From Chryseobacterium gleum (lineage in GTDB: Bacteria; Bacteroidota; Bacteroidia; UBA10329), in the NCBI GenBank assembly GCA_945903645.1, contig CAMDOM010000033.1, positions 1 through 39,435 on the forward strand: a stretch of 39,435 bases of DNA, given 5' to 3'. The position numbers were made by a program, and so were the translations under genes. How positions within the stretch are numbered: the first letter of the stretch is position 1; the number at the start of each line of letters is the position of its first letter. Below, piece by piece: positions 1 through 39,435 of the stretch. The notes under the pieces were generated by a model that saw nothing but the letters and a program-made list of their open reading frames with translations, was not told the origin of the DNA and searched no databases.

Positions 1-314
1 TGCTCGCGGATGGGGTCTGGATTGAGGTCAGGATATTGGTAGCGTGCCATGAGAATGGCACCTTCGAGCAAATCTGTAGCGCCATTATCAATCCAAGCTT
101 TTAGCGCAGCGCGACATTCATCAAACTGAATTTGGTGAATAATATCCTCGATTCGAGTTTGTATGATACCATCCATATTGCGTTCCCAATGGGCTTCTAG
201 CACTGGAATGGCTTGTGGGCCATAGGATAGCAGCCTATCCGTAACATTAGAAAATACAATCTGGTCGGGATCGTCAAGCAATTCGCACAGGGCATTCAAT
301 TCACTGTAGGTCAT
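1..314 (-). CDS. SirB1-like transglutaminase-fold protein, 5' part only
   Basis: The reading frame starts at an ATG at 314 on the minus strand and runs off the left edge, so only about 104 N-terminal residues are visible. The segment is mostly helical and contains the stretch LLEGAILMARYQYPDL near residues 82-97. That resembles the conserved block in SirB1/transglutaminase-like proteins (LEGALLLARFxYPDLD), which in Bacteroidota are often about 280 residues. The catalytic domain proper would lie outside the window. Function is unknown for most members; they are predicted cytoplasmic proteins with a transglutaminase-like or degenerate protease fold. The family call is from memory of that motif and is moderately sure. 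The 139 nt between this start and dtd hold no gene that I can see. Confidence 0.6.
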   Translation of the reverse strand, partial: MTYSELNALCELLDDPDQIVFSNVTDRLLSYGPQAIPVLEAHWERNMDGIIQTRIEDIIHQIQFDECRAALKAWIDNGATDLLEGAILMARYQYPDLNPDPIRE

Positions 315-453
315 CGCTGTTAATTTGGATGCAATTTAGCCCGATTGCAAAGGAGCTTTGTTTGATTTTGGATGGGTTTTCAGCACAGGGGTGTTAATTG
401 CTTGGGGTTGGATTTATTTTATCCTAATCCTCAAAACATGTGGTATGTTTTTC

Positions 454-906
454 CTATTCCCTATTCTTCGAATCCAACAGAATGGTAACGGGTCCTGAGT
501 TTACGAGGGCTACTTGCATCATCGCGCCAAAGATGCCGCATTGCACGGGGCGGTTGAGTTCGGTGGACAAGCGGGTTTTGAATTGTTCGTAGAGCGGTTC
601 AGCAATTTCTGGACGGGCAGCGGCTATGTAGGAAGGACGGTTGCCTTTTTTTGTGCTCGCAAAAAGTGTGAATTGCGAAACAACTATGGCATCGCCACCG
701 CAATCAAATAGGCTTAGATTCATAACGTCATCGGCATCTTCGAAAATGCGCATGCGGCAAATTTTACCACACAGCCATTCTATATCTTCGGTGGTATCTG
801 CTGCTTCGATGCCTAAAAGGAGGAGTAGGCCATTGCCAATCTGGCCTACTATGTCGCCATCTACGCGCACATTGGCACTGCTTACCCGTTGAATAACTGC
901 GCGCAT
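454..906 (-). CDS. dtd: D-aminoacyl-tRNA deacylase
   Basis: A complete 150-residue protein, the usual length for Dtd. It hydrolyses D-amino acids (and mischarged glycine) from tRNA in the cytoplasm as a homodimer and so proofreads chirality. The N-terminus [13 protein letters not shown] is typical. The two active-site signatures are present: SQFTLFA at residues 77-83 and NSGPVT at 136-141, where many bacteria have NDGPVT. The GxFGAxM block at 124-130 is also conserved. The start at 906 fits the family N-terminus. The gene is divergent from the exonuclease gene at 971, and the 64-nt gap carries back-to-back promoter elements. Confidence 0.95.
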
Positions 907-920
907 ACAATTCTTTGGAG

Positions 921-952
921 CGAAAGTAAGGGCGGTTGCGGCACACTACCAA
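921..952 (-). promoter_or_regulatory. Promoter of dtd (Bacteroidota type)
   Basis: On the minus strand a TTG at 952-950 is followed after 21 bp by TACTTTCG at 928-921, close to the Bacteroidota -33/-7 pattern (TTG, 17-23 bp, TAnnTTTG). The dtd ATG lies 14 nt further on. This element interleaves with the divergent promoter at 936-965. Confidence 0.55.
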
Positions 953-965
953 ATCCCTACTTTTG
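936..965 (+). promoter_or_regulatory. Promoter of the exonuclease/GIY-YIG gene
   Basis: TTG at 936-938, a 19-bp spacer, then TACTTTTG at 958-965 matches the Bacteroidota -33/-7 consensus exactly. Only 5 nt separate the -7 box from the ATG at 971, so the predicted transcript start falls at or within a few bases of the start codon, giving a leaderless or nearly leaderless mRNA. Confidence 0.65.
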
Positions 966-970
966 AGCCA

Positions 971-2443
971 ATGACGGCAACCGTTGGTGATTTGCAACTT
1001 TCCTTTCCTGTGGCCGAATTTGCCATTGTTGACGTAGAGACCACGGGTACGATTCACGATGGTAAGATTACCGAGATTGCTATTATTGTGCACAACGGCA
1101 AGCGCGAAATAGAGCGCTTTAGCACGTTGCTAAATCCTGGGAGAAGAATTGACCCTTATGTGGTGCGGCTAACGGGAATTACGGATAAGATGGTGTCTGA
1201 GGCTTCCTTTTTTGAAGAACATGCCGAGCGCATCTTTGAAATGACAAAGGACCGCATTTTTGTGGCGCACAATGTGTCGTTCGACTACACCTTCCTGAAA
1301 ATGGAGTTTCGGGCAATGGGCATCGAGTTTAAGCGCGACACGCTGGACACGATTGAGATTTGCCGCAAGATTATCCCCAATTTGCCTTCCTATAGCTTGG
1401 GTAAATTGTGCGATTCTATTGGAATAGCTATGAATGCGCGGCATAGAGCCTTAGGTGATACGGAAGCCACAGCGCTGTTGTTTGCGAAGCTGTATGGCAA
1501 AGACCTGAAGACGGTGTTTGGACATGTGAAGACGGATATCCCAAACGTCAATTTACCTCCCAATTTGCCATCGTCCAACTTGGAAAATATTCCAGATACC
1601 ACTGGAGTGTATTACTTTCATGATGGCGATGATCAAATTTTGTACATCGGTAAGAGCTTGGAATTGAGGAAACGCATTTTGAGCCATTTTCATCCGAAAG
1701 AGAAAAAGAAATGGGCGGAACTTTGGCGGGCGATTCACTCCATAAGTTACGAAGAGACAGGGAGTGAACTAGCGGCATTGCTGTTGGAGTCGCACGAGAT
1801 AAAGCGTCAGCAGCCACGGTTAAACATTGCGTTGAAATCTCCGCATCCGTTACCCTACAGCATTTTTGAAGGTGTAGATGACAAAGGATATGTTACGTTT
1901 TCCATTAAACGCAGAGAAACCAAAGCCAACGCTATTATTGATGTGCGTGCCTTTAAAGAAGGGGAGCGGTTGCTGTTGCATCAAGCCAAACGCCACATGC
2001 TTTGCCAGTGCCTGATGGGATTGCAGCAATTGAAAGGCAATTGTTTTCAGCATCAGATTGAAGCGTGTTATGGTGCTAAAATGGGATTGGAATCGGCACA
2101 AGACTACAATGTTCGCGCTAGTCGAGCGCGGCAATCCATGAGTTTTTCGATAGAGAATTTGCTCATTATTTCTGCTGGTAGAACTGCGGATGAGTATTCG
2201 CTGGTGCAGGTGGAAGATGGAAAGTATATCGGTTATGGGTTTATGCCCAAAGAAGAAAGCAGCAGGCCGCTAAACGATATTTTGGAATACGTGAGGGCCC
2301 AAGAAGATAACGGAGATGCGCAGCGTATTATTCGCAACTTCCTTTATCGAAGTAAACAAGGAAAACGGCTGCGCTATCGCATTCACCCCGATGGAATGCG
2401 CGAATTTGTGACCATGGCAAAAGCGGGTGGTGAATTTCTGTGA
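971..2443 (+). CDS. DnaQ-like 3'-5' exonuclease fused to a GIY-YIG nuclease domain
   Basis: A 490-residue two-nuclease protein. Residues 16-175 are a DEDDh exonuclease like the epsilon subunit of DNA polymerase III: DVETTG at 21-26 gives the first acidic pair, HNVSFDYTFLK at 100-110 holds the middle Asp, and HRALGDTEA at 158-166 supplies the final His and Asp. Residues 207-285 are a UvrC/Cho-type GIY-YIG module with GVYYF at 212-216, YIGKS at 225-229 and a TGSELAALLLES helix carrying the conserved Glu. The last 190 residues match nothing I recognise. Fusions of this type are known in bacteria and are usually annotated as Pol III epsilon-like; a DNA repair role is the natural inference, but the substrate is unknown. 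The polymerase alpha subunit is not nearby. Confidence 0.88.
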   Translation: MTATVGDLQLSFPVAEFAIVDVETTGTIHDGKITEIAIIVHNGKREIERFSTLLNPGRRIDPYVVRLTGITDKMVSEASFFEEHAERIFEMTKDRIFVAHNVSFDYTFLKMEFRAMGIEFKRDTLDTIEICRKIIPNLPSYSLGKLCDSIGIAMNARHRALGDTEATALLFAKLYGKDLKTVFGHVKTDIPNVNLPPNLPSSNLENIPDTTGVYYFHDGDDQILYIGKSLELRKRILSHFHPKEKKKWAELWRAIHSISYEETGSELAALLLESHEIKRQQPRLNIALKSPHPLPYSIFEGVDDKGYVTFSIKRRETKANAIIDVRAFKEGERLLLHQAKRHMLCQCLMGLQQLKGNCFQHQIEACYGAKMGLESAQDYNVRASRARQSMSFSIENLLIISAGRTADEYSLVQVEDGKYIGYGFMPKEESSRPLNDILEYVRAQEDNGDAQRIIRNFLYRSKQGKRLRYRIHPDGMREFVTMAKAGGEFL

Positions 2444-2545
2444 CCTCAGCATTCGTGGCATTTCTGCTTGGTTTTATCTGCCAATTTGTCTAAAGTGGAG
2501 GGATGGCAGATTTTTTGAGAACGCGGGCGAACCAAATCAATTCAA

Positions 2546-3103
2546 ATGAATAGCAAAGAAATGGAAGGAAAAGAAGACCAAAAATTGAATGAGGAGGCTA
2601 TGGACAACCAAACAACTGAGGATGTTGAATTGCAAGAGTCGCAGCCAGAAGTAGAGCCTTTGCAAGCCTTGCAGGCCAAGTATGATGAGCTGAATGATAA
2701 ATATCTGCGCTTGTATTCTGATTTCGATAATTTTAGAAGACGCACCACAAAAGAGCGCATCGAATTGTTGCGTTCGGGTGGAGAGGATGTGTTCAAAATC
2801 CTCATTCCTGTGTTGGACGATTTTGAGCGTGCCATGCGCACTATGGAAACATCGCAAGATGTGCCAAGCGTGAAACAAGGCGTTGAATTGATTTATCATA
2901 AGCTTAGTAAAGAACTTACTAACAAGGGATTAAAGGCTATGGAAACAGTGGGTCAGTCTTTCGATTCAGAGTTTCATGAAGCGTTAACTCAGATTCCTGC
3001 ACCAACGCCCGACCTTAAAAACAAGGTGATTGACGAGATGGAAAAGGGATATTTTTTGAACGAAAAAGTGATTCGTTTCGCAAAAGTGGTAGTAGGTTCC
3101 TAA
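2546..3103 (+). CDS. grpE: Nucleotide exchange factor GrpE
   Basis: A 185-residue co-chaperone that releases ADP from DnaK. It has an acidic, Glu/Gln-rich N-terminal tail (residues 1-45), a long coiled coil with LRLYSDFDNFRRR near 53-65, LIPVLDDFERAM in the hinge, and the C-terminal beta domain ending VIRFAKVVVG. Length and order are normal for the family. It sits 32 nt ahead of dnaJ in the same direction, the common Bacteroidota grpE-dnaJ arrangement. There is no hrcA in front, and I see no CIRCE inverted repeat in the 102-nt leader, so heat-shock control by HrcA is not supported here. Confidence 0.96.
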   Translation: MNSKEMEGKEDQKLNEEAMDNQTTEDVELQESQPEVEPLQALQAKYDELNDKYLRLYSDFDNFRRRTTKERIELLRSGGEDVFKILIPVLDDFERAMRTMETSQDVPSVKQGVELIYHKLSKELTNKGLKAMETVGQSFDSEFHEALTQIPAPTPDLKNKVIDEMEKGYFLNEKVIRFAKVVVGS

Positions 3104-3135
3104 ACGGAATAGGACGCTTTAATCAATAGATTTCA

Positions 3136-4287
3136 ATGGCAAAAAGAGATTATTATGAAATACTTGGGATAACCAAGGGTGCAGACGAAGCCGAGATAAA
3201 GAAGGCATATCGCAAAATGGCCATCAAGTATCATCCAGACAAAAACCCGGATGACCCAAGTGCCGAAGACAAGTTTAAGGAAGCGGCAGAAGCATACGAA
3301 GTGCTAAGCGATGCAACAAAACGCCAGCGCTACGACCAGTTTGGACATCAAGGCATGGGTGGTGCTAGTGGTGGAGGTGGAGGATTTGGAGGAGGATTTG
3401 GTGGTGGCATGAGCATGGATGACATCTTCAGCCAGTTTGGCGATGTTTTCGGTGGTGGGGGAGGTTTTAGAAGTAGTGGAGGAGGAGGAAGGCGCGTGAA
3501 CAAGGGTACCAATTTGCGGGTTCGCGTGAAGCTTAATTTGGCTGAAATTGCCAATGGCGTAACCAAAAAACTTAAGGTCAATAAATACATCAGTTGCGAT
3601 AAGTGTAGCGGTAGTGGTGCCGAAAATGGCGCAATGAACACCTGTGGCACGTGTCGCGGGGCGGGTCAAGTGACTCGTGTTACGAACACCATATTGGGTC
3701 AGATGCAAACGGCATCTACCTGTCCAACATGCGGTGGTGCTGGAAAAATCATTGAACACAAATGCACCAAGTGTTTTGGCGATGGCATAGTGAAAGGCGA
3801 GGAAGTGTTGGAATTGAACATACCCGCAGGTGTAGCTAACGAAATGCAGCTTTCGGTCCGTGGTAAAGGCAATGCTGCTGCGCGAGGAGGTGTTCCGGGC
3901 GATTTAATCGTGGTGATTGAAGAAGAGGAACATGCCGAATTGAAGCGTGATGGAGCTAATTTGCATTATGAATTGTATGTGAATTTTGCGGATGCCGCAC
4001 TTGGCACTTCGGTAGACGTGCCCACCATTGACGGCAAAGCGCGCATTAAAGTGGAGCAGGGTACGCAAGGCGGGAAGCTATTGCGTTTGCGCGGCAAAGG
4101 CTTGCCTGATTTAGACAGAGGAGGAAAGGGCGATATTATAGTTCATGTTAACATTTGGACGCCTAAAAACCTGAATAAGCAAGAACGCGAAGCGTTGGAG
4201 TTATTGCGCGATTCAGATAATTTCCGTCCTGATCCAGGGAAAAGCGAACGCAGCTTTTTTGATAAAATGAAGGATTACTTTCATTGA
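3136..4287 (+). CDS. dnaJ: Chaperone DnaJ
   Basis: A 383-residue type I Hsp40 that stimulates DnaK ATP hydrolysis and delivers unfolded clients. The J domain spans residues 4-70 with the essential HPD at 33-35. A Gly/Phe-rich linker follows (about 75-120, with long glycine runs). Next comes the zinc region with four CxxCxGxG-type repeats: [24 protein letters not shown] and CTKCFGDG (the last has Gly-Asp-Gly). The two C-terminal client-binding domains include GDLIVVI and the GKGLPDL motif. All zinc cysteines are intact. It is co-directional with grpE and probably in one transcript. Confidence 0.97.
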
Positions 4288-4362
4288 AATTTGAATATTT
4301 GGTTTGTCTTCCATCTCCTTAAAGCAATATTACTTTCAAGGTGAATTTATACAGTTCTACTC

Positions 4363-5310
4363 ATGACTGAACCCATTTTCCGTGCGGAGCACGTAAGCAA
4401 AGCATACGCTGGCCATGTGGCACTTCGCGATGTAAGTATTTCTGTAGCCGAGGGTTCCATATTTGGATTATTGGGACCGAATGGAGCGGGCAAAACATCG
4501 CTCATCCGCATTATCAATCAGATTACCGCTCCAGATTCGGGCAATTTGTGGTTTGGAAACGAGCGTTTGCAGCAGCATCATCTGCATCGCATAGGTTATT
4601 TGCCCGAAGAGCGCGGATTGTACAAAAAGATGAAAGTGGGAGAGCAGGCGTTGTATCTCGCGCAGCTGAAAGGACTTTCTAAAAAAGATGCCCTTATCAA
4701 ACTAAAGTATTGGTTCGAGAAATTCGAAATTCAAACGTGGTGGAATAAGAAGGTAGAGGAGTTGAGCAAAGGCATGGCGCAAAAGGTGCAGTTTATTGTA
4801 ACGGTGCTTCACGAACCGCAACTTTTGATTTTGGATGAGCCATTTAGTGGATTTGACCCCATTAACACCAACCTTATTAAGTCCGAGATTTTGGAATTGA
4901 GAAAGAAGGGAACCACCATCATCTTTAGTACCCACAACATGGGTTCGGTAGAGGAATTGTGCGACAATATTGCCTTAATCAATAATGCTCATGTAATTCT
5001 TGAAGGCAACGTGACAGAGGTGCGTAATCGGTTTCGTAGTCATGTTTATGAAGTGCAATTCAGCGGTGGAATGATGGATTTTAGCCACTCATTGGGAACA
5101 TATGGAGAACTATTGAGCCATGGCCCAGAAGGCAGTTTGATGGAGGCAAAAGTGAAATTGGTGAATGATGCCACAACCAATTTGCTACTTGGAAACATAA
5201 TGCGAGCGGTAGAGGTGCACGGTTTTCGGGAGGTTATGCCAAGCATGAACGATATATTTATTCGTGCAGTTGAAGAATCGAAGCAAGAAGCGAAGTCCGC
5301 TATTCAATAG
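4363..5310 (+). CDS. NatA-type ABC transporter ATP-binding protein
   Basis: A 315-residue ABC ATPase, partner of the permease encoded 45 nt downstream. Walker A GPNGAGKT is at residues 38-45, the signature motif LSKGM at 134-138, Walker B LLILDEP at 154-160, and the switch histidine lies in STHNM near 194. The C-terminal 80 residues form the extra domain (DUF4162-like) found in NatA/YhaQ proteins. Members pair with one large permease and export Na+, drugs or peptides; the cargo cannot be read from the sequence. A possible TACTTTCA box about 28 nt before the start is weak. Confidence 0.93.
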   Translation: MTEPIFRAEHVSKAYAGHVALRDVSISVAEGSIFGLLGPNGAGKTSLIRIINQITAPDSGNLWFGNERLQQHHLHRIGYLPEERGLYKKMKVGEQALYLAQLKGLSKKDALIKLKYWFEKFEIQTWWNKKVEELSKGMAQKVQFIVTVLHEPQLLILDEPFSGFDPINTNLIKSEILELRKKGTTIIFSTHNMGSVEELCDNIALINNAHVILEGNVTEVRNRFRSHVYEVQFSGGMMDFSHSLGTYGELLSHGPEGSLMEAKVKLVNDATTNLLLGNIMRAVEVHGFREVMPSMNDIFIRAVEESKQEAKSAIQ

Positions 5311-5355
5311 AAAAATCGTGTATCGCATTAGTTTCTAATTATTTAAAATACAATC

Positions 5356-6702
5356 GTGAATAAGATTCTACTCATAATTCAACGCGAATATCTAACTCGC
5401 GTTCGCCAGAAGTCATTTATCATCATGACCATTCTTGGTCCGGTGCTCATGGCAGGCATTTTTATTGTGCCCGTTTGGTTGGCACTGCAGCAAAGTGATG
5501 ATAGCACTGTATTGGTGGTGGATGATAGTTTTCTATTCACGGATAGAATGCAAAACACCGAGAACATCACCTTTATTTATACCACTGAGAGTTTGGATAG
5601 TGCCAAATCGGAATTGACCAAGGAAGATGGTGTAGATGCGGTGTTGTACATCCATAAGGATATCATGACAACCACCAAGGGGATTCAATTGGTGTATGAA
5701 ACCCAGCCCAGTATTCATGCCATCCGCCATATAGAAACCGTTTTATCCAACGATATTGAGAAATTCAAGTTGGCGAAATATGGTATCAATCAGGCTACTA
5801 TGGATGCTGCCAAAACGAATGTTAGCCTTGTAACGAAGAAAATTGACGAGACAGGTCAAGAGAATAGCGCCAACACGGAGGTGAGTATGATGGTTGGACT
5901 GTTTAGCGGATTGCTGATTTATATGTTCATTTTCTTGTATGGTGTGCAGGTGATGCGTGGCGTTATTGAGGAAAAAACCAGCCGAATTATTGAAGTAATC
6001 ATCTCTTCTGTAAAGCCGTTTGAGCTGATGATGGGGAAGATTATTGGAATTGCGCTTGTTGGGCTAACGCAATTCTTGTTGTGGATAGTGCTCACAACCA
6101 CCTTAATTTCTGGCTCGCAAGCCATTATTGAAAGTCAGTTTAGCAAGGACGATATGGGAGGGAAAAGCATTGAAGAGGTGATGTCGAGCAATCAGGTCGC
6201 GGTTCCTCAAGAGGCAGAGGAAGAAGTGCCACAATTCAATGAAGCGGCTTTGGATGATTTCATGAAAAGCTTTGATACCATCAATTTCGCGGTAATTATC
6301 GGCAGTTTCTTGTTCTATTTCTTGGGTGGATACTTGTTGTATAGCGCTCTATTTGCAGCAGTTGGCTCGGCAGTTGATAATGAAGCCGATTCGCAGCAAT
6401 TCATGTTGCCCATCACCATTCCCATCATTTTCTCGTTTGTAATGGCGCAATACGTCATTTCAAATCCTGAAGGAGCGCTGTCATTTTGGTTGTCCATCAT
6501 TCCTTTTACGTCCCCAATTATAATGATGGTGCGCATTCCGTTTGGCGTGCCGTATTGGGAGTTGGCGCTAAGCATGGTGATGTTGGTTCTTGGTTTTATT
6601 GGCACCACGTGGTTGGCAGGGCGCATCTATCGCACAGGTATTCTGATGTATGGCAAAAAAATTAATTACAAGGAATTGTGGAAATGGCTGCGATATCATT
6701 AA
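5356..6702 (+). CDS. NatB/YhaP-type ABC transporter permease
   Basis: A 448-residue permease of the ABC-2 type. One transmembrane segment at about 21-44 is followed by a large extracytoplasmic domain (about 45-175). Then come a membrane segment near 178-200 containing YMFIFLYGVQVM, the conserved cytoplasmic stretch IEEKTSRIIEVIISS, and four or five further segments. An acidic Glu-rich loop (about 270-300) interrupts the membrane region. The chosen start is a GTG, which gives the typical MNKILLIIQREYLTRV N-terminus of the family. It follows its ATPase gene and should form the exporter with it in the inner membrane. Confidence 0.92.
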   Translation: MNKILLIIQREYLTRVRQKSFIIMTILGPVLMAGIFIVPVWLALQQSDDSTVLVVDDSFLFTDRMQNTENITFIYTTESLDSAKSELTKEDGVDAVLYIHKDIMTTTKGIQLVYETQPSIHAIRHIETVLSNDIEKFKLAKYGINQATMDAAKTNVSLVTKKIDETGQENSANTEVSMMVGLFSGLLIYMFIFLYGVQVMRGVIEEKTSRIIEVIISSVKPFELMMGKIIGIALVGLTQFLLWIVLTTTLISGSQAIIESQFSKDDMGGKSIEEVMSSNQVAVPQEAEEEVPQFNEAALDDFMKSFDTINFAVIIGSFLFYFLGGYLLYSALFAAVGSAVDNEADSQQFMLPITIPIIFSFVMAQYVISNPEGALSFWLSIIPFTSPIIMMVRIPFGVPYWELALSMVMLVLGFIGTTWLAGRIYRTGILMYGKKINYKELWKWLRYH

Positions 6703-6789
6703 TTTGAGGTGTGACTCGTGCTTGGAAATGCGATGTATTCCCTTGTCTGATTGGACTTGTGACGTATTCTGTCTAAAAACACAATTGAA

Positions 6790-7713
6790 TTGAAAGTTGC
6801 TATCATCGACCTTGGAACTAACACGTTCAATCTGCTTATAGCTGAGGTAGATGCTGCCTCATTTCAGGTGCTTTTTGCTACCAAAGAGGCTGTAAAAATT
6901 GGCGAAGGCGGTATTTTGAATGGTCTGATTTCTCAAGATGCTATGGTGCGTGCAATGGCCGCGTTGACAGGATACAGTCAGACCATTGCTTTATATGGAT
7001 GCGAGAAGGTATTCGCTTTTGGAACATCAGCAATGCGCGATGCCAAGAATGCTCCTGATTTGGTGCGGCAAATTCGTGAACAGTTGCAAATTGAGGTTCA
7101 GATAATAAGCGGACAAGAAGAAGCACAATTGATAGTTGAGGGAGTTCGATTGGCGGTGCCTATGACCGAAAAACCGGTGCTTATTATGGACATTGGTGGT
7201 GGTAGCACGGAGTTTATTATTGCCAATAACTCATCTGTATTCTGGAAGGAAAGCTATCAGTTGGGTGTTTCGCGTATTCGTCAATTACTTCAAGCCGAAG
7301 AACCGATTTCTCAAGAGAATTTGAGTAGTCTGGATGCTTTATTGAAAGGCCAACTTTCCAACTTGATTGAGCAGTGCAACAAGCATGGAGTGCAAACAAT
7401 GGTGGGCTCTTCGGGTAGTTTCGATAGTTTTATTGAGATGATTTGGGCCGAGAAGGGTGTTACCACAGATGTTAAATCAGTTTTGACGGACACGTTCAGC
7501 TTAGATGCGCTTGCTGCGTTGAATACCAAATTACTAGCCAGAACTTTTTCCGAACGTAAGGCTATTCCTGGCCTTGTTGAGATGCGGGTAGATACTATTC
7601 ATATAGCTTCATTTATGGTGCAATGGGTGCTTCATCATTGCCATTTGAATGAGGTGGTTCTTTCAACTTATGCACTGAAAGAAGGAGTCTTGTCTCGAAT
7701 AATGAAAGGGTAG
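6790..7713 (+). CDS. Ppx/GppA family phosphatase
   Basis: A 307-residue actin-fold phosphatase, the short form common in Bacteroidota. Phosphate-1 loop DLGTNTFNLL is at residues 7-16, GTSAMRDA near 78-85, ISGQEEAQLI near 106-115 and the phosphate-2 loop MDIGGGSTEF near 133-142. Members remove terminal phosphates from polyphosphate or hydrolyse pppGpp; which activity applies cannot be told. The start is an unusual TTG, chosen because it gives MKVAIIDLGTN exactly at the family N-terminus and no ATG or GTG is placed better. It converges with the DoxX-like gene with 30 nt between the stop codons. Confidence 0.9.
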   Translation: MKVAIIDLGTNTFNLLIAEVDAASFQVLFATKEAVKIGEGGILNGLISQDAMVRAMAALTGYSQTIALYGCEKVFAFGTSAMRDAKNAPDLVRQIREQLQIEVQIISGQEEAQLIVEGVRLAVPMTEKPVLIMDIGGGSTEFIIANNSSVFWKESYQLGVSRIRQLLQAEEPISQENLSSLDALLKGQLSNLIEQCNKHGVQTMVGSSGSFDSFIEMIWAEKGVTTDVKSVLTDTFSLDALAALNTKLLARTFSERKAIPGLVEMRVDTIHIASFMVQWVLHHCHLNEVVLSTYALKEGVLSRIMKG

Positions 7714-7743
7714 ATTAGGGATTTAACTGGTATTTTTTCAATT

Positions 7744-8175
7744 CTAAGCCAAAAAGATTAGGTTGATTACCGTGAGTATAAAATACGGTACAAGGGTTGC
7801 TGCTCCAGCATAATCTTTCGCTACGCGCTGCCCAAAAAACAGCATCAGTAGTGTAATTGCGCTAAGTAGCAAACCTGCAAAACCAAAGCAGAACGATTTA
7901 TATACTACGGCTTCTATAGCGCCAAACAAACACGTAAGCCCAGCTGCAAGCTCAAGAGCTGTGAGTGTTGATAGTAAAATTGGAACCAGTCCAGCAAGGA
8001 AAGATGCGGAGAAATGTCCTTTCAGCCAATCTAAGTTTCCTTTGAAATGAAATGTTTTATCCAAACCTGATTGAATAAATACAATTGCCAAAAAGGAGGA
8101 AACGAGCGCTTGAATAACCCACATACCTTGAAAGTGGGCCAAAATTCCGCAATTAGAAATAGCTTGAATTGCCAT
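7744..8175 (-). CDS. DoxX-like integral membrane protein
   Basis: A 143-residue hydrophobic protein with four predicted membrane helices (about 21-38, 58-80, 83-107 and 125-142). The first helix contains FLAIVFIQSGLDKTFHFKGN, reminiscent of the GxxKL region of DoxX/DoxD-type proteins. The function of such proteins is mostly unknown; some act in redox processes. The start at 8175 lies 2 nt after the stop of the FMN reductase gene (TAA CC ATG), which argues for translational coupling; an internal ATG at codon 18 is an alternative. It is the last gene of the rocD run. Confidence 0.72.
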   Translation of the reverse strand: MAIQAISNCGILAHFQGMWVIQALVSSFLAIVFIQSGLDKTFHFKGNLDWLKGHFSASFLAGLVPILLSTLTALELAAGLTCLFGAIEAVVYKSFCFGFAGLLLSAITLLMLFFGQRVAKDYAGAATLVPYFILTVINLIFLA

Positions 8176-8177
8176 GG

Positions 8178-8699
8178 TTAATACGCTAAAAATCCATCAA
8201 TCTGCAGTTGAATTTCTTTCAACGCAGCTTCACTTGTTAGTTCTCCATCAGAATTCAAATGATTGGAAATCTGTGATATATAGACTTTTCTCCAAAATAC
8301 TGATGAGCCTAAATAATGGAAAATTCCTGTGAGATGGTCTAGTCCACGAAGATTGCCACTTCTGCCGCTGGCTACACCTACAAGTGCAATTTTCTTGTCG
8401 GCCCAATCTCCGTAGGCACAACCATCAATAAAGTACTTTAGTATTCCAGGAAAGCTTCCATTGTATTCTGGCACAACGAGTACAAGTTTGTTTGCTTTGT
8501 GAATATACTGCCTAATAATGGAATCCATTTCTTGTGAGATGGAACTGAACGAATTCTGTTCAATCCAACCAGCAGACACATCTAATAAGTTTAAAATTTG
8601 GGTATCTGCGCCATTTCGCTGCAACATAGGCGCATAATTCTGCGCCACTTTCATTGAATTGCTATTCGGGCGGTTTGTTCCGCAAATCACAGTTATCAT
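8178..8699 (-). CDS. NADPH-dependent FMN reductase family protein
   Basis: A 173-residue flavodoxin-fold protein of the SsuE/ArsH/azoreductase group. The FMN phosphate loop is GTNRPNSNS (residues 7-15). The isoalloxazine-contacting loop PEYNGSFPG lies near 97-105, and GVASGRSGNLRGLDHL near 127-142 completes the site. It is predicted to be a cytoplasmic quinone or flavin reductase; the electron acceptor is unknown. It starts 2 nt after the upstream repeat-protein gene and is followed 2 nt later by a DoxX-like gene. A reductase next to a DoxX protein is a reasonable redox pairing (inference). Confidence 0.88.
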   Translation of the reverse strand: MITVICGTNRPNSNSMKVAQNYAPMLQRNGADTQILNLLDVSAGWIEQNSFSSISQEMDSIIRQYIHKANKLVLVVPEYNGSFPGILKYFIDGCAYGDWADKKIALVGVASGRSGNLRGLDHLTGIFHYLGSSVFWRKVYISQISNHLNSDGELTSEAALKEIQLQIDGFLAY

Positions 8700-8701
8700 T
8701 C

Positions 8702-9157
8702 CTATTTCTTTTCGCTCGAAAGACGGTTCAAAAAATTGAAGTCTCGCTGCACCACTGCTTTGCCAAGATAGTAGATATCATCAGAAGTTACGTTTTCTAA
8801 ATAAGCTGTTGTCTTCTCAAAAATTGCTGAACCAAGGTAGAACCAATTGTCATCCTTTATTTTTTGCAACTCTTCCTTGTTTCCAGTGATTAAGGCATTT
8901 CCGAAGAAATAGAGATTGTCATCTTGCACAAAATCCAACAGAGTGGCTTTTCTGAAATAGAGCCCACGAGATAAGTTATAGATGTCGTTGCTTTCAATGT
9001 TAACCCAAGAAAGCGTGTCACCAGTAAGAAGCACATAACCGAGATAATGCAAGTCGTCACCTTTTGCATTTACAAATGAATTTTGGGCTAAAGCATAGGA
9101 ATTCAATCCAAAAATAGAGCTGATAAAAAATGCAATGCCTGCAAAACGTTGAATCAT
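8702..9157 (-). CDS. Secreted protein of five 23-residue aromatic repeats (DKNYY-like)
   Basis: A 151-residue protein whose ATG at 9157 lies 2 nt after the rocD stop. A longer frame exists upstream but lies inside rocD and would bury the signal peptide. Residues 1-25 form a signal peptide ending YALAQ. The rest consists of five degenerate repeats built on [D/N]DxxYxLG; the Gly/Ser of this motif falls at residues 40, 63, 86, 109 and 132, an exact 23-residue period. Each unit ends in an acidic residue, a short helix-like segment and a hydrophobic residue. The pattern recalls the DKNYY repeat family, but I cannot confirm this. It is probably periplasmic or on the outer membrane; function unknown. 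Confidence 0.82.
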   Translation of the reverse strand: MIQRFAGIAFFISSIFGLNSYALAQNSFVNAKGDDLHYLGYVLLTGDTLSWVNIESNDIYNLSRGLYFRKATLLDFVQDDNLYFFGNALITGNKEELQKIKDDNWFYLGSAIFEKTTAYLENVTSDDIYYLGKAVVQRDFNFLNRLSSEKK

Positions 9158-9159
9158 GC

Positions 9160-10440
9160 TTAAAAAGTGCTTAGAACATTTTTGATAATGGAGAGGCATT
9201 CCATAAGCTGACTTTCGGTCATGACAAGCGGTGGTGCAAACCGAATGATGTTTCCATGCGTTGGTTTGGCCAACAATCCCTGATTTGCAAGTTGCAAACA
9301 AATATTCCAAGACGTATCGCTTTCTGGCGTGTCGTTAATTACAATTGCATTTAGCAATCCTTTACCTCGAATTACAGAAATAATAGAATGAGTTTTTGCA
9401 AAATCTTCTAGTTCTTTTCTAAAAATAGCGCCTAAACGTTTGGCATTCTCTGCCAAACACTCGTCTGCAACAACATGTAATGCAGCAATAGCAACCCTTG
9501 CTGCAAGCGGGTTTCCACCAAATGTAGACCCGTGTTGACCAGGCTTTATCACCAACATTATCTCGTCATTGGCCAATACTGCTGAAACGGGCAAAACACC
9601 TCCTGAAAGTGCTTTTCCTAAAATTAGAATATCTGGTTGCGCATAGGTCGCTGGATTTTTCTTGCACGAATTCGTACAATCACAGTTACCGCACACCGCT
9701 AAAAGGCTACCCGTTCTAGCAATTCCAGTTTGAATTTCGTCCGCTAACAGTAAAACATTAGCTTCAGTGCAAAGCTGTCGCGCTTGCATAAGATAATCTT
9801 CGGCTGGAACGTTTACACCAGCTTCACCTTGAATAGGCTCAACAAGAAAACCAATCACATGTGGATTTTTCAGAGCTTGTTTAAGCGCTGAAACATCGTT
9901 GTATTCGATGGTTACAAAACCAGGAGTGTAGGGGCCAAAGCTTTTTCGTGCATCAACATCGTTAGAAAACGAGATAATGGTTGTTGTTCGTCCATGAAAA
10001 TTACCTGAGCAAACCAGAATAACTCCTTCATTTTCGGCTACTCCTTTTTTCTCGTATCCCCATTTTCGGCACAATTTGATTGCAGTTTCCACCGCCTCAG
10101 CGCCAGTGTTCATGGGCAAAAGCTTGTCAAATCCAAAGGTTTCGCAAGCAAACTTTTCATATTCGCCCAACACGTCATTGTGAAAGGCACGGCTGGTTAA
10201 AGTAAGCTTTGAGGCTTGCTGAACCAAGGCGTCAATTATGCGTGGATGGCAATGCCCTTGATTTACAGCAGAGTAGGCCGATAGAAAATCGAAATAACGC
10301 TTGCCGTCCGTGTCCCAAACATAAACTCCCGCACCTCGCTCTAAAACCACTGGCAACGGATGATAGTTGTGGGCTCCGTAACGCTCTTCCTTTTCTATTG
10401 CGGTTTGCGCAGACAACGACAAGTTCAAAACCTCTTCCAT
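9160..10440 (-). CDS. rocD: Ornithine aminotransferase
   Basis: A 426-residue class III PLP enzyme that converts ornithine and 2-oxoglutarate to glutamate-5-semialdehyde and glutamate, linking arginine and proline metabolism. The PLP lysine is K276 in [21 protein letters not shown] (111-122), the cofactor-binding ADEIQTG (233-239) and EPIQGEAG (201-208) are all present. A short cysteine-rich insertion follows (C250, C253, C255, C259) just before the active-site lysine; similar insertions occur in other Bacteroidota ornithine aminotransferases. It is the first gene of a four-gene minus-strand run with 2-nt junctions. A -7 box TATCTTTG lies about 98 nt upstream. Confidence 0.94.
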
Positions 10441-10537
10441 ATTTCGGTCGAATTAAAGGGCACCATCCAATGCTTAGATGAATTACAATACTTTAGGCTC
10501 TTCCTGATTGGGAAATAATGAGCCAATTGAAGCGTTG

Positions 10538-10545
10538 CAAAGATA
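10538..10545 (-). promoter_or_regulatory. -7 element upstream of rocD
   Basis: TATCTTTG on the minus strand matches TAnnTTTG exactly. No TTG lies at 17-23 bp upstream (the nearest is at 29 bp), so the -33 half is weak. Transcription from here would leave a leader of roughly 90 nt before the rocD ATG. The 212-nt gap between rocD and the Crp-type gene holds no gene that I recognise. Confidence 0.45.
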
Positions 10546-10652
10546 CCTAGCATACCACCTAAAAGCCATCGAATCAATAAAAATTGCGCCTTTTTTGGCA
10601 ATCTTTCATAACCATACTGCGGTTGGGCTCACTTTAAATTGTTGGAAATCAA

Positions 10653-11372
10653 TTAAATCAAAGTCTTCATTTCATGCACTAAAATGGACTTCCTGTCGAA
10701 GTTTATTATATCAAGTTCCTTCAGTTCATTCAGTACAGTGGTGACAGTTTGACGAGACGTGGCAGTGATACTGGCAATATCTTGATGCGTGAGTGCGTGG
10801 GAAATTAACACGGATCCGCCAGCAAGAACTTGGCCTCTTTCCAATGCCATCTCTCTAATTATGTCGACAATTCGTGTTCTAGCATCCTTAAAAAGGAGCG
10901 ATTCAAAACGTTTTTCTACCTGATTTAGCTTAGCTCCAATGGCGCTTGCTACTTTTATGCCTAGCTCAGAGTTGTTTCGCATTAGTCGTAGAAAATCATC
11001 AACGTTTATGATGCATACAGAAACTTCTTCATCAAGTGCAATGGCAAAATCTGCGCGCAATGGCTGACCTACTATGCCCATTTCACCAAACATTTCTCCA
11101 GGTTGAACAATTCCTTTGATGTATTCTTTACCGTCAGAGAATGAACTTCCAATTTTAACGCGTCCGCTTGACAGGAAGAATACTGTGTTTGCGGGTTCAT
11201 TTGGATAATATAATTGTTCACCTTTTACCTTTCTCTTTAGTAGAGCATACCGTGTTAAGTAATCGATTTCGGATTCAGATAAATTCTGAAATAAACGTAT
11301 TTGACTCAGCCAATTGTGTTTAGGCCTATTGTTGTCTTTCACGTTGTGAGCGGTTGGAGATAGAGCTATCAT
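10653..11372 (-). CDS. Crp/Fnr family transcriptional regulator
   Basis: About 239 residues. The N-terminal cyclic-nucleotide-binding fold runs over roughly residues 15-135 (WLSQIRLFQNLSESEIDYL at the start, then the PGEMFGEMGIV region). A C-terminal winged helix follows with the recognition helix TSRQTVTTVLNELKEL. There are no N-terminal cysteines for an Fnr iron-sulfur cluster, so it is Crp-like or of another subgroup; the effector is unknown. The ATG at 11372 is preferred. An in-frame GTG at 11444 would add 24 residues with no family resemblance. The gene is divergent from ffh and lies upstream of rocD in the same direction, with 212 nt between them. Confidence 0.88.
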   Translation of the reverse strand: MIALSPTAHNVKDNNRPKHNWLSQIRLFQNLSESEIDYLTRYALLKRKVKGEQLYYPNEPANTVFFLSSGRVKIGSSFSDGKEYIKGIVQPGEMFGEMGIVGQPLRADFAIALDEEVSVCIINVDDFLRLMRNNSELGIKVASAIGAKLNQVEKRFESLLFKDARTRIVDIIREMALERGQVLAGGSVLISHALTHQDIASITATSRQTVTTVLNELKELDIINFDRKSILVHEMKTLI

Positions 11373-11464
11373 AGTTCTATAACCTTCAAGGTCTATGTTT
11401 GTTCTCGCACCGTAGAATGGCCGAAATATTTTAGTGCTATTCACGCGGTAAGGCGCCTCAGCCT

Positions 11465-11494
11465 TTGCCTGTTGGTGTGAGCATCTTACATTTA
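11465..11494 (+). promoter_or_regulatory. Possible promoter of ffh
   Basis: TTG at 11465-11467, a 19-bp spacer and TACATTTA at 11487-11494 differ from TAnnTTTG only in the last base. Transcription would start near 11500, about 16 nt before the ATG at 11516. Confidence 0.45.
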
Positions 11495-11515
11495 CGGCTT
11501 AAATCAGCGCACACA

Positions 11516-12847
11516 ATGTTTGAAAATTTAACGGAGAAATTTGAAAAAGCATTCCAAACCCTAAAAGGCGAAGGACAGATTTCGGAAATTAACGTTGCCG
11601 AAACCATGAAGGAAGTAAGACGCGCATTATTGGATGCGGACGTTAACTTCAAAGTGGCAAAGGATTTTACCGATAGAGTTAAGGAAAAAGCGATTGGCCA
11701 GAATGTACTTACAGCCATTAAGCCAGGGCAGTTGTTGGTGAAAATAACGAAAGATGAGCTTACCGCCTTGATGGGTGGAGCTACCATGGACGTTAACCTT
11801 AATGGCAATCCAGCTGTTTTCTTGATAGCTGGTTTGCAAGGTTCTGGTAAAACCACATTCACAGGAAAATTAGCACTTCACTTAAAAGCAAAACGTGGTA
11901 AAAAGCCACTTTTGGTAGCTTGTGATGTGTATAGACCAGCGGCCATAGAGCAACTGAAAGTGCTTGGTGGCCAAGTTGGCGCTGAAGTTTATTCAGAAGT
12001 TGAAAATAAAAATCCTGTTCAGATAGCGGAAAATGCCATTAAATACGCTCGAGAGAAAGGTTTCAATGTGGTAATAGTGGATACTGCAGGTCGATTGGCA
12101 GTAGACGAGGAAATGATGAAGGAGATAGACCGCGTTCACAAGGCTATCCGTCCGCACGAAACGTTGTTTGTAGTGGATTCAATGACAGGGCAAGATGCCG
12201 TGAATACAGCCAAAGCTTTTAACGACCGACTCAATTTTGACGGTGTGGTTCTAACAAAACTAGATGGCGATACGAGAGGTGGAGCTGCGCTTTCTATTCG
12301 TTCCGTTGTAGACAAACCCATTAAGTTTGTTGGTATTGGTGAGAAGTTGGATGCGCTGGATGTGTTTCATCCTAATCGGATGGCAGATCGAATTTTGGGC
12401 ATGGGTGATATTGTGTCGCTTGTAGAACGCGCTCAATCGCAATATGATGAAGAGAAAGCGCGTGAACTTCAAAAGAAAATTGCCAAAAACACCTTTGATT
12501 TCAACGATTTTCTAGGTCAAATTCATCAAATCAAGAAAATGGGAAACATCAAAGATTTGATGGGAATGGTGCCAGGAATGGGCAAAATGCTTAAGGATGT
12601 GGAAATTGGGGATGACGCATTCAAGAGTTTGGAAGCAATTATTGGTTCCATGACGCCAAAAGAGCGAGCCAATCCAAACATAATAGACGGGAGCCGAAGA
12701 AAGCGTTTGGCGCTTGGTAGTGGAACGAATGTTCAGGAAGTAAATCGCCTTTTGAAGCAGTTTGATGACAGCAAAAAGATGATGAAAATGATGTCGAATA
12801 AAGGGGCTATGGCCCAAATGATGAAGCAAATGCCGGGCCGCAAATAG
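11516..12847 (+). CDS. ffh: Signal recognition particle protein Ffh
   Basis: A 443-residue SRP GTPase that binds signal sequences together with 4.5S RNA and docks to FtsY. The N domain is residues 1-95. The G domain carries GLQGSGKT at 106-113, DTAGRL and the TKLDGD motif. The M domain is C-terminal, with a methionine-rich tail (MMKMMSNKG, MAQMMKQM). The ATG at 11516 is the right start because MFENLTEKFEKAF is the family N-terminus; an upstream in-frame TTG coincides with a promoter-like TTG. folD follows after 177 nt in the same direction, an association often seen in Bacteroidota. Confidence 0.97.
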   Translation: MFENLTEKFEKAFQTLKGEGQISEINVAETMKEVRRALLDADVNFKVAKDFTDRVKEKAIGQNVLTAIKPGQLLVKITKDELTALMGGATMDVNLNGNPAVFLIAGLQGSGKTTFTGKLALHLKAKRGKKPLLVACDVYRPAAIEQLKVLGGQVGAEVYSEVENKNPVQIAENAIKYAREKGFNVVIVDTAGRLAVDEEMMKEIDRVHKAIRPHETLFVVDSMTGQDAVNTAKAFNDRLNFDGVVLTKLDGDTRGGAALSIRSVVDKPIKFVGIGEKLDALDVFHPNRMADRILGMGDIVSLVERAQSQYDEEKARELQKKIAKNTFDFNDFLGQIHQIKKMGNIKDLMGMVPGMGKMLKDVEIGDDAFKSLEAIIGSMTPKERANPNIIDGSRRKRLALGSGTNVQEVNRLLKQFDDSKKMMKMMSNKGAMAQMMKQMPGRK

Positions 12848-13024
12848 TTTCACTAAAAATATTTTCCTGAATGCATTTACACGACATATTCAAAATAATT
12901 GTATATTTCGAGCACTTTTGTTGAGATATCAACATTTTATGTGAGTGAAATGAATATAATTAGGATTGATGCGTGAATAACGTAGTCAGTCGTTTTGATT
13001 GGTTTGTACATGTATTAAGATTTG

Positions 13025-13936
13025 ATGAGACTACTGGACGGAAAAATTATTGCAGATCAGGTGAAGGCTGAACTAGCCATCCAAGTAGCCGAGATTGTTA
13101 CCAGTGGAAATCGTCCTCCACATTTAGCGGCTATCCTAGTTGGAAATGATGGCGCTAGCGAAACTTATGTTGCGAGCAAAGTAAAGTCCTGTAAAGAAAT
13201 TGGTTTTGAATCTACGTTGGTTCGTTTGCCAAGTGAAGCCACACTTCAAGACGTGCTTTTTGAAGTGAATCGCATAAACGAGAATGATGCTATTGATGGT
13301 TTAATTGTGCAATTACCATTGCCGCATCATATTGATGAACAAAAAGTTACGCTTGCTGTGAGACCCTCAAAAGATGTTGATGGCTTCCACCCAGAAAACT
13401 TAGGTAAGCTGGTTTTGGGAATGGAAACGTTTGTTTCTGCCACCCCCGCAGGAATTATGGAGTTGCTGAAACGGTATCAAATTGAGACGGCTGGTAAGCA
13501 TTGTGTAGTGCTTGGAAGAAGCAATATTGTTGGAACGCCCATGTCTATTCTGTTGAGTAGAAATAGTAATCCAGGAAATAGTACAGTAACATTGTGCCAC
13601 AGTAGAACTAAGGATTTATCTTCTTTTACAAGAAGTGCTGATATTTTGATTGTTGCTTTGGGGAAACCTGAGTTTGTAACCGCTGATATGGTGAAGGAAG
13701 GCGCGGTTGTGGTTGATGTAGGAATAACTAGGATTGATGATTTAAAATCGCCTAAGGGTTACAGAATTGTTGGTGATGTAGCCTTCGATGAAGTCGCCTC
13801 AAAGGCTAGTTTTATCACGCCTGTTCCAGGTGGAGTTGGTCGTATGACTATTGCTTCCCTACTAAAAAATACAATGCTCGCCAGAATGAAAACCATGTCA
13901 AACCAAAAACAACAAATTCATGTCAGTAAAAATTAA
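13025..13936 (+). CDS. folD: Methylenetetrahydrofolate dehydrogenase/cyclohydrolase FolD
   Basis: A 303-residue bifunctional enzyme interconverting 5,10-methylene-, methenyl- and 10-formyl-tetrahydrofolate with NADP. Signatures: [14 protein letters not shown] (the catalytic Lys lies in this block), [24 protein letters not shown], the Rossmann loop [13 protein letters not shown] and [12 protein letters not shown]. The ATG at 13025 is used; a TTG directly before it is less likely. The final 17 nt overlap the next gene. The 177 nt before it hold no recognised gene. Confidence 0.96.
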
Positions 13937-14465
13937 GCTTAAGAATAGGGAAGACGAACACGTCATTGTAGACGAGTCTTCTCTGAATGATATCAAGGCT
14001 AATCCCTACATGATATCTATTAAATTTTTGGATAATTTGCGTGCCCATTCCAATGGATATGCTGTCTACCAACGTTGCATTACCACGAAACAAGGTCCTG
14101 TTTACGAAACCATTTACTTGCACAAGTACATTGCAGAAAAATTCTGCAAAAAGCCAGTTGATCAGGGTAAAAAGCTCTTTGTTCGTTTTATAAATGGCAA
14201 TGTATTAGATGCTCGATTAGAAAACCTTGAATGGGTTACTATGAATACCTTGAGAAGACAAATGAAAAACTTCACAAGCAAATCTGGTTTCCGTGGAGTA
14301 ACTCAAGAAAAGGATAGATTTCGGGCGGTAATTTATTATCAAAGAAAGGCTGTGAATCTTGGGTTTTTCAAAACTGCCGAAGAAGCAGCTGCGGCATACA
14401 ATAAAAAGTCGCAAGAATTGTTTGGAGACACAGCTAGTCTTAATAAGCTTGCTATAAAAAAGTAG
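13920..14465 (+). CDS. AP2-domain protein with a degenerate HNH-like N-terminal half
   Basis: A 181-residue protein. Residues 122-176 are an AP2/ERF-type DNA-binding domain: SGFRGV, a central basic strand with RFRAVIYY, the [14 protein letters not shown] turn-helix and a terminal LN. Residues 66-107 resemble the HNH_3 fold of homing endonucleases ([20 protein letters not shown]). The central histidine of the usual VNHxDGN is replaced (VRFINGN), so nuclease activity is doubtful. AP2 domains in bacteria usually sit in HNH homing endonucleases; this looks like a domesticated descendant, perhaps a DNA-binding regulator. It overlaps the end of folD by 17 nt and is followed by a terminator, so it is the last gene of that transcript. 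Confidence 0.82.
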
Positions 14466-14485
14466 TTATACTTAATTGGAAATCG

Positions 14486-14522
14486 AAAAGGGTTCGGACA
14501 CACGTTCGAACCCTTTTTTTTT
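14486..14522 (+). terminator. Intrinsic terminator after the AP2 gene
   Basis: GGGTTCG at 14490-14496 pairs with CGAACCC at 14507-14513 around a 10-nt loop, extended by four A-T pairs, and the stem runs straight into nine Ts. It ends the ffh/folD/AP2 direction 20 nt after the stop codon. Confidence 0.9.
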
Positions 14523-14595
14523 CGCGAATTCAAAAAATTTAACTCTTGTGTGTGAAGTTAAGAGCTAATCCTATGTTCTATGGTTTTAGATTGGA

Positions 14596-14603
14596 TACCT
14601 TAG
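14596..14603 (+). promoter_or_regulatory. -7 element directly before queE
   Basis: TACCTTAG fits the degenerate TAnnTTnG box and lies 4 nt before the queE ATG at 14608, giving a leaderless geometry. No TTG occurs at the ideal -33 distance. Confidence 0.45.
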
Positions 14604-14607
14604 CGCG

Positions 14608-15255
14608 ATGAAATTGGAGAGGTTAAGCGGTTTGCAAAAAACAGAATTGAACAACGGAGTGATTCTGCCTTTAATGGAGCAGTTTTACACTATTCAAGGA
14701 GAAGGATTTCATACTGGCACAGCTGCATATTTTGTTCGGATTGGAGGATGTGATGTAGGCTGCCATTGGTGTGATGTGAAAGAAAGTTGGGATGCCAGCA
14801 TACATCCACTTACCAATGCGGTTCAAATAGTTAATGAAGCCAGCAAACAGCCAGCAAAAACCATTGTAATTACTGGAGGCGAACCGTTAATGTATAATCT
14901 TGATGTGCTTACACGTTTGCTAAAAGAAGCTGGATTAGCAACTCATATTGAAACATCAGGGGCGCATCCGCTATCGGGTAGGTTTGATTGGATTTGTTTA
15001 TCGCCTAAGAAAAACAGTCCGCCAAAACCTGAATTTTATGAAATGGCAGATGAATTAAAGGTGATTATACATAATCGGCACGATTTTGTTTGGGCTGAAG
15101 AACATGCATCTTTGGTTAAAAATCAATGCAAGATTTATCTGCAGCCAGAGTGGAGTGTGGTAGATAAAATGTTACCTATGATAGTTGATTATGTAATGGC
15201 AAATCCTCGCTGGAATGTTTCGCTACAAAGCCATAAATACATGGGAATTCCATGA
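14608..15255 (+). CDS. queE: 7-carboxy-7-deazaguanine synthase
   Basis: A 215-residue radical SAM enzyme of queuosine biosynthesis that contracts the ring of 6-carboxytetrahydropterin to 7-carboxy-7-deazaguanine. The cluster motif is C48-x3-C52-x2-C55 (GGCDVGCHWCD), the short spacing found in QueE. The substrate loop QFYTIQGEGFHTG (25-37) and the SAM-binding ITGGEPLM motif (near 90-97) are intact. The C-terminal LQSHKYMGIP is typical of Bacteroidota members. The other queuosine genes (queC, queD) are not in this window. It starts a new transcription unit after the terminator. Confidence 0.94.
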   Translation: MKLERLSGLQKTELNNGVILPLMEQFYTIQGEGFHTGTAAYFVRIGGCDVGCHWCDVKESWDASIHPLTNAVQIVNEASKQPAKTIVITGGEPLMYNLDVLTRLLKEAGLATHIETSGAHPLSGRFDWICLSPKKNSPPKPEFYEMADELKVIIHNRHDFVWAEEHASLVKNQCKIYLQPEWSVVDKMLPMIVDYVMANPRWNVSLQSHKYMGIP

Positions 15256-15326
15256 TTTGTATTCACTTCTTTGAATCATTTAACCAATAAACCGAACTAG
15301 TCTTCTCAGTTCAGGACAAAAATTTA

Positions 15327-17264
15327 ATGAATAAACCAAACCGAATTATTCTTGTAGTTCTATTCATTTGCCTTGGCTTTTCTGCCTTTGCGCAACAAAA
15401 ATATTCCATCGAGTCGAAAAAAGCTATTGTCATTTTTGAAGAAGGATTGCGCTTTTATGACAATAAACTAAACACTGAAGCAGAGGAGCGATTTCTAAAA
15501 GCGATTAAGCTTGAGCCGAAGTTTATTGAAGCCCATATTTTACTTGGTGATGTGTATTTCGATATGGGTAAACCACTTGATGGCATTGAACTGTATAAAA
15601 AGGTGGTGGAAATTGATGATGAATTTTTTTCGAACACCTACAATCAGTTGGCTCAAATGCAGATGAGCATTGGTGATTATGACAAAGCTGTTATCAACTA
15701 CACAAAGTATATCGCGAAAAAAAGAGTCAACCCAAAACTAAAGGAGAAGGCAGAACTTCAACTTAGGAATGCTGAATTTGGGGCCATAGCTCGAAAATAT
15801 CCAGTACCATTTGAGCCAAAGAATCTTGGAGCAAATGTAAATACTGCTGATTTTGAATATTTCCCTGTACTGACAGCCGATGGGCTTACTCTAGTTTGCA
15901 CTAGAAACAAAAGGCGCGATGAAGGAGCAGATTATCAGGAGGATTTTTACATCAGTTTTCTTAAGAATGATGGTGAATGGGGCTTGGCTATGAACCTTGG
16001 GAACCCCATAAACACTGACGATAACGAGGGTGCGCAAACAATGACAGCCGATGGGCAACAATTGTTTTTTACAGGTTGCAATAGGCGTGGAGGAATGGGA
16101 AGTTGCGATATCTATCGTTCTTTCCGTGAAGGACGGTCTTGGAGTACGCCTGAAAATCTTGGACCGCCAGTAAATTCAGATAAATGGGAATCGCAGCCGT
16201 CCATTTCTTCCGATGGAAAAACGCTGTACTTTTCAAGCAATAGGGCCGGAGGCAAGGGCGGTGCAGATATTTTTGTGACACACCTTACTCCAAATGGCGA
16301 ATGGACCGAACCTCGCAATTTGGGAGATTCTATAAACACTTTAGGATATGAAGAAACTCCTTTTATTCATGCGGATGGACGCACCTTGTATTTTACTTCT
16401 AATGGCCATGTTGGCATGGGAGGTAAGGATATCTATATGAGTAGACTGGATGAAAAAGGCGTTTGGAGCACCCCAAAAAATTTGGGTTACCCCATAAATA
16501 CATGGAAAGATGAAATGGGTTTGTTTGTTGATGCAAGCGGAAAACTCGCCTATTTTGGTTCGGATAGAGATGGTGGATTTGGAAAGCTAGATATCTACGC
16601 TTTCGAATTGTATCAAGATGCTAGGCCAATTCCTGTAACCTATGTGAAAGGAATAGTGAAAGATTTACCCTCCAAACGGCCATTGGGAGCAAAGTTTGAG
16701 TTGATAGATTTATCTACTTCAAAAACCGTAATTGAATCTCAATCTGATAAAATTACGGGGGATTTTCTTGTCTGTTTACCAGTTGATCGCGATTACGCCT
16801 TAAACGTTTCGAAGGATGGCTACCTGTTTTACTCAGCAAATTTCTCCCTTCAAGGAAGAGCCCCAGATAGCAAACCGTTTATTATGAATGTGGAATTGCA
16901 ACCCATTGAGTTTGGGAAGAAGGTTGTGCTTAAAAACATTTTCTTCGAGACAGCGTCCTTTGATTTGAAGCCTGAATCGACTGCTGAGCTAGAGAAACTT
17001 GTGTCCTTCTTGAAGGAAAATCTAACTATAAATATCGAAATTGGAGGTCATACCGACAATATGGGGAATAGGGCAGACAATCAAGTTTTATCTGAAAATA
17101 GAGCAAAAGCCGTGAACGATTATTTGTTGGCTAAAGGAATAGCTTCCGGAAGAACGGAGTATAAAGGCTATGCAGATATAGTGCCTATCGATACCAATGA
17201 TACTTTGGAAGGACGTGCTAACAATCGTAGGACAGAGTTTACCGTTAAAGCGAAGAAGCCGTGA
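15327..17264 (+). CDS. PorE-like TPR / five-bladed PD40 propeller / OmpA protein
   Basis: 645 residues with a signal peptide ending FSAFAQQ. Domain order: TPR repeats (about 30-150), five PD40-type propeller blades (about 170-430, each with a [T/S]ADG or DASG turn and a DIY/DIF strand), a carboxypeptidase-regulatory-like beta domain (about 440-520) and a C-terminal OmpA peptidoglycan-binding domain (about 530-640; GGHTDN, LSENRAKAV, NNRRTEF). This is the architecture of PorE, the periplasmic anchor of the T9SS. PorE is a lipoprotein, and no convincing lipobox is visible here, so this may be a paralogue. Bacteroidota genomes carry several. The stop codon overlaps the start of the next gene by one base. 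Confidence 0.88.
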   Translation: MNKPNRIILVVLFICLGFSAFAQQKYSIESKKAIVIFEEGLRFYDNKLNTEAEERFLKAIKLEPKFIEAHILLGDVYFDMGKPLDGIELYKKVVEIDDEFFSNTYNQLAQMQMSIGDYDKAVINYTKYIAKKRVNPKLKEKAELQLRNAEFGAIARKYPVPFEPKNLGANVNTADFEYFPVLTADGLTLVCTRNKRRDEGADYQEDFYISFLKNDGEWGLAMNLGNPINTDDNEGAQTMTADGQQLFFTGCNRRGGMGSCDIYRSFREGRSWSTPENLGPPVNSDKWESQPSISSDGKTLYFSSNRAGGKGGADIFVTHLTPNGEWTEPRNLGDSINTLGYEETPFIHADGRTLYFTSNGHVGMGGKDIYMSRLDEKGVWSTPKNLGYPINTWKDEMGLFVDASGKLAYFGSDRDGGFGKLDIYAFELYQDARPIPVTYVKGIVKDLPSKRPLGAKFELIDLSTSKTVIESQSDKITGDFLVCLPVDRDYALNVSKDGYLFYSANFSLQGRAPDSKPFIMNVELQPIEFGKKVVLKNIFFETASFDLKPESTAELEKLVSFLKENLTINIEIGGHTDNMGNRADNQVLSENRAKAVNDYLLAKGIASGRTEYKGYADIVPIDTNDTLEGRANNRRTEFTVKAKKP

Positions 17265-18376
17265 TGAGGGGTTCATTTTTGCTCAAAAATTCTGGGATTG
17301 CGTTGGTATTTATGTTTTCAATTACTTCAGCGCTTTTTTCCCAAAATGCCATTAAGCATTCTATTTACCTAATTGGCGATGCGGGAAAAGATACTATCGC
17401 TGGTCCAGCCTTGCAGCTTTTGGGTGAACAACTTCGCAAGGATTCTACAAGCACAGTAATTTTCTTGGGCGATAATGTATATCCAACTGGATTAGATGGT
17501 AAGGATGGGCACAAGAAACTGAGGGCCTCCGAAATGAAACTTCGTTCGCAATTAGACCAAACAACAAATCATCATGGCAGTGTGTTTTGGGTTCCTGGAA
17601 ACCACGATTGGAAGGCCGGAAAATGGCAGGGCTTGGAATTGGTGAAACGAGAAGCTGATTTTGTGGAGGCCTTCTATAAGCAAAACGGAAACATCCGAAA
17701 CAAAAACGAAGCAGTTTTCATGCCTAGAAATGGATTTCCAGGGCCGCATTATGCTGCCTTTGGAGATAATATGCATCTCATAGCAATTGATGTCCAATGG
17801 TGGTTGCAGTCACAGTTTTTTCACAAAATCGCCAAAACTGAGGGTATGTCGAAGCGCCAAATGGAGCGTCAGTTTCTTTTACGTTTGGATAGTTTGTTGA
17901 TTTCTTCGACAGCAAAAGGAGGTCAAGTGCTCATTGCAGCGCATCATCCGATGTATTCAAATGGGCATCATGGTGCACCAAAGCAACCATTTCGATTTAT
18001 TTTGAACTGGGTGCCGCCATTTCAACTTTTCGGTCTTATTGGGTTGAACCGAGCCATGGTACAAGATATTCCTCAAATGCGATACAAACGAATTCGGAAC
18101 AAAATTCTGAAAGTGATTAATAAGTATACAGGAGTAATTTATGTGTCAGGCCACGATCACAATCTGCAATACTTTAAGAAAGGCTCCAATTTTCATTTAG
18201 TTTCTGGTTCAGGAAGTAAGCGTTCTTCTTTGAAGGGCGACCGCTATGGAGCTCGTTTTATGGACGATAGGAACAATGGTTTTATGCGGTTAGACTTAAT
18301 GCAAGACGGCAGCAAACAAGTTCATGTGTTTGGACACTTGACCAATACGGTTTTTCATAGTTTTTATTTGGAGTAA
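17264..18376 (+). CDS. Secreted calcineurin-like metallophosphatase
   Basis: A 370-residue protein whose ATG shares one base with the previous stop codon (TGATG), implying translational coupling. A signal peptide covers residues 1-26. The full dinuclear metal set is visible: GDAG, GDNVYPTG, GNHDW, HHPMYSNG and GHDHNLQY. This belongs to the purple-acid-phosphatase-like group of metallophosphoesterases. The protein should act in the periplasm or at the surface; the substrate is unknown. Coupling to the PorE-like gene suggests linked expression. No T9SS tail is present. Confidence 0.88.
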   Translation: MRGSFLLKNSGIALVFMFSITSALFSQNAIKHSIYLIGDAGKDTIAGPALQLLGEQLRKDSTSTVIFLGDNVYPTGLDGKDGHKKLRASEMKLRSQLDQTTNHHGSVFWVPGNHDWKAGKWQGLELVKREADFVEAFYKQNGNIRNKNEAVFMPRNGFPGPHYAAFGDNMHLIAIDVQWWLQSQFFHKIAKTEGMSKRQMERQFLLRLDSLLISSTAKGGQVLIAAHHPMYSNGHHGAPKQPFRFILNWVPPFQLFGLIGLNRAMVQDIPQMRYKRIRNKILKVINKYTGVIYVSGHDHNLQYFKKGSNFHLVSGSGSKRSSLKGDRYGARFMDDRNNGFMRLDLMQDGSKQVHVFGHLTNTVFHSFYLE

Positions 18377-18383
18377 CTGAATA

Positions 18384-19682
18384 ATGTTTGGTTCCAAGCA
18401 ATTTTTAGAGCGATTCCATTTGCAAGTCATTGTGCTTCTGTTGCTTTTAACAGGCTCCATTTTTCTCACCCTGAACAGGCATAATAGAAATCATATCCAG
18501 ACCTACCAAAGTGAAATATGGGCAGATAGGGCGGGCTACCATGTCTATTTGCCTGCGCTGTTCATTTATGGGTTCGATGCACGGGCTATGCCTGATAGCA
18601 TAGATAAGAAAACAGGACATGGCTTTGTCAACACCGATGAAGGCAAAATAAGCACCAAGTACACTTGTGGGGTTGCAATGCTGCAAGCACCATTTTTCAT
18701 GGTTGCCCATATGATGGCATCCCAGCTTGGATACGCTGACGATGGTTTCTCACTCCCTTATCACAAAGCGATTGATATTGCTGCGGTATTCTATGGACTT
18801 CTGGGGTTGGTTATCCTATACAGGTATCTGCTTTTGGAATTTTCGATTGTGGTTGCATACCTGACTTGCACGCTTGTATTTGCTGGTTCTGGAGTATTTT
18901 ACTATATGTTCATTGATACAGGTATGTCTCATATCTATTCCTTTGTATTAATGTCTGGATTGATGTACGTAACGAGAAGGTGTGCAAACGATGGATATGA
19001 CCGTAAGTCTATTATGATAAGTGCTGTGTTGGTAGCTCTGATTGTTCTGGTCAGACCAATCAATTTGCTTCTTGTTGCTGTAATAGTGCCATTCATACCT
19101 TGGCGTGTGCTGTGGTCAGACCATAGATATGCACTTGTGGCATCAGCTATCATTGGAATTCTCATTGTAGTTCCACAATTGCTTTATTGGCAGTACCAGA
19201 CAGGAGAAGTGCTGACTTATAGTTATGGAAGCGAGGGGTTTTCAAATTGGAGAAGCCCTAAGATCCTTGAAATCTGGTTCGCGCCTCATAACGGTCTGCT
19301 TACGTATGCACCGGTTTTTGGAATGTGCTTGGTCGGAATTGCATTAATGTTCCGAAAGCAGCCAACTCAGGCAATTGTTATTGCCTTGCATTTTGGGCTT
19401 GTCTCTTTTGTATTCGCATCATGGTGGAGTTGGACATACGGTTGTGGTTTTGGAAGTAGACCTTATGTGGAATACATGGCGATAATGGCCAAGCCCTTAG
19501 GTCATGTAGTGCATTTCACTGTTCATAGCAGATCAATCTATTTTCGGTCTGCGTTGTTCATCCTTATGGCTATCCTGATTCTATGGACACAAAAACTGAT
19601 TTTCTCCTATGGTCACTGTTGGTTCTGGAATGACTGGGATTGGAGCGCCTATGGCAAACTACTGTTCGGGCCTACCAAGTAA
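18384..19682 (+). CDS. Polytopic membrane protein, possible GT-C glycosyltransferase
   Basis: A 432-residue protein with about ten predicted membrane helices. An N-terminal helix (about 14-30) is followed by an extracytoplasmic loop with the acidic segment YQSEIWADRAGYHVYLPALF, where GT-C enzymes carry their catalytic acidic residue. The hydrophobic core then alternates with short loops, one with a MSHIYSF motif. The general plan resembles dolichyl-phosphate-mannose-type glycosyltransferases, but I cannot place it in a named family. It begins 7 nt after the metallophosphatase stop, so it is probably in the same operon. Function is inferred only. Confidence 0.7.
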   Translation: MFGSKQFLERFHLQVIVLLLLLTGSIFLTLNRHNRNHIQTYQSEIWADRAGYHVYLPALFIYGFDARAMPDSIDKKTGHGFVNTDEGKISTKYTCGVAMLQAPFFMVAHMMASQLGYADDGFSLPYHKAIDIAAVFYGLLGLVILYRYLLLEFSIVVAYLTCTLVFAGSGVFYYMFIDTGMSHIYSFVLMSGLMYVTRRCANDGYDRKSIMISAVLVALIVLVRPINLLLVAVIVPFIPWRVLWSDHRYALVASAIIGILIVVPQLLYWQYQTGEVLTYSYGSEGFSNWRSPKILEIWFAPHNGLLTYAPVFGMCLVGIALMFRKQPTQAIVIALHFGLVSFVFASWWSWTYGCGFGSRPYVEYMAIMAKPLGHVVHFTVHSRSIYFRSALFILMAILILWTQKLIFSYGHCWFWNDWDWSAYGKLLFGPTK

Positions 19683-19775
19683 GTATGGTTCGATCGCGTA
19701 AAGGTCAATGCGCAACAGTTCATATCCACGTATATTTGGTCTGTTGATGGTCATCGTCTTAATCCGAATAAAATA

Positions 19776-21245
19776 ATGAAACATATACTGGTTTCAATTA
19801 CCCTCCTAGTCCTCTGTGCGCCTTATATGTTTGCGCAAATGCAATTCGTCAAAATCTATGGCGGAGGGTCTTATGACGTGGGCAAATCGGTAATTCAAAC
19901 AGATGATGACGGTTATGTGATCGCAGGCTCCACGGGAAGTTTTGATCTGGATAATGGTCAATTCATGCTAATTAGGACCGATGCATGGGGAAGCGAGCAA
20001 TGGCGGAAGTACTATGGTGGTGATTTTTCGGATAACCTAGAAAGTATGGTGGCAACGATTGATGGTGGCTATATCATGGCAGGGGTTAGTGAGACCTTGA
20101 GCGCCAGTTATCAGGTTTTATTGGTGAAGACTGATTTGCTTGGCGATACGATGTGGACCCGACACTATGGTGGACCAAGTTGGGATTACGGACACCAGAT
20201 CATCACTATGAGCAGTGGTGGTTATGCCGTGGTGGGGCAGACCTACAGTTTTGGACAGGGACAAGGCGATGTTCTGATCTTAAGGCTTGATGAAGCAGGG
20301 GACGTATTATGGATGAAGACCTATGGAAGTCCAGCCCAAGAGGCCGGTCATTCGATTGATGAGACCATGGATGGAGGTCTGATCGTTGCAGGCTATACAG
20401 AAGGATTTGGCGGTGGGGGCAAAGATGCTTGGGTACTAAGACTAGATGCTTTGGGAGATTCGCTTTGGACGAGGACTTTTGGAGGTGTAGAAGATGATGT
20501 GGCCAATGCCATTGTGGCCACGTCAGATGGTGGATTTGCCTTTTCGGGAGGAAGAACAAGTAATGGGGTAGGAGGTTTTGATTTCAATGTCACAAAGATG
20601 AATAACCAAGGACTGGAGCTTTGGTCATTCTTATATGGAGGACCTTTGAACGATGTGTGGAATGATATCATAGAGCAGGATGGCGGTCGACTTGCAACCA
20701 TCGGTTATTCCCAGACAACCACAGCAGGTGGTGGTGGTGACGACCTTTTCATTCTAAGATTGACGCATGATGGCCTGTATGATGAATCAAGAACGTATGG
20801 CGAACTGGGCGATGAAAGAGGGCATAGCATTATTACTACTTCAGATGGCGGGTATCTGCTTCTTGGCGAGACAACAGGGTATCTTGATAGAATGACTGAT
20901 GCAATAGCCTACAAGACAGGTCCTAATGGTGAAGGGGTTGTTTTTACAGTTGGCATTCAGGAGTCCACCATTGGGGAGGAACTTTCTATTGCCGTGGCGC
21001 CAAATCCATTTTCTGAGTATGCCTATTTTACTTTGAGAGGTTACAGGGCATCTGCTTCAAAATGGAGGTCAGCTGTCGAGTTGCACGTATATGACATGTT
21101 CGGAAAACAGATCTACACTCAATTGATTGAGAATGAGGTCACTCCATTATTGCTGTCACAACTGGCAGATGGGGTTTATAGCTACCGAGTTTCATCAAGT
21201 GGAGCGTTTTCGCTTTCAGGAACCATTGTGAAAACGGGTTATTGA
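19776..21245 (+). CDS. T9SS-secreted seven-bladed beta-propeller protein
   Basis: 489 residues. A signal peptide ends YMFAQ at about residue 21. The body is seven repeats of about 50-54 residues, each opening with GGxxxD (one has GSPAQE, one GELGDE), passing through a [D/S]GG[Y/F]xxxG strand and ending in a D..G..W..xY strand; seven blades would close a propeller. The C-terminal 80 residues (VAPNPFSEYAYF, VYDMFGKQIY, LADGVYSYRV) are a T9SS type A sorting domain, so the protein is exported and probably attached to the cell surface. Ligand and role are unknown. Confidence 0.85.
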   Translation: MKHILVSITLLVLCAPYMFAQMQFVKIYGGGSYDVGKSVIQTDDDGYVIAGSTGSFDLDNGQFMLIRTDAWGSEQWRKYYGGDFSDNLESMVATIDGGYIMAGVSETLSASYQVLLVKTDLLGDTMWTRHYGGPSWDYGHQIITMSSGGYAVVGQTYSFGQGQGDVLILRLDEAGDVLWMKTYGSPAQEAGHSIDETMDGGLIVAGYTEGFGGGGKDAWVLRLDALGDSLWTRTFGGVEDDVANAIVATSDGGFAFSGGRTSNGVGGFDFNVTKMNNQGLELWSFLYGGPLNDVWNDIIEQDGGRLATIGYSQTTTAGGGGDDLFILRLTHDGLYDESRTYGELGDERGHSIITTSDGGYLLLGETTGYLDRMTDAIAYKTGPNGEGVVFTVGIQESTIGEELSIAVAPNPFSEYAYFTLRGYRASASKWRSAVELHVYDMFGKQIYTQLIENEVTPLLLSQLADGVYSYRVSSSGAFSLSGTIVKTGY

Positions 21246-21269
21246 ATCAAAAATACACAATGAGCCTAA

Positions 21270-21479
21270 TGTAAGCGCTTTAGGTGGTGTCGGATTTATC
21301 AGCATCCCATCGTTTTAGAGCTATTCGATGCTCTAGGAAAAATGGTTCTTTCAAACTCATCGCTTCGTTCGTCCACTGATATGGATTTGACTTTGCTCAA
21401 TAGCGGTATTTATATGTATCGCTTGCGTTCGGGTCAAGAGATTATAGCCAATGGGCGACTGGTGAATACCCAGTATTAA
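21270..21479 (+). pseudogene. Orphan fragment of a T9SS C-terminal sorting domain
   Basis: Between a stop at 21267 and the TAA at 21477 an open frame without a usable start ends in a good T9SS type A tail: LELFDALGKMVL, then a DLTLLNSGIYMYRL strand and GRLVNTQY before the stop. It resembles the tail of the gene just upstream (GVYSYRV ... GTIVKTGY) but is clearly diverged from it. It is most simply the surviving 3' end of a deleted or partly duplicated secreted-protein gene. The frame before 21309 shows no homology. Confidence 0.7.
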
Positions 21480-21501
21480 TTTAGAGCAGTATTTCAATAA
21501 A

Positions 21502-23016
21502 TTATCTACGGGAGTAATGATATACCCGAAATATCTCAGGATATTCATAAAGCTTAACTTGATTGAAGTTGCTTGATAAAACATCTTGAATCCCGTTGTT
21601 AGGATGGGTCAAATCCGCAGCGGCATCAAGATAGATCACATCATTTGCTGCCAACAGTTTTTGGTTATCAATCATGGTAACATCTCGAATTGGATAGATG
21701 TTTTCATCGGCTAGACAACTTTGAATTTCCGATTTAAAAGCATCTGCTGTAGCCGGAACTTCGAAACATGCTCTATTCCAGTAGTACGAAAAATGCAAAT
21801 CATACCATTCTGGGCATAGAAATATCATTGCCTCTGGAAATTGCTTCTTCAATACCTGTATTTGGTTTATGGTCCCGATTACATACCTTTTATTGCTTAC
21901 ATTGGGAGTGCAGGTAAGCAACATTCCCAAGGCAGCGGTGCTCATTATCGCATTTCTAACTAGTGTTCGGTTTGAAAGTGCATGAAGTCCGATTGCGATG
22001 AAGAAAACAAATCCAATACTGGCGAATACTAAATAGCGATCATGGAACATGGGAATTTTAAAGGAAATAACCCACATTAAAAGAAACGGAATCAAAAACC
22101 ACCCTACAATTACCCAATAGACTATTGCTGGTTTCTGACTAGGACGTATTAACTTCTTAGCGTGCCCCACAAAGGCTAAGAGACAAAGCGCAACTGTGAG
22201 TAGAGGTTTACTACCATAAAATTGTGCGCTTCCATATTGCTCATTGCAAAATGTGCGTAGCATATCCACTAAACTGAATAGCCCGTTCGGCTCTGCAACC
22301 CACGTGCCCGATGAAGCAGATTCACTAAAACGGTTGATTACTACTGGTAGAAGCGGAATGCAACATAGAGCGAAAAAAACAAATCCCATCAACACAAAGA
22401 GTCCATTTTTTCTTGTTGATTGATCCAAAAGAAGAATTGTTGCTGCACAAACCTGAACCAGAATTATCCAGAAACCAAAATAATGTGCCAGCACTAAGAA
22501 GGCATTTGCAATTACCCAAAAACCTAATTTGAATTTTGATTTCTCTTCACTTTTCAGCAGATTGAGAAACAAAAACATAGATAAACTCGCCAGAAATGTG
22601 GCTAAGGCATATACGCGTGCTTCATGTGAAAAATGAATGTGGAAATCGGAGAATGTGAATAAGATAGAAGTAAGAAGAGCAACTGACAACGAGAAAAATT
22701 GGCGTCCAATTAAAAATATAAACAGTGAAACAAAGGCACTAAACACCAAAGGAAGAAAGCGAACCGAAAAAGCATCTGTTCCAAAAACGTTAATCCAATA
22801 ATGCAGGATTAATTCCCAAAGTGGGGGATTATTTCCAGTTGCTAAATACTTTATAATCTCGGTTGGATCCATTCCAGCCACGTAAATTGAAAATGGCTCA
22901 TCACCTGCAATGGATTGGCAATCGAGATACACTAATTTGAATCCAAAATTCAACAGCAGAATGCTCAACGGGAGCCAAAAATCGCTACTTATTCTGTTCA
23001 AAATTGTGGGTAGCAT
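21502..23016 (-). CDS. GT39/ArnT-like membrane glycosyltransferase
   Basis: A 504-residue protein with about 11-12 membrane helices. After the first helix the loop contains AGDEPFSIY (about 38-46), matching the acidic D/E motif of the first periplasmic loop of GT-C enzymes of the protein mannosyltransferase/ArnT group. HFSHEARVYAL (about 129-139) is the second conserved motif. A soluble C-terminal domain of about 120 residues follows. Such enzymes move a sugar from a polyprenyl-phosphate carrier to lipid, protein or polysaccharide at the outer face of the inner membrane; donor and acceptor are unknown. Confidence 0.85.
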   Translation of the reverse strand: MLPTILNRISSDFWLPLSILLLNFGFKLVYLDCQSIAGDEPFSIYVAGMDPTEIIKYLATGNNPPLWELILHYWINVFGTDAFSVRFLPLVFSAFVSLFIFLIGRQFFSLSVALLTSILFTFSDFHIHFSHEARVYALATFLASLSMFLFLNLLKSEEKSKFKLGFWVIANAFLVLAHYFGFWIILVQVCAATILLLDQSTRKNGLFVLMGFVFFALCCIPLLPVVINRFSESASSGTWVAEPNGLFSLVDMLRTFCNEQYGSAQFYGSKPLLTVALCLLAFVGHAKKLIRPSQKPAIVYWVIVGWFLIPFLLMWVISFKIPMFHDRYLVFASIGFVFFIAIGLHALSNRTLVRNAIMSTAALGMLLTCTPNVSNKRYVIGTINQIQVLKKQFPEAMIFLCPEWYDLHFSYYWNRACFEVPATADAFKSEIQSCLADENIYPIRDVTMIDNQKLLAANDVIYLDAAADLTHPNNGIQDVLSSNFNQVKLYEYPEIFRVYHYSRR

Positions 23017-23087
23017 CGCGATTAGCTTTCTATATTCAGGGGATTTGAGGCTAGGCGAATCTTAAATTCCTAAACTGGTTAAGCCAA

Positions 23088-24323
23088 TTAGAAATACCCC
23101 GAAAATCCAACAAATGCACTTTGTCCCATGCCGAAATCGGGTAGAATAAATCCTTCCAAATTGTAGGTGCCAGCTCGGATGGCGAAGTGTCCTGCAAAGT
23201 TTTTCCGCAGTTCTAAACCGATATTCCATGAGCCAAAACCACCGTAAGCAAAACGTCCATCAATAAAAAAACGTTTGGGCAATGAAGCACTGGTTCCCAA
23301 ATAAATGAGCGGGAAATATCCTGATGCAAAGCGGTGATGAACACCTGCATACAATTTCCATTGCTTGGCATTCAGCGCATATGAACCTTCCAATCGAATA
23401 CTTCCTGGGATGGCTGCTACATAGCTATCGCCATCAGTGGTGGTTATCATTTTTTGCGTGATGGAGTCTAAGTTTACAGATGCGAGTGGGTCGTCTGCGA
23501 ACAAATCGAGGTTTGCTCCTTCAAATCGCGCAACGGTATCAAAGTCATGCCGCTTAAGATGTTGACCCCATGAAATCAGACCGATGTCATCAAATTGAAA
23601 TTTCCATCCAAATTTCTCGGCCTGCATACCCAAATGTCCAGATGCGCTAAATCCCCAGCCATTTGCATCGAAATATTGAGCACTTGCAATGGAAGAGGTT
23701 TGAACAGAACCATTTAATATAATGTCTAAATATTCTCCATCGCGGTCTGTATAAAGGCTTCCTTCTGGAAAATCAGCCACAAGCGATTGATTGCCAGTTA
23801 GAAGCGATAGCCCAAATCCAAATTTCCAGGTAGCTTTGGGTTTCTTCCAAGTTTTAAGAATACCTAATTCATATTGTTTGTACTGTAAATAAGTGGCTGA
23901 GGCATCTCCAAGATTGGCGGTTTTACCAGCAAAACGGGCATTCCCAAACATTGCAACATTGAGTAAATCGGCAGAAAATGTGCCGTGGGCGTGGTATCTG
24001 TCAGCAATTCGAACAAAATATCCTATGCCTTTAGAACTATCAGGCAAGTGCCGATAATAGAGGCCGAAATCCCCATCTAAGCCCATTCGGTTGGATGAAC
24101 TTAATCGGTCGGAAGTGGCTTGTCGCAAATCCCTACTTAGGTCATTTCCCGAATAAATAGCATTTATCATAGATGCCGATAGAGCGTTGCTGGCAATTTG
24201 GTAGCGCCCAAACACTCCAATGGCATTTCCGCCTTCCCAATCGGAATATACTTCGTGAGAAAATTGAGCAAAGCCCGAAAAATGGATGAACAGGAACGGA
24301 AGTATCGCGCGAATAAACTTCAA
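23088..24323 (-). CDS. DUF5723-like outer-membrane beta-barrel protein
   Basis: 411 residues. A signal peptide ends HFSGFAQ (about residue 19). The rest is rich in alternating aromatic and polar residues, with many YxxxG and GxxF strands and a C-terminal Phe (GFSGYF), as expected of an outer-membrane barrel. The N-terminal layout resembles the DUF5723 family of Bacteroidota; this is from memory and moderately sure. Its ATG overlaps the stop of the lipoprotein gene by 4 nt (ATGA), so the two are translated as a pair and may form one surface assembly. Confidence 0.7.
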   Translation of the reverse strand: MKFIRAILPFLFIHFSGFAQFSHEVYSDWEGGNAIGVFGRYQIASNALSASMINAIYSGNDLSRDLRQATSDRLSSSNRMGLDGDFGLYYRHLPDSSKGIGYFVRIADRYHAHGTFSADLLNVAMFGNARFAGKTANLGDASATYLQYKQYELGILKTWKKPKATWKFGFGLSLLTGNQSLVADFPEGSLYTDRDGEYLDIILNGSVQTSSIASAQYFDANGWGFSASGHLGMQAEKFGWKFQFDDIGLISWGQHLKRHDFDTVARFEGANLDLFADDPLASVNLDSITQKMITTTDGDSYVAAIPGSIRLEGSYALNAKQWKLYAGVHHRFASGYFPLIYLGTSASLPKRFFIDGRFAYGGFGSWNIGLELRKNFAGHFAIRAGTYNLEGFILPDFGMGQSAFVGFSGYF

Positions 24324-25945
24324 TTTACAGAGGAATTAAAATTGATGTTTAGATCTCCAATTAGCTTTACATCTATTCCATAATGCGAATAAATATCGAG
24401 CAATTGAGGTTGCGCAGGAGAGTTGAATCGAACCAAAAGACGAACATGCTTTGCTTGAGGCAAACGTTGAACAGTAGTTTCCGTAAGTGGAATAGAAACA
24501 CGAGATTCTAAAGGTTGAATTACCTTGAATTCAGCATCTAACGCAGGCGCAGCAATAAGAGCAGCGTTCACCAACGTATCTACAAGTTGAAATGCATCAT
24601 TCAATAGGACCATTTCAATACGGCATTCCAACGGAAAACCATTCACTGCAACCAAAGTAAATGTGCCCTTTGTAATACTTTCAACAACCGCATTCTCCGC
24701 CAAATTAAATTCCAACGTATCTACCAACGTAAGATTTTGAATAGATGCCCGAAGTGGAACATTTACCGCCAATTTCGCTTCAAAAGGTTTGTCGTAGAAG
24801 AAAAAGTCATTGCCCGATGAAATGTTGCCTAAGGGATTTAAGCTAAAGTCAAAGGCGAAACCCAACTTATCAGGGAGATTTTCGAGCAAATCTTTAATGT
24901 TTGAATTTCCCTTATCTAACCTAAAGCTTTGTTGCGAAACCTGAACACCTTCGGCAGTTCCATTTATGTCTATGGCACGCGTAAGCTGAATGTTGTTTCC
25001 AACAATTGAATGCTGTAAATCCAACGTGGTATTGGTTCTTGTGTTTATTGACTTTAAATAGCCCAAGCGAAATAATGCATCTGCTCCAACTCCATTTACC
25101 ACACTTAAATCAATAGTCACTGAGTCCAGGAACAATTGGCCATCGGTGATTTGAGAGAGAACAGCTAAATCTGACACTTCATCTTCTACTTGCTCATTTT
25201 TTTGACCAAAAAATCCAATGCCATAATCGGGCACAATATCAAAGAAGGAGTATTCTAGAAAAAAGAAAGCTTGATTGGCTGGAACAGAAACCGTCTGTCC
25301 ATTTTCAGCAGTGCGCAATGTGTATCGGCTTTCTAGCGTGTTAAAGCTTTGAAATGTGGAGCTGCGCAAATCGAATTCATATCCAGTTAAATCAAACTCA
25401 AATTCAGCCGAAGATGGGGCGGCTTCCGTTCCAGCATCAATGGTGCTTGAGAATTCAAAATGATTGCCCCATAAATAGGTCAATGGCATTTCATAGAAAA
25501 ACTCAACTGGTGTAGGTAATACGCTTCGCAATTTCACGCGGAGTTTGCCCCGTTTTAATCGTACCTTTTTCAGAGATATTCCACCAAGATTATAGCGTGT
25601 TCTGCCTATAAATGGAATGAAATCAGAACCTGGTGGAAGGTCAGTAATAGGAAGAGCGAAGCTTATTGGAGTAATAATGGTTGTATCTGGAATTCGAACG
25701 ATAGAATCAATTTGAAGTCCAATTAAATCGGTTTCAAATTTTAATCGAAGTGCGCCATTCGCATCGGCTTGAACTATGGAATCGGTTAGCAAATCGGCCA
25801 TAGTGAGCCGCGTGGAAATGATAGGAGCAAGCACATCTACATCCCATGCAGAGCCTCCAATATCTTGTTTGCATCCGTTCGAAAATCCTATTCCGCATAG
25901 AATTACAACTAGAAATGCGTATCGCCTAATTATTGGTGAAGACAT
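24320..25945 (-). CDS. Large predicted lipoprotein of unknown function
   Basis: 541 residues. The signal peptide ends in a lipobox-like GFSNGC with the cysteine at residue 25. The mature protein is almost entirely beta-strand in character, with repeated DTL, DSI and LxFxxN strands and no catalytic motif that I recognise. A conserved-looking GSAWDVDVLAPI follows the lipobox. It is followed with a 4-nt overlap by the predicted outer-membrane barrel. A lipoprotein coupled to a barrel suggests a surface complex (inference). The start at 25945 is preceded 4 nt away by a TACATTTG box. Confidence 0.75.
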   Translation of the reverse strand: MSSPIIRRYAFLVVILCGIGFSNGCKQDIGGSAWDVDVLAPIISTRLTMADLLTDSIVQADANGALRLKFETDLIGLQIDSIVRIPDTTIITPISFALPITDLPPGSDFIPFIGRTRYNLGGISLKKVRLKRGKLRVKLRSVLPTPVEFFYEMPLTYLWGNHFEFSSTIDAGTEAAPSSAEFEFDLTGYEFDLRSSTFQSFNTLESRYTLRTAENGQTVSVPANQAFFFLEYSFFDIVPDYGIGFFGQKNEQVEDEVSDLAVLSQITDGQLFLDSVTIDLSVVNGVGADALFRLGYLKSINTRTNTTLDLQHSIVGNNIQLTRAIDINGTAEGVQVSQQSFRLDKGNSNIKDLLENLPDKLGFAFDFSLNPLGNISSGNDFFFYDKPFEAKLAVNVPLRASIQNLTLVDTLEFNLAENAVVESITKGTFTLVAVNGFPLECRIEMVLLNDAFQLVDTLVNAALIAAPALDAEFKVIQPLESRVSIPLTETTVQRLPQAKHVRLLVRFNSPAQPQLLDIYSHYGIDVKLIGDLNINFNSSVN

Positions 25946-25949
25946 TTTT

Positions 25950-25957
25950 CAAATGTA
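25950..25957 (-). promoter_or_regulatory. -7 element directly before the lipoprotein gene
   Basis: TACATTTG on the minus strand matches TAnnTTTG, with only AAAA between it and the ATG at 25945. No TTG stands at the ideal -33 distance. This is the same leaderless geometry as at 14596, 27355 and 28882. Confidence 0.5.
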
Positions 25958-26059
25958 AGGAAATTGAAAGTCTTTACTTTAAACATCTGTTGAAATTGCT
26001 AAGGTGTTGTAACTAAAGTGTTTTAAATGAATGAATTCAAGTCAATTTGCTTCAACTGG

Positions 26060-27349
26060 CTAGTAGTTGTAGCGATTTTTCCATAGGGATAACAACCGCT
26101 CGCGGTCAGCTTTTTCTTTAGTATTATTTTGTGGTTTATACAATGTCTCGCCCGAAATTTCGTCTGGAAGATATTCCAATTCCACAAAATTTCCAGGAAA
26201 ATCATGCGCGTAAGCATATTCTTTTCCATAACCAATTTCTTTCATCAATTTGGTAGGTGCATTTCTAAGATGAAGTGGAACAGGCAAATCGCCTGTAGTT
26301 TCTATCAATTGCTTGGCGGTTTTTATAGCCAAATAAGTTGCATTGCTTTTGGGTGAAGTGGCGAGATAAACGGTACACTGCGATAGAATAATCTCTGCTT
26401 CGGGATAGCCGATTACGTTCACGGCCTGAAAGCAACTATTCGCTAAAACCAAAGCTGTGGGATTGGCCGCGCCAATATCTTCAGATGCAAGAATAAGGAG
26501 TCTGCGTGCTATAAATTTCGGGTCTTCGCCAGCCTTCACCATTCGTGCAAGCCAATATACCGCTGCATTTGGGTCGCTGCCCCGCATACTTTTGATAAAT
26601 GCCGAAATAATATCGTAATGATTCTCGCCATCCTTATCGTAGCTAGGAATAGTGTTTTGAACGCAACGCATCACTGCTTCATTGCTCACATCAATAGCGT
26701 TTCCAGAAAGGGAACTTACCACTAATTCGAGGCTATTTAGCAACTTTCGTGCATCGCCACCAGAAACGCGAAGCAAAGCTGAGGATTCGGAAATTGTAAT
26801 GGATTTATGGAGTTCTTGCTCAAGCAGAAGCCTTCCTTTTTCTAATAATAATTCGAGGTCTCTAGCTTCTAAATCTTTCAGGATGTAAACCTGACATCTG
26901 CTAAGAAGTGCGGAGATTACCTCAAACGATGGATTTTCGGTTGTGGCTCCAATCAGTGTTACAATTCCCTTTTCTACAGCTGCCAAGAGTGAATCTTGCT
27001 GCGATTTGCTAAACCTGTGAATCTCATCTATGAAAAGGATGGGTTTTCCTTTCGAGAACATTCCTTGATTCTTCGCTTTGTCAATTACATCGCGTACATC
27101 TTTCACCCCAGAGTGAACCGCGCTAAGACTATAAAAGGGCCTTTCAAGCGTTTGAGAAATGATATGTGCTAATGTAGTTTTTCCAGTTCCTGGCGGCCCC
27201 CAAAGAATCATGGATGGAATTACACCAGACGAAATGGCATGCCGTAAAATAGAATTAGCGCCAATAAGATGTTGCTGACCTTGATAGGTGTCAAGCGAAT
27301 TGGGACGCATGCGCTCTGCCAAAGGCATATTGCTCGAAATTTCGGCCAT
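26060..27349 (-). CDS. rarA: Replication-associated recombination protein RarA (MgsA)
   Basis: A 429-residue AAA+ ATPase related to clamp loaders that acts at stalled replication forks. Walker A GPPGTGKT is at 51-58, Walker B LFIDEIHRF at 105-113, sensor 1 TTENPSFEV follows, and the C-terminal tetramerisation region includes DPNAAVYWLARM and ASEDIGAANP. The chosen ATG at 27349 gives MAEISSNMPLAERMRP, the family start. An in-frame start at 27421 would add 24 residues and overlap the TPR fragment. A TACCTTTG box ends 5 nt before this ATG, supporting it. Confidence 0.95.
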   Translation of the reverse strand: MAEISSNMPLAERMRPNSLDTYQGQQHLIGANSILRHAISSGVIPSMILWGPPGTGKTTLAHIISQTLERPFYSLSAVHSGVKDVRDVIDKAKNQGMFSKGKPILFIDEIHRFSKSQQDSLLAAVEKGIVTLIGATTENPSFEVISALLSRCQVYILKDLEARDLELLLEKGRLLLEQELHKSITISESSALLRVSGGDARKLLNSLELVVSSLSGNAIDVSNEAVMRCVQNTIPSYDKDGENHYDIISAFIKSMRGSDPNAAVYWLARMVKAGEDPKFIARRLLILASEDIGAANPTALVLANSCFQAVNVIGYPEAEIILSQCTVYLATSPKSNATYLAIKTAKQLIETTGDLPVPLHLRNAPTKLMKEIGYGKEYAYAHDFPGNFVELEYLPDEISGETLYKPQNNTKEKADRERLLSLWKNRYNY

Positions 27350-27354
27350 TGCCC

Positions 27355-27362
27355 CAAAGGTA
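27355..27362 (-). promoter_or_regulatory. -7 element directly before rarA
   Basis: TACCTTTG on the minus strand is a perfect TAnnTTTG box, 5 nt before the rarA ATG. It predicts a leaderless rarA transcript and decides against the longer upstream start. Confidence 0.55.
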
Positions 27363-27405
27363 GCAGAGTAGAGACGATATAAGAAATTATTTAGCAGCCT
27401 CGTCT

Positions 27406-27621
27406 TTAGGGGTCGAAACAATACACTCCAATCATTTCTTGGGCCTCCAAATTATTGAGATTGCCAGCGGAATTGAGGTCTTCGCAAGCTTGTTTCAATT
27501 GGTTTTCTGTAAAGCGTACTTTAGCCCGATATAAGAACGGCTTACCATTATCTGGATTAAGTTTTTTGGCTTTGGAAACATCTTTTACTGTCTGAGACCG
27601 TTGCACGGCATTATTCGATTA
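27406..27621 (-). pseudogene. C-terminal fragment of a TPR protein
   Basis: An open frame on the minus strand with no ATG; the only start candidate is a GTG at 27606. It encodes the last TPR repeat of a Bacteroidota-type TPR protein: KAKKLNPDNGKPFLYRA, KQACEDLNSAG and a final EAQEMIGVYC. The rest of the gene is missing upstream, where sequence with IS-like character begins (about 27607). It is best read as the tail of a gene cut by an insertion or deletion. Confidence 0.6.
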
Positions 27622-27666
27622 ACTAATTGATTTACAATATTATAATTTGTATTTCGGGTATTTTTG

Positions 27667-27798
27667 TACTTTAGAAGCATGAAAAAGACAGAACTCATAG
27701 GATTTGCAGATTTAACTGTTCAAAAGCGTAAGGTGAAGTCGGTATTCTTCGATCAGGTTAATATCATTGTAGACTGGCGTCCGGTAAGCAATATTATC
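27667..27798 (+). mobile_element. IS5-family transposase remnant, 5' end with its promoter
   Basis: A TTG-N17-TACTTTAG promoter-like pair ends at 27674, 4 nt before an ATG at 27679. The frame then encodes about 40 residues (FADLTVQKRKVK, FFDQVNIIVDWRPVSNII) that match the N-terminus of IS5-type transposases, whose usual block is FFDQIN..IDWRPI. Homology stops at about 27798, where a fragment of another IS begins on the opposite strand. No catalytic DDE residues remain, so it is inactive. Confidence 0.7.
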
Positions 27799-27913
27799 CT
27801 TTTGATAACTCAGCTCTACCGCTTTGAGTTTGAAATCCCTGTCATGCTTTCTTCTTGTGTCTGCCATCTGATTTAAGATTAAACCGCTGTACTAAGACTT
27901 AACTTACTGTTCA
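27790..27913 (-). mobile_element. IS3-family orfA remnant, 5' end
   Basis: On the minus strand an ATG at 27867 opens 26 residues (MADTRRKHDRDFKLKAVELS, then YQKDNI) that match the start of IS3-type OrfA, a helix-turn-helix protein. The sequence upstream of the ATG reaches TGAACAG at 27913, a plausible TG-type IS3 terminus, right at the edge of the oxygenase fragment. Homology ends at about 27790, inside the join with the IS5 remnant, where both reading frames share about 9 bp. Confidence 0.65.
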
Positions 27914-27923
27914 ATCAAAGGTA

Positions 27924-28310
27924 GCAGGTCCATTACTCACCTTGTTGTTGCAAGATTCTGTGGGTGGATTACAAGTGAAAAGCGATGGCATTTGGGTAGA
28001 AGCTCCACCAATTCCAAACACATTTGTGTGCAATATTGGTGATATGCTAGAGAGAATGACGGGCGGTTTATATCGCTCAACGCCACATCGTGTTTTAAAT
28101 GCTTCTGGCAAACAAAGGCTTTCATTTCCACTGTTTTTTGATTCAGCATTTGATTCTAAGGTCGAGCTTATTTCTGGTATAACTCCCGTTGAAGATGATA
28201 GAAACAATCGCTGGGACAAAGATAGTGTGCACGATTTTGAGGGCACTTATGGTGCTTATTTACTTCGGAAAGTTGATGCAGTATTTCCCAAATTACGAAA
28301 AGACATACTG
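27924..28310 (+). pseudogene. C-terminal part of an isopenicillin-N-synthase-like 2OG/Fe(II) oxygenase
   Basis: The frame encodes the last part of a non-haem iron dioxygenase of the IPNS-like family: LLTLLLQDSVGGLQV, IGDMLERMTGGLYRSTPHRV (the His is an iron ligand) and RLSFPLFFD (the Arg-x-Ser pair binds the cosubstrate). It then ends with the usual SVHDFEGTYGAYLL and a final helix. The N-terminal 60 percent is missing, including the HxD half of the metal site, and no start exists. Homology begins right beside the IS3 remnant. The expected stop near 28305 is absent; the frame runs on to 28451, inside rnpB. Confidence 0.8.
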
Positions 28311-28348
28311 CAGGATAATGACGAATTCTCCAATCCATTAACCAAACG

Positions 28349-28356
28349 TACTTTTG
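28349..28356 (+). promoter_or_regulatory. -7 element of rnpB
   Basis: TACTTTTG is a perfect TAnnTTTG box. It ends just before the first base-paired nucleotides of the P1 helix of RNase P RNA (28359), so transcription would begin at the mature 5' end. No TTG is found at the ideal -33 distance. The element lies within the read-through end of the oxygenase fragment. Confidence 0.6.
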
Positions 28357-28718
28357 CGTTGCAAACTGTCCCATCGCTCCGAACGTGTTCGGAGAGGAAA
28401 GTCCAGACAGCAAAGAGCACCGCACCTTATGTAAATAGGGGGGTTGGGTAAGCAGTTACTTAGCTACAGCAAGTGCCACAGAAAATAACCGCCACATTTC
28501 GGTGTGGTAAGGGTGAAAAAGTGAGGTAAGAGCTCACAACTGGTCTTGGTAACAGGGTTGGTGGGTAAACCTTACGGGCTGCAAGGCCAAATAGGTTGCA
28601 ATTTTGAGGTTGCTCGCCTCATGTCTTCGGACGGTTGCAACGGGTAGGCTGCATAGATAAATGATGGGAGCTATTGTTTCGGCAGTAGTAACGGGATCTG
28701 GCTTATAGGTTTGCAAAC
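28357..28718 (+). ncRNA. rnpB: RNase P RNA, type A
   Basis: The catalytic RNA that trims 5' leaders from tRNA precursors. Recognised by its universal blocks: GAGGAAAGTCC at 28394-28404 (CR-I), AATAACCGCC near 28486, GGGTGAAAAAGTGAGGTAAG at 28511-28530 followed by AGCTCAC, GGTGGGTAAACC near 28558-28570, and ATCTGGCTTATAGG at 28696-28709 (CR-V). P1 is visible as TTGCAAAC (28359-28366) pairing with GTTTGCAA (28709-28716), and TCCAGA near the 5' end pairs with TCTGG near the 3' end. Length of about 360 nt is normal. A terminator follows at once. Confidence 0.95.
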
Positions 28719-28719
28719 A

Positions 28720-28759
28720 CCGCCCTGCGTAGCGAAAGCTATTCGGGGCGGCTTGTTTT
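28720..28759 (+). terminator. Intrinsic terminator of rnpB
   Basis: CCGCCC at 28720-28725 pairs with GGGCGG at 28746-28751. An inner stem GTAGC/GCTAT is capped by a GAAA tetraloop, and CTTGTTTT follows. Confidence 0.88.
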
Positions 28760-28780
28760 AAGAGAGTAAATTATCGCCCT

Positions 28781-28840
28781 TTTCATCGATAAAAAAATTC
28801 GTTTCATCGATTAAAAAGTCCATTTGGTCTTAAATCGATA
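28781..28840. repeat. Three ATCGAT-centred repeats between rnpB and the phoD-like gene
   Basis: TTTCATCGATAAAAA and TTTCATCGATTAAAAA are near-perfect direct copies with their ATCGAT cores at 28785 and 28806, exactly 21 bp apart (two helical turns). A third core (AAATCGAT) lies 27 bp further at 28833. They end about 55 nt before the phoD-like start. The arrangement looks like an operator for a protein binding direct repeats on one DNA face; the binder is unknown. Confidence 0.5.
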
Positions 28841-28881
28841 CTCTTGATTGAATTTTGAGTTTTTTCACTTTTAGTTTCTCC

Positions 28882-28889
28882 TATTTTTG
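28882..28889 (+). promoter_or_regulatory. -7 element directly before the phoD-like gene
   Basis: TATTTTTG matches TAnnTTTG and is separated from the ATG at 28894 by GAGG only. The nearest upstream TTG is 24 bp away, slightly long. The GAGG touches the ATG, so it is not placed to work as a Shine-Dalgarno sequence. Confidence 0.45.
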
Positions 28890-28893
28890 GAGG

Positions 28894-30741
28894 ATGTATT
28901 TCACAAAATTTTCCTTCAAACTGGTGGTGTTTGCGCTACTTCAAAGCAACGTTTTATTCCATGCAGTTGCCCAAACTTCCGAAGTTAATCCAGTCACAGC
29001 TGGGCGCAGTGATCTAAATCCAGATTTAGCACCGTTTTATCATGGTGTGGCGTCAGGTGATCCGCTTCTGGACGCAGTAATTATCTGGACGCGCATCACA
29101 CTGCCCGATGAAGTGCCTGTGCAAGTAAATTGGCGAATGGCTGAGGATACTTTATTTTCGAATATTGTAGGCTCAGGAACTGAAACAGTAACAGCAAGCA
29201 CCGATTGGACGCTTCAAGTTGATGTGACAGGTTTGTCCGAAAATTCATGGTACTACTACGAGTTTGAGTATAATGGACAACGTTCCATAATGGGTCGTAC
29301 CCACACTGCTCCTTCAGGTGGAGTTGATCAACTGCGTTTTGGTGTGGTTTCGTGTTCTAACTACGAACATGGTTTTTTCAACGCCTATAAAAGTCTAGCC
29401 GAACGCAATGACGTGGATGCAATTTTGCATCTAGGTGATTATATTTACGAATACGAAGTTGGCGGCTACAGCTCAAATATAGCTGGTCGTGAAAGCGAGC
29501 CTACCAACGAAATAGTGACCTTAGAGGATTACCGAACACGATACTCGCACTACCGATTAGACGCGGATTTGCAGGAAATTCATCGGCAGTATCCCTTCAT
29601 AGTTATTTGGGATGACCACGAAACAGCCGACAATTCATGGAATGGAGGTGCCAGTAATCATAGTCAAGGTAGCGAAGGGCTTTGGGTCGACAGGAAATCT
29701 GCGGCAATCTTAGCCAATGAGGAGTGGGTTCCCATGCGCAAACCAGATCCAAATAATGTTGAGCGCATTTATCGCGATTTTGGCTTTGGGTCTATGGCTG
29801 ATATAATGATGTTGGATACCCGCTTGTATGCTCGCGATTTGCAGAATACTGGCGTAGCTCAAAACAGAAATCTTTTGGGATATGAGCAGCGGCAGTGGTT
29901 GTACTCCAACCTCTCGCAGTCTACAGCCAAGTGGAAAGTGATTGGACAGCAGGTTATGATGGCCCCATTGCTTTTTGCTGGCACACCCGTGAATAACGAC
30001 CAATGGGATGGGTATCCTAGCGAGCGCGATAGCTTGCTCACTCATCTCAATAGCAATAACATCGACAACAGCGTAGTACTCACTGGCGATATTCATACAT
30101 CTTGGGGCAATGATATTCGCCAAGGCGCAGATGCCGTTGCAGTTGAGTTTGTTGTGACTAGTGTAACTTCTCCAGGATTCCCTTTACCAGTTGGGTCAGC
30201 ATTGATACAGACGTTCAATCCGCACATGAAGTATATCAACCTTACTGCCAATGGGTACTTGATTTTGGATTTGACAGAAGAAGCGGCTCAATCCGATTGG
30301 TATTACATTTCCACGAAGCTTGACCCTGTATTCACAACATCATTAGGTGCCAGTTGGAAAACCAACGATGGCGACAACTTTCTTTCTCAAGCTTCTGGTG
30401 CAACTGTAGGTACTGAATATCCACCTTTAGCACCCGTTGCACCCGACTCTAGTGTTGGTATCAATGAAACCGCTTCTGCTCTGGATGGTATAATCGTAAG
30501 TGCCTATCCAAATCCTTTCCTAGACAAATTCACCGTTCAGTTTAATGCGTTCGAATCTGCCAAAGTGGTTTTCAGTTTGACGGATTTGTTGGGTAGAGTA
30601 ATTCTAGAAAAGGAGTTAGGCCAACTGCCTGTTGGGTTGCACTACCTAGAAGTCGAAACACCGGAAGTCAAATCGGGTGCCTATGTGTTTAGTTTAATAA
30701 TTGGCGAACAACGGATGGTTCGTAATATAGTTAAGATTTAG
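28894..30741 (+). CDS. PhoD-type alkaline phosphatase/phosphodiesterase with a T9SS tail
   Basis: 615 residues. The ATG at 28894 is chosen over an in-frame TTG 39 nt upstream because it opens the signal peptide (ending HAVAQ). The N-terminal Ig-like PhoD_N domain starts at FYHGVASGDPLLDAVIIWTR. The metallophosphatase core has SCSNYEHGFFNAY, LHLGDYIYEY, WDDHETADNSW, DTRLYARD and the late LTGDIHTSW. The last 80 residues (AYPNPFLDKFTV, LTDLLGRVIL, GAYVFSLI) are a T9SS type A sorting domain, so it should be exported through the outer membrane rather than by Tat as in classical PhoD. It probably releases phosphate from external phosphodiesters. Confidence 0.92.
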   Translation: MYFTKFSFKLVVFALLQSNVLFHAVAQTSEVNPVTAGRSDLNPDLAPFYHGVASGDPLLDAVIIWTRITLPDEVPVQVNWRMAEDTLFSNIVGSGTETVTASTDWTLQVDVTGLSENSWYYYEFEYNGQRSIMGRTHTAPSGGVDQLRFGVVSCSNYEHGFFNAYKSLAERNDVDAILHLGDYIYEYEVGGYSSNIAGRESEPTNEIVTLEDYRTRYSHYRLDADLQEIHRQYPFIVIWDDHETADNSWNGGASNHSQGSEGLWVDRKSAAILANEEWVPMRKPDPNNVERIYRDFGFGSMADIMMLDTRLYARDLQNTGVAQNRNLLGYEQRQWLYSNLSQSTAKWKVIGQQVMMAPLLFAGTPVNNDQWDGYPSERDSLLTHLNSNNIDNSVVLTGDIHTSWGNDIRQGADAVAVEFVVTSVTSPGFPLPVGSALIQTFNPHMKYINLTANGYLILDLTEEAAQSDWYYISTKLDPVFTTSLGASWKTNDGDNFLSQASGATVGTEYPPLAPVAPDSSVGINETASALDGIIVSAYPNPFLDKFTVQFNAFESAKVVFSLTDLLGRVILEKELGQLPVGLHYLEVETPEVKSGAYVFSLIIGEQRMVRNIVKI

Positions 30742-30762
30742 TAACAATTGCGTAACAATTGC
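30741..30762 (+). repeat. Perfect 2 x 11-bp tandem repeat
   Basis: GTAACAATTGC occurs twice head to tail, starting on the last base of the phoD-like stop codon. Each copy contains the palindrome CAATTG. It may be chance or a small binding site in the 97-nt gap before the SiaB-like gene. Confidence 0.5.
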
Positions 30763-30838
30763 GTGAAACGAACGTATTGCACAGGTTTTTTGGTGTTTTG
30801 GGATTCCTTTTCTATGGAAATGCATTTGTGATGGAGAG

Positions 30839-31381
30839 ATGTCAATGACCGTAGATTTGAATGCTTTGGTCAATACTGAAACTGTTCTGCTGCACCATCA
30901 AGGGGCAGTAGATAAGATGGTGGTGCTTGATATGCTAGCACAAATGGAAGATATTCTCGAAGCAGAGGGCATTGAAAGGCAGAAAAAAAGGAAACTTATC
31001 AATATTGCAATCGAAACTCTTCAAAACTTGCAGTTGCATGCGTTTCTTTCAAGCGAAGTTGATGAATCGTTGCAAGCCAATTTCTTTTTAGCGCGTTCAG
31101 AAGGAAAAATCAATATCATCATTGGAAATCTTATTGCCAAATCGGAAACTATTGTTCTTGAAGACAAGCTTAATAAGATAAATAGTCTGAATGACGAAGA
31201 AGTCAAATTCCTTTATGGAGTTATAATGAAGCAGACGGTGATAAAATTTTCGTCCAAAGGTGGCGCTGGCCTTGGTCTAATCGACATGAAAAAGAAATCA
31301 GATAACCCCCTTGATTACTGTTTTCAGCCAGTAGACAATAATCTTTCATACTTCAGCCTAAGGGTAAAGGTAGATATCTAA
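30839..31381 (+). CDS. SiaB-like protein kinase (DUF6272)
   Basis: A 180-residue protein with a GHKL/histidine-kinase-type ATP-binding fold. The N-box is LINIAIETLQNLQLHA (residues 53-68, with N63) and the G-box is GGAGLGLIDM (141-150). This resembles the SiaB family. In Pseudomonas, SiaB is a kinase that phosphorylates the small partner SiaC, with SiaA (a phosphatase) and SiaD (a diguanylate cyclase) in one operon controlling biofilm formation. No siaA, siaC or siaD gene is adjacent here; the neighbours are the phoD-like gene and a convergent nhaC. A second ATG two codons in is an equally good start. Confidence 0.8.
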   Translation: MSMTVDLNALVNTETVLLHHQGAVDKMVVLDMLAQMEDILEAEGIERQKKRKLINIAIETLQNLQLHAFLSSEVDESLQANFFLARSEGKINIIIGNLIAKSETIVLEDKLNKINSLNDEEVKFLYGVIMKQTVIKFSSKGGAGLGLIDMKKKSDNPLDYCFQPVDNNLSYFSLRVKVDI

Positions 31382-31397
31382 CCTCTAATCCATTCGA

Positions 31398-32837
31398 TTA
31401 TTTCTCAACTTTCAGGCGAGTAATCTTCCAGTTCATATACCCAAACAGAACTGTCATTAGCGGGCTAATTAGGTTGAAGAACGCAAAGGGAAGATAGGTA
31501 CCCGTAGCCACACCCAATACTCCAGCATTGTAGGCACCACAGGTATTCCAAGGTACTAAGGCTGATGTAACTGTTCCACTATCTTCCAATACCCTACTCA
31601 AGTTTTCGCCAGCAAGCCCACGCTTTTTGTACTCTTGAGCAAACATTCGTCCTGGAACCACAATAGCCAAGTATTGGTCAGACGCTGTGATGTTGAAGAT
31701 TACGCATGTTGTAGCAGTAGATGCAATTAATGAGCCCGTACTTTCTACCACGCTCAAAATGGACTGCGTTATGCGTTGCAACATGCCAGACGCTTCCATT
31801 ATTCCCCCAAATGTCATGGCGCAAATGATAAGCCAAATAGTACCCAACATGCCTTCCATTCCTCCAGTTTGAAGCAATTCGTTTACCAAAGGATTAGTGG
31901 TTAAAATGGACGTATCTGTGGTCATAGCATTTATAACTGCCATATAAGCGGTTTGCCAAAAGGAGGCATCCACAGCTGCTACTTCTGCCAATATTTGCGG
32001 TTGAAACAACACACTAAACAATCCACCAAGTAAAGCGCCTGCGAACAATGCTGGCACAGCAGGCACTTGTTTTACAATAAGTGCAATAACTATCAATGGC
32101 ACTGCAAAAAGCCATGGTGTAATGGTGAAACGCGAAGCAATTGCCGCCTGCAATTCAGCCACTGAAGTTGTTTCGCCACTGCCGCTTTGCGTAAACCCTA
32201 ATATCAGGAAAAGCACAAGCGATATGGTTATAGATGGCCCTGTAGTCCACATCATGTGCTTAATGTGCGTTACCAAGTCGGTGCCCGCCATGGCTGGTGC
32301 CAAATTGGTTGTGTCCGAAAGTGGCGACATTTTATCTCCGAAATAAGCTCCCGATATAATGGCACCTGCCACCATGCCTTCGTGTAAGCCCAGCGCTTTT
32401 CCTATGCCCAATAATGCAATGCCTACAGTGGCAACAGTGCTCCACGAACTGCCCGTAGCCAGCGATACTATGGAGCACACTAAGCATGATGCAAAGAGAA
32501 AAATTGTAGGATTAAGCAAATCTAACCCGTAGTAAATCATAGCGGGAACCACACCACTCAGCATCCATGTACCCGCCAATGCACCAATCATTAGGAGAAT
32601 AATAAGCGCAGGCATTGCCGAGCCTATGCTAGCAGTAACCCCATCAAACAGGGCGTTCCATCTATACCCATGCCCAATAGCTATCAGCGCGGCCAATGCG
32701 CCTGCAAGTAATAAAGCAATCTGATTTGCTCCACCTAACGAATTGTCGCCATAAAAGAGCACGTTGGCCGTTAGTAATCCAATAAGAAAAAGTATGGGAG
32801 TTAGGGCTGCTACTAGGGAAAGGGGCTTGGTTGTCAT
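31398..32837 (-). CDS. nhaC: Na+/H+ antiporter NhaC
   Basis: A 479-residue inner-membrane antiporter with about 12 helices. The family hallmarks are strong: ATGSSWSTVATVGIALLGIG (about 127-146) and the long conserved loop AGAIISGAYFGDKMSPLSDT (157-176). A second-half repeat shows FNITASDQYLAIVVPGRMF and VPWNTCGAYNAGVLG. It exchanges external protons for internal Na+. It converges with the SiaB-like gene, leaving only 16 nt between the stops. It lies 48 nt downstream of the haem-domain gene in the same direction. Confidence 0.94.
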   Translation of the reverse strand: MTTKPLSLVAALTPILFLIGLLTANVLFYGDNSLGGANQIALLLAGALAALIAIGHGYRWNALFDGVTASIGSAMPALIILLMIGALAGTWMLSGVVPAMIYYGLDLLNPTIFLFASCLVCSIVSLATGSSWSTVATVGIALLGIGKALGLHEGMVAGAIISGAYFGDKMSPLSDTTNLAPAMAGTDLVTHIKHMMWTTGPSITISLVLFLILGFTQSGSGETTSVAELQAAIASRFTITPWLFAVPLIVIALIVKQVPAVPALFAGALLGGLFSVLFQPQILAEVAAVDASFWQTAYMAVINAMTTDTSILTTNPLVNELLQTGGMEGMLGTIWLIICAMTFGGIMEASGMLQRITQSILSVVESTGSLIASTATTCVIFNITASDQYLAIVVPGRMFAQEYKKRGLAGENLSRVLEDSGTVTSALVPWNTCGAYNAGVLGVATGTYLPFAFFNLISPLMTVLFGYMNWKITRLKVEK

Positions 32838-32885
32838 GGCGCGGTTCGAATCGCCAAAGTAGTAAAAGTTGCCCCTAATGGCCGA

Positions 32886-33329
32886 TTAGAATTCGGCACG
32901 CAATTTTTTAAACCAATCCACCAATTGCTGGCGTTGCAGCTCCGATAGGCGCGCTTCGGGGTGGGTAAGGGTGAAGCTGGTGAGCGGCATTTCTTTTTCC
33001 TCCACCATTTCGATGCACTCTTCCAAGGCATGGTTCATATCCTTAGCAGAATAGGTTTGCCAAATGGAGAAATTGAGCTTTTCGCGGCCTTCTTCCACGT
33101 AGTTATCTATCCACCAAGCCAAGGGTTGCACCTGCGCATACCACGGATACTCGGTTTCGTTGCTATGGCAATCGTAGCAAGCCGATTTCAACAGGGCCAT
33201 TTCTTGTTCCGATTCTGGTGCGCTAAACTCCTCTACGGGGTTTATGGCTTCCAATGTATGGTGCCGTGGGATGAATTGAATGGCGATAATAAGTAGGGCA
33301 AGGCCAATAAGAATGGTGCGGATGTTCAT
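32886..33329 (-). CDS. Haem-binding-domain (cytochrome-like) protein
   Basis: About 147 residues. One N-terminal membrane anchor or uncleaved signal (ILIGLALLIIAIQFI) is followed by a c-type haem motif CYDCH at residues 51-55, with NETEYPWY, VQPLAWWI and LNFSIW downstream. These are the signature strings of the small haem-binding domain family (haem_bd) common in Bacteroidota. It should carry covalent haem c on the periplasmic side; redox partners are unknown. An ATG at 33341 would add four residues and is also possible. It starts 7-19 nt after the peptidase gene. Confidence 0.85.
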   Translation of the reverse strand: MNIRTILIGLALLIIAIQFIPRHHTLEAINPVEEFSAPESEQEMALLKSACYDCHSNETEYPWYAQVQPLAWWIDNYVEEGREKLNFSIWQTYSAKDMNHALEECIEMVEEKEMPLTSFTLTHPEARLSELQRQQLVDWFKKLRAEF

Positions 33330-33348
33330 GCGGCAAACCATCCGATTG

Positions 33349-34083
33349 TTACCCCTTAACCGTCACATGAATGCAATTCCCCTCTGGGCAAAGCAAGATG
33401 CGGCCGTTCTTGTGAAATTCTTTGAGCACCGCTTCGAAAGCCTTACGGGCCAAGTTACAACTATTGGTGTTGTCAAACTTGTAAATATCAAACGATGCCC
33501 CATAGCTGTGAGCCGAAACATTGGGCGTGGCATTGCGGCCCGATGGCGTTCTGCGCAGTTTCTCTTGTTGCTCCGTAGTGCGCGTTAGCGAACTGATATG
33601 AAACGTGCTGCCCTCGGCCTTCGTGCCGTTCACCTTGTCTGAATAAGCACGGCCCATTTCTTGCAGCACCTTGTAGGCTTTCTTGTGCAAGTACGGTTGG
33701 CTATGAGTCAGTTTGTGTCGGTCTATGCGATAGCCCATGCCGTCTTGCACCTCTGCCAGCATTGGCGAGCGCAGTATGGCCTTATTGGTAAGAATAACGT
33801 TGTTGTTAAGCCGCTCTGCCTGATGCCGATGCTCTTCGTAGTGGTCGCGTTTAAATCGAATACTATGTTTGGTGCAGCCACATTCGGGCTTTTTCTTCTC
33901 CACTTTTTTTGTAGCAACGGTTGGCTCCACCACTGCTACTGTAGGCGGTTCGGGCATCACCAAATGCACCACAAACACACACGCTTGGTAGCCCACAAAC
34001 CCAATGCTCGAAACCAAAGCTACAAACACCACAACTAGCAGCAGCAGTTTAAACTTCCGTTTGGTTCTCGGTTTCACCTTCAT
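33349..34083 (-). CDS. DUF5715-like membrane-anchored peptidase (LAS/M15-type)
   Basis: 244 residues. A basic N-terminus precedes one membrane helix (about 12-43), then a Pro/Val/Lys-rich linker and a periplasmic domain. SSLTRT (164-169), SAHSYGASFDI (190-200, with H192 and D199) and CIHVTV (H239) reproduce the zinc-ligand layout of M15/LAS murein peptidases such as VanY (SxHxxGxAxD and a late His). It may cut peptidoglycan cross-links; four cysteines (C68, C70, C232, C237) could form disulfides. It heads a probable minus-strand operon with the haem protein and perhaps nhaC. Confidence 0.78.
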   Translation of the reverse strand: MKVKPRTKRKFKLLLLVVVFVALVSSIGFVGYQACVFVVHLVMPEPPTVAVVEPTVATKKVEKKKPECGCTKHSIRFKRDHYEEHRHQAERLNNNVILTNKAILRSPMLAEVQDGMGYRIDRHKLTHSQPYLHKKAYKVLQEMGRAYSDKVNGTKAEGSTFHISSLTRTTEQQEKLRRTPSGRNATPNVSAHSYGASFDIYKFDNTNSCNLARKAFEAVLKEFHKNGRILLCPEGNCIHVTVKG

Positions 34084-34266
34084 TTCTAGACAGTTTTCAA
34101 AATAGTATACTATCAGGGCACATTATCTAACCACAAATTAAGAGTTGTGAGCAATGCTGTGTTGATTAGTGCTCGGCTAACAAATTGTAAAGAATCGTCA
34201 AGAAAAAAAAGAAGAACACTCGTTGTGTTAATTTCGCAAAATCAAAACCCGAACACACATTACTGT

Positions 34267-34725
34267 ATGAAACGTCTTCTTTTCGTAGCAACTGCTGCAT
34301 CTCTACTTACATTAAGTGCCTGCACCGAAAACTATTCGAATGGGGAGCGAATTGGCGTAATCACCCAATTTTCCAATACTGGAGTTTGGTGGAAAAGCTA
34401 CGAAGGCCACCTCAATGTGACTCAAACCGGAATGAACAGCAGCGTGCCCTTTGATTTTTCTATAGATAACGACAACGAACCTCCAGGTTTAGTCCAAACC
34501 CTTGATAGCGCTGCGCAAAACGGTTGGAAAGTGAAACTCGTGTATCATGAAACAGCAGGTAAAAACTGGTTTAACAATAGAGGCGAAACCAGTCATTTCA
34601 TTGAACGCTGCGAGGTGCTAGAGCGCGATTTTGGCAAAGTATTCAGCGGCAGTCAAGAAGGACAGCCTGAGGTAACAGGCCGCGTTATAGACACCATTTA
34701 CGTGGTGATAGATAAGTCGCGTTAA
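34267..34725 (+). CDS. Small lipoprotein of unknown function
   Basis: 152 residues from the ATG at 34267. The lipobox is TLSAC with Cys19. An upstream in-frame ATG at 34147 would hide the signal peptide behind 40 basic residues and is rejected. The mature domain opens with YSNGERIGVITQFSNTGVWW and continues with a KSYEGHLN strand. This pattern belongs to a small beta-rich lipoprotein family in Bacteroidota that databases sometimes misname 6-phosphogluconate dehydrogenase; it has no dehydrogenase motif. A TAATTTCG box about 36 nt upstream might be its promoter. The 183-nt gap before it holds no other gene. Confidence 0.75.
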   Translation: MKRLLFVATAASLLTLSACTENYSNGERIGVITQFSNTGVWWKSYEGHLNVTQTGMNSSVPFDFSIDNDNEPPGLVQTLDSAAQNGWKVKLVYHETAGKNWFNNRGETSHFIERCEVLERDFGKVFSGSQEGQPEVTGRVIDTIYVVIDKSR

Positions 34726-34801
34726 TGCGCACAACGAAGGAGGAACAAACACGCAATCTGACTTCCATTTTTATTCTATCTACCCGCAAATTCACGAAAC
34801 T

Positions 34802-35374
34802 GTGGCATTATACTACACTTCAGATGCTGAATTTGTCGGGGTAGACCACCGCATTGTTCCTTTGCCCATGGGCGAATACGAGCAATGTGTGTTTCGTCAG
34901 TGCGTGTTTGCCAGTGCCAACTTTGGCGACTATTGCTTTGTCGATTGCCAGTTCAATCAATGCGATTTGAGTTTGGTACACCTCGGTCGCACGGCCTTTA
35001 AGAATGTGCAGTTCAAAGACTGCAAATTGCTTGGTGTACATTTCGATGTGTGCAACACGTTTTTGTTGGATCTGCAATTTGAAGGATGCATGCTCAATCT
35101 TAGCAGCTTCCACAAGCTGAAACTCAAAAACACGCGTTTTAGCAAATGTGCATTGCAAGAGGTCGATTTTGCAGAAACCAACCTAACAGGTGCAACATTC
35201 GATGGCTGCGACCTAAATAGAGCTGTGTTCGACCGCACCACCCTTGATGCTGCCGATTTTCGTTTGGCATCCAACTACATAATCGACCCCGAGAAAAACA
35301 GCCTCCGTAAAGCCCACTTCTCCCAAGATGGCCTTGTTGATTTGTTACAACGATACGATATTCGGGTAGGTTAG
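34802..35374 (+). CDS. Qnr/McbG-like pentapeptide repeat protein
   Basis: 190 residues with a GTG start. Nearly the whole chain is pentapeptide repeats of the A(D/N)LXX type with Phe or Leu at the centre (VFRQC VFASA NFGDY; QFNQC; AFKNV QFKDC), forming a right-handed square beta-helix. The C-terminal SNYIIDPEKNSLRKAHFS and the following short helix are the capping and dimer motif seen in Qnr and related proteins. Qnr proteins mimic DNA and protect gyrase; chromosomal relatives like this one have mostly unknown roles, so no resistance function is claimed. Confidence 0.88.
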   Translation: MALYYTSDAEFVGVDHRIVPLPMGEYEQCVFRQCVFASANFGDYCFVDCQFNQCDLSLVHLGRTAFKNVQFKDCKLLGVHFDVCNTFLLDLQFEGCMLNLSSFHKLKLKNTRFSKCALQEVDFAETNLTGATFDGCDLNRAVFDRTTLDAADFRLASNYIIDPEKNSLRKAHFSQDGLVDLLQRYDIRVG

Positions 35375-35392
35375 AGCGCTGAAGTTTGTGGA

Positions 35393-36406
35393 TTACAAAA
35401 AGCCTTTCAGTACTTCGGTAATCTTGTCTGTTTCCACCAAAAAGCCATCATGTCCATAAGGAGAATCAATTTCCTCGAAGCGTGAGTTCGGGATATGTTG
35501 GGCTAAAAAGCGCTGCTCACTAACGGGGCAAAGAATATCCGAAGAAATGCCAATTACGAGAGTAGGAGAAGAGATGTTTTGCAAGATGGAAGTTATGGCT
35601 CCACGCCCACGGGCAATATTGTGGGTATCCATCGCTGTGCTCAATCGATGGTAACTGATAGCATTGAATCGAGCTACCAGTTTATTTCCTTGATGGTTAA
35701 GATACGATGAGGCGCGATGGTGAATGGGTTCATCATCCATATCCGACTGTTGGGCTACAAAAGTTTCATAATTGCGGTAAGTAAGCATGCCAATGGCTCT
35801 AGCTGTTCGCAACCCAGTAGCACCTGCGTCAGGTCGAGCTTCAGTCCAAGTTGAATCAGACTCGATTGCCATACGTTGCGCAGTATGAATTCCAATTCCC
35901 CATGCCGATTCACGAGCACTGGTGGCCAAGATGCAGGTTTTTTGAAATAGAGTTGGGTCAATCACCATCCATTCCAAAAGTTGATAAGCACCCATGCTTC
36001 CTCCAATTCCTAATGCGATGGCGCGTATACCCAAATGGCGCTGCAACAAGCGATGCGCTTCCACCATATCGCGAATGGTTACTATAGGAAACGTGTTATA
36101 AAATGGCTCACCTGTTTCTGCATTAACATGCAATGGGCCAGTTGTTCCATAGCACGACCCTAAAATACTGGCGCAAATAATGAAATAGTCTTTTGGGTCG
36201 AAGAAACTCCCTGCACCAAACAACCCTTTCCACCAATCGCATGGGTCCGAATTGGCAGTGAGTGCATGGCAAACCCAAATCACATTGCTATCATCATTAT
36301 TACGCGTTCCGCAAGTGTGATAGGCAATCTCTAAACCAGCCAAACTTCCGCCAAGTTCCAACGAGAACGGGGCCGAATGATGATATTTTCCTTCCTGCAT
36401 TTCCAT
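35393..36406 (-). CDS. metX: Homoserine O-acetyltransferase (MetX family)
   Basis: A 337-residue alpha/beta-hydrolase-fold acyltransferase. It acetylates (or in some members succinylates) homoserine in methionine synthesis. The nucleophile is S137 in GGSMGAYQLLEW, where GGSMGG is usual. Family blocks include WWKGLFGAG, LGSCYGTTGP, a late Asp in SSDILCP and the catalytic His in YGHDGF. It is shorter than many MetX proteins because it lacks N-terminal extension. Its start is 6 nt after the VWA gene stop, so the two are co-transcribed. It converges with the pentapeptide gene. Confidence 0.92.
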   Translation of the reverse strand: MEMQEGKYHHSAPFSLELGGSLAGLEIAYHTCGTRNNDDSNVIWVCHALTANSDPCDWWKGLFGAGSFFDPKDYFIICASILGSCYGTTGPLHVNAETGEPFYNTFPIVTIRDMVEAHRLLQRHLGIRAIALGIGGSMGAYQLLEWMVIDPTLFQKTCILATSARESAWGIGIHTAQRMAIESDSTWTEARPDAGATGLRTARAIGMLTYRNYETFVAQQSDMDDEPIHHRASSYLNHQGNKLVARFNAISYHRLSTAMDTHNIARGRGAITSILQNISSPTLVIGISSDILCPVSEQRFLAQHIPNSRFEEIDSPYGHDGFLVETDKITEVLKGFL

Positions 36407-36412
36407 TCTTCA

Positions 36413-37618
36413 CTAATCAGTCTTAACGGTGGTTCTCTTTGAAGTAGTGCGAAGCATTTTCATTGCTTTATCAAGACCTTCAATAGTTAGGGGAAACATT
36501 CGGTCGTTCACAGCATCTTTCAAAATTCGGGTCGATTCCGAATAGCGCCAACTTTCTTCTGGTGTTGGATTTATCCAAACATGATGCGGAAACTTTGCAG
36601 TAATACGCTGCATCCATTCAAGTCCAGCTTCGGGATTGTTGTGCTCCACACTACCTCCAGGATGCAAAATTTCCCATGCGGACATGCTTGCATCACCCAC
36701 AAAAATTAGTCGATAATCATCATTAAACTTATTCATCATTTCAAAGGTGGGCGTTATTTCCGTCCACCTTCGGGTATTGTCTTTCCAAACCCGCTCATAC
36801 AGGCAATTGTGGAAATAATAAAACTCCAAATGCTTAAATTCATGCTTGGCTGCGCTAAAAAGGCGCGAACAGAGCTCTACATGGTCGTCCATACTTCCGC
36901 CATTATCGAAAAGCATCACAACCTTAATGTTATTCTTCCGCTCTGGAACCATTTTCAATTTCAGAAAACCAGCATTTTGAGATGTTTCTCGTATGGTTCC
37001 TTCCAAATCCAATTCTTCTTCCAATCCTTGGCGCGTAAAAACACGAAGCCTACGCAAGGCCATTTTTAAATTGCGCGTGTTCAGTTCTTGCTTATCGCTA
37101 AGGTCTCGAAACTCGCGCTTATCCCAAACCTTTACTGCACTTCCATTTCGGCTGCTAGCTTGTCCAATTCTATAACCAGCTGGATTATAACCATTAGCCC
37201 CAAATGGCGAAGTTCCTCCAGTACCAATCCATTTATTCCCACCTTGATGGCGTTCCTTTTGTTCTTCCATCAATTGGCGAAACCGTTCAGCTAATGCTTC
37301 TAATCCGCCCATAGCTTCAATCATAGCCTTTTCCTCATCAGTCAGGTTATTCTCCACCATTTTTCGCAGCCACTCTTCAGGTATTTTGGAAATGTCTGTG
37401 TCTGGAATACTTAGCGCACCAACTACATATTGGCCGTAAATCGCATCAAATCGGTCTAGATGTTCTTCATGTTTGATAAGAACGGTTCTAGCCAAGGCAT
37501 AAAACTCATCTGGATTTTCGCCAATTCCACCTTTCAAGGCTTCCAGCAAGGTGAGATACTCTCTCAAGCTTACTGGAATGCCATCCTTTTTTAGTGCGAA
37601 GAAAAGTTGAAGAAACAT
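36413..37618 (-). CDS. CoxE-like VWA-domain protein
   Basis: 401 residues from the ATG at 37618, which gives the family start MFLQLFFALKKDGIPVSLREY. An in-frame start at 37738 would overlap the divergent hydrolase gene and adds unrelated sequence. The N-terminal half is helical (about 1-125), then a Gly-rich linker with IGTGGTSPFG. From about 231 comes a von Willebrand A domain with MIDAS-like DNGGS at 238-242, in which the first Ser of DxSxS is Gly. EFKHLEFYYFHN and LIFVGDASM follow. CoxE-type proteins usually work with a MoxR AAA+ ATPase, and none lies in this window. Confidence 0.85.
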   Translation of the reverse strand: MFLQLFFALKKDGIPVSLREYLTLLEALKGGIGENPDEFYALARTVLIKHEEHLDRFDAIYGQYVVGALSIPDTDISKIPEEWLRKMVENNLTDEEKAMIEAMGGLEALAERFRQLMEEQKERHQGGNKWIGTGGTSPFGANGYNPAGYRIGQASSRNGSAVKVWDKREFRDLSDKQELNTRNLKMALRRLRVFTRQGLEEELDLEGTIRETSQNAGFLKLKMVPERKNNIKVVMLFDNGGSMDDHVELCSRLFSAAKHEFKHLEFYYFHNCLYERVWKDNTRRWTEITPTFEMMNKFNDDYRLIFVGDASMSAWEILHPGGSVEHNNPEAGLEWMQRITAKFPHHVWINPTPEESWRYSESTRILKDAVNDRMFPLTIEGLDKAMKMLRTTSKRTTVKTD

Positions 37619-37665
37619 AAGTTTGATTGGCCAACAAAGGACGCCATTTTGAAGTAATACACGTT

Positions 37666-37673
37666 TATATTTG
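37666..37673 (+). promoter_or_regulatory. -7 element upstream of the alpha/beta hydrolase gene
   Basis: TATATTTG matches TAnnTTTG and would give a leader of about 65 nt before the ATG at 37740. The nearest TTG is only 14 bp upstream, shorter than ideal. Confidence 0.35.
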
Positions 37674-37739
37674 AACAAGAATCTTGCGCGAAATTTGAAA
37701 GGATTATTAGAAATACACACCAGCTTTAACGATTGCATT

Positions 37740-38603
37740 ATGAAGAAAGTATTGAATGAGATGGCTCAAATTGGGCAGTTTTTGGCCTTAAAGTGCGGCA
37801 GCATTCGTTATCAGGTGGATGGTCCTGAAGATGGAGACGTTGTTGTCTTGGTGCATGGACTTGTAGGCCACATGCACATTTGGGATAGAAATTTTGATTT
37901 TCTGGTGCAGAAGGGTTATCGGGTAGTGCGTTTGGATTTGTATGGTCGTGGATTTTCTGACCGCATTTCACACAATCATACTTCCGAATTATTCGTGTCC
38001 CAATTATCCGAGTTGTTGGAGCATTTGGCTATTGATGAAAAACTGAATCTGGTTGGTTTGTCTATGGGAGGTGCCGTAATCACTCGGTTTGCAACCACTT
38101 TTCCTAATCGAGTCGCATCTATGCTATGGGTCGATTGTTATGGAATTCCTACTCCCAATGAACCACTAATGCGCATCACTCGCTCTAAATATTTGGGTGA
38201 AGCACTTATTGGAACACTTGGTGGCCCTTTGCTTCGGCAAGCTCCACAACGTGGAGTGCACGATAAAACGAAGCATCGCGACTTTAATTCTTGGTTTGCG
38301 GCTCCTCTCTCTATAAAAGGCTCTAAACGGGCGCTTTTAAGCACATTAAGACATTTTATGTTAGAAAATCATGCGCCACATTTTGAAACAGTAGACAAGA
38401 TGAATGTTCCAAAATTGATGGTTTGGGGTCGCCACGATAGAGTGCTTTCATTTACGTATGGACAGCAGATTAAAGCGTTAGTTCCAAGTGCGGTATTCGA
38501 AGTCTTTGATCACAGTGGGCATCTCCCGCATTTCGAGGAACCAGAAAAGTTTAATGCGATAATGGAGAAGTTTCTCCGAAAGGAATCCAAACAGCAAATT
38601 TGA
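37740..38603 (+). CDS. Alpha/beta hydrolase
   Basis: 287 residues from the ATG at 37740; a TTG 69 nt upstream is part of the -7 element. The oxyanion motif is VHGLVGHMHIWD, the nucleophile S108 lies in GLSMGG, the acid is Asp in GRHDRVLSF and the His lies in HSGHLPHFEEPEKF. There is no signal peptide, so it is cytoplasmic. The substrate is unknown; such proteins include esterases, lipases and C-C hydrolases. It is divergent from the VWA gene, with 121 nt between the starts. Confidence 0.88.
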   Translation: MKKVLNEMAQIGQFLALKCGSIRYQVDGPEDGDVVVLVHGLVGHMHIWDRNFDFLVQKGYRVVRLDLYGRGFSDRISHNHTSELFVSQLSELLEHLAIDEKLNLVGLSMGGAVITRFATTFPNRVASMLWVDCYGIPTPNEPLMRITRSKYLGEALIGTLGGPLLRQAPQRGVHDKTKHRDFNSWFAAPLSIKGSKRALLSTLRHFMLENHAPHFETVDKMNVPKLMVWGRHDRVLSFTYGQQIKALVPSAVFEVFDHSGHLPHFEEPEKFNAIMEKFLRKESKQQI

Positions 38604-38761
38604 TGAGTTACCGTTGAAATAACACTCAGGCAACCTTAGTTAAACCATGATGCCGTGAAATTTTTTTATGGAATCCAATTATGTTGTACAAAATCCTAAT
38701 TTTGAAATATTCAATATTTTTATCTTAGGAGGAATCAGAGGGTAAAAAAAACGCATGTAAC

Positions 38762-39435
38762 ATGAAGAAAGTTTTATCCTCACTAGTATTTCTATCCCTT
38801 ATTAGCTCTGCTGCTCTTGTTGCGCAGGACAATATGGGTATTGGCACTTCTGCGCCAAATCCATCAGCCGTGCTTCATTTGGAGGCAAGTGACAAGGGTT
38901 TATTGATTCCAAGACTTACAACTGCGCAACGAAATGCTATCTCGTCTCCTGCCACAGGACTTTTGGTTTTTGATACGAATAGTAATCAGTTTTGGTATTT
39001 CGATGGTACAATTTGGGTTCAAGCAATTGGACCCGCTGGTCCATCGGGAGCCAATGGAATCGATGGAATTAACGGAGTAGATGGAGCAGTTGGCCCCCAA
39101 GGTCCAATTGGCTTGACAGGCCCAGCAGGAGCAAATGGCATCGATGGTATTAACGGAGTAAACGGAGCGGTTGGCCCACAAGGCCCGATTGGTTTGACAG
39201 GAGCACAAGGCTCAATAGGTTTAACAGGCCTAGCAGGAGCGAATGGCATTGATGGAATTAACGGAGTAGATGGAGCAGTTGGCCCCCAAGGTCCAATTGG
39301 CTTGACAGGCCCAGCAGGACCAAATGGCATCGATGGTATTAACGGATTAGACGGAGCAGTTGGCCCCCAAGGCTCGATTGGTTTGACAGGAGCACAAGGC
39401 TCAATAGGTTTAACAGGTCCAACTGGAGCAAACGG
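38762..39435 (+). CDS. Secreted collagen-like (GXY repeat) protein, 3' end outside the window
   Basis: The frame starts at an ATG at 38762 and is open to the right edge (224 codons). A signal peptide ends AALVAQ (residue 22). Residues about 23-88 are the N-terminal module common in Bacteroidota surface proteins: NMGIGTSAPNPSAVLHL, KGLLIPRLTTAQRNAI and TGLLVFDTNSNQFWYFDG. From about 89 a perfect Gly-X-Y collagen-like region begins and continues out of the window. It probably forms a trimeric surface fibre. A TATCTTAG box at 38721 with a TTG 16 bp earlier is a possible promoter; the 158-nt gap holds nothing else. Confidence 0.88.
   Translation, partial: MKKVLSSLVFLSLISSAALVAQDNMGIGTSAPNPSAVLHLEASDKGLLIPRLTTAQRNAISSPATGLLVFDTNSNQFWYFDGTIWVQAIGPAGPSGANGIDGINGVDGAVGPQGPIGLTGPAGANGIDGINGVNGAVGPQGPIGLTGAQGSIGLTGLAGANGIDGINGVDGAVGPQGPIGLTGPAGPNGIDGINGLDGAVGPQGSIGLTGAQGSIGLTGPTGAN
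39053..39435 (+). repeat. 189-bp higher-order repeat in the collagen-like region
   Basis: The GXY codons are built from a 27-residue unit and a 36-residue unit that alternate, giving a 63-residue (189-bp) period. The block starting at 39053 recurs at 39242 almost base for base (for example GGAGTAGATGGAGCAGTTGG in both). A third copy would continue past the window end. Confidence 0.85.

Follow-up and report, generated by a model that had tools for sequence, protein, structure and literature searches.

Repeat units of about the length described here are known from leucine-rich-variant (LRV) proteins, whose unit has 23-24 residues, and from bacterial 23-residue leucine-rich repeats (LRR), a family with the signature pattern LxxLxLxxN. 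The TPR unit has 34 residues, and its first helix has the spacing W4-L7-G8-Y11. DKNYY repeats (PF13644) occur in tandem in Bacteroidota, and show an aromatic pair followed by G and a later D(P)-x-x-[F/L] (by eye). Helical repeats have the unit lengths given in PMC11514114, namely 31-36 residues for PPR, 36-44 for Sel1 and 42 for ARM, and beside these three a unit of 23 residues is short for two helices. Our literature search found no description of a helical 23-residue solenoid repeat.

We analysed a protein of five 23-residue units, here called REP (P0001), which is encoded directly behind rocD in a stretch of DNA of 39,435 nucleotides (the window, meaning the whole stretch). The features of the locus are as follows.

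8702-9157, minus strand: REP, probably exported five-repeat protein (P0001), 151 residues; open reading frame, with a homologue carried by 16 of 395 class genomes (own genome included)
9083-9157, minus strand: signal-peptide-like N terminus, residues 1-25, ending in ALAQ, read by eye
8993-9061, minus strand: REP repeat unit 1, residues 33-55, from self-comparison at lag 23
8924-8992, minus strand: REP repeat unit 2, residues 56-78, from self-comparison at lag 23
8855-8923, minus strand: REP repeat unit 3, residues 79-101, from self-comparison at lag 23
8786-8854, minus strand: REP repeat unit 4, residues 102-124, from self-comparison at lag 23
8717-8785, minus strand: REP repeat unit 5, residues 125-147, from self-comparison at lag 23
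9160-10440, minus strand: rocD, ornithine--oxo-acid transaminase (TIGR01885 at 618.8 bits, cut-off 378.4)
8178-8699, minus strand: NADPH-dependent FMN reductase-like protein (PF03358, E 3.2e-23)
7744-8175, minus strand: small protein, membrane-like and by eye similar to DoxX, without a Pfam match at E<=1
10653-11444, minus strand: Crp/Fnr-family regulator upstream of rocD (PF00027, PF13545)

The period of REP was established directly. Self-comparison at a lag of 23 residues gave a BLOSUM62 sum of +94, against +27 for the best of 5000 shuffles taken at any lag from 5 to 59, which is beyond chance. A sequence-only reading of this DNA had described five exact 23-residue repeats. The period is indeed exact, since five units with a motif spacing of 23-23-23-23 were found in all 16 homologues, but the unit sequences are degenerate and any two units of REP have just 3-7 of 23 residues in common. 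Likewise, the two-residue pairs that had been read as LG or LS recur without drift at residues 39 (LG), 62 (LS), 85 (FG), 108 (LG) and 131 (LG), but the one at 85-86 is FG. An alignment of 11 sequences (A1) contained zero gaps within the repeats. Corresponding units of different genomes were 56% identical and different units 33%, as determined in 14 of the 16 homologues, two of which missed a text pattern; position, permutation and spacing counts used all 16. These identities indicate that each of the five units is conserved as such at its own place, in the manner of a set structure. Across the 80 units of the 16 homologues we counted D/N at position 2 in 79 units and at position 3 in all 80, L/F at position 7 in 78, G at position 8 in 69, L at position 19 in 67 and I/V at position 22 in 74. 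Y predominates at positions 5 and 6, and L, I or M at position 11.

In REP, a leader ending in ALAQ precedes the units, which begin at residues 33, 56, 79, 102 and 125 and are followed by a tail of four residues. Hydrophobic leaders end in AQ or SQ across the 11 rows of A1 (by eye), and the Q is invariant in 11/11. Such endings are typical of Bacteroidota export signals. The putative signal peptide, read by eye, suggests that REP is probably exported to the periplasm, and the earlier description of a signal-peptide protein thus stands as that of a regular repeat protein, probably exported, in the rocD cluster. No second copy of REP was found in its own genome, where a profile of the unit (A2) gave one other match, at E 0.083.

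The repeats had been said to recall the DKNYY type, and we therefore compared the two. The spacing in REP is a constant 23, unlike that between DKNYY motifs, which is irregular: among 52 spacings shorter than 60 in 18 distinct DKNYY proteins, none was 23 and the commonest, 29, occurred 13 times. In ten genomes, eight of them bearing homologues, the PF13644 profile (cut-off 25 bits) gave no match at REP or its homologues at E<=10 after a first-look filter, and its four weak matches in those genomes all lay away from REP. Nor did the profile match any of the 11 sequences of A1 at E<=10, a search in which the HMMER filters drop most matches above about 0.1. Alignment by hhalign with 5 of the 18 distinct DKNYY proteins gave probabilities of about 1% over 18 columns (1.5%, E 0.033, with A1; 0.75%, E 0.075, with A2). 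The best segment lies in the same register as a gapless by-eye alignment between the unit core of one homologue (L012) and a DKNYY unit (L145), in which an aromatic pair, G and D-P are followed by a later large hydrophobic residue. Despite this agreement in register, the low probabilities, the lack of profile matches and the absence of a spacing of 23 make it distinctly improbable that REP is a shortened, diverged DKNYY relative made of beta-hairpins, and the proposed kinship was not borne out.

Scans against Pfam, NCBIfam and PHROGs (the last with 3 proteins) gave sub-threshold matches only, and no family passed. These included Sigma_reg_C (E 0.0079, 1/11 members) and the DcpS N-terminal family (PF05652; 6/11 members, best E 0.0083), the latter covering 49 of 104 profile positions in P0001 with 14.1 bits, below its cut-off of 25; we took the PF05652 match as chance. 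A single-unit stretch of REP recurrently resembles DcpS scavenger decapping enzymes, in PF05652 and also in the m7GpppX diphosphatase of PDB entry 5bv3 (E 0.016, one stretch, 24/46 positions of A2). Though recurring, this resemblance is probably due to chance. The top match in PDB searches shifted with the query (OR464, LIC10831, the diphosphatase, a designed helical repeat, alphaRep), and such matches were also taken as chance.

The unit length of 23 would fit a solenoid of the leucine-rich-repeat or leucine-rich-variant type, with 20-24 residues per unit. The only PDB match of profile A1 was 4u06 (LIC10831, LRR-like sequence; E 0.46, two stretches), and the first phmmer match of P0001 was 4psj (OR464, LRR-like; E 0.0086 over four stretches, the best of which has E 2.4 alone). 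However, the leucines of REP are spaced L..LG..LL and lack the LRR signature spacing, no LRR or LRV family appeared in the Pfam scans, and the PDB matches of the homologues were to other proteins, all at chance level. We therefore regard a solenoid of this type as improbable.

We then considered the fold of the unit. Single-sequence AlphaFold2 modelled the whole of REP as mixed strand and helix, with the strands in the first half (mean pLDDT 36.7), and mature REP as all helix (mean pLDDT 38.3). As both models are unreliable, we infer the fold from the residue pattern. Each of the two segments proposed as helices had an averaged hydrophobic moment that was greater at 100 degrees than at 170 degrees, and windows across the unit boundary preferred 125-150 degrees. 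For the helical moment the permutation p was 0.066-0.33 in eight tests of chosen segments, which is not significant, and for the strand-type moment at 160-180 degrees it was 0.63-0.95. The 80 units contain 13 prolines, every one of them at position 14, 16 or 17, positions that separate the two proposed helices or open the second one. The hydrophobic pattern and the placement of the prolines thus lean, without significance, towards a pair of short helices in each unit. Strands would also accommodate the Tyr-rich YY/YF stretches, and the sequence-only reading had proposed a regular solenoid or stacked beta structure. Regularity stood; a beta fold outside the known families, whether solenoid or stack, appears unlikely. 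The exact period, the many Tyr, Phe, Ile and Val residues, a short stretch weakly like choline-binding repeats (PF01473, 3/11 members, best E 0.29) and the strands of the full-length model, which carry no confidence, would agree with it, but strand-type alternation is absent at the p values given above and the mature chain was modelled as all helix, itself at useless confidence. We favour a helix-turn-helix unit as the predicted fold. The spacing [L/I/W]4-L7-G8-[L/I]11 of the putative first helix recalls that of TPR, although the units are shorter than those of TPR and Sel1, neither of which matched REP in the Pfam scans. An hhalign comparison of A1 with one TPR-containing protein gave 0.1% and aligned outside the TPR part, so it says little.

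Profile A1, with the best nine candidates per genome scored, matched REP in the 16 of 395 class genomes listed above, own genome included. Carriers were 7 of the 9 searched genomes of the window's genus, all 7 of a second order, and two others, each alone in its order in the collection searched. In the two congeners lacking a detected REP, contig ends cut the place where it would lie (in G001 rocD ends at residue 261 at the contig end; the G007 contig starts inside the FMN reductase gene, and G007 has no rocD at E<=1e-120), and these absences are therefore not counted as losses. A single-sequence search matched 14 of 99 related genomes at E<=0.01, leaving 12 after rejection of two matches in the E range 0.004-0.009: a single stretch within an open frame of 277 residues that begins like a lipoprotein (G080), and a 53-residue match in a frame of 1473 residues (G082). 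In 395 genomes drawn over the phylum, REP matched its own genome alone. Of 136 rocD loci found, some of them from Rhizobium and other non-Bacteroidota, 80 were kept, including some that are cut short. In none of these 80 did tblastn (E<=1e-3) or the profile (best E 0.4) reveal a homologue. Viral contigs gave 35 pattern matches and no relative of REP, and none was found in the plasmids and phages searched. The best reading of this distribution is that REP is an uncharacterised, lineage-restricted, probably exported repeat protein of a few little-known lineages. The highest rocD identity, 77% over a partial rocD, was to Flavobacteriales bacterium UBA10329 (L067). Genomes of the UBA10329 clade are described in PMC7214798 as coming from marine water and sediment, with a G+C content of 42.1-49.4%; that of the window is 42.8%. 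The window may therefore belong near this clade.

The neighbours named by the sequence-only reading, an aminotransferase and a flavin reductase, were confirmed as ornithine aminotransferase and an FMN reductase-like protein by the matches listed above. On the minus strand of the window rocD, REP, the FMN reductase-like gene and the small membrane-like gene follow one another with 2 bases between each. Fifteen of the 16 genomes, from three orders, carry REP directly 3' of rocD and on its strand, so that the absence from all relatives' rocD loci that would have told against the sequence-only reading was not observed. With all start codons as candidates and the one nearest the rocD stop taken, the REP start overlaps that stop by four bases with GTG in six congeners and lies 0-3 bases past it in eight genomes (2 in the window, 0 or 3 in the seven of the second order); in L012 several starts are possible, and the choice is unsettled. 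Since REP lies directly behind rocD, its co-translation with rocD is very likely.

Genes further away were less constant. An FMN reductase was detected beside REP in 8 of 16 loci and the small membrane-like gene in 6 of 16, with one other locus ending before it. Upstream of rocD, a Crp/Fnr homologue was present in three of eight neighbourhoods (L140, L142 and L139), and in L139 an opposite-strand open reading frame lies between the two. Four neighbourhoods of the second order had different downstream genes, MiaE-like and GDSL-type in the one tested. As the genes beyond REP vary between groups, rocD and REP form the constant pair. The exception to linkage is G049, where rocD and REP are on separate contigs and REP has ffh on one side and a gene for a TonB_C-domain protein on the other; linkage to rocD is therefore not essential for REP. 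At this locus (L138, 3143-5283) REP is directly behind the 531-residue TonB_C protein (E 4.7e-07), which also has a weak sub-threshold VWA match, and ahead of ffh.

It is a real, if doubtful, possibility that REP is unrelated to ornithine metabolism and merely rides in the cluster, a reading compatible with any fold. It would account for the separation in G049, for the rocD loci without REP and the 379 of 395 class genomes in which none was found, and for the presence of rocD in 22 of 24 genomes tested while REP is mostly absent from the class. Linkage at 15 of 16 loci in three orders argues against it, as does the persistence of the rocD-REP pair while the genes further downstream differ between groups.

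We also examined the phylogeny of rocD in a tree of 86 rows, which left out L008 (a locus without rocD), the duplicates L122, L125 and L126, the partial L067, L110 and L136, and loci L068-L082 and L085-L094. The REP-linked rocD genes were not drawn as a single clade; those of the second order and G053 formed a supported group and those of six congeners another, and the forks separating these groups carried no support mark. This scatter could have arisen because the pair spread or was lost repeatedly, or could reflect a poorly resolved tree. The rocD of the window (9160-10440, minus strand) grouped weakly (98/68) with G012 and a Flavobacteriaceae MAG, apart from the six congeners, which could be due to exchange of rocD or, again, to poor resolution.

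Other genes of the window, all on the plus strand, include a second regular repeat protein, a pentapeptide-repeat protein of 190 residues at 34802-35374 (PF13599, E 9.9e-35). Sub-threshold type IX secretion tails (PF18962) were seen at 19776-21245 and 28855-30741, and the product of the latter also has a PhoD-like phosphatase domain. A gene at 13920-14465 overlaps the 3' end of a folD-like gene (13022-13936, by eye) by 17 bases; the product of the former resembles HNH_3 endonucleases (PF13392, E 5e-06), and its C-terminal part is AP2-like by eye.

Taken together, we tentatively propose, at a little under even confidence, that REP is an exported solenoid of helix pairs, made together with ornithine aminotransferase and acting by binding in the periplasm. 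It would be a small solenoid-type protein of five 23-residue units. In each unit, positions 2-12 or so ([D/N]-D-[L/I/W]-Y-Y-L-G-x-A-L-L) would form a longer helix and positions 16-22 or so (x-x-x-L-x-x-I) a second, short one, and the helix pairs would stack into a rigid rod. Translation would proceed in step with that of rocD. A binding function is most likely by analogy with other repeat proteins and from the conserved Asp and Tyr positions: the repeated Asp and Tyr/Phe residues would give a patterned surface, to which a partner protein, a cation or some basic compound could bind during the use of ornithine or arginine. In a bolder form, which we consider rather unlikely, REP would represent an uncatalogued repeat family with an unusually short two-helix unit of 23 residues. 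On this view it would also be a partner reserved for ornithine aminotransferase in a few Bacteroidota lineages, with its translation coupled to that of the enzyme, and would carry out a step of ornithine or arginine use outside the cytoplasm, for instance by capturing or sensing a ligand. Our literature search found nothing on a rocD operon of Bacteroidetes with ornithine aminotransferase.

At present REP adds one gene to those that are uncharacterised and restricted to a lineage, although its genomic context is unusually tight. As a compact natural protein of five units and fixed length, it is useful for studies of repeat-protein folding. If the proposal were true, a short and very regular repeat unit would be added to the catalogue, and REP would provide a defined example of a link between an exported protein and a cytoplasmic enzyme of amino-acid catabolism.
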